DNA of 41,336 nt from a virus. Shown piece after piece: positions 1-41,336 of the stretch; positions within the stretch are counted from its first letter, which is position 1; each line of letters opens with the position of its first letter. The stretch covers positions 1 to 41,336 of the IMG/VR virus record IMGVR_UViG_3300044648_000136. One strand, 5' to 3'. A program made the translations under genes and the position numbers. The notes under the pieces are model-generated. The model did no database searches, had not been told where the DNA came from, and saw only the letters and a program-made list of their open reading frames with translations.

Positions 1-60
1 GAAGAGCCGGCAATTAAGGTTGACCCTAAGAAGGCTATTTATAAGCGCAAGAAAGCGTAA
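1..60 (+). CDS. C-terminal end of DnaJ-like zinc-finger protein (complete copy at 40973)
   Basis: These 20 codons end in a Lys/Arg-rich tail and TAA. They are the same bases as 41210-41269, where the whole 98-aa gene can be read. The fragment exists only because the circular genome was opened here. Confidence 0.9.
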   Translation, partial: EEPAIKVDPKKAIYKRKKA

Positions 61-127
61 TAGGGGAGAATGATATGGTTATGCATAATACACACGAGCC
101 GACAGATGATCTTAGACAACGTGTTTC
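1..127. repeat. Terminal direct repeat (circular assembly overlap), left copy
   Basis: Bases 1-127 are identical to 41210-41336. The repeat holds the end of one gene and the start of the next, with no gene break or special structure. An exact 127-bp overlap is what assemblers leave when they close a circular or circularly permuted genome with k=127. A P22-like headful phage is also expected to have permuted ends. The unit genome is therefore 41209 bp. A true fixed terminal repeat cannot be excluded from the sequence alone. Confidence 0.95.
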
Positions 128-440
128 TGACTTGGTTATGTCTGGAGCGCCTATACATATTATATGTGAGATTTTAGATATCAATGATGATACGTTGAAT
201 AAGTATTATAGTAAGGAAATTAAGACTGCCAAGACAATTGCTATTGAGCGCATTGGCAAGACTGTGTATCAACAAGCCCTTGAAGGTGATAGCAAAGCAC
301 AGGCTCTTTATCTTAAGACCCAAGGAGCTAGCCAAGGCTGGGTTGAGAAACAGATTGTAGAAACTACGAACACAGAGGATACTCAAGCCCTCAAAGATAA
401 GATTAAAGAGCTTGAGCAGTTGCATACTAAAGAATACTAG
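75..440 (+). CDS. Small terminase subunit-like / phage HTH protein
   Basis: 121 aa. The start is ATG 75, six bases after a GGAG site; a second ATG follows two codons later. Residues about 15-50 look like a helix-turn-helix (SGAPIHIICEILDINDDTLNKYY), and the middle has the phage small-terminase pattern in which a repetitive helix (AIERIGKTVYQQALEGDSKAQALYLKT) is followed by G-W. A charged helix closes the C-terminus. It would bind the pac site and hand DNA to the large subunit. It lies about 9 kb from the large terminase, with tRNAs and accessory genes between, which is unusual, so a plain DNA-binding regulator is possible. It follows the zinc-finger gene by 14 bases and is probably cotranscribed with it. 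Confidence 0.55.
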   Translation: MVMHNTHEPTDDLRQRVSDLVMSGAPIHIICEILDINDDTLNKYYSKEIKTAKTIAIERIGKTVYQQALEGDSKAQALYLKTQGASQGWVEKQIVETTNTEDTQALKDKIKELEQLHTKEY

Positions 441-476
441 AATAGAAGCCATATAATAATGACTCTTTGGCGTGTG

Positions 477-1022
477 TCATTCTAAGAGCTTATAAATACT
501 TGCTCGACTCAAACTCATTGCCTTTGCTATTTGACTAATGTTCATATCCTGTTTGCTGTAGCCTATTGCCTCATCTCGTCTAGTATAGTCTAAAGGAGGG
601 CGGCCACAATGTTTCCCTTTTGATTTGGCTATTGCTATTCCTTCTTTTTGTCTAGACCTAATTAATGCACGTTCGAATTGTGCGAATGCTCCCATCACAT
701 GTAGTAATAAAGTATTCATTGCATTGTCCTCACCATTAAATGTTAATGATTCAGAGTGGAATTTAATGGTTACTCCATTTGATATTAGAAGCTCAACGAT
801 CTCTTGTAAGTGCCGCAAGTCTCTGGCTAACCTATCTATACTATGTACATGTATCACGTCACCATCACGCGCATAATCAATTAAAGCGTCTAATTGCGGG
901 CGTTCACGCACTGAACCAGTCATCTTATCTATATAGATCTTATCAAGCTTAATTCCATCAAGTTGTCTATCTTCATTCTGATCGATAGATGATACGCGCT
1001 TGTAACCTAATTGCTTAGTCAT
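477..1022 (-). CDS. Serine recombinase (resolvase/invertase family)
   Basis: 181 aa from ATG 1022, which has GAGGG eight bases upstream; longer in-frame starts exist at 1037 and 1082 but lack a site. The N-terminal catalytic domain shows GYKRVSS (nucleophile Ser11), the DRQLDG segment, and IDRLARDLRHL with catalytic Arg65 and Arg68. It is followed by the long E helix (MGAFAQFERALIRSRQKEG) and a C-terminal HTH of the Hin/Gin type (ISQIAKAMSLSRASIYKLL). Length and order match Hin/Gin/TnpR. Such enzymes invert or resolve DNA between short crossover sites. No invertible fibre segment is visible nearby, so its target is unknown. It is transcribed alone from a clear promoter at 1054-1082. Confidence 0.95.
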   Translation of the reverse strand: MTKQLGYKRVSSIDQNEDRQLDGIKLDKIYIDKMTGSVRERPQLDALIDYARDGDVIHVHSIDRLARDLRHLQEIVELLISNGVTIKFHSESLTFNGEDNAMNTLLLHVMGAFAQFERALIRSRQKEGIAIAKSKGKHCGRPPLDYTRRDEAIGYSKQDMNISQIAKAMSLSRASIYKLLE

Positions 1023-1037
1023 AATGATTGCCCTCAT

Positions 1038-1082
1038 ATTTAAAGTGATGCAAAGTCTAAAGAACTTTAAATCAACTGTCAA
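1038..1082 (-). promoter_or_regulatory. Promoter and flanking inverted repeat for the serine recombinase
   Basis: Read on the minus strand: TTGACA (1082-1077), a 17-bp spacer, then TAGACT (1059-1054). A perfect 9-bp inverted repeat ACTTTAAAT (1064-1072) / ATTTAAAGT (1038-1046) sits across the spacer and the start of transcription. It could be an operator or a recombinase-binding site. The same half-site recurs around the divergent region at 31816-31866. Confidence 0.65.
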
Positions 1083-1239
1083 TAAAGGTTTGAATTATAG
1101 TTTACGTCATGTCAATTAGAGGCAATGAAGCATCATAATACATAGTGTCGCAATGTATAGCTTTACAACATAGATAAATAAATAAATAAAATAATAATTG
1201 AGATTCAATCTATGCTAATGTTAGGGCCATTCAATGTTG

Positions 1240-1376
1240 ATGACAGTAAGCGAGCACCATAGCCCATAGCTTAGCGATGTCTGTGTGCCTATGGGGTAGG
1301 GTGAGTACTGTCATAGCGTTCGAGGGGGGTATGCCCCGTAGCCAAGCAACCCGTCTGATGTAGCTGAGGCTCCCCT
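1240..1376. ncRNA. Candidate structured non-coding RNA
   Basis: This block is richer in G+C than its surroundings and folds strongly. The outer stem ATGACAGTA (1240-1248) pairs with TACTGTCAT (1306-1314). Inside it CACC (1255-1258) pairs with GGTG (1300-1303), and CCCATAG (1263-1269) with CTATGGG (1289-1295). Downstream GGGG-TATG-CCCC (1326-1337) is a tight hairpin, AGCC (1340-1343) pairs with GGCT (1368-1371), and AGGGG (1323-1327) can alternatively pair with CCCCT (1372-1376). Strand and ends are not known, and no Rfam family was recognised. It could be a regulatory RNA, or DNA structure used by the neighbouring serine recombinase. Confidence 0.45.
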
Positions 1377-1541
1377 CCCTATCAAACCAGACCAATTTTG
1401 GCAATATGCTGTACATAATTCATGCAGCCACCGAAGTTCTGTACATATTTCCAGCAATTTCACAAAAGCGCTTTTATCATTACCATGTGAGGACAATAAT
1501 TATACAGTATTCATATACCCCAATATTCCCCCAGAAATAAT

Positions 1542-1570
1542 TTCAAAAAGTACTCATTTATCACTACAAT
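1542..1570 (+). promoter_or_regulatory. Promoter for the small-gene array
   Basis: TTCAAA (1542-1547), 17-bp spacer, TACAAT (1565-1570). It is 43 bases upstream of the first gene of the run 1613-4599. Confidence 0.5.
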
Positions 1571-1612
1571 GTTTTTTCTAGCCAGTGTGGGCAAATAATT
1601 TATGGAGTAATT

Positions 1613-1819
1613 ATGAGAATAGAGATAAGTCCAATACGTGCGACAGTAGATGACAAGTCATTACATCTCAGAATATCTACCCCTGATGGTGACTGTTATA
1701 ACTTCCGAGTTCCTGAAGCAGAAAATGGTAAGCGAAATGAATGTGCCTATGAATACTCTTATACATGCATGAAAGACCTGCATAAGATGTTAGACAAATT
1801 TATTAATAGAGCAATCTAA
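1613..1819 (+). CDS. Hypothetical protein, first gene of the small-gene array
   Basis: 68 aa; ATG 1613 has GGAG seven bases upstream. No known family. The predicted protein is beta-rich at its start (RIEISPIRATVDDKSLHLRI) with a helical, charged C-terminus. Its TAA overlaps the next ATG (TAATG), so the two are translationally coupled. Function unknown; as the promoter-proximal member of an early-type accessory run, a role in host take-over is only an inference. Confidence 0.6.
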   Translation: MRIEISPIRATVDDKSLHLRISTPDGDCYNFRVPEAENGKRNECAYEYSYTCMKDLHKMLDKFINRAI

Positions 1820-1962
1820 TGGGAACTAACGAGGAATTAAAAAAGGCATTAGAGGAAATGAGCGCTCATGAGTTGTTTGAACAACTACATGAATGCTTAT
1901 GTAGTGTCGGTGCAATTAACAGTAATACAGGTAATCACCAACAGCGAATGAATTGGCGATAA
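1819..1962 (+). CDS. Hypothetical small protein, 47 aa
   Basis: Starts at ATG 1819 inside the TAATG overlap with the upstream gene and ends at TAA 1962. The acidic N-terminal helix (NEELKKALEEMSAHELFEQLHECL) could be a coiled coil. No family recognised. The coupling to its neighbour and the helical pattern support it being a real gene. Confidence 0.5.
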   Translation: MGTNEELKKALEEMSAHELFEQLHECLCSVGAINSNTGNHQQRMNWR

Positions 1963-1980
1963 TGTTTCACAAGGATTGAA

Positions 1981-2283
1981 ATGAAAATTAACAAGGAATT
2001 ACTTAAAGGACTGATTGGCGACTATGAATCTGATGACCGGTTCCAAGTGGTTGAAAATCAAATTTCACACACCTCAAGATGGTCAATCCACTACGATTGC
2101 ACGATTAAAGATAAAACTACTCATAAGTACTACGATGCTTCGTACAAAGAAGGAGCAACAGAAAGCCAGGATGAGTCGCCATTTGAATACGATGAGCCGG
2201 ATAGTGATGGGAATCTAACGCTTTCTGAAGTTGAACCCTATGAAGTGATTGTTACACGATACAGGAAGGTGAAAAATGAATGA
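1981..2283 (+). CDS. Hypothetical acidic protein, 100 aa
   Basis: ATG 1981 follows AAGGATTGAA. The protein is rich in Asp, Glu and Tyr and looks mostly beta, with an acidic middle (ESQDESPFEYDEPDSDGN). No family recognised. It overlaps the next gene by 8 bases. The acidity would allow a DNA-mimic or binding role, but nothing specific supports that. Confidence 0.6.
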   Translation: MKINKELLKGLIGDYESDDRFQVVENQISHTSRWSIHYDCTIKDKTTHKYYDASYKEGATESQDESPFEYDEPDSDGNLTLSEVEPYEVIVTRYRKVKNE

Positions 2284-2413
2284 ACCTGACAACGACACCG
2301 ACCTACGCCAACAAGACTACACAACCAGACTGAGAGACGCGCAACAAGACTTGCCTCCTGAGTTTCAGAAAGTATTAGACGACCACTGGCTGGAGTTATT
2401 AACAGATGACTAA
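2276..2413 (+). CDS. Hypothetical small protein, 45 aa
   Basis: ATG 2276 lies inside the end of the preceding gene, with AGGAAGGTG as ribosome site. The protein is very acidic with a helical C-terminus (FQKVLDDHWLELLTDD). It overlaps the next gene by 8 bases. No known family; the tight packing supports a real gene. Confidence 0.5.
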   Translation: MNEPDNDTDLRQQDYTTRLRDAQQDLPPEFQKVLDDHWLELLTDD

Positions 2414-2540
2414 GGAATGTCCAATCTGCGAAGGAACAGGAAAAGAACTAAATTGGTACGGATGTAGCGACCCAGAGTGTTGTGGTGAGCCTTCATGCTG
2501 GACTTGTGGTGGTATTGGTGAGATGGAGGAAGAAGAATGA
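2406..2540 (+). CDS. Small zinc-finger protein with DnaJ-type CxxCxGxG motifs
   Basis: 44 aa. Two cysteine pairs, CPICEGTG (residues 5-12) and CWTCGGIG (31-38), are of the DnaJ zinc-centre type, with an extra C-x4-CC in between (20-26). It probably binds one zinc ion. Such mini zinc ribbons are common in phage accessory runs and their roles are mostly unknown. It resembles the front of the 98-aa protein encoded at 40973. It overlaps both neighbours by a few bases. Confidence 0.6.
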   Translation: MTKECPICEGTGKELNWYGCSDPECCGEPSCWTCGGIGEMEEEE

Positions 2541-2728
2541 CAAGCATAGATAACCTAAAGCTTCGCCAAGACATGGTTTTTCTACTTGGGCAAATTGAGG
2601 CTATTCGTTTTCCATTAATGTGGCATTCAGGTCAGGAAGCTATTAACCAGGCATATTATGATTTACTGGATAGCATTCGAGAACAATTTGTAAGGATAAT
2701 GAAGCAAACCATAGGGTATGAAGAATGA
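2537..2728 (+). CDS. Hypothetical protein, 63 aa
   Basis: Start in an ATGA overlap with the zinc-finger gene; ribosome site GGAGGAAGAAG inside it. The protein is helical with Leu/Ile spacing (LKLRQDMVFLLGQIEAIRF). No family recognised. Ends in an ATGA overlap with the next gene. Confidence 0.55.
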   Translation: MTSIDNLKLRQDMVFLLGQIEAIRFPLMWHSGQEAINQAYYDLLDSIREQFVRIMKQTIGYEE

Positions 2729-2949
2729 CTAAAGAAGATAAATTAAAGAATATTATTTCCTTCCTCTGCATTGTGTTCGGAGAAGACATTCTCATGACTC
2801 AATCCTTGATGAACAAAAGCCCAGAATATCTTATTGAAAAGTGGGAGCGTTATTGCGAATCAAATCGAGCTGAACATGAATGGGGAATGCATCCTACTTT
2901 ACGTGCACGAGTTTTTGAGAAATATTTAAGCCAGTGGGATATAGCATGA
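2725..2949 (+). CDS. Hypothetical protein, 74 aa
   Basis: Start in an ATGA overlap. All-helical looking, with several Trp/Tyr residues (EKWERYCESN, SQWDIA). No known family. Overlaps the next gene start (ATGA at 2946). Confidence 0.55.
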   Translation: MTKEDKLKNIISFLCIVFGEDILMTQSLMNKSPEYLIEKWERYCESNRAEHEWGMHPTLRARVFEKYLSQWDIA

Positions 2950-3767
2950 TTGACTACGAAAAACTAAAGCAGGCTCATGATTTGGCTGAAAAATACACAC
3001 TAGACAAAGAGTGGGACGAATTAATTTATATTATGATTGGTTTTGGTAAGCTTGATCTTAGATACTCATTGATTATTTATAAAGATGGAGTTGACCAAGA
3101 CATCAATACAACCGAGGATTGCCAGTTTACATACGACATAGACGAACTAATCAGCAAACTCCAAGAACTCACTGCGCCCAAGCCTAAGTATGAATTTGGC
3201 GTTACTTTATTTTATGCGAAGAACGGAAACGAGATATGCGAATTAAAAACACGGCTCGTTGATTCATATTTTAAAGATAACAATACCTTTTTCATATATT
3301 CTGATGACAAATGGGATGGCGAAGAAGGCCCTTGGATTGATGAATACAGACTTCACCTCTCCAAAGAAGCCCTAATCGATGGCCAGATCGACTACTGGTC
3401 AAGTCTAAAAACCGAAGAAATATCGACACGTTCCGATGATATGTCGATACCACCAATTAAAAAAGACTTAGAGTTAAAGCTTATAGATGTTCAAGGAAAT
3501 TGCCCTTGGTGTGGTAGTACTATGGCTGATTATGCTGGTTTAGATATTGATGGCATATGGCGAACAGGATGCTCATACAGTATGTGTGGATTTGTTCGTG
3601 AGTTACCACCAATCGAAGGTGAAGCACAATGTATCAACCCAACTACCAATAATCTACCAATTGCTACCAAATTAGTAGTTGATTGCGATCACGAGCCTTC
3701 AACTAACCCAATGCTCATTAATCCTGGTAACTATTTTTGCAAGAAATGTGAGGAGTTTTATAGATGA
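2946..3767 (+). CDS. Hypothetical protein with two zinc-ribbon motifs, 273 aa
   Basis: The start is taken at ATG 2946 in the ATGA overlap; an in-frame start at 2934 lies inside the previous gene. The first about 180 residues are an acidic, unassigned region with an internal PKPKYEFGVTLFYAKNGNEI segment. Residues about 184-212 hold a restriction-alleviation-like zinc ribbon (CPWCGS ... CSYSMCG), and the last 30 hold a second Cys/His cluster (CDH ... CKKCEEF). Ribbons of this type are common in Lar-like phage proteins, but a Lar role is not shown. It is the largest gene of the run. Confidence 0.6.
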   Translation: MIDYEKLKQAHDLAEKYTLDKEWDELIYIMIGFGKLDLRYSLIIYKDGVDQDINTTEDCQFTYDIDELISKLQELTAPKPKYEFGVTLFYAKNGNEICELKTRLVDSYFKDNNTFFIYSDDKWDGEEGPWIDEYRLHLSKEALIDGQIDYWSSLKTEEISTRSDDMSIPPIKKDLELKLIDVQGNCPWCGSTMADYAGLDIDGIWRTGCSYSMCGFVRELPPIEGEAQCINPTTNNLPIATKLVVDCDHEPSTNPMLINPGNYFCKKCEEFYR

Positions 3768-3982
3768 GTAATTCAATAGAATGGAATATAAAAGAAGATT
3801 CATATAAAAGAGCCGTATATGATTCATATGACTTTTGGTATGACTTAACAATGGGCGGTTATATTCAGCCAGAAAAAGTACTCCAAGTTAATCAAGCTAA
3901 AAAACTACAGAATGCAATAGATATAGTGGAATCATTCCAAAAGGCGTTTGAAGATTTTTGTTGTGAGGATGAAGAAGAATGA
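3764..3982 (+). CDS. Hypothetical protein, 72 aa
   Basis: Start in an ATGA overlap with the upstream gene. Rich in Tyr, Asp and Glu; the C-terminal half is one long amphipathic helix (VNQAKKLQNAIDIVESFQKAF) ending in an acidic DEEE tail. No family recognised. Confidence 0.55.
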   Translation: MSNSIEWNIKEDSYKRAVYDSYDFWYDLTMGGYIQPEKVLQVNQAKKLQNAIDIVESFQKAFEDFCCEDEEE

Positions 3983-4125
3983 TTAAGCGCTTTATTTGCT
4001 TTGTTTATGGTCACGAAAGTGCCATAAGAGGAAGAAGACTATTTTATACTGAATCAGATTTAACAGAAGTTACTTTGCGACATGAATATCTATGTTATCG
4101 CTGTCATTGTTGGATAAAAATATGA
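3979..4125 (+). CDS. Small Cys/His protein, 48 aa
   Basis: Start in an ATGA overlap at 3979; the ribosome site is the GAGGAAGAAG within the end of the upstream gene. The C-terminus carries CYRCHCW, a possible metal-binding knuckle, and the N-terminal half is basic. No known family. Ends in an ATGA overlap with the next gene. Confidence 0.45.
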   Translation: MIKRFICFVYGHESAIRGRRLFYTESDLTEVTLRHEYLCYRCHCWIKI

Positions 4126-4358
4126 ATGACTTCACGAAAGAAGAGCTACAGAAATTATTTGATTGGAGTGTTAGCAGGGCTAAAGTTATAAACACGGTTG
4201 ATTTTGAAAGAGAGGGAAGCGGTAGACTTTTTGATAAAATTAAATCCATGATTGATAACTATTGCGAGCATGAATTGGATAACAGCTGTTGTGGCTGCTC
4301 TATGAGGAGTATTTATTGCACTCAGTGCGATTGTAGAAATGATAACACCTCTAAATAA
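4122..4358 (+). CDS. Hypothetical Cys-rich protein, 78 aa
   Basis: Start chosen at ATG 4122 (ATGA overlap); an in-frame ATG at 4092 would overlap the upstream gene by 34 bases. The N-terminal 50 residues are helical (FTKEELQKLFDWSVSRAK). The C-terminus has a dense cysteine set (CEHE...CCGC...CTQCDC) that probably binds zinc. No family recognised. Confidence 0.55.
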   Translation: MNDFTKEELQKLFDWSVSRAKVINTVDFEREGSGRLFDKIKSMIDNYCEHELDNSCCGCSMRSIYCTQCDCRNDNTSK

Positions 4359-4398
4359 CTCTACTACACTTAACACATTAGACATTGTGGAGAGAGAT

Positions 4399-4599
4399 AT
4401 GGACATAAGAAGTCTGGAAGGACTGGATAGGGAGTTAGATAAATTGGAACTGAGTTATGACCTCTGTTTGCAGGATGGATTGAATGGTAATCCTCAGCGT
4501 CTCCAGGAGAGTCATCTAAAGTTAAGGGAAATAATCCGTAAAGATAGAGAGTGGCGTAAAGAACTCCTAAAGCAGCTTAAGAAGTTACATGAAGGGTAA
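4399..4599 (+). CDS. Hypothetical coiled-coil protein, 66 aa
   Basis: Start chosen at ATG 4399, six bases after GGAG; an in-frame ATG at 4339 would overlap the preceding gene and has no site. Almost all Leu/Glu/Lys helix (LDRELDKLELSY; LREIIRKDREWRKELLKQLKKL), so a coiled coil is likely. Last gene of the first array before a new promoter. Confidence 0.55.
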   Translation: MDIRSLEGLDRELDKLELSYDLCLQDGLNGNPQRLQESHLKLREIIRKDREWRKELLKQLKKLHEG

Positions 4600-4641
4600 T
4601 TTTATTTTCGTCTAGCTATAGTGATCGAGAAAAGGATGTCC

Positions 4642-4647
4642 TATAAT
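4642..4647 (+). promoter_or_regulatory. -10 element TATAAT
   Basis: A perfect TATAAT lies 28 bases before the gene at 4670, in the first real gap of the array (4600-4669). No good -35 is seen at 16-18 bp. The following leader has the GGAGGACAA ribosome site shared with other first genes of operons. Confidence 0.4.
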
Positions 4648-4669
4648 TACCGGTGCGGAGGACAAATAA

Positions 4670-4858
4670 ATGAACACTAAGTCGCGTACTATACATCTAC
4701 ATAAGATTAACCAAGAGACTTTATCTCCTGGGCAATATATAAAAATGAATACCACTCAGAAGGCAAATATTACCTATACCGAGGTTATTCCACCACGTCT
4801 TGGTCAAAAAGATTTTGGTAGGATAAGAGTTCACTATAAGAATCCGGTTTACAGGTAA
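4670..4858 (+). CDS. Hypothetical protein, 62 aa
   Basis: ATG 4670 with GGAGGACAA upstream. Basic, beta-looking protein (IHLHKINQETLSPGQYIKMN; GRIRVHYKNPVYR). No family recognised. Its TAA overlaps the next ATG (TAATG), coupling it to the membrane protein gene. Confidence 0.55.
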   Translation: MNTKSRTIHLHKINQETLSPGQYIKMNTTQKANITYTEVIPPRLGQKDFGRIRVHYKNPVYR

Positions 4859-5253
4859 TGGCTGACAATAATAAGCATTTAACTCCAGCAAGCCTAGACC
4901 GATTTCTCACTGTGCAAGAGAAAGAGATTGCGCTTAGGGAAAAAGAGCTGGAACATTCCACTCAATCCCGTGCGTTTGCTCATGAATATGCCTTAGAGGC
5001 TTTAAAAGCCCAGACTAAAGATAGGGAAGGAATACGGCATCATGAATCCAATAGCGCCAAAGTGCTATATATATTTGCATCGGGTTTAATTGTTGGACTA
5101 TTTATCTTATTTGGGTTTGCAATAAAATTTAATAAAGACCAAATTGTAATGGAAATTCTCAAAATTATTGGCTACATGGGTGCCGGTATTTTCGGAGGCT
5201 ACTCTTGGGGAAGAATTGGAAAGGATGCACCATCCAGCGAAGATAATCAATAG
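4858..5253 (+). CDS. Membrane protein with coiled coil, possible holin-like or exclusion protein
   Basis: 131 aa. Residues 18-60 form a charged helix or coiled coil (EKEIALREKELEHSTQSRAF). Residues 69-91 are a clear transmembrane segment (LYIFASGLIVGLFILFGFAI) and 98-118 a second, Gly-rich one (ILKIIGYMGAGIFGGYSWG), followed by a polar acidic tail. Inner-membrane location is likely. It is not next to the lysis genes, so a holin is possible but unproven; superinfection-exclusion proteins have similar layouts. Confidence 0.6.
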   Translation: MADNNKHLTPASLDRFLTVQEKEIALREKELEHSTQSRAFAHEYALEALKAQTKDREGIRHHESNSAKVLYIFASGLIVGLFILFGFAIKFNKDQIVMEILKIIGYMGAGIFGGYSWGRIGKDAPSSEDNQ

Positions 5254-5259
5254 TTCTAT

Positions 5260-5508
5260 ATGAGCAAGCCAATCGAAAAAGAAGTCTATTATTTCACCAT
5301 TCCAGGATGGGAGTCATTTGGCTCACACCAAGCATTAGACTGGAGAAATCTAAAAATAGATAAAGCTCCGATTAAATCGATTCTTAACAGCAAAATGGTT
5401 TATATCGAGGGGCAGAACTGTTCGTATCCTAGTGTATTCACCGCACCTACTAAAGACCAGTTAATTGACACTATGATTGCTTGGCTCAATAGAATTAGAA
5501 CTAAGTAA
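5260..5508 (+). CDS. Hypothetical protein, 82 aa
   Basis: ATG 5260, six bases after the upstream stop and with only a weak ribosome site. Mixed alpha/beta, aromatic-rich (VYYFTIPGWESFGSHQALDW). No family recognised. Last plus-strand gene before a hairpin that separates it from the convergent minus genes. Confidence 0.5.
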   Translation: MSKPIEKEVYYFTIPGWESFGSHQALDWRNLKIDKAPIKSILNSKMVYIEGQNCSYPSVFTAPTKDQLIDTMIAWLNRIRTK

Positions 5509-5509
5509 G

Positions 5510-5540
5510 ATAGGCACATCCACTAATAGCATGCGCCTAT
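5510..5540. terminator. Hairpin between convergent genes
   Basis: ATAGGCACAT (5510-5519) pairs with ATGCGCCTAT (5531-5540) with one mismatch and an 11-nt loop. It lies between the ends of convergent genes at 5508 and 5548, where a bidirectional terminator is expected. There is no clear T-run, so intrinsic termination may be weak. Confidence 0.45.
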
Positions 5541-5547
5541 TAACGGC

Positions 5548-5754
5548 TTACGACTGAGAATTAACTTCATAGCGATCACTGTTTTTATCACCAAGAACAC
5601 CATTAACGAATTGGATTAAGATATTCAACCATTGCAGACCAAGAAAATCATTAACAACGGCAACTGCATCTCGAACCAATCGCATTACGTCTTGGATTAG
5701 GTTAATGGGATTAAGGGCTTGGATGGATTTAGGTTGGAAGAATCGAGCACTCAT
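5548..5754 (-). CDS. Hypothetical protein, 68 aa
   Basis: Start ATG 5754 with a strong AAGGAG site. The C-terminal two thirds have hydrophobic helices (INLIQDVMRLVRDAVAVVNDF; LQWLNILIQFVNGVL), perhaps amphipathic or membrane-associated. It lies just downstream of the integrase on the same strand, the usual place for an excisionase or small lysogeny gene, but no excisionase motif is visible. Confidence 0.55.
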   Translation of the reverse strand: MSARFFQPKSIQALNPINLIQDVMRLVRDAVAVVNDFLGLQWLNILIQFVNGVLGDKNSDRYEVNSQS

Positions 5755-5817
5755 AATTATCTCCTTAGCTGGTTGCTCAACTCCAGTATATCAGAGAAAT
5801 TTATTTATCTATTCGTA

Positions 5818-7023
5818 TTATTTTAAGGGCTTATGTTTTGCTGATTGGTGACGCTCACAATGCAGAGTATTAACATAGCGATTAGTTGTAGTGATTGACT
5901 CATGACCGGCATCATCTCGAACGTGGTTTATAGGTCTTCTTTTAACATCTTCAGAAATAGCGGTATGTCTGAGCCAATGAACAGTCACTTCACGCATTCC
6001 ATCTGATTCATCTGGATGAGCTACCGCAAGGATATCAGCTGCTTTATCAAAGCACAGTTGAAGTATTCTACGAACTGCACGAGTGTTAGTCATTGGTCCA
6101 TAATCGCGTAGCTTAGGAATTAGTGGGCGGTTATCTGCAGGGGTTGGTAATGGATTAAGTTTTAAATACAACCTCCAGCGAATAAGGCTCGCCAGCACAG
6201 CTTCACTAACTGCTATTTGCCTCTCTTTGTTACCTTTTCCCACAGTAGTAAACCACCAGTTCCCTTCGCTGTCTTTAGAGAAATGACTCATAACCGGCGA
6301 CCATCGCTCACTAGCAGTCACCTCCGATATGCGCAAATATAAACCGAAAAGCAAACTTAATATAAATAATGTGCGCTCTTTCCATATATCTGTTTTGCCT
6401 TCAATTTTACTTACTGAATTTAGAATGGTTTGCCATTGCAAGGAGGAAATTCTTCTCAATTGCGCGGAATGTTGCTGTTTGCGGAAGTATTTACTTTTCT
6501 GGCGGATAAGTTCCAGTGGATTTGAGACAAGATACCTTTCTGAGATTAGGAAGTTAAAGAAGGTACTCAGTATTGCAAAAGTTTCCTGAAGAGACCCTTG
6601 AGACATCTTGTAGTCTTCTATACAAGGATTAAGACCTTCAATCTTCATAGCATATAGCTGTGATTTGGGCACAGTTACGACAAAAGGCTTCCACTCAGGA
6701 TTTGGCAATCGAACACCTGCTTTAGCAACAAACCGTGCAACTTTCTTTAGGCCGATCCAGCTCTTAGGGGGATGCTGACAAAAGCGAATGAATTGTTCAA
6801 TATCATCTCTATTAATGTCTGTTAAGCAAATTTTCTTGTGAGCGCACCATTGCAATAATCTCTCAACTTCCCTGCGATAACTATTAAAAGTGCCTATACT
6901 TTCTGTATAGCAACGGAGAAAACTGAGAGCATAAGTGAAGTCTTCTGAGCTGGCGTGATCGGGCAATACAACGTTTCTTGCGTTTGTACTCAAATAATTG
7001 ATGTTATCAAATAATGGCAACAT
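5818..7023 (-). CDS. int: Tyrosine recombinase / phage integrase
   Basis: 401 aa. An N-terminal SAM-like core-binding domain lies at about residues 25-170. The catalytic domain follows with Arg231 (LRISEV), Lys263 (VGKGNKER), His349-x-x-Arg352 (HWLRHT), His374 (AGHES) and the nucleophile Tyr383 (NRYVN). All expected catalytic residues are present, so it should be active. It would insert and excise the phage genome at attP/attB. ATG 7023 has an AGGA site. It is transcribed leftward from a strong promoter with a palindromic operator in its spacer (7073-7093) and faces the Cro-like gene at 7153. No tRNA-derived attP core was recognised next to it. Confidence 0.95.
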   Translation of the reverse strand: MLPLFDNINYLSTNARNVVLPDHASSEDFTYALSFLRCYTESIGTFNSYRREVERLLQWCAHKKICLTDINRDDIEQFIRFCQHPPKSWIGLKKVARFVAKAGVRLPNPEWKPFVVTVPKSQLYAMKIEGLNPCIEDYKMSQGSLQETFAILSTFFNFLISERYLVSNPLELIRQKSKYFRKQQHSAQLRRISSLQWQTILNSVSKIEGKTDIWKERTLFILSLLFGLYLRISEVTASERWSPVMSHFSKDSEGNWWFTTVGKGNKERQIAVSEAVLASLIRWRLYLKLNPLPTPADNRPLIPKLRDYGPMTNTRAVRRILQLCFDKAADILAVAHPDESDGMREVTVHWLRHTAISEDVKRRPINHVRDDAGHESITTTNRYVNTLHCERHQSAKHKPLK

Positions 7024-7070
7024 GGATCGTTCCTAAAGAGAAGCGTCCGTGCCTGTTCTATAATCACGCA

Positions 7071-7100
7071 ACTATACAACCGCTGGTTGTATAATGTCAA
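7071..7100 (-). promoter_or_regulatory. Integrase promoter with 21-bp palindromic operator in the spacer
   Basis: Minus strand: TTGACA (7100-7095), 18-bp spacer, TATAGT (7076-7071). A perfect inverted repeat, TATACAACC (7073-7081), 3-nt spacer, GGTTGTATA (7085-7093), fills the spacer and overlaps the -10. A bound dimer would block the promoter. The Cro-like protein of the divergent gene at 7153 is the obvious candidate ligand. A TATAAT at 7090-7095 reads in the plus direction but lacks a -35. Confidence 0.75.
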
Positions 7101-7105
7101 ATATT

Positions 7106-7134
7106 TTGTTCACTATCGACAATTCTTGTACAGT
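7106..7134 (+). promoter_or_regulatory. Possible promoter of the Cro-like gene at 7153
   Basis: TTGTTC (7106-7111), 17-bp spacer, TACAGT (7129-7134). It lies directly upstream of the gene and just right of the operator. Confidence 0.4.
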
Positions 7135-7152
7135 AAATGTTGGAGATGTATT

Positions 7153-7368
7153 ATGAACATTAATGAGGCAATTCAATATTTTGATAGTGGTTATGACTTG
7201 TGTAAGAAGCTCGGAATTAAGGCGCAAAATTATTCTAAATGGAAGAAAGCAGACTGGATACCGCTTAAACAACAGCATCGTATTAATGATTTAATAGGAG
7301 GAATTTTACCCATTGATATAGATAAAGAGGCTATGGATAAAAGGGTTGGACTCTCAAAAATATCATGA
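7153..7368 (+). CDS. Cro-like DNA-binding protein (first copy)
   Basis: 71 aa from ATG 7153 (GGAG eight bases upstream); a longer in-frame frame begins at 7087 in the promoter. Residues 1-45 are a compact HTH of the Cro/YdaS type: AIQYFDSGYDLCKKLGIKAQNYSKWKKADWIPLKQQHRINDL, where the A-x-x-LG-turn and the W-K recognition-helix end are typical. It resembles the protein encoded at 31895 over this whole part (K-LGI-x-x-QN-x-x-KWKK, IP-KQQ-R). It probably binds the palindrome at 7073-7093 and controls the integrase. Confidence 0.8.
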   Translation: MNINEAIQYFDSGYDLCKKLGIKAQNYSKWKKADWIPLKQQHRINDLIGGILPIDIDKEAMDKRVGLSKIS

Positions 7369-7419
7369 CTTTGATTACCTAAATATATTCAAAAATACGG
7401 CACAAAGTGCATATTCTGA

Positions 7420-7448
7420 TTGACTAAAAAGTTCAACCGTGTTTTAAT
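7420..7448 (+). promoter_or_regulatory. Promoter
   Basis: TTGACT (7420-7425), 17-bp spacer, TTTAAT (7443-7448), 55 bases upstream of the gene at 7503. A 29-codon frame beginning with TTG 7420 and ending at 7509 also covers this stretch but has no ribosome site. Confidence 0.5.
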
Positions 7449-7502
7449 TATTTCCTCAATCGCCATGATGTTAGGGGCTTGGATTTGTGGAGGATCACAA
7501 GG

Positions 7503-7703
7503 ATGGTAGCGACCGAATTAGAGGAAATTAAATCTTACTGGAATAAGAAATATCCTTTGGTTGATATTCGCTTGTGGGGTAATGACGATAACTCTAAATA
7601 TTTTGGTCAGATGATTAACAATGATAGTAACCAGCATTTTCAAGCAACTACTATTGGCGAGCTAATCAACCTTGGTGAGCAGTTTTTGAGGAAGGTAATG
7701 TAG
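7503..7703 (+). CDS. Hypothetical protein, 66 aa
   Basis: ATG 7503 with GGAGG ten bases upstream. Mixed alpha/beta (LEEIKSYWNKKYPLVDIRLWG; TTIGELINLGEQFL). No family recognised. The amber stop is followed by 25 more open codons in the same frame (WLEILLSGFEPEPAERK...), ending at the next gene start. Confidence 0.55.
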   Translation: MVATELEEIKSYWNKKYPLVDIRLWGNDDNSKYFGQMINNDSNQHFQATTIGELINLGEQFLRKVM

Positions 7704-7777
7704 TGGCTGGAGATATTATTATCAGGATTCGAACCAGAACCTGCCGAACGCAAACCAATGCTATTGGAGCATAGAGC

Positions 7778-7993
7778 ATGACATTAATGGAAACACTATG
7801 GATAGTGAGCACACTGACTTGCGCAGCCGGTGTTGTAGGAATGATTCGTATATATTATTCAATGGAGAACTCACTCACCGAATTAGCGGAAATGTATAGG
7901 GATATGATTAGGGAATTTGTTATTAAGGAGCTAAGGAGTGACTATGAGTATAGATCTCCAGGCATGGCCAAAGATACTCAGGTGATCAAATAA
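7778..7993 (+). CDS. Small single-pass membrane protein
   Basis: 71 aa; ATG 7778 with GGAG eight bases upstream. Residues 6-26 are a transmembrane helix (TLWIVSTLTCAAGVVGMIRIY), and the rest is a charged, helical cytoplasmic-type tail. Similar to spanin- or regulator-sized phage membrane peptides; function unknown. Confidence 0.55.
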   Translation: MTLMETLWIVSTLTCAAGVVGMIRIYYSMENSLTELAEMYRDMIREFVIKELRSDYEYRSPGMAKDTQVIK

Positions 7994-8033
7994 GTTTTAA
8001 ATGGATAAAGTTTTATTTGACTAAGGATGGCTG

Positions 8034-8357
8034 ATGAAAACAGAATTTAATGTTAAGGCATGGCGCAATGTTTACGATCAAGTTAATATTCTTGGTCAGT
8101 ATCTTAAGGATTCACGCCCTGATTGGGAAGGAAATCCACCTCAGTTTACCATTAGTCTCGAAGAGCGCTCCAAGGTTGAGAAAGAAATTGAAGACTTGAT
8201 TAAGATGAGTGATGACTATATGGATAAGTGTTACCTCCGTCCCAGAGAGCCTAAATGGTATTATGATCGAAATAACGAGACTACCTGGGCATCATCAGAG
8301 AAGTTTTCATTTACACACCTGTTAACTCGTAAGAAATATGTAGCAATCACGATTTAG
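8034..8357 (+). CDS. Hypothetical protein, 107 aa
   Basis: ATG 8034 with AAGGA eight bases upstream. Helical and rich in Trp/Tyr and charge (ISLEERSKVEKEIEDLIKMSDDYMDK). No family recognised. Last gene before the tRNA cluster. Confidence 0.55.
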   Translation: MKTEFNVKAWRNVYDQVNILGQYLKDSRPDWEGNPPQFTISLEERSKVEKEIEDLIKMSDDYMDKCYLRPREPKWYYDRNNETTWASSEKFSFTHLLTRKKYVAITI

Positions 8358-8394
8358 TGGAAAGTTAAATTTGCTTTGAATATACTGGCTAAGC

Positions 8395-8464
8395 GAGTCA
8401 TTAGCTCAGTGGTAGAGCGTCACCATTCCAGGTGAAGGCGCAGGTTCTATTCCTGCATGGCGAG
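8395..8464 (+). tRNA. Degenerate tRNA-Gly(TCC)-like gene
   Basis: D-arm GCTC-AGTGGTA-GAGC (8404-8418) and T-arm GCAGG-TTCTATT-CCTGC (8440-8456) are canonical. The anticodon stem TCACC/GGTGA encloses a 6-nt loop ATTCCA, one base short, with TCC in the glycine position. The acceptor GAGTCAT/ATGGCGA pairs at five of seven positions, with a tandem G-A/A-G at the end. It may be decayed or a very divergent functional tRNA. Confidence 0.6.
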
Positions 8465-8468
8465 CAAA

Positions 8469-8542
8469 GCCCTAGTAGTTCAGTTTGGCAGAACAGCTGC
8501 CTTGTAAGCAGACGGTCGGTGGTTCGATTCCATCCTGGGGCA
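8469..8542 (+). tRNA. tRNA-Thr(TGT)
   Basis: Acceptor GCCCTAG/CTGGGGC, D-arm GTTC/GAAC, anticodon loop CTTGTAA (TGT), T-arm GGTGG-TTCGATT-CCATC, discriminator A. CCA is not encoded. All arms pair well with a few G-T pairs; one mismatch lies at 27-43. It would read ACA codons. Confidence 0.9.
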
Positions 8543-8544
8543 AT

Positions 8545-8619
8545 TCTGAGGTAGTTCAGCGGCAGAACGGAGGACTGTTAATCCTCATGTCGAAGGTTCG
8601 ATCCCTTCTCTCAGAGCCA
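8545..8619 (+). tRNA. tRNA-Asn(GTT)
   Basis: Acceptor TCTGAGG/TCTCAGA, D-arm GTTC/GAAC, anticodon stem GAGGA/TCCTC with loop CTGTTAA (GTT), T-arm GAAGG-TTCGATC-CCTTC, discriminator G and encoded CCA. It begins two bases after the Thr tRNA. Confidence 0.93.
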
Positions 8620-8621
8620 AT

Positions 8622-8815
8622 GACAATCGCGGCGTTGACAGTGAAACGCAAGTCGCCTGATAAGCGGTAGATAGGTAGCTCAGTCTGGTAGAGCACATGC
8701 TCTGCGGAAAGGGGTAACAATGAAAACTTATCATTTTCATTTGACCAAGTACGGGGCATGATGTCGCTGGTTCAAATCCAGCCCATCATAGCCGGTGCAA
8801 TTCCGGCCGATTGTC
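8622..8815 (+). other. Nested tRNA-like composite (outer half-tRNA around an inner tRNA-like unit)
   Basis: GACAATCG (8622-8629) and CGATTGTC (8808-8815) form a perfect 8-bp acceptor-like stem. Next to them are a D-arm-like hairpin GCGTT/AACGC (8632-8649), an anticodon-arm-like hairpin with loop CTGATAA (8652-8668, GAT) and a T-arm GCCGG-TGCAATT-CCGGC (8791-8807). Where the variable loop should be lies a second tRNA-like unit (8669-8790) with canonical D-arm GCTC-AGTCTGGTA-GAGC and T-arm GCTGG-TTCAAAT-CCAGC. Its anticodon stem CATGC/GCATG is split by a 55-nt loop, and its acceptor ends do not pair well. It is either two recombined, decayed tRNAs or an unusual RNA. Confidence 0.5.
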
Positions 8816-8825
8816 ACCTTATTAT

Positions 8826-8900
8826 TGGGTTATAGTGAAATGGTTATCACACTAGACTTTGACTCTGGTATTTCAGGTTCGAGTCCTGATAGCCCTGCCA
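8826..8900 (+). tRNA. tRNA-Gln(TTG)
   Basis: Acceptor TGGGTTA/TAGCCCT, weak at pair 1-72 as in other Gln tRNAs; D-arm GTGA/TCAC; anticodon stem CTAGA/TCTGG with loop CTTTGAC (TTG); T-arm TCAGG-TTCGAGT-CCTGA; discriminator G and encoded CCA. It would read CAA, which is frequent in the Gln-rich scaffold and portal genes. Confidence 0.92.
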
Positions 8901-8912
8901 GGATTTGAGAAA

Positions 8913-8927
8913 GTGGTTCGATCCCAC
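8913..8927 (+). pseudogene. Orphan tRNA T-arm (tRNA remnant)
   Basis: GTGG-TTCGATC-CCAC is a perfect T-arm with a canonical loop, but no D-arm or anticodon arm lies before it. The preceding 12 bases follow directly on the Gln tRNA. It is probably the 3' remnant of a lost tRNA; a tRNA-derived attachment core is another possibility. Confidence 0.5.
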
Positions 8928-8994
8928 GATGAGCAGCATGACGGGAGTTGTGTGGTGTGTTTCCTGGAGGGAGGATTCTCAATTATTAGCATTT

Positions 8995-9069
8995 AGCGGA
9001 TTAGTTCAGTAGTAGAATGCTAGGTTCATACCCTAGAGGCCAATGGTGCAATTCCATTATCCGCTACCA
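8995..9069 (+). tRNA. tRNA-Met(CAT), elongator or Ile2 type
   Basis: Acceptor AGCGGAT/ATCCGCT is perfectly paired, which argues against initiator fMet. D-arm GTTC/GAAT, anticodon stem CTAGG/CCTAG with loop TTCATAC (CAT), T-arm AATGG-TGCAATT-CCATT, discriminator A and encoded CCA. The unusual T-loop TGCAATT is shared with the composite at 8791-8807. If modified to lysidine it would read AUA. Confidence 0.92.
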
Positions 9070-9073
9070 TTTT

Positions 9074-9175
9074 CGGAGAGACGCACGAATACTGGTGCAC
9101 CAAATTGTTTGCCGTGGATAAAGATATACGCGAGTATCTCCACCTGCTGGATGTAAGCTCCAGCCTCTCCGACCA
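9074..9175 (+). tRNA. Class II tRNA-like element ending in CCA
   Basis: CGGAGAG (9074-9080) pairs perfectly with CTCTCCG (9165-9171), followed by A and an encoded CCA. D-arm GCAC-8 nt-GTGC (9083-9098) and T-arm GCTGG/CCAGC (9146-9164) are present, but the T-loop is nine bases. A long variable arm, GTGGA (9113-9117) to TCCAC (9139-9143) with an inner ATAC-GCGA-GTAT, fits Ser/Leu/Tyr tRNAs. The anticodon arm is not recognisable: CAAA-TTG-TTTG has a 3-nt loop. It ends 13 bases before the next gene start. Confidence 0.5.
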
Positions 9176-9188
9176 CTTTGAGGTCAAC

Positions 9189-9593
9189 ATGTCTGAAATA
9201 TTCGTCTTTGGTAGTAATCTATTAGGAATCCACAAGCGTGGAGCAGCATTAGAAGCGTTACAAAAGCACGGGGCAATCTTAGGCCAAGGTATCGGACTCC
9301 AAGGTAAGTCCTATGCAATACCAACAAAACAATCCCCTTCGCGGTCTCTTGATTTAGTCCAGATTAATAAATTTGTCGCTGATTTTCTTAATTACGCATA
9401 CTACACTCCAGAGCACGTTTACCATGTTACCAAGATTGGATGTGGACTGGCAGGATTTGATCCAATTCAGATTGCACCTATGTTCTCTTTGTGCAAATCG
9501 ATGAACAATGTAAAAGTAACTCAAGACTTTGCAAATATTATCGATCAATTTAATATTTTTCCCGACTTAATAACTACATTTAGTGTAAATTAA
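9189..9593 (+). CDS. Macro-like protein of the A1S_2505 phage family
   Basis: 134 aa from ATG 9189 (GAGG five bases upstream); the in-frame ATG at 9105 lies inside the tRNA-like element and is rejected. The start SEIFVFGSNLLGIHKRGAA is the glycine loop of this phage non-structural family (G-N-x-x-G-x-H-x-x-GAA). It continues with QGIGLQGKSYAIPTK and ends with TKIGCGLAGF, both typical. The fold is macro-domain-like, and such domains bind ADP-ribose or related nucleotides. The activity of this family is not established. A link to the NAD+ genes at 33166-36448 is an inference. Confidence 0.8.
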   Translation: MSEIFVFGSNLLGIHKRGAALEALQKHGAILGQGIGLQGKSYAIPTKQSPSRSLDLVQINKFVADFLNYAYYTPEHVYHVTKIGCGLAGFDPIQIAPMFSLCKSMNNVKVTQDFANIIDQFNIFPDLITTFSVN

Positions 9594-9677
9594 TATTGTT
9601 TAACACAATATGTAGTGTTTTTACCTAAACTTGTGGTATTTTGGCTTTGATATCTTCATTAAGGTTCGCATGATGCG
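9591..9677 (+). promoter_or_regulatory. Late promoter region with NrdR-box-like operator upstream of terL
   Basis: TAATAT (9591-9596) is a -10 candidate without a clear -35. Seven bases later comes ACACAATATGTAGTGT (9603-9618), which differs at one position from the NrdR-box consensus ACACWATATATWGTGT. The scaffold promoter at 13461 has the same arrangement. Further on, TCGCAT-G-ATGCGA (9665-9677) is a palindrome. The AAAGGA ribosome site of terL lies in the loop of GGCA/TGCC. Confidence 0.5.
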
Positions 9678-9701
9678 ACTCTGGCAAAGGATTGCCCCTA
9701 A

Positions 9702-11258
9702 ATGGATAAAGCCACACAGGTCAGACTTGAGAACGCAGAACTTGCGGCCAAACTGAAGGGTAGTCTATTACTCTTCATTCAAGCATTCTTCCCTATACTA
9801 ACTGGCCGTGATTTCATCATGTCGCGCCCCAAAGGTAGAGAGAGTCATTTCATTACTATTTGCAGAGCCTTGACGAAATGCACACGTCTCGAATCATTGC
9901 GCCTATTAATTAATGTTCCACCCGGTCATGGAAAGTCCGTGATTGTAAGTTTCTGGTTAGCCTGGTGCTATGCCAAGTGGGCTGATTGTAATTTTCTGTA
10001 CATATCGTTCGCTAAATCACTAGCATCCACTCATACCGATACCGTCAGACGTATCATGGGACTAACTCAGTATAAGGCGTTATTTGATGTACATCTTAGA
10101 GACGATTCACAAGCGAAAGATGCGTTTACAACTGAGGCAGGAGGAACAGTCGCTGCGTTTGGTTCAGCAGGTGCTATCACAGGCCGTAACGCTGGCTTAC
10201 CAGGATTGGATCGCTTCAGCGGAGCAGTTGTTATCGATGACTCACACAAGCCAGATGAAGTGCACTCTGACCTCATCCGTGAAAGCGTCATCACCAATTT
10301 CCGTGAAACCATCCAACAGAGACCAAGGGGAATCAACGTCCCCATAGTCTTCATAGGACAACGGTTACACGAACAAGACTTGCCTGCCTACTTCCTTGCA
10401 GGTGAGGATGGCTACGAATGGGATAAAGTCATACTGAAGTCACTCGATGACGCGGGAAATGCACTTTATCCCGAAGCCTTCCCATTAGATATGCTATTGA
10501 TTAGGCGAGAAAAAGACCGTTATGTATTTGCGGCACAACATCAGCAAGACCCTCAGCCCGCAGGTGGTGGTTTATTTACTCCAGAAGATTTCCCGCTTCT
10601 AGCGGAGGAGCCTCAATTCTTAATGACTTTTATCACAGCAGATACTGCTGAAACTGAAGACCCTCGCAATGACGCCTCTGTGTTCTCCTTTTGGGGTTTA
10701 TACAATATCGAAACAGAAGGGCGCAAAACTGGGGCTATGGGATTGCATTGGCTGGCTTGCCGTGAAATTCGAGTTGAGCCTAAAAATCTTGAGAATGAAT
10801 TCTTAGACTTCTGGCAGGATTGTGCTCGTCATCCAATTCCTCCTTTAGTTGCTTACATTGAGAAGAAGTCAACAGGAGTGACTTTGCTCTCAGTACTGAA
10901 AGGCATGAGAGGGCTTAAGGTGCGCGAGATTGAACGTACTCGCAAGTCTGGCTCGAAATCACAACGCTTTATCGATATCCAACCCTATATCGCAAGCAAA
11001 CAAGTATCACTTCCTGCTCATGGAGCACATACGGAAATGTGTGTGAATCACATGAAGAAGATTACGAATAATGATTCACATGCACACGATGATATAGCCG
11101 ATACCTGCTCAGACGCAGTACGCATTGCTCTAATAGATCGGATGTTATACGCATACACGCACAAAGACGCTCTATTTAGAAGCACCACGCAGGAAGCCGC
11201 AAGTCGAATGAATCGATTAGCTGCGCTCAAGAAGAAAGCCTATGAGAAAAGGATTTGA
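9702..11258 (+). CDS. terL: Terminase large subunit
   Basis: 518 aa. The ATPase domain has a P-loop NVPPGHGKS (residues 71-79) and Walker B VVIDD (176-180) followed by the coupling region (IVFIGQRLHEQDL). The C-terminal RNase H-like nuclease has acidic residues in FITADTAET, AYIEKKSTG and AHDDIADTCSDA. It cuts concatemeric DNA and drives it into the procapsid through the portal. The length fits headful terminases. It ends just before the portal gene, with the portal ribosome site inside its last codons. Confidence 0.95.
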   Translation: MDKATQVRLENAELAAKLKGSLLLFIQAFFPILTGRDFIMSRPKGRESHFITICRALTKCTRLESLRLLINVPPGHGKSVIVSFWLAWCYAKWADCNFLYISFAKSLASTHTDTVRRIMGLTQYKALFDVHLRDDSQAKDAFTTEAGGTVAAFGSAGAITGRNAGLPGLDRFSGAVVIDDSHKPDEVHSDLIRESVITNFRETIQQRPRGINVPIVFIGQRLHEQDLPAYFLAGEDGYEWDKVILKSLDDAGNALYPEAFPLDMLLIRREKDRYVFAAQHQQDPQPAGGGLFTPEDFPLLAEEPQFLMTFITADTAETEDPRNDASVFSFWGLYNIETEGRKTGAMGLHWLACREIRVEPKNLENEFLDFWQDCARHPIPPLVAYIEKKSTGVTLLSVLKGMRGLKVREIERTRKSGSKSQRFIDIQPYIASKQVSLPAHGAHTEMCVNHMKKITNNDSHAHDDIADTCSDAVRIALIDRMLYAYTHKDALFRSTTQEAASRMNRLAALKKKAYEKRI

Positions 11259-11260
11259 CC

Positions 11261-13432
11261 ATGGCCGTTATTGCAAAGAAGCATGCATCACAACTCGATA
11301 AAATTAAAGATTCAGTAGAGCAGGCTTACACTTATTTCCGACCTAATTATCAACGCTATCACGAATTTAAGCGATTCGTTTATAAGTCAACGCTGACAGA
11401 AGACGATATTGCCGTATTAAGTACATTAGGTAGGCCTCAGATTGAATTCAACATGATGGAAGCCTATATATCACGGCTTAGAGGTGAGTTCTCCCGCATG
11501 GAGCCTGGCTTTGTTGTAAGAGCACAAGATGGCTTTGACCTAGTTGACCCCAAATTAATTGATGTTCTGGAAGCTCATTTTAGAGCCATTCTGAATGATT
11601 CGGACAATGATGGATTTAGCTATGACGTTTATACTGATTTGCTGGTGGGGGGCTTTTCTGTGGTCGAGGTATACACTGATTACCTCAATGAAATGTCCAT
11701 GGATCAAAAGATTTGTACCCAGCGTGTTTTCGATCCAACACTATGTGGATTCGATCCTCTGGCTCGTGCATCGCATAAGGGTGACGGCAATTTTTGTTTC
11801 CAATTATTCCCGCGGGAAGCAGAAGACGTAGAACGAGATTATGGCTCGAATGCATTAAAAGGACTTAAGTATGCTAGAAGCTTCTCTGGATTCAATTGGT
11901 CATACAGAGCAGCTCGAAAGGATATTGTTCTAATCTGCGATTATTACAAGAAAGAATTTACGAAAGAGAAGATTACCAAGCTTTCGAATGGTCGAGTGGT
12001 CAGCATTAAGAATTATGAGCGCTTAACTCAAATGTGGCATGACTCAGGAAATCTTGAGCAGCCACCAATTCCAATTGGTAAGATTCGTGAAACCACGATT
12101 GAAGAAATTGTACGTTATCGATTATCTGGAGCTGAACTAATTGAGAAGCCAATCACTACGAATTACAAAATGCTTCCACTTATATTCTTTGATGGAAACA
12201 GTGCTGTATTGCGTGATAATAATGATTCTACCGCTGAGCAGATGACTCGCCCCTATATTTACAATGTGAAGGATGCGCAACGACTCAAGAACTATGCTGG
12301 ACAGTCTTTAGCTAATGAGCTTGAGAACACCGTTCAACACAAGATGATTGCTTCGGTTGAATCCATTCCTGAAGACTACTTAGACGCCTATATTGATGTA
12401 CAGAAACCAAGTACATACATGTACAACGCCTTCTATGATGGAGACCCAAATACTCCATTAGCTCCGCCACGAGAAGTAATGCGCACTCCAATTCCACCTC
12501 AAATTAGTGAGACATTCCAAATGTCAGACAATCTGATTCAGGGAATTCTTGGTAGCTATGATGCAGCTTTAGGCATTCAGAATAATGAACTATCAGGTGT
12601 TGCGATTATGCAAGGCGCTATGCACTCCAATGCTGCTGCTATGCCATACACTGTAGGGTTTATGAAGGGATTGAACCGAGTATGCCAGATGATTCTTGAC
12701 CTCATTCCTAAGTACTATGTAACTCCACGAAGTCTACCTATTGTTCACCCTGATGGTAAACGTTCATACCAGGTAATTAATAAGCAGGGAAATCCGTTCA
12801 TGGATTACGACCCGATGAGCTTAGAGGTCAAGGTAGAGGCGGGGGTTAACTTTGCCGTACAGAAGCAGATTAGCCTTGAAACTATCATCCAGCTTATGCA
12901 GACCTCTGAGTCCTTTGCTGCCTTTATTAATACTAAAGGACTTGGAATTCTCTTGGATAACATTGAGATACGAGGCATAGAAGGCTTACGTCAGGCTGCC
13001 TCTCAGTTCATGCAAGAGACAGCGCAGAAGCAAGCTCAGGCCGAACAGATGGCTATGCAACAAGCGCAACAACAGCTCGATCCGAAAGAGGTTATGGCTC
13101 TACAGGCTAAGGCTGAAATGATGAAAGTCGAGCAGAAGAAAGAAGCCGTGGCTACTCAAGCTCAGGTTGACCTCATTAAGATTTCAACTGATGACGCGGT
13201 GAAGAACAAGCAAGCTGATATAGATTTCTTAAAGGTGATGGCTGAGATTGAAGGCTCTCAAGTAGACCAAGCATTGAAGCAGGAGAAGGTTGATGCGGAA
13301 AACGCGAGAACTGCTGTGAGTATGGCTGTTGATGTGAGCAAACATCATCATGAAGTTAAGCATGCTGATCGTACACATGATTTGGCGGAGAAGACATTGC
13401 ACCAGAAGCCTAAGCCAAAGGGGAAATCATGA
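11261..13432 (+). CDS. Portal protein, P22 gp1-like
   Basis: 723 aa from ATG 11261 with AAGGA upstream; an in-frame TTG at 11255 is not needed. Size is nearly that of P22 gp1 (725 aa). N-terminal part (YFRPNYQRYHEFKRFVYKS; RPQIEFNMM) and the central body are typical of the P22-type portal family. Residues about 585-690 are a Gln/Ala/Lys-rich helical region (QKQAQAEQMAMQQAQQQ) corresponding to the long barrel, ending in a basic His-rich tail. It forms the dodecameric DNA entry ring of the head. Confidence 0.93.
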   Translation: MAVIAKKHASQLDKIKDSVEQAYTYFRPNYQRYHEFKRFVYKSTLTEDDIAVLSTLGRPQIEFNMMEAYISRLRGEFSRMEPGFVVRAQDGFDLVDPKLIDVLEAHFRAILNDSDNDGFSYDVYTDLLVGGFSVVEVYTDYLNEMSMDQKICTQRVFDPTLCGFDPLARASHKGDGNFCFQLFPREAEDVERDYGSNALKGLKYARSFSGFNWSYRAARKDIVLICDYYKKEFTKEKITKLSNGRVVSIKNYERLTQMWHDSGNLEQPPIPIGKIRETTIEEIVRYRLSGAELIEKPITTNYKMLPLIFFDGNSAVLRDNNDSTAEQMTRPYIYNVKDAQRLKNYAGQSLANELENTVQHKMIASVESIPEDYLDAYIDVQKPSTYMYNAFYDGDPNTPLAPPREVMRTPIPPQISETFQMSDNLIQGILGSYDAALGIQNNELSGVAIMQGAMHSNAAAMPYTVGFMKGLNRVCQMILDLIPKYYVTPRSLPIVHPDGKRSYQVINKQGNPFMDYDPMSLEVKVEAGVNFAVQKQISLETIIQLMQTSESFAAFINTKGLGILLDNIEIRGIEGLRQAASQFMQETAQKQAQAEQMAMQQAQQQLDPKEVMALQAKAEMMKVEQKKEAVATQAQVDLIKISTDDAVKNKQADIDFLKVMAEIEGSQVDQALKQEKVDAENARTAVSMAVDVSKHHHEVKHADRTHDLAEKTLHQKPKPKGKS

Positions 13433-13640
13433 ACTCTTTCCATTTTATAAATAGTTCCTATATACTGATTTCAACACAATATGTGGTGTAATTTATCAAT
13501 TCAAGACACTACATGCAGTATCTCTGACTAGCCAGAGCTTAAAGGATGCTAGGCCAAATACGCAGCTATGCGGCCAAAATAGTCGGGACTACCACGGATG
13601 GTAGGTGATTACGGTCACACCGGAAACAGTGAGGTTTCAA
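13433..13640 (+). promoter_or_regulatory. Promoter, NrdR-box-like pair and leader of the head operon
   Basis: TTTCCA (13437-13442), 18-bp spacer, TATACT (13461-13466). Then ACACAATATGTGGTGT (13474-13489) and a weaker ACACTACATGCAGTAT (13506-13521), starts 32 bp apart, the phasing known for NrdR-box pairs. The leader also holds the hairpin CTACC-6 nt-GGTAG just before the gene. No gene lies in this stretch. Confidence 0.5.
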
Positions 13641-14393
13641 ATGGATGCAAAGGATATTGCAGAAGACTTGCAAGACTTGGTTGTGGAACAGGATGAGCCG
13701 CAAGGTTCAACTGAATCACCTCCTGAAAAAATGCTTACTGCTTCCCAAGTGAACGAACTCGTTAAACGAGCGAAACGCAAAGGAGAGCAGAAAATGCAGG
13801 AGCAACTAGATGCTACGAGGCAAGAACTCGAACAGCTAAAGGCACAACAAGGACAGCCACAAGAAGCACCGCAACAGCAGCAGCAAGCACCACAAGGTGT
13901 AGACCCGCAAGCTCTGCAGCAACTTGTAGCTCAACAGATTGCCGAACAGCAAGCCGAGACTCAGCGCAAACAGCACGAAGAACAGCTTCATCAGGAAGTG
14001 AATCAGGTAGCGCAACAGTACTTCGGTAAGATGGCTCAAGGAACTAGTTTATACGATGACTTTGAGGCAATCACCGCAGACTTTAACCCTGCCGAATTTC
14101 CACAATTAGTTTATTTAGCTAACGAATTGGACAATACCGCAGCAGTAATTTACGAGTTACGGAAGAATCCAGGTAAGTTAGCTCAACTAGCTACCTTAGT
14201 GAAAGAATCACCAGGGATAGCCAGAAGCGAATTGAATAATCTTTCTCAGTCAATCAAGAGAAATGATGATGCAAAACGCAACTTGCAAGAACCTCAAGAC
14301 CCCTTAAATCGTCTGAAGCCTTCGCCCGTGGGAACAGACAGCGGTGAGAAAACCGTTAGGGACTTCAAGGGGGCTTCTTTCTTAAGAGGCTAA
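13641..14393 (+). CDS. Scaffold protein
   Basis: 250 aa. ATG 13641 is preferred because GAGG lies six bases upstream; an in-frame GTG at 13605 has no site. The protein is acidic at the start and very Gln-rich in the middle (residues about 70-135, with PQQQQQAPQG), mostly helical and coiled-coil, with a conserved-looking end (VRDFKGASFLRG). Composition and place between portal and coat genes are those of P22 gp8-type scaffolds, which fill the procapsid and leave before packaging. Assignment rests on position and composition more than on motif. Confidence 0.8.
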   Translation: MDAKDIAEDLQDLVVEQDEPQGSTESPPEKMLTASQVNELVKRAKRKGEQKMQEQLDATRQELEQLKAQQGQPQEAPQQQQQAPQGVDPQALQQLVAQQIAEQQAETQRKQHEEQLHQEVNQVAQQYFGKMAQGTSLYDDFEAITADFNPAEFPQLVYLANELDNTAAVIYELRKNPGKLAQLATLVKESPGIARSELNNLSQSIKRNDDAKRNLQEPQDPLNRLKPSPVGTDSGEKTVRDFKGASFLRG

Positions 14394-14453
14394 CCAACCC
14401 TAAAACTGGCCGTGTCTGTTCTCTGAATAAGGATATTCATTGGAGAAGACGAC

Positions 14454-15692
14454 ATGGCCGTTCCAAATAACATTTTGCAACAGGTTCAAACCTATCAACG
14501 TTCTAACTTAGCTTACTTACAGAACTTAAACTGCTTCGTAGCTACGGCGAACACTAAATTCAAAAACTTCCAAAAAGAAGTCGCTAACCTTGGTGACACG
14601 GTTTCTTTCGATTTACCACCACGTTTTACAACTGCGAATTCATTGGTAGCCACATTCCAGTCAGCAGATCAACGTGTGGAAACTTTGACTGTAGATAAAG
14701 CTAAAAACGTATCTTATGCATTCACTGCACAACAATTCATCTTCAACGTAGAAGACTACATGCAGCAGTTCGGTAAAGGTGCAACAGAAGAATTGTCTGC
14801 TGAAGTAGAATCAGATGTAGCTTCAGTTTGCGTAGAAGCTCCCTATCGATTCTATGGCGATGGAATAACCCCCATTAATTCTTTTGGTCAATTAAGTTCA
14901 GCCTTAGCTCTTTTTAGAAACTATGGCGCAGTAAAAACTGATACAAAATTTTATCTGAGTGACATTGCTCAGTCTGCTATTGTTAATACTGGTTTGAATC
15001 AATTCACACCAAAACGTAACGATGAAATGGCTAATAGCTGGGATGTTGGTGACTTTAATAGAGCTTCATTTTATACATCAAACTTACTACCAATCCATGA
15101 AGCAGGGACAATCGGGGAAGACGGTACTGTATTGACTGTAGTATCCGTAGTGAAAGATGCCAATGATGCGGTAACTCAAATCGTCTTTTCTGGTGCTGGT
15201 ACTGATGCTGATGCTATTAAAGCGTTCGATAAAGGCCAGTTCAATGACGGAGTTTCCGGTCAGCCTAATATGCGTTATCTGACGTTCATAGGACACAAGC
15301 CTTCTAGCAACCCTGTACAGTTCCGCGTGTTAAATGACGCAGCTTCTAGTGCTGGTAACGTTACTGTCGATGTGTACCCACCTTTGAAAGCGTCTCAAGG
15401 TAATGCTCGTAACTTGAATCATGAAATTGCTGCGGGTATGCAAGTCACATTCCTTCCTTCTCATAGAGCAGGTGTGATCACTGCCGGTAATCCTCTGTTC
15501 TTAGGTATGCCAATGCTTCCTGATGAAGTTCCGTTTCCTACTGCTGCTGAAGTTGATCCTGATACTGGCGTGTCAATGCGGATGTATTACGGAAGCTTGT
15601 TCGGTCAAAACCAAAGAGGAATTATTCATGACGTTATATATGGATACAAACTGGTTCCCGAATACTCAATGTCAGTAATTTTCCCACTTTAA
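14454..15692 (+). CDS. Major capsid (coat) protein, P22 gp5 family
   Basis: 412 aa, near the 430 aa of P22 gp5. The N-terminus (NNILQQVQTYQRSNLAYLQNLNCF) and the GDTVSFDLPPRF block are typical of the P22 coat family with its HK97 fold. The later VPFPTAAEVDPDTGVSMRMYYGS block and the end (DVIYGYKLVPEYSM) also fit. It builds the T=7 icosahedral shell. GGAG lies nine bases upstream of ATG 14454. A hairpin follows the stop. Confidence 0.93.
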   Translation: MAVPNNILQQVQTYQRSNLAYLQNLNCFVATANTKFKNFQKEVANLGDTVSFDLPPRFTTANSLVATFQSADQRVETLTVDKAKNVSYAFTAQQFIFNVEDYMQQFGKGATEELSAEVESDVASVCVEAPYRFYGDGITPINSFGQLSSALALFRNYGAVKTDTKFYLSDIAQSAIVNTGLNQFTPKRNDEMANSWDVGDFNRASFYTSNLLPIHEAGTIGEDGTVLTVVSVVKDANDAVTQIVFSGAGTDADAIKAFDKGQFNDGVSGQPNMRYLTFIGHKPSSNPVQFRVLNDAASSAGNVTVDVYPPLKASQGNARNLNHEIAAGMQVTFLPSHRAGVITAGNPLFLGMPMLPDEVPFPTAAEVDPDTGVSMRMYYGSLFGQNQRGIIHDVIYGYKLVPEYSMSVIFPL

Positions 15693-15699
15693 TTGTTCT

Positions 15700-15719
15700 A
15701 GGGTAGCTCATGCTACCCT
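15700..15719 (+). terminator. Hairpin after the coat gene
   Basis: AGGGTAGC-TCAT-GCTACCCT, a perfect 8-bp stem with tetraloop. No T-run follows, so it may be an attenuator or an RNA-stabilising element that lets coat mRNA outnumber downstream mRNA. The same stem recurs at 39325-39352. Confidence 0.55.
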
Positions 15720-15738
15720 CACAAACGAGGATACCAAA

Positions 15739-16554
15739 ATGGCTATTTCTACACCTATGACAAATGCCCGACAGTACTACATCAATGGCATGAAACTAAC
15801 CTGGCTTACTGGAACAACTATGTCAGTAAGTGCAGGTCGATGCAGTAATACAACTAACCTAAACGATATCTCTGTTGGCCTTCCTTTAAACGTAGCAGCC
15901 ACTCAAACGGGCACTGAGCCTGTTGCCGATGGTACTGGTGCTGTGACTATCAACACTGCGACTAATGGTGCTGGTGGTTTAGATATTGGCGCTATGGCTA
16001 ATAGCACATTCTACGCCGTGTACGCTATTGGTGACAGCTATGGAGTGAATGCTGGTTCAGCCTTAATTTCAGCTAACTTAAGTGCCCCTTTATTACCAGC
16101 TGGATACGATATGTATTTCCGTATCGGATTCATCAAATCTAGCGGTGCTGCTGCTATTTTATCATTCCGTCAAGATGGTTGTGATTTAGATAGATGGATG
16201 TGGTATGACGCTCCAATTGCAACAAGCGTTACTGCTGGTGCTTCTGCTACTTATGCACCTGTTGACGCTAGTGCAGGATTGCCTGCTGCAACTCCTACAA
16301 TGGTTAACTGGCTGTGCGTGTTCACTCCAACTGCTGCAGCCGACAAATTGGTTCTTGTTCCTGGTACTTCCACTGCAACTCTTGGCTATGCTTCGGCATC
16401 TGGCTCTGTAGCAGCGGTAGCAAATACTGTGAACTTGATTTGCCCAACAGATTCCCCTGTAACTGATGCTATTGACTATAAAGTCACTGGTTCTGCAGTT
16501 GCAATTTCTGTTCAAGCGTATTTAGACCAGCTTGCTAACGTAGCAGTAGCATAA
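15739..16554 (+). CDS. Probable head decoration or minor structural protein
   Basis: 271 aa, rich in Ala, Thr, Gly and Ser, and beta-looking throughout (GTGAVTINTATNGAGGLDIGA; STFYAVYAIGDSYG). This is usual for head-surface or tail-surface proteins. It lies between the coat and the gp4-like gene. No named family recognised. GAGG lies upstream of ATG 15739. Confidence 0.65.
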   Translation: MAISTPMTNARQYYINGMKLTWLTGTTMSVSAGRCSNTTNLNDISVGLPLNVAATQTGTEPVADGTGAVTINTATNGAGGLDIGAMANSTFYAVYAIGDSYGVNAGSALISANLSAPLLPAGYDMYFRIGFIKSSGAAAILSFRQDGCDLDRWMWYDAPIATSVTAGASATYAPVDASAGLPAATPTMVNWLCVFTPTAAADKLVLVPGTSTATLGYASASGSVAAVANTVNLICPTDSPVTDAIDYKVTGSAVAISVQAYLDQLANVAVA

Positions 16555-16563
16555 GGAAATGCC

Positions 16564-17268
16564 ATGGCCTACACGACATTGAAGTTAATTAACAATGCCT
16601 ACTACGAAGCAGGTATTGTTGCACGTGGCTTTGAGACTGTGTCAGGCCCGCAGGCCCATGACGGGTTGGAATACCTTAATGACCTTATAGCGGATAAGAC
16701 TGTCGAGAATGGTCTTATTCCTTATTACGAAGAATATAACTTTAATGCAATAGCTGGTCAGGAAAAGTATTTTATTGAAGACCTAATCAGCGTTGACACC
16801 TTTGTTTTCTATATCGATACAGTTCGATATCAGACAGAGAATCGCGCAAGACGGGAGTACTTCGGCACATCAAGAGCTGACAACATTCAATCGTTGCCTG
16901 GAAGCTGGCATATGGAACGTTGCTTTGGTGGAGCAAATTTATATATCTACTTTAAGCCGAACCAAGCATTCCCATTAACTATTTGGGGACAGTTCCGCTT
17001 AGCCCAGGTAGCAATCAACCAGGATTTATCACTGACGCTAGATAGATTCTACATTAACTATTTGAAATACGATTTAGCAGCTCGCCTCTGTGCTGAATAC
17101 AACTACTCAGTTCCTCCAGGAGTAGCTAAAACATTAGCTGAGCTAGAAGACAGTATTAGTAAAAAAAGTGGTCCAATGGATATGAGATTGATCAAGTTGT
17201 CTAGCCTACAGGGACGTGGAGGCATTAACTACGGACAAGTCAATCTCGCGCATGGATGGGTTAGTTAA
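16564..17268 (+). CDS. Tail accessory factor, P22 gp4-like
   Basis: 234 aa. Shows the family start (TTLKLINNAYYEAGIVARGFETVSGPQAHDGLEYLNDLI) and the mid region with LPGSWHMER and a hydrophobic IYFKPNQAFPLTIWGQF. In P22, gp4 binds under the portal and seals the packaged head; P22 gp4 (166 aa) also has wall-hydrolysing activity, which is not visible here. Followed in a TAATG overlap by the gp10-like gene, the same order as in P22. Confidence 0.85.
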   Translation: MAYTTLKLINNAYYEAGIVARGFETVSGPQAHDGLEYLNDLIADKTVENGLIPYYEEYNFNAIAGQEKYFIEDLISVDTFVFYIDTVRYQTENRARREYFGTSRADNIQSLPGSWHMERCFGGANLYIYFKPNQAFPLTIWGQFRLAQVAINQDLSLTLDRFYINYLKYDLAARLCAEYNYSVPPGVAKTLAELEDSISKKSGPMDMRLIKLSSLQGRGGINYGQVNLAHGWVS

Positions 17269-18866
17269 TGACCATTATGACGCCACGTGCAACAGAAGTC
17301 CCAGTTAGAATAGTCGGAAGTTCGGTCTTCGGTCGCCATCCTATTATTTCGGATGAGCGCACCTGGAATATGTTTATTTCAGACGACTGGCTAATTAATT
17401 TCGCAGGGTATCGACAAGCAGCTGAAATATTAACAGATCCTTCTGAGGGTCGAGGTCTTTTTCATTCTACTAGAGGGAACTTTCTAATTGCTGTATTGGG
17501 AGCCAACATTTACCGTATTGATGGTAATCTAGGTTACACATTCCTATTTAGTCTAGGAACGAGCACTGGTGAAGTCTTCATGGATGAAAACCTTAGCTCT
17601 CAGATAGCCATTGTTGATGGTTCTGCTACATCATACATTTATAACTATGCAGTGGGCACTGTAAGCGCAGTAGTTTGGGATTATGGTGCATCAGGAATAG
17701 CATTCACGCCAAATTATGTAACTTATCAGAATACTTATTTTATCTTCGGCAATGCAGATACGACTTCTTCCGGATCTCAATGGTATGTTTATCAAAGTGG
17801 GTTTAATCCAACAACTTTAGCCGATCCGTATAAGTTAGTATGGGTGCAAACATTAACGCTCCAAACCAAGCCCGACTTTGCTAAAGCCTGTATAAGAATA
17901 CCAAGCCATGGTAATAACCTATTGGTATTAGGTTCAACTGTAGCAGAGATTTGGACGAACGTTGCAGGTATACAAATTTACCAACGTCAATCGTCTATCA
18001 ATATCGACTATGGGGTAGCTTCAGTTTCTACTATTGCTGCATCGGATGACATGATCGCATGGCTTGGGATTAATGAAAAATCATCTCCTGCAATTATGGT
18101 AATGATGGGTGGTCAAGCTCAACGTATATCTACTGACGGAATTGATTATTTGTTGAATCGAGTAGCTCAGCCTCAACAGTCAACAGCAATGTTCTATAGA
18201 CAAGATGGTCATGTGTTTTACATATTAACCTTCTTTGCACCAGAAGACAATTTTTCCATCATGTATGACTTTACTACTCAGAAATTCTTTGACATCACAG
18301 ATTGGGACTTCAGTTACCATCCTGCACGACAAATGTCCTATTTCAATAATGAGATTTTCTTTGTGTCATTGAAGCAAGGTAGTTTGATGCGGATTAGCAC
18401 GGACATTACCTCTATATCAACAGATGTTCAGAACGATTATGAGATTCCAAGAATTAGAAAATGTGACACCTATAGGCTTCCAGGAAGTGAGCGCTTTATT
18501 GTAAATCAGTTCAGTTTCACTATAGAAAATGGAGTTGAGCCTGATGTGGATTATCACTTTGAATGCGATGGCTATATCTTGGGGGAAGAAAGCGGCAGCA
18601 TCATGTATTCAGAGGATGATTATCCACTTCTAGTTGAAGGGGGAAGTTGCCAAATTTATATGCCACGTATCGATGTAACTTTATCTAAAAACGGCGGTGA
18701 GACCTATGGCAATGCAGTCAGCTATTATATGCATAAGACTGGAAACTATAAGAATCAACCTAGGTTTAACAAGCTAGGCGAAGCAAATCAATTCACGATC
18801 CAGATGAGATTCTGGGGCTTTGGTGCTGTCGTAGTAGCTAACGGAAAAATTGAGGTCTACCAATGA
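17268..18866 (+). CDS. Packaged DNA stabilisation / tail hub protein, P22 gp10-like
   Basis: 532 aa against 472 for P22 gp10. Start at ATG 17268 in the TAATG overlap. Family features: PVRIVGSSVFGRHPIISDERTWNMF near the start, GRGLFHSTRGNFLIAVLGANIYRI, and an all-beta propeller-like body. It plugs the tail and links gp4 to the needle and tailspikes. A CCTAGGTTTAAC sequence identical to a phage operator half lies inside it at 18760-18771. Confidence 0.88.
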   Translation: MTIMTPRATEVPVRIVGSSVFGRHPIISDERTWNMFISDDWLINFAGYRQAAEILTDPSEGRGLFHSTRGNFLIAVLGANIYRIDGNLGYTFLFSLGTSTGEVFMDENLSSQIAIVDGSATSYIYNYAVGTVSAVVWDYGASGIAFTPNYVTYQNTYFIFGNADTTSSGSQWYVYQSGFNPTTLADPYKLVWVQTLTLQTKPDFAKACIRIPSHGNNLLVLGSTVAEIWTNVAGIQIYQRQSSINIDYGVASVSTIAASDDMIAWLGINEKSSPAIMVMMGGQAQRISTDGIDYLLNRVAQPQQSTAMFYRQDGHVFYILTFFAPEDNFSIMYDFTTQKFFDITDWDFSYHPARQMSYFNNEIFFVSLKQGSLMRISTDITSISTDVQNDYEIPRIRKCDTYRLPGSERFIVNQFSFTIENGVEPDVDYHFECDGYILGEESGSIMYSEDDYPLLVEGGSCQIYMPRIDVTLSKNGGETYGNAVSYYMHKTGNYKNQPRFNKLGEANQFTIQMRFWGFGAVVVANGKIEVYQ

Positions 18867-19162
18867 TTATTCCAACGTTCCAAAGCGTTCAATATGTTGA
18901 AAAAGACGGGTATCTAACGGCTCAAATGCAGATGTATAATGATGAATTAAACAACGTTTTGCGCAATGGATTGTCGGATAACGGATGGACTTTACCTATG
19001 GTAACTCAGGCAGAACTGGCCTCTATAGTTGCATTGCCTGCTAACCAGCAAATGCCAAATGGCACTGCATGGTACGTTCATGATGACTCGACCTCTTATT
19101 ATCAGCTGGTCGTTAAGATTAATGGTGCGTTGCGTAAAGTAACAACCACAGCTTACCCATAA
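18863..19162 (+). CDS. Hypothetical virion-module protein, 99 aa
   Basis: Start in an ATGA overlap with the gp10-like gene. Mixed helix and beta (YVEKDGYLTAQMQMYNDELNNVL; GTAWYVHDDSTSYYQLVVKINGALR); the last part resembles short beta domains found in phage tail proteins. No family recognised; probably a small tail component. Confidence 0.6.
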   Translation: MIIPTFQSVQYVEKDGYLTAQMQMYNDELNNVLRNGLSDNGWTLPMVTQAELASIVALPANQQMPNGTAWYVHDDSTSYYQLVVKINGALRKVTTTAYP

Positions 19163-19171
19163 GGATATGAG

Positions 19172-19810
19172 ATGAGCCTATTAAGCAAATTATTTGGTGG
19201 TGGATCTAATAAATCCCCTATGGACGCAGCCAATCCTTATTTAAATCAGATACCCGGTGTAGGCCATGATGCCTATGACCCGTACATTAAATCCGGCATG
19301 GATGCATCAGGTAAGACTCAGGGTCAGTATGAGTCACTGATGAACGATCCAACTGCATTTATTAATAAGCTCATGGAGTCTTATAAGCCATCGGAAGGTT
19401 ATCAGTTTCAAAAAGACCAGCTTACTAAGGAAATGAGCAACACAGCAGCAGCTGGCGGTGTTGCAGGAACACCTCAAGACCAATTGAATCAAGCTGAAGG
19501 AGTTCAAGGATTGCTTGGTAAAGACATGCAGCAGTTCTTGCAGAACGTTTTTGGAGCTTTCAACACAGGATTACAAGGTGAGCAGGGTATTGCTGATAAA
19601 GGATTTGATGCATCTAAGCAGCTAGCTGACCTACTTGGTGGCGCGCTCAACCAGCAAGGCGGATTAGCATTCCAAGGACAACAGCAAGCCAATAAGAACA
19701 AGAATGACATGTGGAGCATGTTTGGCAAAGCATTAGGTGGTGGCATCGGTATGGCCAGCAATCCATTATCACTCTTTGGCAATAAGATTTGGGGGCAATA
19801 TGGCGATTAA
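19172..19810 (+). CDS. Probable DNA ejection (pilot) protein
   Basis: 212 aa. Opens with SLLSKLFGGGSNKSPMDAANPYLNQIPG, a start often seen in podovirus ejection proteins, then a Gln/Gly-rich helical body. A Gly-rich hydrophobic C-terminus (FGKALGGGIGMASNPLSLFG) could insert into a membrane. It occupies the place of P22 gp7/gp20 ejection genes. Overlaps the next gene by 11 bases. Confidence 0.7.
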   Translation: MSLLSKLFGGGSNKSPMDAANPYLNQIPGVGHDAYDPYIKSGMDASGKTQGQYESLMNDPTAFINKLMESYKPSEGYQFQKDQLTKEMSNTAAAGGVAGTPQDQLNQAEGVQGLLGKDMQQFLQNVFGAFNTGLQGEQGIADKGFDASKQLADLLGGALNQQGGLAFQGQQQANKNKNDMWSMFGKALGGGIGMASNPLSLFGNKIWGQYGD

Positions 19811-20933
19811 TTTCACTGATTTCTCCAGAGCACCTCTTCTAGATTCATCTTTTAAGAATGTCTTGGAAGATGTGTTGAAGGGTTACCAAATGTCCCAGGA
19901 GCCTGCAAAGATGAAGCAGGATTCTAACGCACGTGACCTTGCTAACCAATTACGAAAGCTTGAGGTGGATCATAAGCCTAAGCAATTTGAATTAGATGAT
20001 AAAGGTAAATCCCTTGCTAATGCGTTGCACTCTAAGGCACTAGAGACTTATGACGAACGATTTGCTTTAGATAAGCAGCTTAAACAAGCTCAGATTCAAA
20101 AGGCACTACAGACTAAAGTTGGCGGTAGCCCAAAGGCAAATGGCGAGCTGGCTAACTTCATGGTGGCTAATCCTGATGCTACTGCAGAAGAGATTAAAAA
20201 GGCATTTGAGGAAATTCATGGCTCTAAATTAGAACATGAAAAAGCTATTACTAATCGCAGCCTTGACATTACAGCTGGTGGTGGCTTCGATAAATTGCCT
20301 GCTAATGAGAAGAAAAGGGCTGTTGGATTAATGACTTCTATGGGAGTTGATCCTGTTGAAGCAACTCGCTTATTACGCAGTGGAGTATCACCTTCTGAAT
20401 ATGCTAAAGAGAATAAAATTGATATTGAGAACATAACTCCTATTTACCCTCTTGGTGAAGAGAACGTTAAGCAACTTCAACGCAGAACTGGTTTCGTAAA
20501 TGAGATTAAGAACCTTGAGGAAAACCTAGCAGGCGCTATGGGTGAATATCAGAACAAAGTAATGGGTTATTCTTTAGATCAAGTGGCTGATGCGCTGTCA
20601 GGAGAGAATCCCGATAAGCAAGGAAGAGTCTTAGCTGCACGTGCTTTACAACCTGAATTAGCAGCTCTTCGTTTGAAAGTAGCTGGCGGTAACATCGGCA
20701 TTGAGGCAATTAACGAGCTTAAGAAGAAATCACTTGGCGACCTCAAGATTATTGAAAGCTTAGTAGATACACCGACCTATTTATCAATGCAGAAATACAT
20801 GACTCAATGGCTCGAATCCGCGGCTAATGAGTTCCAACGAACTCAAGAGGATTATGGACGATTAAAAACCAGGAAGCAGAAATCCGCTGCAGTCGAATCA
20901 GGTATGGGTGAAGACCCATTAGGGTTGTTCTAA
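19800..20933 (+). CDS. Probable ejection protein, coiled-coil
   Basis: 377 aa from ATG 19800, preceded by GGGGG; an in-frame ATG at 19737 would overlap the previous gene by 74 bases. Long helical stretches (ANQLRKLEVDHKPKQFELDD; KQLKQAQIQKALQ) and no signal or membrane segment. By position it is the second injected virion protein. Its last base is shared with the next start (TAATG). Confidence 0.65.
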   Translation: MAINFTDFSRAPLLDSSFKNVLEDVLKGYQMSQEPAKMKQDSNARDLANQLRKLEVDHKPKQFELDDKGKSLANALHSKALETYDERFALDKQLKQAQIQKALQTKVGGSPKANGELANFMVANPDATAEEIKKAFEEIHGSKLEHEKAITNRSLDITAGGGFDKLPANEKKRAVGLMTSMGVDPVEATRLLRSGVSPSEYAKENKIDIENITPIYPLGEENVKQLQRRTGFVNEIKNLEENLAGAMGEYQNKVMGYSLDQVADALSGENPDKQGRVLAARALQPELAALRLKVAGGNIGIEAINELKKKSLGDLKIIESLVDTPTYLSMQKYMTQWLESAANEFQRTQEDYGRLKTRKQKSAAVESGMGEDPLGLF

Positions 20934-22225
20934 TGGCTATGACGCTGAAAGATATTAGGGAAAAGTACCCTCAATACGACTCCAAGTCAGATATAGAGCT
21001 TGCTGATGCAATTCACGGGAAATTCTACTCGGATTTACCTAAAGAGAAAGTATATGAGAAGCTAGGCCTTGGACAAGGAGAGAATAAACCTCTTAAATTA
21101 GAGCTAACCAAGTCTGCTGAACCCAAAGAGACTGAAGGATGGAAGGGCTTGGCTAGCGACACCATTAAGATGCTAGGACGCGCGCTTAAAGGTGGCGTAG
21201 GTTTTGTTAAAAGAGCACCAGGCAATATAAAGGAAATTGGTTATGAATTAATTCATCATCCATTGAGTTATCCACCACATGTAGCTCGGCAAGTATTGGC
21301 CGGAGTCGGAGAAGGCGCTAAAGGATTAGCTAATATTCCTCATGAAATTTTTAATGAGCTTGCTGATAAAAAAATTACCCCTGACTGGTTACGTACTGGC
21401 TCTATACCAGAAGACTTAGGTATAGAGAAATCATTAGGGCTTGAGGAAACTAACAAAAGTGATGAACTCTTGCGTGGAATTCCAGCTATTTATGGTGGCG
21501 GCCAATTAGTTGGTAAAGGAATTAGTAAGGTCAAGAAAGCAACCAGTCCTCCCGATTTGAAGCAAGCAATTAGAGATACTCAAGCAAAGGTCAATCAACA
21601 GACTAGAGATGCTGGAAAAATCTTTGATCATGTAGAGAAAGAGGTCAAAGCCAGAGGAATATCTAAGGTGCCTATTGACAGTAAATTGATTGACCAAGCT
21701 AGAGGCCTATTGTCTAAAACACTTGCTAATAAAAAACTTTTCGAGAAAGCGAAGAAAGGGGATTTTGATGCATTGAGGAAGCTGCAAGGAGATTTGCGTA
21801 ATAAAGGAGAGAAAGGGCTCTCATCTGATGAGTTATCAAACAATGATTTAGGTGAGCTAATGCTGGAAACAAGAGATGAAATTAATGGCTCTATTCAGAA
21901 TCATTTAAACAACAAAGGGCATAAAGACCTTGCAGAGGCTCTGAATAAAGCGAGAAAGGATTATAGGAAACTTCAACAGACTTATCATTCTACTAATAAA
22001 CTATCAAAGACTTTTGGGAAGGATCAATTGGTTCCTGATAACCCGATCACTCTATTGAGAGAAGAAAGTACTCAAATGAAGAGGTTTATGGAGGCTCATC
22101 CAGAATTGGAAAAATCCCTGGCTAAGGCATTAACACATAAAAAGAAAATGAAGAGATTAGGCACTGTTGGAAAAATAGGAGCAACAGTAGCTGGAATAAA
22201 AGGAGCTGATTTGATTTTTAAATAA
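20933..22225 (+). CDS. Probable ejection / pilot protein, P22 gp16-position
   Basis: 430 aa. The first 45 residues carry the phage module LKDIREKYPQYDSKSDIELADAIHGKFYSDLP, found at the front of many injected virion proteins and virion transglycosylases. No catalytic lytic domain is visible. Residues about 215-420 are Lys-rich helices, and the last 25 form a weak hydrophobic helix (LGTVGKIGATVAGIKGADLIF). Third of the ejection trio. Confidence 0.7.
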   Translation: MAMTLKDIREKYPQYDSKSDIELADAIHGKFYSDLPKEKVYEKLGLGQGENKPLKLELTKSAEPKETEGWKGLASDTIKMLGRALKGGVGFVKRAPGNIKEIGYELIHHPLSYPPHVARQVLAGVGEGAKGLANIPHEIFNELADKKITPDWLRTGSIPEDLGIEKSLGLEETNKSDELLRGIPAIYGGGQLVGKGISKVKKATSPPDLKQAIRDTQAKVNQQTRDAGKIFDHVEKEVKARGISKVPIDSKLIDQARGLLSKTLANKKLFEKAKKGDFDALRKLQGDLRNKGEKGLSSDELSNNDLGELMLETRDEINGSIQNHLNNKGHKDLAEALNKARKDYRKLQQTYHSTNKLSKTFGKDQLVPDNPITLLREESTQMKRFMEAHPELEKSLAKALTHKKKMKRLGTVGKIGATVAGIKGADLIFK

Positions 22226-22255
22226 TTTCAGTGTTTTTATTTTAATCAAAAGAAT

Positions 22256-22261
22256 ATATAA
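22256..22261 (+). promoter_or_regulatory. -10 element TATAAT
   Basis: Perfect TATAAT in the gap after the ejection genes; 17 bp upstream lies only a weak TTTTTA. It could serve the 43-aa gene at 22288 and the fibre genes. Confidence 0.4.
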
Positions 22262-22287
22262 TGCCCATTTTTTACCCAGGAATTTAT

Positions 22288-22419
22288 ATGTGGACAGAGA
22301 TTTTTCATTATTTATTAATTGGCATTGGTTTATATGGATTTGCATCTTTGGTTGCTGACAAGGTTGAAAGCAGATTTAATGACCGATTAGAAGCTATTGA
22401 GGACAAGTTAGGCATTTAA
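22288..22419 (+). CDS. Small membrane peptide, 43 aa
   Basis: ATG 22288, AGGAA seven bases upstream. Residues 4-22 are a transmembrane helix (IFHYLLIGIGLYGFASLV), followed by a charged coil (DKVESRFNDRLEAIEDKLGI). Such peptides in tail regions are sometimes holin-like; function unknown. Confidence 0.5.
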   Translation: MWTEIFHYLLIGIGLYGFASLVADKVESRFNDRLEAIEDKLGI

Positions 22420-22452
22420 TCTATTAATATTAATCTAGCAAAAGGATTTGCT

Positions 22453-24138
22453 ATGGCACTAGATTCACATTACATACCCGCGTTTTCTATAGAAGACGTG
22501 CTACTGGACAAGGATACTGGTGCGCCTTTAACAGGCGGATTGGTTTACTTCGAGCAGGATAATCAGCGCGGAGTATTGAAGCCTGTTTACCAGATTACTG
22601 GGACTTCTCCGAACTACACTTATGTTCCATTGCCTAATCCGGTAGTACTAAGCTCTATAGGTACATTTGAGGATGGTGCTGGTAATCCAGTTATACCTTA
22701 TTTTTATCCATATGACGGTAATGGAGACGCTGAATATTACTATATTCGAGTGACTAATGCTGATGGAGTGGAGCAGTTTACAAGGGATGCTCAACCTTAC
22801 TTGCAAACGCAAAGTTCTTCAGAGGTATCAAGCTCATTTACTAATGCTCTTTCTAACCCACAATTTTCAGAAGTATTATTTGATACCTCAGCAGGGACTC
22901 ATACTTATACAATTGGCACGGTAACAAATCAGATAATTTCAATTGCTCCTTCCTGGGATTTAGTTGTTAGTTGTGCATCATCTGGTTCAGTAACTGTTCA
23001 ACAATTGAAGCCAGCTGGTTCTCAGAATATGATTACCAATGCAGGAACATTGCTTAGTATTACCTCGGCAGGTCTTTCTAAATTACAGTTAAGACAAAGA
23101 TTAACGGGCTACCCTAGCTTATGGGGTAATGGCTATTTATCGGCGTCATTTGTAGCCAAGACTTACAGTGGTACATCCCCGACATTGACTTTATCTTATC
23201 ACCAGTCAAGCGGTAGTGTTTCTGCTGTACCATTATTATCCGTGGCTTTGGATGCCACTGGAGCATATGCTCGGTATGTTGGAAGTGTGGCAATTCCTTC
23301 ATCCAATAGTGGAGGAACATATCCAACAGCCTATGTAGAGATCTATTTTGATTTGCCATTAAGCATAAAAGTAGACATTACAAGCGTAATGGTAGCTTAT
23401 ACAGGCACTGTAAGCGTTAATAATATAGCTTACGATCAAGAATCTTATCAGCGCCAAATAGATCATTTATATCATTATGCTTATCCGATTGTTCCTATAG
23501 GAACAATTATCGTCCGTGGTGGCTTTGCTATACCAACTCATTATTTGTTATGTAACGGTCAAGCTGTAAGTAGAGAGACCTATCACCAGTTGTTCGAAGC
23601 TATAACCAAAGCAGATACAGCTACTTGGACAGGAGTAACTACATTCACTGTGGCTTCAGTTGCTGATTATTGGATTGGTATGCCCGTTGAAGGTACAAGT
23701 ATTCCAGTTGCAACAACGGTAACTAATATAGTTGGCACTACCATCACCATTTCTAATAACAGAACAGGAACCAATTCTTCTGTTCGTTTTTTCTCAGAAC
23801 CTGCGGGTAATGGAACGACAACTTTTAATGTCCCAGATTTGCGAGATTATGTAATTGCAATGTCCGGCGGCTCATTATTTGGTGCTACACGAAATGGTCC
23901 TGGTGCTTTTGGTGGTAGCGCAACTCATACAATAACCACCGCTGAAATGCCATCGCATACACATGGAGCAGGTGGTAGTGGAACTGCATTCGTAGAGTTA
24001 CTTGCTGGTGGACCATCAGGACTTGCTGCAGGTACAGGGTTAACAACATCTACTGTAACAGCCTCTGCCGGATCTGGAACAGCTATGACCCTAGTTCAGC
24101 AAACCGCACTTTATAAAATGTACATTCGTTATCAATAA
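22453..24138 (+). CDS. Tail fibre protein with tail-collar domain
   Basis: 561 aa. Residues 1-110 form a virion-anchoring domain (FSIEDVLLDKDTGAPLTGGLVYFEQDNQRG). The middle is Ser/Thr-rich beta. From about 345 on lies a phage tail collar domain: PIGTIIVRGGF, LLCNGQAVSRETYHQLF, FNVPDLRDYVI and the G-G-x-x-x-H-x-x-T..MPSHTHG repeat-like end. It should be a trimeric receptor-binding fibre. AAGGA lies upstream of ATG 22453. Confidence 0.85.
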   Translation: MALDSHYIPAFSIEDVLLDKDTGAPLTGGLVYFEQDNQRGVLKPVYQITGTSPNYTYVPLPNPVVLSSIGTFEDGAGNPVIPYFYPYDGNGDAEYYYIRVTNADGVEQFTRDAQPYLQTQSSSEVSSSFTNALSNPQFSEVLFDTSAGTHTYTIGTVTNQIISIAPSWDLVVSCASSGSVTVQQLKPAGSQNMITNAGTLLSITSAGLSKLQLRQRLTGYPSLWGNGYLSASFVAKTYSGTSPTLTLSYHQSSGSVSAVPLLSVALDATGAYARYVGSVAIPSSNSGGTYPTAYVEIYFDLPLSIKVDITSVMVAYTGTVSVNNIAYDQESYQRQIDHLYHYAYPIVPIGTIIVRGGFAIPTHYLLCNGQAVSRETYHQLFEAITKADTATWTGVTTFTVASVADYWIGMPVEGTSIPVATTVTNIVGTTITISNNRTGTNSSVRFFSEPAGNGTTTFNVPDLRDYVIAMSGGSLFGATRNGPGAFGGSATHTITTAEMPSHTHGAGGSGTAFVELLAGGPSGLAAGTGLTTSTVTASAGSGTAMTLVQQTALYKMYIRYQ

Positions 24139-24147
24139 GGATAAATC

Positions 24148-24537
24148 ATGACAACTCAATACAAGTTGCAAAAAGACGTAGCCGGGTATAACGGTTTCGG
24201 TTTGCAATTCAGTGACCAGAAGTTTAGCGCCTCTTTGGCAGCTGCTACTGATACGACATTAGCAGTCCCATTAGGAGGAGCAATGGGCGCTGCGCTGAAT
24301 AGTGTCAATAAATTTCTAGCCGTGATCCAAGTTGAAGCCAATCTTAGTGTCTGGCTGGCGATGAATGCTACAGCAGCAGTTCCAGCTGGAAGCACATTTG
24401 CTCTAACTACATCTGATTTAATTATTGGCGGTCAATATTATGCAGTGGAAGTAAAAGCAGGGGACACAATGCACTTTCTTGCGCCTACTGCAGACACAGA
24501 CATATTAGTTAAGTTTTACACTTTGCCAGCTAATTAA
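24148..24537 (+). CDS. Hypothetical fibre-associated protein, 129 aa
   Basis: AAGGA precedes ATG 24148. Ala/Thr-rich, beta-looking (FSASLAAATDTTLAVPLGGAMG; GQYYAVEVKAGDTMHFLAP), like small virion-surface or fibre-base domains. No named family. Sits between the two fibre genes. Confidence 0.6.
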   Translation: MTTQYKLQKDVAGYNGFGLQFSDQKFSASLAAATDTTLAVPLGGAMGAALNSVNKFLAVIQVEANLSVWLAMNATAAVPAGSTFALTTSDLIIGGQYYAVEVKAGDTMHFLAPTADTDILVKFYTLPAN

Positions 24538-24567
24538 GCAAAGTCTTATATCACAAGGAGTGTGATT

Positions 24568-27099
24568 ATGGCTGTAGTACCAGATCAGAAATTTAGTACC
24601 TTCCAGGACGGAGGGGACATACAGGAAGACGACACAATTGTTGGTCTTAGAGATGGAATTAACACTAGGTTTAATTTTCCCGGAGCTATCCCACCTGGAA
24701 CAATAATCCAAATTAATGAAGGTGGAACCGGAGCAGATAATGCCGTAGATGCTAGAACTAATCTAGGATTGGGTACAATGGCAACTCAGAATGCCAACTC
24801 TGTTGCTATAACTGGAGGTACTGCTGATCTAGGATCAGGAACCGTGGCCGCGTCACCAGCTAATCCAACTGACATTGTAAATAAAGCATATCTTGACTTG
24901 ATAGTAAATCCTGCTGCACTTACTAAGACAGATGACACCAATGTAACGCTTTCGTTAGGGGGAAGCCCATCTACTGCTTTACTAAATGCAGCTTCTTTAA
25001 CATTGGGGTGGACTGGAACTTTAAGTGGTATAAGAGGAGGAACAGGTGTAAATAATGGATCTAACACAGCAACTTATGCAGGAAATTTAAATTTTGCTTC
25101 ATCATTTACGACATCAGGTGCTTTTGCTGTTACTCAAACCTACACCGGGGTGACTAATGTTACGTTCCCAACATCTGGCACTTTAGCGACTGTAAGTCAA
25201 ATACCTACCGGTGCGGCATTAACCAGAACTAACGACACTAACGTTACATTGACTCTTGGTGGAAGTCCTTCTACTTCACTTGTAAATGCAGCCTCATTGA
25301 CTCTTGGATGGACTGGAATTTTATCTAAAGCTCGTGGTGGTACTGGTGTATCATCAGTAACTACAGCACCATCTGCTACAGAGTTTGCGGGATGGGATGC
25401 TAATTTAAATTTATCAGCCAATAATTTTCCGGGTGGATTGCTCCCTGTAGTATCAGCCGCAGGAACAACAACGTTAACAATAGCAAGTCCGTATAATATT
25501 CTGATCACGGGAACAACTACACAAACAATAGTAATGCCTGTTACCTCAACTTTAGCGCAAGGCCATCCATTTAAGGTAATTAATAATTCAAGCGCCTCTG
25601 TTACTTTGAATTCATCAGGCGGTAATTTAATTCTTACTATGGCTGCGAATACGACAGCTTTCCTTACATGTGTTTTGAATAGCGGCACAACAGCCGCATC
25701 ATGGAATGCAAGTTATGTATTTGATAATGGGGCAGGGGTATTATCAATAACAGGAACAGCCAACCAAGTTATTGCCTCAGCAAGTACAGGTGCTGTGATA
25801 TTAAGCTTGCCGCAGGATATAGCTCCTTCAAGCTCTCCAACTTTTGCAGGGCTTACTTTAACGAATCCATTATCTGTTCCCAATGGAGGAACTGGAAAAT
25901 CCTCTGTTACATTAAACAAGCTATTAGTTGGGAATGGAACAAGTGCATTAACTGAATTAACTCCTGGAGCAAATGTTTTAACTGGACTTCAGGCCGATGT
26001 CAATACTAGTACTGGATTTACTACTGGTTCAATTGCTGGAAGCTCAGGTAACTTTTGCAAGAATTTAATTATCGGCGGTGATTTTGGTACAAATCCTTGG
26101 CAGCGCGGTACTAGTTTTCCATCCATAGCTAATACCGCTTATGCGGCAGATAGATGGAGGGTTAGTTATGTATCTACAGCAGTTTCTACTTTTTCTCAAT
26201 CAGCAGACGCTCCTACTGTCGTACAATCAGGAATTTTAACTACTGGAAGTTTACTCCATACAATAACCACTGCTGATGCATCAATAGCAGCAGGGGATAC
26301 TTACGCTATTTTACAGGTTATAGAAGGTAGTAATTTCTCAAGGATTGCTCAACGTGCGTTTACTCTATCTTTTTGGGTAAAAGCTAATGTTACCGGTATT
26401 TATTGTGTTGCTTTTGTTAACTCAGGGCTAGATAGAAGTTATGTCGCTGAATATACAATAAACGCAACAAATACGTGGGAATATAAAACGATAACCGTAA
26501 CCTCATCACCAGCAGCTGGAACATGGGATTATACAAATGGTGTTGGAGTATTTGTAGATTTTATGTTGGCCTGTGGCTCAACATTCCACACTACTTCAGG
26601 TGTCTGGCAAACTGGAAACTTTAGATCAACATCTAACCAAGTAAATGCGCTTGCAACGATTGGCAATACATTCCAACTAGCTCTTGTGCAAGTAGAACCT
26701 GGTACTGTTGCAACGCCCTTTGAAATAAGGACTTCCACACAAGAGTTATTATTATGCCAACGGTATTTTTTTAAGACCTTTGCTCAAGGAGTTACTCCTG
26801 TTCAAAATTCAGGAACTACGGCAGGAAGTATTGGGTATAGAGTTAATGTCACTGGAACTGGGAATTTTGGTCAATATGTTCCTTACCCTGTTATTATGAG
26901 GACATTGCCTAGTGTAACTTTCTATAGCCCTTCGCTGGCTTCAGCAAGTTGGTATAATACCAGTGCTGCTGCTACTAGTGGAGCTGCTTCATTGGTTTCA
27001 GCTGGAGATAGAGGTGCATTTATTAGTAATGCTCAAGTTGCAGGAGATACTATTTCTCAATATATAAATGTGCATGCATCAGCAACCGCGGAGTTATAA
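24568..27099 (+). CDS. Large tail fibre / receptor-binding protein
   Basis: 843 aa; ATG 24568 has AAGGAG eight bases upstream. The GGTGAxxxxxARTNLGLG element (residues 52-70) is common in phage fibres. Residues 118-161 and 218-261 are near-identical repeats exactly 100 residues apart (DTNVTLSLGGSPST...LTLGWTG...RGGTGV). A third GGTG unit (VPNGGTGKSS) follows later. From about 495 the C-terminal domain begins with NLIIGGDFGTNPWQRGTSF and AYAADRW, the signature of a lectin-like phage receptor-binding domain. It probably sets host specificity together with the fibre at 22453. Confidence 0.85.
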   Translation: MAVVPDQKFSTFQDGGDIQEDDTIVGLRDGINTRFNFPGAIPPGTIIQINEGGTGADNAVDARTNLGLGTMATQNANSVAITGGTADLGSGTVAASPANPTDIVNKAYLDLIVNPAALTKTDDTNVTLSLGGSPSTALLNAASLTLGWTGTLSGIRGGTGVNNGSNTATYAGNLNFASSFTTSGAFAVTQTYTGVTNVTFPTSGTLATVSQIPTGAALTRTNDTNVTLTLGGSPSTSLVNAASLTLGWTGILSKARGGTGVSSVTTAPSATEFAGWDANLNLSANNFPGGLLPVVSAAGTTTLTIASPYNILITGTTTQTIVMPVTSTLAQGHPFKVINNSSASVTLNSSGGNLILTMAANTTAFLTCVLNSGTTAASWNASYVFDNGAGVLSITGTANQVIASASTGAVILSLPQDIAPSSSPTFAGLTLTNPLSVPNGGTGKSSVTLNKLLVGNGTSALTELTPGANVLTGLQADVNTSTGFTTGSIAGSSGNFCKNLIIGGDFGTNPWQRGTSFPSIANTAYAADRWRVSYVSTAVSTFSQSADAPTVVQSGILTTGSLLHTITTADASIAAGDTYAILQVIEGSNFSRIAQRAFTLSFWVKANVTGIYCVAFVNSGLDRSYVAEYTINATNTWEYKTITVTSSPAAGTWDYTNGVGVFVDFMLACGSTFHTTSGVWQTGNFRSTSNQVNALATIGNTFQLALVQVEPGTVATPFEIRTSTQELLLCQRYFFKTFAQGVTPVQNSGTTAGSIGYRVNVTGTGNFGQYVPYPVIMRTLPSVTFYSPSLASASWYNTSAAATSGAASLVSAGDRGAFISNAQVAGDTISQYINVHASATAEL

Positions 27100-27101
27100 T
27101 T

Positions 27102-27278
27102 ATGTATTATAAATTTTATTCAGAGTTTAATGAGTTATGGATTATTTTTGTTCAAGAGGGATCGAATAGTCCTCTATGGATTCCTGAAAATATAGATAAT
27201 AGCGATTATAAGCAATTCTTAGACTATCTAGCTTTAAACAATTTAACAATCGACGATATCCCATTATGGGTGCCTTAA
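27102..27278 (+). CDS. Small tail fibre assembly / XkdW-like protein, 58 aa
   Basis: ATG 27102 is two bases after the fibre stop, with a weak ribosome site. The segment WIPENIDNSDYKQFLDYLALNN matches the IP-x-x-x-xNxDY-x-x-(Y/F)L-x-W pattern of small proteins after phage fibre genes. It probably helps fibre folding or is a short tail component. Confidence 0.65.
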   Translation: MYYKFYSEFNELWIIFVQEGSNSPLWIPENIDNSDYKQFLDYLALNNLTIDDIPLWVP

Positions 27279-27288
27279 GGAGAAGTAA

Positions 27289-27492
27289 ATGCAGTTATCT
27301 GAAGAACAATTAAAAAATGATTTAAACAATTTAAATGTTAAAAAAGAGCAATGTGTTCAACAATTTCACCAGATTGTTGGTGCTATTTCTATAATCGAGC
27401 AAATGATAGAAAGGTTAAATCATAAAGATGAAAAATTAGATAATATTAATGGGGATTTATCATCTTCAGAGAATGAAACAGTTGATGCTTAA
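27289..27492 (+). CDS. Hypothetical coiled-coil protein, 67 aa
   Basis: AAGGAG site before ATG 27289. Nearly all coiled coil (LSEEQLKNDLNNLNVKKEQ; IIEQMIERLNHKDEKLDNI). Small coiled-coil proteins after fibre genes are common in podoviruses; role unknown. Confidence 0.6.
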   Translation: MQLSEEQLKNDLNNLNVKKEQCVQQFHQIVGAISIIEQMIERLNHKDEKLDNINGDLSSSENETVDA

Positions 27493-27555
27493 CTTTGTTT
27501 CTTCGATTGTAAGGTCAGTTTCATTAACGCAGTCAATCTTTATAAGGATATAGAG

Positions 27556-28047
27556 ATGCCAATAAAAAGCATACAAATAGGACAAACCGGTTTGGTAGGA
27601 GTTGAGCCAAAATTTGATTACATTTTAACTGATGATACGGTAGCGGAAATATTAACTGCAGGATACTTGAATCACTCAGTTGACGCAGGCTACTCATTTG
27701 CTCAAGGGGACATCGTATGTGTAATGACTCAATCGTCTCCAACTGCTAGAAAGAATGCTGGTATGTACCAAGTGGATCACAATGGTTCTAACTGGAACTT
27801 AATGCCACTAGAATCATCACCCTTACTAGCAATGGCACAATATACCACTGTTGGTGGTGCTGCTGCTGAAGCCATTACGATTGCTGGAGTTTTGTCAACG
27901 GATTTGGCAGACGTGCAAGTAGTAAATGATGGAACTGCTAACGTAACGGTATTACAGGCTGCATGTACTGCTAACACATTGACGGTCACCTTTAGTGGCA
28001 ACCCAGGTGCTGATTGCGTGATTAATTATTGGATTTATAGACCTTAA
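27556..28047 (+). CDS. Probable virion structural protein, 163 aa
   Basis: AAGGA before ATG 27556. The C-terminal half (TTVGGAAAEAITIAGVLSTDLADVQVV...LTVTFSGNPGADCVINYWIYRP) follows a repeated phage-virion pattern of Ala/Thr-rich beta domains. The N-terminal half includes an AQGDIVCVMTQ strand. Likely decoration or fibre-base protein. Last of the structural genes. Confidence 0.6.
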   Translation: MPIKSIQIGQTGLVGVEPKFDYILTDDTVAEILTAGYLNHSVDAGYSFAQGDIVCVMTQSSPTARKNAGMYQVDHNGSNWNLMPLESSPLLAMAQYTTVGGAAAEAITIAGVLSTDLADVQVVNDGTANVTVLQAACTANTLTVTFSGNPGADCVINYWIYRP

Positions 28048-28118
28048 ACACTTGCAACGGTTGATCTTCTGACTGTAGAATAGCACCATAATGGCTTGCA
28101 GTTCCTTATTTAAGTGGA

Positions 28119-28131
28119 TTGTCCTCCAATT
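28119..28131 (-). pseudogene. Relic of an operon leader (TTGTCCTCCAATT)
   Basis: On the minus strand this is AATTGGAGGACAA, identical to the leader in front of the minus gene at 40800. No start codon follows at the right distance; the open frame continues leftward into the structural gene without an ATG until 28089. It looks like a decayed copy of an operon head. Confidence 0.3.
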
Positions 28132-28207
28132 ACATAAATTGTAAGCCATTTGACCTTCTCATGCACATTCCCTATCTTTTTTCCGTACAAATTTCCTACA
28201 AATTCAA

Positions 28208-28241
28208 TGATATAATCTCCTGGATGCCCTAGGTTTTTAAC
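28208..28241 (+). promoter_or_regulatory. Lysis promoter (extended -10) with operator-like site
   Basis: TGATATAAT (28208-28216) is an extended -10 without a good -35. CCTAGGTTTTTAAC (28228-28241) lies just downstream and resembles the operators at 31844 and 40829. It would drive the lysis genes from 28287. Confidence 0.5.
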
Positions 28242-28286
28242 ACTCCCTTATTCCTTTTTCCTAGAGGCATCACCAAAGGAGTTGGC

Positions 28287-28739
28287 ATGATAATAGTACG
28301 CCAAGGATTGGTGTTCATCTTCACAATATATCTATCAATGGTCTATATGGTGGGGTGTGCTCATTTTCATCGCGTAAAATTTTTGAACCAGGCGTGTATC
28401 GTACCCTACAAAGGATATGACTATAAGACATGCAAGAGGATGAGGGTGATCATTGATGATAAAACATATGTTATCCCAAAGGACTTTGAGACGGATTTGG
28501 CTAGCATTCCGCGCGTATTATGGCCGATTTTTGCTCCTCAGTATTCAGGTTTTGTTGCGCCTGCAATCTTACATGACTATCTATATCGCTGTAATAACAA
28601 TATTACTCGCCTCCATGCTGACGAGATTCTGTACTCCGCTTTAATCACCGAGAATGTTAGCCCATTTACCGCCTCTAAATTTTATATTGGAGTGCGTTTA
28701 TTTGGTGGAACACATTATGTTAATGGAGTTTGTTCATGA
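28287..28739 (+). CDS. DUF1353 family protein with signal/lipoprotein-like N-terminus
   Basis: 150 aa; AAGGAG nine bases before ATG 28287. Residues 5-23 are hydrophobic and end in VYMVGC, a near-lipobox with Cys24. The rest is the DUF1353 pattern: VIPKDFETDLASIPRVLWPIF, APAILHDYLY and HADEILYSAL, with conserved Asp and His residues. DUF1353 proteins are frequent next to phage endolysins; their biochemical role is not established. Ends in an ATGA overlap with the endolysin gene. Confidence 0.8.
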   Translation: MIIVRQGLVFIFTIYLSMVYMVGCAHFHRVKFLNQACIVPYKGYDYKTCKRMRVIIDDKTYVIPKDFETDLASIPRVLWPIFAPQYSGFVAPAILHDYLYRCNNNITRLHADEILYSALITENVSPFTASKFYIGVRLFGGTHYVNGVCS

Positions 28740-29272
28740 CTATTGAAGAGATTTTTCAATCCTGTATTAATTCTATTTTAGAGCATGAGGGTGGTTTATC
28801 GCTAGACAAGCGTGATCCGGGTGGCGTCACCCAATGGGGTATATCCCTACGCTATCTCCGCTCCATAGGTTACGACATAAATGGGGATGGAAAAATTGAT
28901 AAGGAAGACATTATTGGACTTCCCGTTAAGGGAGCAATCGGTATTTATCGTAAATATTGGTGGGATAAATATCGATACGCAGGATTTAATGAACTCATAG
29001 TAGTTGAGAAAGTGTTCGACTTAGCAGTGAACATGGGCGGAGGTGCTGCTCATAAATTGCTTCAGATTGCCATCAATCGTTTAAGAAACAAACCAATTAC
29101 AGTTGACGGTATATTAGGTGGACAAACGTTTGGCGCAGCAAATTCCACGGATGGAAATGAGTTACGCCAAGAATTACGAGAATGTGCTGAGCATAGATAT
29201 ATAGAAATATTAGCAGCGAATCCAAATATGGAGTGGGCGAGGAAGGGATGGATGAATCGAGCAAAGTGGTAA
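28736..29272 (+). CDS. Endolysin, GH108 N-acetylmuramidase
   Basis: 178 aa from ATG 28736 (ATGA overlap, GGAG seven bases upstream). The catalytic Glu is in ILEHEGG (Glu18). Family blocks RDPGGVTQWGIS, IYRKYWWDKYR, VFDLAVNMGGG and the C-terminal VDGILGGQTFGAAN peptidoglycan-binding pattern are present. Between the first blocks lies a perfect 12-residue EF-hand loop, Asp47 to Asp58 (DINGDGKIDKED), suggesting calcium dependence. No signal sequence, so a holin is needed for release; none is adjacent. Confidence 0.92.
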   Translation: MTIEEIFQSCINSILEHEGGLSLDKRDPGGVTQWGISLRYLRSIGYDINGDGKIDKEDIIGLPVKGAIGIYRKYWWDKYRYAGFNELIVVEKVFDLAVNMGGGAAHKLLQIAINRLRNKPITVDGILGGQTFGAANSTDGNELRQELRECAEHRYIEILAANPNMEWARKGWMNRAKW

Positions 29273-29622
29273 CCAAACGCCACACAGAATCAAACGAACA
29301 AATAGCCGCAATGGATTGGCTTAGAGCACAACACCCGAACATAGCAGAACATACTCTACATATTGGAAATGAACGCAAGGCTAGCTACTATGCTGGCTAC
29401 ATTATGAAGAGAATGGGTGTACTGAAGGGTGCGAGCGATCTCTTTATGGCATGGCCAAAGGGAGGTTATCATGGTCTATTCATTGAAGTTAAATCAAAGA
29501 TCGGTAGACCAAGTCCTGAACAGAAAGCCTTTATCCAGAGAATGAGAGACGCAGGTTACAAAGCTGAGTTCTGTTATGGTGCCGAAGAAGTAATCAGCAC
29601 CATGAAGGATTATATAGGCTAA
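29248..29622 (+). CDS. VRR-NUC domain nuclease
   Basis: 124 aa from ATG 29248 with GAGGAAGG upstream, overlapping the endolysin by 25 bases; a GTG at 29233 is less likely. The core motif runs KGASDLF...GLFIEVKSKIGRPSPEQKAFIQRMRDAGY, with Asp, Glu-x-Lys and Gln of the PD-(D/E)xK-type VRR-NUC fold. These proteins cut branched or replication intermediates. It ends 4 bases into the convergent ssb gene, so the two genes overlap tail to tail. Confidence 0.9.
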   Translation: MDESSKVVTKRHTESNEQIAAMDWLRAQHPNIAEHTLHIGNERKASYYAGYIMKRMGVLKGASDLFMAWPKGGYHGLFIEVKSKIGRPSPEQKAFIQRMRDAGYKAEFCYGAEEVISTMKDYIG

Positions 29623-30011
29623 AAGGGGATTTCACTATCCTGAAAAGCATCCTCATAGCTAACATCCTTCTTAGGCTGAATGTGATGCTCTTTTGTCTTA
29701 GGCATAAGTTGAAGTGTATTAGCTATAATGAAATATTTAACACGCTCTTGACCATCTTGAGTAGTGTACTTCTGGTTATCCATTTCACCCTGGATATACA
29801 AGCAATCTCCAACATTAACATACTTCTCCGCAATCTCAGCAATCTTGTTAAATGCTGTGACATTGTGCCAGGTTGCCTTCTCTTGCTTCTGACCGTCCTT
29901 CATATATTTCTTAGATGTCACCATGCTGATATTAGTTATCTTAGTTCCGGATGAAGTCGTTTTGGTTTCAATTTTACCAACACGTCCTAGAACTGTGCCC
30001 TGATTGACCAT
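29619..30011 (-). CDS. ssb: Single-stranded DNA-binding protein
   Basis: 130 aa. OB-fold pattern GTVLGRVGKIETKTTSSGTKITNISMVTSKKY, WHNVTAFNKIAEIAEKYVNVGDCLYIQGEM, and an acidic tip DSEIPF that matches the bacterial SSB C-terminus used to recruit partner proteins. It coats ssDNA in replication and recombination. Last gene of the minus-strand recombination operon. Confidence 0.95.
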   Translation of the reverse strand: MVNQGTVLGRVGKIETKTTSSGTKITNISMVTSKKYMKDGQKQEKATWHNVTAFNKIAEIAEKYVNVGDCLYIQGEMDNQKYTTQDGQERVKYFIIANTLQLMPKTKEHHIQPKKDVSYEDAFQDSEIPF

Positions 30012-30021
30012 GGGATTATCC

Positions 30022-30945
30022 TTATTTAGTTAATTGTAACGCAAAATGATGTGCTGCTTCCCAATCCATTTCATCTATAGATTCAACCTGATAAAACTTC
30101 AACGCTTTCTTAAGTCGGTCTTCAGTAAATCCCGTCTCATCAATGAGCTGTTTAATTTTAGAATGCAATTCAGTCGCTTCTTCTCTAACTTTTTCCACTG
30201 ACTGGTCTTCGTGACGGATCGTAGTTTCTTGTTCAGTCTCTTTATCCTCCATTCCAGCAGCGAATCCATGAACCAAATCAACATCACTAACTCCTTGCTT
30301 TGACATAATGTCATTTTTTAATACTGCAGTCCGCGAAGGTTTAGACACTGTATATTCAGCATCAATGTAATCCTCAACCTCTTCTCTAGGCTTAATTCCT
30401 TTTAATGCATCAGGAAAGGCATCACGTAGTGTAAACCCTCTGGCTCTAAGCTTTAACATTCGCTCAGGGTATTGAGTCCATGGTCCAGCTTTACCAAGTA
30501 ATCCAGCTTTCTTAGCATCATTAAGATCGAACTTATTGGTTTTAGGCTCCATACCTCGACGCTTTACAGTACAGGTATATCCAAATACATTTCCGTCCTT
30601 CATTATAGGTTCTTCAATAATATCCTCGAAGTCCTTATGTGCCATACACAGTGCAAGCATGTCATCGCCCCACATTGATGCTTTACCATTGATCACAGCA
30701 ATACACTGCATGGCTTGCTCAGGAGGCATACCGATTTGATATCCCATAGACCAGGCTATGAACAGGTCTTGAGGCTTCCCCCTAAAGCATTTTGGTACCA
30801 TTTCAGATGATGCAAGTTGACCTGCGAGCTTCATATAGTGTGGTGCTAACTCTTTAGAGAATAAACTATCATCTAATTGACCCATTCTCATGTGATTTTC
30901 TTCCAGCGATTTCTCGCTAACTGTTGCCAGCTCTGTATTGCTCAT
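30022..30945 (-). CDS. recT: RecT-family ssDNA annealing protein
   Basis: 307 aa from ATG 30945, preceded by GAGGG at five bases; a GTG at 30957 overlapping the exonuclease stop would add four residues. The RecT core is clear: FIAWSMGYQIGMPPEQAMQCIAVINGKASMWGDDMLAL, DLNDAKKAGLLGKAGPWTQYPERMLKLRARGFTLRDAFPDAL. The charged C-terminus is a coiled coil. Together with the exonuclease it performs Red-like recombination. Confidence 0.93.
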   Translation of the reverse strand: MSNTELATVSEKSLEENHMRMGQLDDSLFSKELAPHYMKLAGQLASSEMVPKCFRGKPQDLFIAWSMGYQIGMPPEQAMQCIAVINGKASMWGDDMLALCMAHKDFEDIIEEPIMKDGNVFGYTCTVKRRGMEPKTNKFDLNDAKKAGLLGKAGPWTQYPERMLKLRARGFTLRDAFPDALKGIKPREEVEDYIDAEYTVSKPSRTAVLKNDIMSKQGVSDVDLVHGFAAGMEDKETEQETTIRHEDQSVEKVREEATELHSKIKQLIDETGFTEDRLKKALKFYQVESIDEMDWEAAHHFALQLTK

Positions 30946-30953
30946 GTGATCCC

Positions 30954-31784
30954 TCACTTAATGTTAAATACGCGCGTACCTTTCTTATTGGCCTTCCATG
31001 TAGCCATTAACTCTCCGTCCATGCCCATTAGATACTCTGCGTCACCCATATAAGACATAAGTTTCATCTTATATGTTTCCTCTGTATCGTTAAGTGTCTT
31101 TATTTTCATCTTAACATCAAGAAGAGATGTCAAATTATTGGCAATATGAAAGGTAGCATGAGAAATCTTTTCAGGACTTGGGGTAGGGTATTTTAATCGA
31201 CAGTCCGAGGTATTCAATGGAGGTGGTTCTTGTCTATTAAGTACACATTCCCAAAAATCAATATCTGATTGTATGATTACAGACTCAAGTTCATTATCGC
31301 GTTCATAAGTGAACTGTTTATACTCCATACCGCCTATAAGAACAGCACAATAGCCTCGATTAGCATCGGTTACTGCACACTGCTTAGCAATCTGGATTAA
31401 ATAAACTAAAGGGATGCCATCATTTAATGCCATATCCCACTCTTTGCGTTGAAAACTGTTGGCTGATTTAGCTTCTAGTACAGCTCGTTCGCTTTCAATC
31501 CATCCGTCCAAGTTGGCGAATATAAAAGGGTACTTAGGGTGATGTACTGTATCGGGAAATGTTACTACAACGTTATTCTCTTCTTCGAAGCGTTTTATAA
31601 TAGCTGGTTCTAATGCATTACCCCAATATTGCTGCTCCGTCATTTCATCATCCGGATCAATGGTTCCGGTTTTCTCAAGGTACAGCTCATAAGGTGTCTT
31701 ATAACTAGAATACCCCATGATGATAGGTGTATCACTCGCACCCAAACCCTGTAGCCTCCTGGCCCGTTGTTCTGCAGTCAACAT
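30954..31784 (-). CDS. YqaJ-type viral recombinase / exonuclease
   Basis: 276 aa; AGGAGGG before ATG 31784. YqaJ blocks: RRLQGLGASDTPIIMGYSSYKTPYELYLEKTG, WGNALEPAIIKRFEEE, FANLDGWIESERAVLEAKSAN (catalytic Asp, Glu-x-Lys) and YLIQIAKQCAVT. It degrades one strand of dsDNA ends to give ssDNA for the RecT partner. First gene of the recombination operon. Confidence 0.93.
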   Translation of the reverse strand: MLTAEQRARRLQGLGASDTPIIMGYSSYKTPYELYLEKTGTIDPDDEMTEQQYWGNALEPAIIKRFEEENNVVVTFPDTVHHPKYPFIFANLDGWIESERAVLEAKSANSFQRKEWDMALNDGIPLVYLIQIAKQCAVTDANRGYCAVLIGGMEYKQFTYERDNELESVIIQSDIDFWECVLNRQEPPPLNTSDCRLKYPTPSPEKISHATFHIANNLTSLLDVKMKIKTLNDTEETYKMKLMSYMGDAEYLMGMDGELMATWKANKKGTRVFNIK

Positions 31785-31894
31785 ATTTTTCCCTCCTGGA
31801 AAGACTCGATCGTAGTTTAAAGTTGTTTATAAATCAATCTAGTATTAAAACTAGGTTTACTTTAAAATGACTGCGGTCAAACAGGAGGACAATT
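31785..31894. promoter_or_regulatory. Divergent control region with two operator types
   Basis: Between the exonuclease (minus) and the Cro-like gene (plus). ATTAAAACTAGGTTTACT (31844-31861) matches 14 of 18 positions of the palindrome at 40829. TTTAAAGT (31816-31823) and ACTTTAAA (31859-31866) form an inverted repeat like the one around the serine recombinase promoter. A weak CTAGT/ACTAG inverted repeat lies at 31839-31855. Promoters must be here but no single pair stands out. Confidence 0.55.
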
Positions 31895-32119
31895 ATGACA
31901 ATTCAAGAAGTAGTAGATTATTTTGGTAATCTCAATCAAGCATGTAAGGCTCTAGGAATAGCCTCACAGAATATGACTAAATGGAAGAAGCAAGGTTATA
32001 TTCCCTATAAGCAGCAATTTAGATTAGCCCATATCACAGAAGGCAAATTAATGCCCGATGAGGAAGACCCTCATTTAAACCCGAGAAAAGGAAGTAAAAA
32101 ATGCGAGCGAAAGGAATAG
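31895..32119 (+). CDS. Cro-like DNA-binding protein (second copy)
   Basis: 74 aa; GGAGGACAA site before ATG 31895. HTH region EVVDYFGNLNQACKALGIASQNMTKWKKQGYIPYKQQFRLAHITEGKL, clearly related to the protein at 7153, with a longer basic tail. It probably binds the CTAGGTTTA-type sites next to it. First gene of the operon leading to the NAD+ genes; its end overlaps the next gene by 19 bases. Confidence 0.85.
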   Translation: MTIQEVVDYFGNLNQACKALGIASQNMTKWKKQGYIPYKQQFRLAHITEGKLMPDEEDPHLNPRKGSKKCERKE

Positions 32120-32970
32120 CAGCTATAGGATTACTATGTGCCGTTGGTTTGACGTCATGTGACAGAGTTCCTGCAGGTTATCGGGGAGTAATCGTTAACC
32201 TGTATGGAAGTGAGAAAGGCGTTTCGGAAGAATCCGTTGGTGTTGGCAGGTATTATACCGGATGGAACAGGGAGCTATATTTATTTCCCACGTTCTTACA
32301 AAATTATTCATGGAAAGATGAACAAGCTATTACTATGCAGACCTCAGAAGGTCTTTCAATTCGAACCTCAGCGGGGATTACCTACAAGATTTCACCTGAC
32401 AATGTTGTTAAAGTGTTCCAGAAATATCGTTTAGGCATCGAAGAGATTACCAATACATTCCTACATAACCAAGTTCGTGACGCTATGAATGAAGTAGCGA
32501 GCACCATGACTGTAGAAGCTATCTACGGCTCTGGCAAAGAGAAGTTTATCAGTAAAGTTAATCAGATAGTCAAACAGGAAGCTGCAGATAATGGTATTGA
32601 AGTTGAAAAAATTTACCTCGTGGGTTCTTTCGAGTTACCACCTAATGTCGTTAAATCGATTAATACTAAGATTCAAGCTACTCAGAATGCAATGCGAGTT
32701 GAAAATGAGGTTGCTACAAGTAGAGCGGAAGCTCAGAAGACAATTGTTGATGCAAAAGCAGCTGCGGAACGCAGAGTAATTGAAGCAGAAGCTAACGCTA
32801 AGCAAATAACTCTTAATGCAGAATCTCAAGCTAAGGCAAACACAATTCTGGCTCAGAGCCTTACTCCAGAATTCGTTCAATATCAAGCCATATTAAAATG
32901 GAATGGCGAGTTACCCAAAACAAATGCTACCGGAGCAATACCTTTTCTTAACATAGGAGAGCAGGGATGA
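32101..32970 (+). CDS. SPFH/prohibitin-like lipoprotein
   Basis: 289 aa. The signal peptide ends in the lipobox LTSC (Cys20); Asp at +2 is the signal for staying in the inner membrane. The SPFH/band-7 domain follows: VPAGYRGVIVNLYG, TSEGLSIRTSAGITYKISPDNV, TNTFLHNQVRDAMNEVASTMT, GIEVEKIYLVGSFELPPNVVKSI. Then comes the long Ala/Glu/Lys coiled coil (ATSRAEAQKTIVDAKAAAER). Such proteins form membrane rings, like HflK/C and prohibitins, that control proteases. In a phage it may protect phage or host membrane proteins or block entry of other phages. The start overlaps the Cro gene; AAGGAAG lies upstream. Confidence 0.88.
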   Translation: MRAKGIAAIGLLCAVGLTSCDRVPAGYRGVIVNLYGSEKGVSEESVGVGRYYTGWNRELYLFPTFLQNYSWKDEQAITMQTSEGLSIRTSAGITYKISPDNVVKVFQKYRLGIEEITNTFLHNQVRDAMNEVASTMTVEAIYGSGKEKFISKVNQIVKQEAADNGIEVEKIYLVGSFELPPNVVKSINTKIQATQNAMRVENEVATSRAEAQKTIVDAKAAAERRVIEAEANAKQITLNAESQAKANTILAQSLTPEFVQYQAILKWNGELPKTNATGAIPFLNIGEQG

Positions 32971-33194
32971 GATGGATTCTATTTAAAGTTATTTGTTTTC
33001 TAGCTGTATTTATTTTCATGCAAGGTGCAATTTTACCCTGGGCGATTTCAAATAATCTTATGCCATTATGGGCTGACATCGCTTTAATTACTGTGATTCT
33101 CATGATGTGGCTGGCTGCAATTGATCGGATCGCATTCCACTTTCTAAAAATGTTAAGGAAGAATAATGCTATTACTGAACAATCTACCGATTAA
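32967..33194 (+). CDS. Two-helix membrane protein
   Basis: 75 aa; starts in an ATGA overlap with the SPFH gene. Transmembrane segments at about 4-26 (ILFKVICFLAVFIFMQGAIL) and 34-55 (LWADIALITVILMMWLAAI), then a basic and polar tail. It probably works with the SPFH protein. A holin role is possible by topology, but it lies outside the lysis region. Overlaps the next gene by 29 bases. Confidence 0.65.
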   Translation: MRWILFKVICFLAVFIFMQGAILPWAISNNLMPLWADIALITVILMMWLAAIDRIAFHFLKMLRKNNAITEQSTD

Positions 33195-34020
33195 ATACTT
33201 CACATTCCCAGGCGGTGAGCTGCAAGTTAAGTTGCCACCAGTAGTCATTACAGAACGCGTTGTGCTTACATGGAAGCCTACTACATCAGACCACGTAATG
33301 CTATTAGGACTAACAGTTAATGCCTTAAGGAAGGAAGGAATTTATGATATTGACCTGGATATCTTGTATTTGCCTTACGCACGTCAGGACAGAGTTTGCT
33401 CTCCAGGTGAAGCTAATAGCCTTGAGGTGATATGCGACTTTCTGGATAAACTCGATGTAAGTACTATCCGTCTATGGGACCCCCATAATCAAGAAGTGAC
33501 TAATGAACTTTTACCTCATAACTATGTCTGGACATGGGATGCTCATGACATATTCGCGCGATACAATATTCTTAAAAGCTTTGACCTATACGATTTGGTA
33601 ATTTGTTCACCTGATGATGGCGCAAGAGGGCGTGTTGATAAACTTGTTGAACATTTTGACCTACAGAAACCTGTGTATTTAGAGAAGAATCGAAATCCTG
33701 ATAATGGACACATTATTGGTATGCATTTTGACCCGCACAATCGTTCGGTAAATGGCTATAACGTCATGGTGGTTGACGACATTTGTGATGGTGGTGCTAC
33801 ATTCCTTATGGCTGCTGATACGCTTAAATCTCACGGTGCAGAAGAGCTATATCTCTATGTAACCCATGGCATATTCAGTAAAGGGTTAGATGAATTGAGC
33901 AAGTGGTATAAGCACATTTACTGTCACCATGTACTGGATGATAACCGCTGGTCTAATGACAATCGATTAACCATTTTAAGGGGCTTCTCGCATGTATCAC
34001 AACCCACTATTTGCTATTGA
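33166..34020 (+). CDS. Ribose-phosphate pyrophosphokinase homologue, probable Adps of a NARP1 pathway
   Basis: 284 aa; AAGGAA before ATG 33166. PRPP-synthetase features: LDILYLPYARQDRVCSPGEANS (the ARQDR ATP-site motif), IRLWDPHN, DLVICSPDDGARGR, and the PRPP loop VMVVDDICDGGATF. It is shorter than host Prs (about 315 aa). Homologues paired with NAMPT-like enzymes in phages use ADP-ribose plus ATP to make ADP-ribose pyrophosphate (Adps). Ordinary PRPP synthesis is the alternative, and sequence alone does not decide. Its end overlaps the NAMPT-like gene by 29 bases, so the two are translated together. Confidence 0.85.
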   Translation: MLLLNNLPIKYFTFPGGELQVKLPPVVITERVVLTWKPTTSDHVMLLGLTVNALRKEGIYDIDLDILYLPYARQDRVCSPGEANSLEVICDFLDKLDVSTIRLWDPHNQEVTNELLPHNYVWTWDAHDIFARYNILKSFDLYDLVICSPDDGARGRVDKLVEHFDLQKPVYLEKNRNPDNGHIIGMHFDPHNRSVNGYNVMVVDDICDGGATFLMAADTLKSHGAEELYLYVTHGIFSKGLDELSKWYKHIYCHHVLDDNRWSNDNRLTILRGFSHVSQPTICY

Positions 34021-36448
34021 TTTCTACAAGGTTGACCATAGACGGCAGTATCCTGAAGGTACTACACAAATTTACTCAAATCTCACTCCACGTTATGTTA
34101 AACACTGTCATAGCCTATTGCCAGATTACGATAATCAAGTAGTGGTGTTTGGGATTCAGGCATTTATTCAAGAAGTATTAATCGAACAATGGCAATATGG
34201 ATTCTTCGACCGACCCCGATTTCAAGTATTACGCGAATATCAAGATATGATGTATTCAGCTCTAGGTCTTGAATGCTTTGACTGTAGCCATATTGCAGCA
34301 TTGCATGACTTAGGTTATTTACCCATTAAGATTAAGGCTATAAATGAAGGCTTCCGAGTACCTATTGGCGTTCCTGTGCTTACCATTGTTAATACTCATC
34401 CTGATTTCTTTTGGCTTACTAATTACCTTGAAACGGTGCTTTCGGCGAGTCTTTGGAAATCAATGACAACGGCGACTATAGCATTTGAGATGAAGCGATT
34501 ACTAACCCGGTATACAAGAAAGACGGGAGCGGATGAAAGCTTCATACCCTACCAAGCTCATGATTTTAGCTTTAGAGGAATGTCAGGATTACAGGATGCC
34601 GCAATGTCTGGCGCAGGTCACTTAACCTCATTTATAGGCACAGATTGCGTTCCTGCTATTGAGATAATGAATGAATTTTATGATGGAAGAAATACTGTTC
34701 CTCTAGTAGGATCAAGCGTTCCAGCGACAGAACATAGTGTCATGACATGTTCGGGAGTTGATGGCGAGTTCGATACAATTAGACGCCTAATCACCGAAGT
34801 TTATCCAGATGGGATAGTTTCTATCGTTGCTGATTCATTTAACTTATGGCAAGTACTGACTGTGTACTTACCAAGCCTTTATAAGGAAATTCATGATAGA
34901 CAAGGGAAGGTTGTTATTAGGCCTGACTGCTATAGTGAGGACACATCAATTTTCACTCCAAATGGGTGGCGATTATTTAAAGATTTAAGTGATGACGATT
35001 TAGTTGCTCAAGTTAATGAAGACGGAACGTATAACTTTGTTAGTCCTTTGAAATTAGTTTCGTATGAATATGAAGGAATAATGCATCATTTTCATGACCA
35101 TCACGGAAAAATTGATTTACTAGTCACCCCAAATCACCGCATGATTTATAAGAAATTTGGCAAGTGGATTGTTGAATACGCCTCAGAATCAACTGCTTAT
35201 TTTGAAAAGAATATAGTGAGGAGTGCAAGAGCAGTAAGTAAAGGAGAGAATTTAACATGGCTTCATAGGCTTTTAATAGCCTTTCAAGCTGATGGAAGCT
35301 TTCCTTCAAAAATACCTTTAAACCAAGGAATGATTACAGGATTGCAATGCATACGGTTTAATTTTTCTAAACAACGTAAAATAGATAGATTGATTGCTAT
35401 ATGTGAGCAGGGATTATTTAAATACAAAGTGAGCTCTGAAAATGCTAGACCAGGACAAAAAACAATATATGTCTGGGTTGATAAGAATATATTTATATCG
35501 AAAACATTAGACTGGTTTGATTGTTCTGATTTATGTGGCGATTGGTGTTCTCAATTCATTGAGGAGATGTCACATTGGGATTCCAGTATAAGAAATTTGG
35601 GGCGCATTAAATTTGACACCTGCAACAAAGAAACTATAGAAGCTGTTGAGATTATAGCTTTATCAGCAGGGTATGGATGTTTAATTTCTGTTAGAGAAGA
35701 CAATAGAAAGCCAGAATATAACGATGTTTATACTGCTCATATTACGATTAATAATGAGGCAGGTGGTCAATCTATTCAACATAGCGAGAAGCCATATAAT
35801 GGAAAAGTATATTGTGTCCAAGTTCCTTCAGGCAAATTATTGGTTAAGAGAAACCGGAGCGTGGCCGTTTGCGGTAATTCTGGTGATCCTGCTAGCATCA
35901 TATGTGGTGATTTGCTCGAAATTCCTGGCAGTCCAGCCCACAAGGGAGCTTTGCAGTGCTTATGGGAAACTTTCGGTGGACGAATCAACTCATCAGGATA
36001 CAAAGAACTTCACAGTAAGGTGGGATTGATTTATGGGGATGCAATCACGGTTGAACGAGCTCAGCTGATTTTATCCTTGATGGAAGAAAAAGGTTTTGCT
36101 TCAACTAACATAATTTTCGGTATGGGTAGTTATACATATCAGTATGTTACAAGAGATACTTTTGGCTTTGCGGTCAAGGCTACAAGTGCGGTGATTAATG
36201 GTGAACGGAAAGCAATATTTAAAGACCCAATCACAGCAGATGGCAGTAAGAAGTCGGCAAAAGGTCTATTAATGGTTGATTTGGACAATGAAACAGGACG
36301 ATTCTATTTGACTGATAATGTATCAGAAAGCACTGAATGTGATGGTTATTTGCAAACTGTATATTGTGATGGAAAGTTAATCAAGGAAACAAATTTAAGT
36401 GATATTAGGAAGAATTTAGTTGTTGAATTAGAAAATTTTTCGGAGTAA
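33992..36448 (+). CDS. NAMPT-family enzyme (probable Namat) interrupted by an intein
   Basis: 818 aa precursor. The N-extein (1-312) has FYKVDHRRQYPEG (Tyr12 matches Tyr18 of human NAMPT), AHDFSFRGMSG (Asp219 site) and PATEHSVM (His247 site), and ends VVIRPD (Arg311/Asp313 sites). Residues 313-629 are an intein. The C-extein starts SGDP and continues LIYGDAI (Asp354 site) and AIFKDPITADGSKKSAKG. Splicing gives 501 aa, the NAMPT family size. In NARP1 this enzyme joins ADP-ribose pyrophosphate to nicotinamide to give NAD+; NMN from PRPP is the alternative. It ends before a hairpin at 36463. Confidence 0.9.
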   Translation: MYHNPLFAIDFYKVDHRRQYPEGTTQIYSNLTPRYVKHCHSLLPDYDNQVVVFGIQAFIQEVLIEQWQYGFFDRPRFQVLREYQDMMYSALGLECFDCSHIAALHDLGYLPIKIKAINEGFRVPIGVPVLTIVNTHPDFFWLTNYLETVLSASLWKSMTTATIAFEMKRLLTRYTRKTGADESFIPYQAHDFSFRGMSGLQDAAMSGAGHLTSFIGTDCVPAIEIMNEFYDGRNTVPLVGSSVPATEHSVMTCSGVDGEFDTIRRLITEVYPDGIVSIVADSFNLWQVLTVYLPSLYKEIHDRQGKVVIRPDCYSEDTSIFTPNGWRLFKDLSDDDLVAQVNEDGTYNFVSPLKLVSYEYEGIMHHFHDHHGKIDLLVTPNHRMIYKKFGKWIVEYASESTAYFEKNIVRSARAVSKGENLTWLHRLLIAFQADGSFPSKIPLNQGMITGLQCIRFNFSKQRKIDRLIAICEQGLFKYKVSSENARPGQKTIYVWVDKNIFISKTLDWFDCSDLCGDWCSQFIEEMSHWDSSIRNLGRIKFDTCNKETIEAVEIIALSAGYGCLISVREDNRKPEYNDVYTAHITINNEAGGQSIQHSEKPYNGKVYCVQVPSGKLLVKRNRSVAVCGNSGDPASIICGDLLEIPGSPAHKGALQCLWETFGGRINSSGYKELHSKVGLIYGDAITVERAQLILSLMEEKGFASTNIIFGMGSYTYQYVTRDTFGFAVKATSAVINGERKAIFKDPITADGSKKSAKGLLMVDLDNETGRFYLTDNVSESTECDGYLQTVYCDGKLIKETNLSDIRKNLVVELENFSE
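34928..35878 (+). mobile_element. Intein with LAGLIDADG-type endonuclease remnants, inside the NAMPT-like gene
   Basis: 317 aa. Block A begins CYSEDTSIFTPNGWRLF (Cys1). Block B is VTPNH (T-x-x-H). The C-terminal block F is KVYCVQVPSGKLLVKRNRSVAV, and the junction CGN is followed by Ser+1. The penultimate residue is Gly rather than His, as in some phage inteins. Endonuclease-like motifs are LLIAFQADGSF and a weaker IEAVEIIALSAGYG. It interrupts the catalytic RPD/SGD motif, so the enzyme is inactive until splicing. Confidence 0.9.
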
Positions 36449-36462
36449 ATTACACACTTTAT

Positions 36463-36488
36463 CTAGGGGAGTTTTTAATATCCCCTAG
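36463..36488 (+). terminator. Hairpin after the NAMPT-like gene
   Basis: CTAGGGGA (36463-36470), 10-nt loop, TCCCCTAG (36481-36488): a perfect 8-bp stem 12 bases after the stop. No T-run follows, but the loop has one. Confidence 0.6.
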
Positions 36489-36681
36489 GAAGCGCAAGAC
36501 TAAATAAGCAGCCACTTAAGTAGTCTCTAGCAATTGCTTACCCCAATTAAAAGAAGCAACTACATGACGACGATTCTACATAAACACTCTAGCAAATCAA
36601 GCTTTAATCCCTATTATTTTCTATGCTTTATGCCTATTTGCGCGTATTGTTATGCTTTTATCGCGAAAATGGATATTGCGT

Positions 36682-36801
36682 ATGAATTTAGTCGAAATAT
36701 TGCGCAAAAGAATATTAGAACAATTCCCGAATATTTCAGAAGACGAATTAAAAATACGATTGGAGTTAGTACATGAGCTTTTAGAATACATTAGGAAGTA
36801 A
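36682..36801 (+). CDS. Possible small helical protein, 39 aa
   Basis: NLVEILRKRILEQFPNISEDELKIRLELVHELLEYIRK is a well-formed amphipathic helical peptide ending at TAA 36801. The ribosome site is poor. In the same frame an upstream ATG at 36652 adds ten residues. A competing frame from 36564 to 36776 overlaps it. Only one of them is likely real. Confidence 0.35.
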   Translation: MNLVEILRKRILEQFPNISEDELKIRLELVHELLEYIRK

Positions 36802-36909
36802 AAGGGCTTCCTGCCCGAATAAGATTAACGCACTCTGAAGTTTGGCGACCGATGAATTGCGTTAGTAAATCTCACAGCTTTACAGCTTATACAACGGAGC
36901 AAGTATACC

Positions 36910-37938
36910 ATGAGAGCAAGCGTAACAGAACAGTTATGGATAGATTTTGACCTAGATACAGCAGTTTTTCTTGATACAATTTCTTATTGGATTAAGCAGA
37001 ATGCCTCGAACAAGCAACCACGTAATTTTAAGGACGGTAGATACTGGACTTATAACACTCAAGAAGCCTTAGCCAAGATGTTCCCCGGATGGAAAAGAGA
37101 ATCCATCAGAAGAATAATTCGCAATTGTGTTAAGAACGGATTACTCATAGTAGGAAATTACAATAAGAAAGGTTACGACCGGACTGGATGGTATTCGCTC
37201 ACAGATAAATCGATTCAATATTATACAGGATTGTCGGTAATTATGCAGTTAAAGCCAGATAACCCAATACCAGACTCATGTGGTGATTCCAACCAAGCAT
37301 GTGTTGGATCCAACCAAGCTATACCAAAACTACTACCTACAGTAAGTAATATAAATATTACTAATAGCGAATTTAACAATTCGCATAGCAGCGACAACTT
37401 GGCAAATGAACAAAAGGCTGATTATTTAGATGATGACGAAGAGTTAAATCTGCATAGCCAGAAAGGCCTTAATGGGTCTGCTGTAGTAGATAAGTCTGAT
37501 TATCACAATAATCAGCAGACAAAAAGAACAGTTTTAACAAAAAAAGATCATAATTCGGGGATTAAGGAGAATAACAGCTGTTCTGAGCAAAAGGCAAGGA
37601 GCAAGAAAGCTGTAAATACGAATGATGAACTGATGGCATACATCGACGTTTATAGAGAAATATTCCCTAACAACCCTCAACCACACAAGCGAGTTATCGC
37701 TACATCGCTCCAAAAGACTTTGCGTACTCTAATCAAACGCTGGCCAGAGCTTGACCCTAATGGGAAAACATTATCGGTTGATGCGTTTAGGAGGTATTTG
37801 CAAATGCTCAAGCTAAATGCTCCTAAGTTCTCGCTTGGCGAATATATAACTCAAGAAGGGAACCGCAAGAAGAATAATCTTGAAACCTTTGCACGATGGA
37901 ACACAGTTGTTAAATTCTTGGAGAATGCATACTCATGA
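36910..37938 (+). CDS. Replication initiator (lambda O-type position), winged-helix
   Basis: 342 aa; GGAG ten bases before ATG 36910. Residues 1-100 form a winged-helix domain (FDLDTAVFLDTISYWIKQN; YNTQEALAKMFPGWKRESIRRIIRNCVKNGLLIVGNYNKKGYDRTGWYSLTD) common to phage replication proteins. The middle (about 120-240) is low-complexity and polar. The C-terminal part (DELMAYIDVYREIFPNNPQPH; FSLGEYITQEGNRKKN) is likely the helicase-loading domain. A 21-bp repeat and AT-rich palindromes within the gene look like the origin. Its stop overlaps the helicase start (ATGA). Confidence 0.8.
   Translation: MRASVTEQLWIDFDLDTAVFLDTISYWIKQNASNKQPRNFKDGRYWTYNTQEALAKMFPGWKRESIRRIIRNCVKNGLLIVGNYNKKGYDRTGWYSLTDKSIQYYTGLSVIMQLKPDNPIPDSCGDSNQACVGSNQAIPKLLPTVSNINITNSEFNNSHSSDNLANEQKADYLDDDEELNLHSQKGLNGSAVVDKSDYHNNQQTKRTVLTKKDHNSGIKENNSCSEQKARSKKAVNTNDELMAYIDVYREIFPNNPQPHKRVIATSLQKTLRTLIKRWPELDPNGKTLSVDAFRRYLQMLKLNAPKFSLGEYITQEGNRKKNNLETFARWNTVVKFLENAYS
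37285..37384 (+). other. Candidate replication origin inside the initiator gene
   Basis: TCCAACCAAGC occurs at 37288-37298 and again at 37309-37319, exactly 21 bp apart (two helical turns). Next to it lies an AT-rich stretch with the inverted repeats AGTAATA-TAAA-TATTACT (37345-37362) and GCGAATT-TAAC-AATTCGC (37367-37384). Lambdoid phages place their origin iterons inside gene O in the same way. Confidence 0.5.
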
Positions 37939-39302
37939 ATGTAAATTATTCTGCTGAATTAGAAATGAGAGTTTTGGAAAACATAATGTCAATTGGGGAA
38001 ATCCATGATATTCGCGTACAGAACGCAATGTTAATGTTAACTCCTGATTGCTTTTACAAGCAGGTACATTTAGGTCTGTTCGAGTTAATTAAAAGGGAAT
38101 TCCTTCATGGGAATGCAATTAGCTTCGTTGATGTTCTTGTACTGATACCCAAGAATGATATTCAATCATTCGAAACATTGAACTGGATTATGGACAATAA
38201 CAGGAATTATGGCACCAGTACGCGGAGCTTAGAGGATGATGTTGACAAACTCATTACCTATTCGACTTTGCGCAAGCAAATTAATGCCGTACAGAAAATG
38301 CTTAAAGAAGTCCCTCAATGCGCGGATGCGAATGAAGCTCAAAAATTATTAAGCGATAAGGTTAATGAAATTTCAAAGCTTACTTTTAGGCAGTCTAAGC
38401 ACGGTCAGAGTAATATTGAAATCGCCGAAATGTTTTACGATGGACTTCTAGAGAAAGATTTAATAATCCCTACTTCATGCGATCTGCTTAATGCGGCTTT
38501 AGATGGTGGAGTGAGAACCAAGAGTTTAATTACTGTTGCCGGTGCTGCAGGAAATGGCAAGACTGGATTTGCTATTTTCCTAATGGACGCGATTGCCAGG
38601 CCACAAGCAGGGGACAAGCATTCATTGTTCTTTTCCCTCGAAATGGAATCTAAGCACATTTGGATGCGTCACGCTGGTATAAGAGGGGGCATGCAATTCG
38701 ATAAAATGAATCCAGAGCAACAAAATGACGCAATAATGTCCGCGTTACAAATTCCAATGACCATCTATGACGTAGCAACAACTCCAGCATGTAGTGACTT
38801 AGAATTCATCGTAACTACTTGTCGACTTAAGGCTATGGAAAAACCCATATCAGTAATCGTGGTTGATTATTTGGGCTTAGTACAAAATCACGGCAATTTC
38901 GAGAATAACGCTTTGCGTCAAGCAGATGTTACAACGCAGCTCGCACGATTAGCAATGGAGTTGGATTGTGTAGTGATAGCATTGTCTCAAGTTAATCGCC
39001 AAGCTGCGCAACGCTCTAAGGACGAGCAATGCCCATACCCACACGATGCGGCAGATTCAAGCGGTAGTCATCGCTCTAGTACTTTATGGCTAGGAATTGA
39101 TAGACCAGAAACTTATCAAGATGACCCATGCTACAAAAATCAATTCGTGGTTAAGTGTCGCAAGAATCGATTCGGAAATAATTTTGAGTTAACTTATGCA
39201 TTTAATGCAGGGACTTTCGGTAAAGTTCAACCTGGTTACTTTAAAAAGCCTTACAAGGCCGTTAGAAGCAACGAAGAAGCTCTGTTTTCTGCTATAGGTT
39301 GA
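37935..39302 (+). CDS. DnaB-type replicative helicase
   Basis: 455 aa. N-terminal DnaB domain (AELEMRVLENIMSIGEI; LTPDCFYKQVHLGLFELIK), then the RecA-like helicase domain with Walker A GAAGNGKTGF, FFSLEMESKHIWMRHAG (H1a), Walker B SVIVVDYLGLVQ, the H3 glutamine VIALSQVNRQA and a C-terminal arginine-finger region. It unwinds the phage fork and follows the initiator gene in the usual order. A hairpin follows the stop. Confidence 0.93.
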   Translation: MNVNYSAELEMRVLENIMSIGEIHDIRVQNAMLMLTPDCFYKQVHLGLFELIKREFLHGNAISFVDVLVLIPKNDIQSFETLNWIMDNNRNYGTSTRSLEDDVDKLITYSTLRKQINAVQKMLKEVPQCADANEAQKLLSDKVNEISKLTFRQSKHGQSNIEIAEMFYDGLLEKDLIIPTSCDLLNAALDGGVRTKSLITVAGAAGNGKTGFAIFLMDAIARPQAGDKHSLFFSLEMESKHIWMRHAGIRGGMQFDKMNPEQQNDAIMSALQIPMTIYDVATTPACSDLEFIVTTCRLKAMEKPISVIVVDYLGLVQNHGNFENNALRQADVTTQLARLAMELDCVVIALSQVNRQAAQRSKDEQCPYPHDAADSSGSHRSSTLWLGIDRPETYQDDPCYKNQFVVKCRKNRFGNNFELTYAFNAGTFGKVQPGYFKKPYKAVRSNEEALFSAIG

Positions 39303-39324
39303 GAGATCTCATCTAATTTGAGCA

Positions 39325-39352
39325 AGGGTAGCTAGTTTTGATTTGCTACCCT
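39325..39352 (+). terminator. Hairpin after the helicase gene
   Basis: AGGGTAGC (39325-39332), 12-nt loop, GCTACCCT (39345-39352). It has the same stem sequence as the hairpin after the coat gene and sits between convergent genes. Confidence 0.55.
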
Positions 39353-39415
39353 GTAAACGCGAATATGGAGCTTTTAGAGGAATTGAAATATTTAGTGAAT
39401 TAACTGCTTTTGAGG

Positions 39416-39694
39416 CTAGGAATTATTAATCATCTTATCCATAAACTCATTAAACCTAGATTGAATTAACTTCAAATCATCCTTCGCATTTGCTTCGCCT
39501 GTTTGTCCAGTCTCAAGAAATGTTTCGTGACATGTGCGTATTAGGTTACTTGTCAATGAAATAATCATTCCGCCTACAGCCCAATTCATGACTTTTTGAG
39601 GGTGTCCAATATCCATTAGCTCTTTCTTAATGCCCTGTAGTGACGCAACACTGTAATCTAATGCGCCCATAATAGTACGGTTTTGGTTATTCAT
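39416..39694 (-). CDS. Hypothetical protein, 92 aa, last gene of the minus early operon
   Basis: ATG 39694 with AAGGAA twelve bases upstream. Helical; the middle has a mildly hydrophobic stretch (VMNWAVGGMIISLTSNLI) that could touch a membrane. The C-terminus is charged. No family recognised. An inverted repeat lies just upstream at 39715-39746. Confidence 0.6.
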   Translation of the reverse strand: MNNQNRTIMGALDYSVASLQGIKKELMDIGHPQKVMNWAVGGMIISLTSNLIRTCHETFLETGQTGEANAKDDLKLIQSRFNEFMDKMINNS

Positions 39695-39714
39695 TATTTT
39701 ATCAATTCCTTTTA

Positions 39715-39746
39715 TGAATGTTACAAGCTATGCAATGTAACATTCA
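39715..39746. promoter_or_regulatory. 10-bp inverted repeat between minus-strand genes
   Basis: TGAATGTTAC (39715-39724), 12-nt spacer, GTAACATTCA (39737-39746), a perfect repeat between the genes starting at 39694 and ending at 39759. It may be a terminator, RNA-processing hairpin or operator. Confidence 0.45.
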
Positions 39747-39758
39747 ATCATGGTTTAA

Positions 39759-39932
39759 TTAAATTAATTCGCCATATTCCCAGCATTTGAGTAGTTGTTG
39801 CTTTGACCATTCGCCTAAGTATTTAAGCGAACATAAGTCGGTACATTGCCAAACAGAATATAATCCACGAGCTATTGGTTTGGTTTTATACATTCTTATG
39901 CCTATTTCTAGATATTGTGGGATTCTTTTCAT
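39759..39932 (-). CDS. Hypothetical small protein, 57 aa
   Basis: ATG 39932, with GGGGA about nine bases upstream. Sequence runs MKRIPQYLEIGIRMYKTK then an aromatic/Cys part (VWQCTDLCSLKYLGEWSKQQ). No family recognised. A TAGTTAA-AA-TTAACTA palindrome (39949-39964) lies between it and the next gene. Confidence 0.5.
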   Translation of the reverse strand: MKRIPQYLEIGIRMYKTKPIARGLYSVWQCTDLCSLKYLGEWSKQQLLKCWEYGELI

Positions 39933-39948
39933 TTGGCTTTTCCCCAGT

Positions 39949-39964
39949 TAGTTAAAATTAACTA
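39949..39964. promoter_or_regulatory. 16-bp palindrome
   Basis: TAGTTAA-AA-TTAACTA in the 33-bp gap between two minus-strand genes. It shares the GTTAA/TTAAC ends of the operator at 40829 but lacks the CCTAGG core. Confidence 0.4.
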
Positions 39965-39965
39965 T

Positions 39966-40133
39966 TTAACATGACAAATCACAAGGCTGAGAACCGCATG
40001 TCTCGCACTCAATAGGCGAATAGCTGCAAAAATCCTCTATACATTGGCCATCTTGGTTTATGTCTCCCTCACACGAAGAGCAAACGCCTGTAATCTTTTT
40101 ATCCTCTACAACGCCTGGATCGCAGCAACTCAT
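39966..40133 (-). CDS. Cysteine-rich small protein, 55 aa
   Basis: ATG 40133 in an ATGA overlap with the upstream gene; GAGGTG is the ribosome site. Eleven cysteines in 55 residues (SCCDPG; VCSSCEGD; CETCGSQPCDLSC) suggest two zinc knuckles. Strongly acidic otherwise. No known family. Confidence 0.55.
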   Translation of the reverse strand: MSCCDPGVVEDKKITGVCSSCEGDINQDGQCIEDFCSYSPIECETCGSQPCDLSC

Positions 40134-40432
40134 TCGTTCACCTCAAATAAATCATTCATGCGCTTTATTAGATCGCCATTGCTGGTTATCTCTTTGCATT
40201 TGAAAAATGTAATTATTTCAGCCCATGACCAGGTATCGCCATCGGGCGGTAAATTTGTAAAGCTAAACTGCGCACAATCCTCTATAGGGTGTGACGGTTC
40301 ACCATCCCGACTACACACCAGCAATTCAGGCATGTAATTATTGTTAGCTTGCACACAATACAATTTTGTGGAGTGTTTGAAATAACATCTAACAAAACCG
40401 CTATCATAGCTTTTAAATTTAAGATTTATCAT
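40130..40432 (-). CDS. Hypothetical protein, 100 aa
   Basis: Start in an ATGA overlap at 40432, with a weak GGAGGTAG site. Mixed alpha/beta, aromatic and cysteine-rich (FKSYDSGFVRCYFKHSTKLYCV; FTNLPPDGDTWSWAEIITFF). No family recognised. Confidence 0.55.
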   Translation of the reverse strand: MINLKFKSYDSGFVRCYFKHSTKLYCVQANNNYMPELLVCSRDGEPSHPIEDCAQFSFTNLPPDGDTWSWAEIITFFKCKEITSNGDLIKRMNDLFEVNE

Positions 40433-40800
40433 TCTACCTCCCAGTCACCTAATGTGGGCATTAACTCGTCAACCGCATCACACACTAATTGAAAGTATTC
40501 CCCACTTAGAAACTCATGAACTGAAGCTGTGATGATATCCCAAACGCTAGGATTTTCCGGTAGTATTCCTTCATCATAAACGCTTGCAAAGTTTGTATTT
40601 TCAGCGAGTAGCTTAGCCATATCGCTATAGTAAATTGGCAATTCGCCATCAATAATTTCAAAGCGTACATCTTCAAGACTTTCGATAACCTGGTCTCTGT
40701 CCATACCCTCGATTTCATTGTTATCAATAAACCATTTCAAGCGCTCTTTTATTGAGCCAGATAGGTTGTTAAGTAAATCTCTTTCATTATTTCTGCTCAT
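40429..40800 (-). CDS. Highly acidic protein, 123 aa, first gene of the minus early operon
   Basis: GGAGGACAA before ATG 40800. About 28 Asp/Glu against 8 Lys/Arg, mostly helical (ERLKWFIDNNEIEGMDRDQV; WDIITASVHEFLSGEYFQLV). Strong acidity and first place in an early-type operon resemble phage DNA-mimic inhibitors such as Ocr, but no homology was recognised, so this is only a possibility. Confidence 0.6.
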   Translation of the reverse strand: MSRNNERDLLNNLSGSIKERLKWFIDNNEIEGMDRDQVIESLEDVRFEIIDGELPIYYSDMAKLLAENTNFASVYDEGILPENPSVWDIITASVHEFLSGEYFQLVCDAVDELMPTLGDWEVE

Positions 40801-40828
40801 TTGGTTTGTCCTCCAATTGTGATAATTA

Positions 40829-40885
40829 GTTAAACCTAGGTTTAACTCTGGAGTTGAGTTTATTCAATCCTGATTTAACTGTCAA
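40829..40885 (-). promoter_or_regulatory. Minus-strand early promoter with 18-bp palindromic operator
   Basis: TTGACA (40885-40880), 17-bp spacer, TAAACT (40862-40857). The perfect palindrome GTTAAACCTAGGTTTAAC (40829-40846) covers about +4 to +21, where a bound repressor would block clearance or elongation. It resembles the sites at 28228 and 31844. It controls the operon 39416-40800. Confidence 0.8.
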
Positions 40886-40937
40886 TGTATTTATATGACC
40901 TTTACGACAATTATTTTTAATTTGGTTAATAAAGGGA

Positions 40938-40943
40938 TATAGT
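40938..40943 (+). promoter_or_regulatory. -10 element TATAGT
   Basis: Thirty bases upstream of the gene at 40973 in the divergent gap; no good -35 at 16-18 bp. Confidence 0.35.
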
Positions 40944-40972
40944 AGGGATAAATAAATCAAGGATGGTACATA

Positions 40973-41269
40973 ATGGATAAAATTAGATGCTCTAATTGTA
41001 GAGGAGCGAAGAAAGTTGCTAAGCTTGGTGGAATGCTAGGTGATTGCAATCTGTGCTTAGGAACTGGATTGATGAATGGTGATGAACGAAGCAAGGCTGT
41101 AGCTGTTGAGCCTGTAATGCCAGCTAATGAAGTGATTAAGCAGGTTGCTAGTATTGCGGCAGTTAAGATTGTGAAATCTAGCGAGCCTGAAGTAGCTAAG
41201 GTATTACCCGAAGAGCCGGCAATTAAGGTTGACCCTAAGAAGGCTATTTATAAGCGCAAGAAAGCGTAA
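40973..41269 (+). CDS. DnaJ-like zinc-finger protein, 98 aa
   Basis: AAGGA about eleven bases before ATG 40973. Residues 6-32 hold two CxxCxG motifs (CSNCRGAKK; CNLCLGTG), one DnaJ-type zinc centre. The rest is an Ala/Val/Pro/Glu linker and a basic tail (KKAIYKRKKA) that could bind nucleic acid. A relative of the 44-aa protein at 2406. It starts the plus transcription unit running across the join into the small-terminase-like gene. Confidence 0.7.
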   Translation: MDKIRCSNCRGAKKVAKLGGMLGDCNLCLGTGLMNGDERSKAVAVEPVMPANEVIKQVASIAAVKIVKSSEPEVAKVLPEEPAIKVDPKKAIYKRKKA

Positions 41270-41336
41270 TAGGGGAGAATGATATGGTTATGCATAATAC
41301 ACACGAGCCGACAGATGATCTTAGACAACGTGTTTC
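41210..41336. repeat. Terminal direct repeat (circular assembly overlap), right copy
   Basis: Exact copy of bases 1-127; see the left copy. Genes crossing this point are complete once the circle is closed. Confidence 0.95.
41284..41336 (+). CDS. Start of the small-terminase-like gene (complete copy at 75)
   Basis: Same bases as 75-127; the gene is cut here by the end of the window and is complete at 75-440. Confidence 0.9.
   Translation, partial: MVMHNTHEPTDDLRQRV

Follow-up and report, generated by a model that had tools for sequence, protein, structure and literature searches.

The described system closest to the locus reported here is NARP1 of Bacillus phage SPbetaL1 (9w5x/9w5w; PMC12774641), and both the NARP1 definitions and the NAD+ contacts used in this study were taken from that work. 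SPbetaL1 and bacterial NARP1 protect cells from NAD+-depleting systems. In SPbetaL1 Namat, Arg306 and Asp308 contact the NMN ribose, and an Arg306Ala change lowers NAD+ synthesis by a factor of about 11 and leaves cells unprotected; the same enzyme also makes NMN from PRPP in vitro (PMC12774641). Phage enzymes with an intein at an active-site motif have been described as well (PMC5050341). An intein of a mycobacteriophage recombination directionality factor (RDF) with a penultimate Gly splices well, and changing this Gly to His slows splicing (PMC5050341).

In this study, we examined the IMG/VR virus record IMGVR_UViG_3300044648_000136 (41,336 bp; "the window" refers to this whole stretch). 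The locus probably is a NARP1 cassette of a P22-like temperate phage in which Namat is interrupted by an intein and the precursor would be inactive until spliced. It resembles SPbetaL1 NARP1 in gene order, Adps clade, clamp motif and nearly complete NAD+ contacts, but the two Namats are only about 50% identical, SPbetaL1 belongs to another phage type, and its Namat has no intein.

The adps-namat pair and its operon

The genes adps and namat overlap by 29 nt and form the 3' end of a Cro-proximal operon of five genes that overlap head to tail, with replication genes downstream:

31895-32119, + strand: P22 Cro-like regulator, first gene of the operon (Pfam P22_Cro, E = 6e-10), with a 19-nt overlap with the next gene
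32101-32970, + strand: SPFH/Band 7 lipoprotein-like gene (Pfam Band_7, E = 2.5e-27; phrog_200, E = 6e-75)
32967-33194, + strand: small putative membrane protein, conserved in sister phages
33166-34020, + strand: predicted Adps (ADP-ribose pyrophosphate synthetase), a Prs homologue of 284 amino acids in the Adps clade (TIGR01251, E = 1.7e-36; phrog_619, E = 1.2e-69)
33992-36448, + strand: NAMPT-like open reading frame of 818 amino acids, predicted Namat (NF006629, E = 2.4e-160; phrog_448, E = 3.1e-119)

The initial annotation had described a PRPP-synthetase homologue with ARQDR and VVDDICDGGAT motifs overlapping a NAMPT homologue in a P22-type temperate phage, and both genes were found as described. 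A P22-like portal, a terminase, an integrase and an invertase are also present in the window; together with the P22_Cro-like regulator, the portal, integrase and invertase fit the proposed phage type. A CI-type repressor was not identified in the window.

Based on the known pathway, Adps would convert ADP-ribose and ATP to ADPR-pyrophosphate, and Namat would join this product to nicotinamide, yielding NAD+ and undoing NADase-type defences. It is conceivable, if unlikely, that a genuine NARP1 here chiefly provides NAD+ for lytic growth instead of acting in counter-defence. The early position in the operon, upstream of the replication genes, would suit such a role, and any burst needs NAD+; however, the substrate ADPR is mainly an NADase product, and the protection conferred by the characterized NARP1 systems also speaks for counter-defence.

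A gene for an SPFH/Band 7 protein lies near NARP1 in 20 of the 80 Namat-bearing viral loci, on the same strand every time, with many of these loci being related (window 32101-32970; L063-L064, L067, L071, L074-L082, L084, L089 and L116:4791-5636). On a Vagococcus plasmid, such a gene is found directly 3' of namat. We know of no functional link between SPFH/Band 7 proteins and NARP1. Elsewhere in the window, a cluster of five tRNA genes at 8395-9069 precedes the terminase gene; one of the five has no clear anticodon. Between the cluster and the terminase gene, positions 9105-9590 encode a conserved phage protein of unknown function (phrog_2072, E = 9e-38) that appears somewhat macrodomain-like by eye and has no Pfam match.

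Phylogeny of Adps and the adenine clamp of Namat

A tree of 53 sequences separated 38 Adps-like proteins, among them the window protein and the assayed Adps of SPbetaL1, from 15 Prs proteins of E. coli, Bacillota and archaea by a long branch with 100/100 support. The comparison with housekeeping Prs called for in the initial annotation thus places the window protein with SPbetaL1 Adps. Adps-like proteins share K.RN..TG and DDICDGG.TF-type motifs, the latter in place of DDMIDTGGT in Prs. Among 80 related viral loci, 55 have an Adps-like match no more than 400 nt upstream of Namat. Two Acinetobacter loci (L004/L113) combine an Adps-like gene with a Namat carrying the clamp motif GSFTYNYLTRD and possibly represent a chromosomal NARP1; L004 also harbors a gene for a bifunctional NMN adenylyltransferase/ADP-ribose pyrophosphatase.

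The NAMPT similarity of the 818-amino-acid frame is carried by two segments flanking the insert:

33992-34927, + strand: Namat N-extein, 312 amino acids ending in VVIRPD (NF006629), with nicotinamide-contacting residues kept
35879-36448, + strand: Namat C-extein, 189 amino acids starting with SGDP, of which Ser is the +1 residue (PF04095; phrog_448, E = 1e-63)
36125-36157, + strand: selectivity-clamp helix motif GSYTYQYVTRD, fitting the consensus GSXPhiXPhiXPhiTRD (PMC12774641)

Residue comparison agrees with the earlier observation that Tyr, Asp, His, Arg and Asp of the NAMPT active site are kept. All 13 NAM/NMN contacts are identical between the window and SPbetaL1 Namats, as are five of the seven AMP/adenine contacts. 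The remaining two are conservative: Phe392 of SPbetaL1 corresponds to Tyr, and Arg40 to Lys followed by His in the clamp loop sequence TPRYVKH, where the His may take the stacking position. Replacement of Arg40 by Lys or Tyr followed by a stacking residue has been described for other Namats (PMC12774641). The clamp helix has aromatic residues at motif positions 3 and 7. In contrast, the clamp is absent from two PRPP-type controls, Haemophilus ducreyi NadV (E40, Q392, R396) and Cupriavidus Nampt (A392, Q396, N398).

The corresponding tree of known Namat and NAMPT proteins, also suggested at the outset, was built as well, but it did not separate the two activities, as H. ducreyi NadV falls among the Namats although it lacks the clamp. 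The NAMPT tree alone was therefore rejected as an arbiter of activity, and use of ADPR-pyrophosphate was assigned from the clamp and the partner gene. Together, the Adps clade, the clamp motif and the near-complete set of NAD+-contacting residues, all of them tests at the sequence level, support the NARP1 assignment of the initial annotation.

An ordinary Prs and Nampt pair, making PRPP and NMN and thereby supplementing host NAD+ salvage, would share the folds and the catalytic core. Since SPbetaL1 Namat retains some PRPP activity in vitro (PMC12774641), the residues leave room for PRPP use by the window Namat. Nevertheless, the long, fully supported branch between Adps and Prs, the ribose-5-phosphate loop DDICDGGAT in place of DDMIDTGGT and the adenine clamp, missing in both controls, disfavor this explanation, and no NMN adenylyltransferase was noticed among the neighboring genes. 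We therefore regard an ordinary salvage pair as improbable and retain the NARP1 reading.

An intein at the Namat active site

Similarity to NAMPT ends at VVIRPD (residue 312) and restarts at SGDP (residue 630). What the initial annotation had missed is that 317 of the 818 residues, between D312 and S630, constitute an intein. Its features are as follows:

34928-35878, + strand: intein of 317 amino acids with HINT splicing domain and LAGLIDADG endonuclease, identified as the exact extra segment relative to intein-free sisters, by fold and by profile match
34928-34930, + strand: Cys1, predicted splicing nucleophile, invariant in 34 inteins
35126-35137, + strand: block B, TPNH, invariant in alignment A1; in 34 inteins, H70 is invariant and T67 at least 90% conserved
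35276-35299, + strand: first LAGLIDADG-like motif, IAFQADGS, with Asp122 (invariant in 34 inteins)
35555-35584, + strand: second LAGLIDADG-like motif, FIEEMSHWDS, with Asp218 (W217/D218 invariant in 34 inteins)
35807-35878, + strand: blocks F/G, VYCVQVPSGKLLVKRNRSVAVCGN, with penultimate Gly and terminal Asn (G316/N317 invariant in 34 inteins)

No Pfam or NCBIfam model matched the 317-amino-acid segment above cut-off, and there was no match to a curated family. An AlphaFold model of the intein, calculated from a 34-row alignment, reached a pLDDT of 93.1 and a pTM of 0.90, and its best Foldseek matches in the PDB were the TliVMA intein, PI-SceI and PI-PfuI (E down to 1.7e-14), which share the combined HINT and LAGLIDADG fold. 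A model of the whole precursor was middling (pLDDT 74, 8 rows) and was left out of the evidence. In addition, a profile of six intein sequences matched the AceL NrdHF intein (6zgq; E = 1e-7), which has the same HINT fold but is a split class 3 intein, whereas the intein studied here has Cys1. All four of these inteins reside in other host proteins and show low sequence identity. As judged from motifs and predicted fold, the insert is a class 1-like LAGLIDADG intein in which Gly replaces the penultimate His. The mycobacteriophage RDF intein likewise is a phage intein that ends in Gly-Asn and sits at a conserved motif; it differs in its host protein and in that its splicing has been shown, while that of the window intein is read from motifs.

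Arg310 and Asp312, directly before the intein, correspond to Arg306 and Asp308 of SPbetaL1. Because the intein directly adjoins these presumed NMN-ribose contacts, the unspliced precursor is expected to be inactive. Namat would accordingly be produced as an 818-amino-acid precursor with the intein lodged between the active-site sequence Arg310-Pro-Asp312 and Ser630. Autocatalytic excision involving Cys1, the terminal Asn and Ser+1 would then rejoin VIRPD and SGDP to give an enzyme of 501 amino acids. The penultimate Gly is no objection to splicing, given the efficient splicing of the RDF intein with the same end. That splicing has been lost, leaving a dead Namat in a decaying cassette, might be suspected from this Gly and from the probably recent arrival of an intein absent from the fetched close sisters with a readable site, but it is very unlikely in view of the single open 818-amino-acid frame, the intact Cys1, TPNH, terminal Asn and Ser+1, the Gly-Asn end invariant in 34 relatives and the slowing of the RDF intein by a change to His (PMC5050341).

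Distribution of the intein and implications

The namat site is uninterrupted in sister phages with the same operon, namely, L006 and the IMG/VR loci L015-L028. L006 (DAIEHY010000003.1; 41033 bp) is a close relative that has the complete operon but no intein in its Namat, and its exteins are 74% and 69% identical to those of the window Namat. It was binned in a Desulfosporosinus metagenome-assembled genome (MAG); as Namat was absent from all 298 other genomes sampled from that phylum, misbinning is possible and the host link is uncertain. None of the fetched close sisters with a readable site has the intein, so that it probably arrived recently in the window phage.

Inteins at the identical site, RPD/SGDP (the slash marks the insertion point), occur in Namats of Staphylococcus phages Clo6 and Stab20 and Citrobacter phage Tr1 and are 48 to 49% identical to the window intein; further Staphylococcus records match equally well at the search level. 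Clo6, Stab20 and Tr1 also have an adjacent Adps-like gene but are large phages of other families with genomes of 144 to 154 kb. The RPD site is further occupied in metagenomic Namat-type loci with a clamp-like motif and Adps (L128, L129, L131, L132) and in Nampt-type loci lacking both (L123-L127, L135). A third NAMPT-like family (L120/L121) carries the intein closest to that of the window (55% identity). A related intein interrupts the Walker A motif of a DnaB-like ATPase at ARPD/CGKT (L136:3501-4436 and L140:3501-4439), which matches the RPD target; this is an apparent jump between unrelated proteins. The metagenomic relatives were found by an alignment-based search; a search of IMG/VR with the intein sequence alone gave no matches.

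Inteins at RPD sites form one group in the intein tree (87/84), where the sister of the window intein is that of L120 (88/85) and not any of the other Namat inteins. Site occupancy changes at least eight times on the NAMPT/Namat extein tree. A second insertion site, PA/TEHS or PA/SEHS, adjoins the catalytic His in Staphylococcus phage O1-102 (L099), L137 and L139. The O1-102 intein had been considered for the RPD/SGDP site, but inspection placed it at SIPA/TEHS. Between O1-102 and Clo6, the exteins are 98% identical and the inteins, at different sites, 41%. From these comparisons, the distribution reads as the signature of horizontal, homing-type spread, and the LAGLIDADG endonuclease probably carries the intein into uninterrupted namat or nampt genes.

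For the Arg just upstream of the insertion point (window 34919-34921), the codon AGR is used at 21 of 23 occupied versus 11 of 95 empty sites (Fisher p = 3e-13). When relatedness is allowed for, about five of seven independent pairs follow this pattern and none runs against it (median p 0.06), which makes the association with occupancy only suggestive. It could reflect a target preference of the endonuclease or co-conversion of flanking DNA.

NARP1 itself is known, though its description is recent; what appears to be new is the intein within Namat, for which no report was found in the open-access literature, although one may exist elsewhere. Intein-bearing namat genes in GenBank are annotated plainly as nicotinamide phosphoribosyltransferase, and pipelines for annotation or searching will misread genes of this kind, as the intein falls below the Pfam and NCBIfam cut-offs. 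The occurrence of one intein lineage at RPD sites of three NAMPT-type families and a DnaB-like helicase documents movement between unrelated proteins. It is very doubtful that the intein is also a post-translational switch that, by splitting the Namat active site, holds NARP1 inactive in the lysogen and releases it when the defence fires, through splicing responsive to infection or to NAD+/redox collapse; if it were, the repeated insertion at two positions in the Namat/Nampt active site would reflect selected use and not homing alone. With an intein in the Namat active site, production of the anti-defence enzyme would depend on protein splicing, and the intein-bearing Namat offers a ready way to ask by genetics whether phage counter-defence can be gated by inteins.
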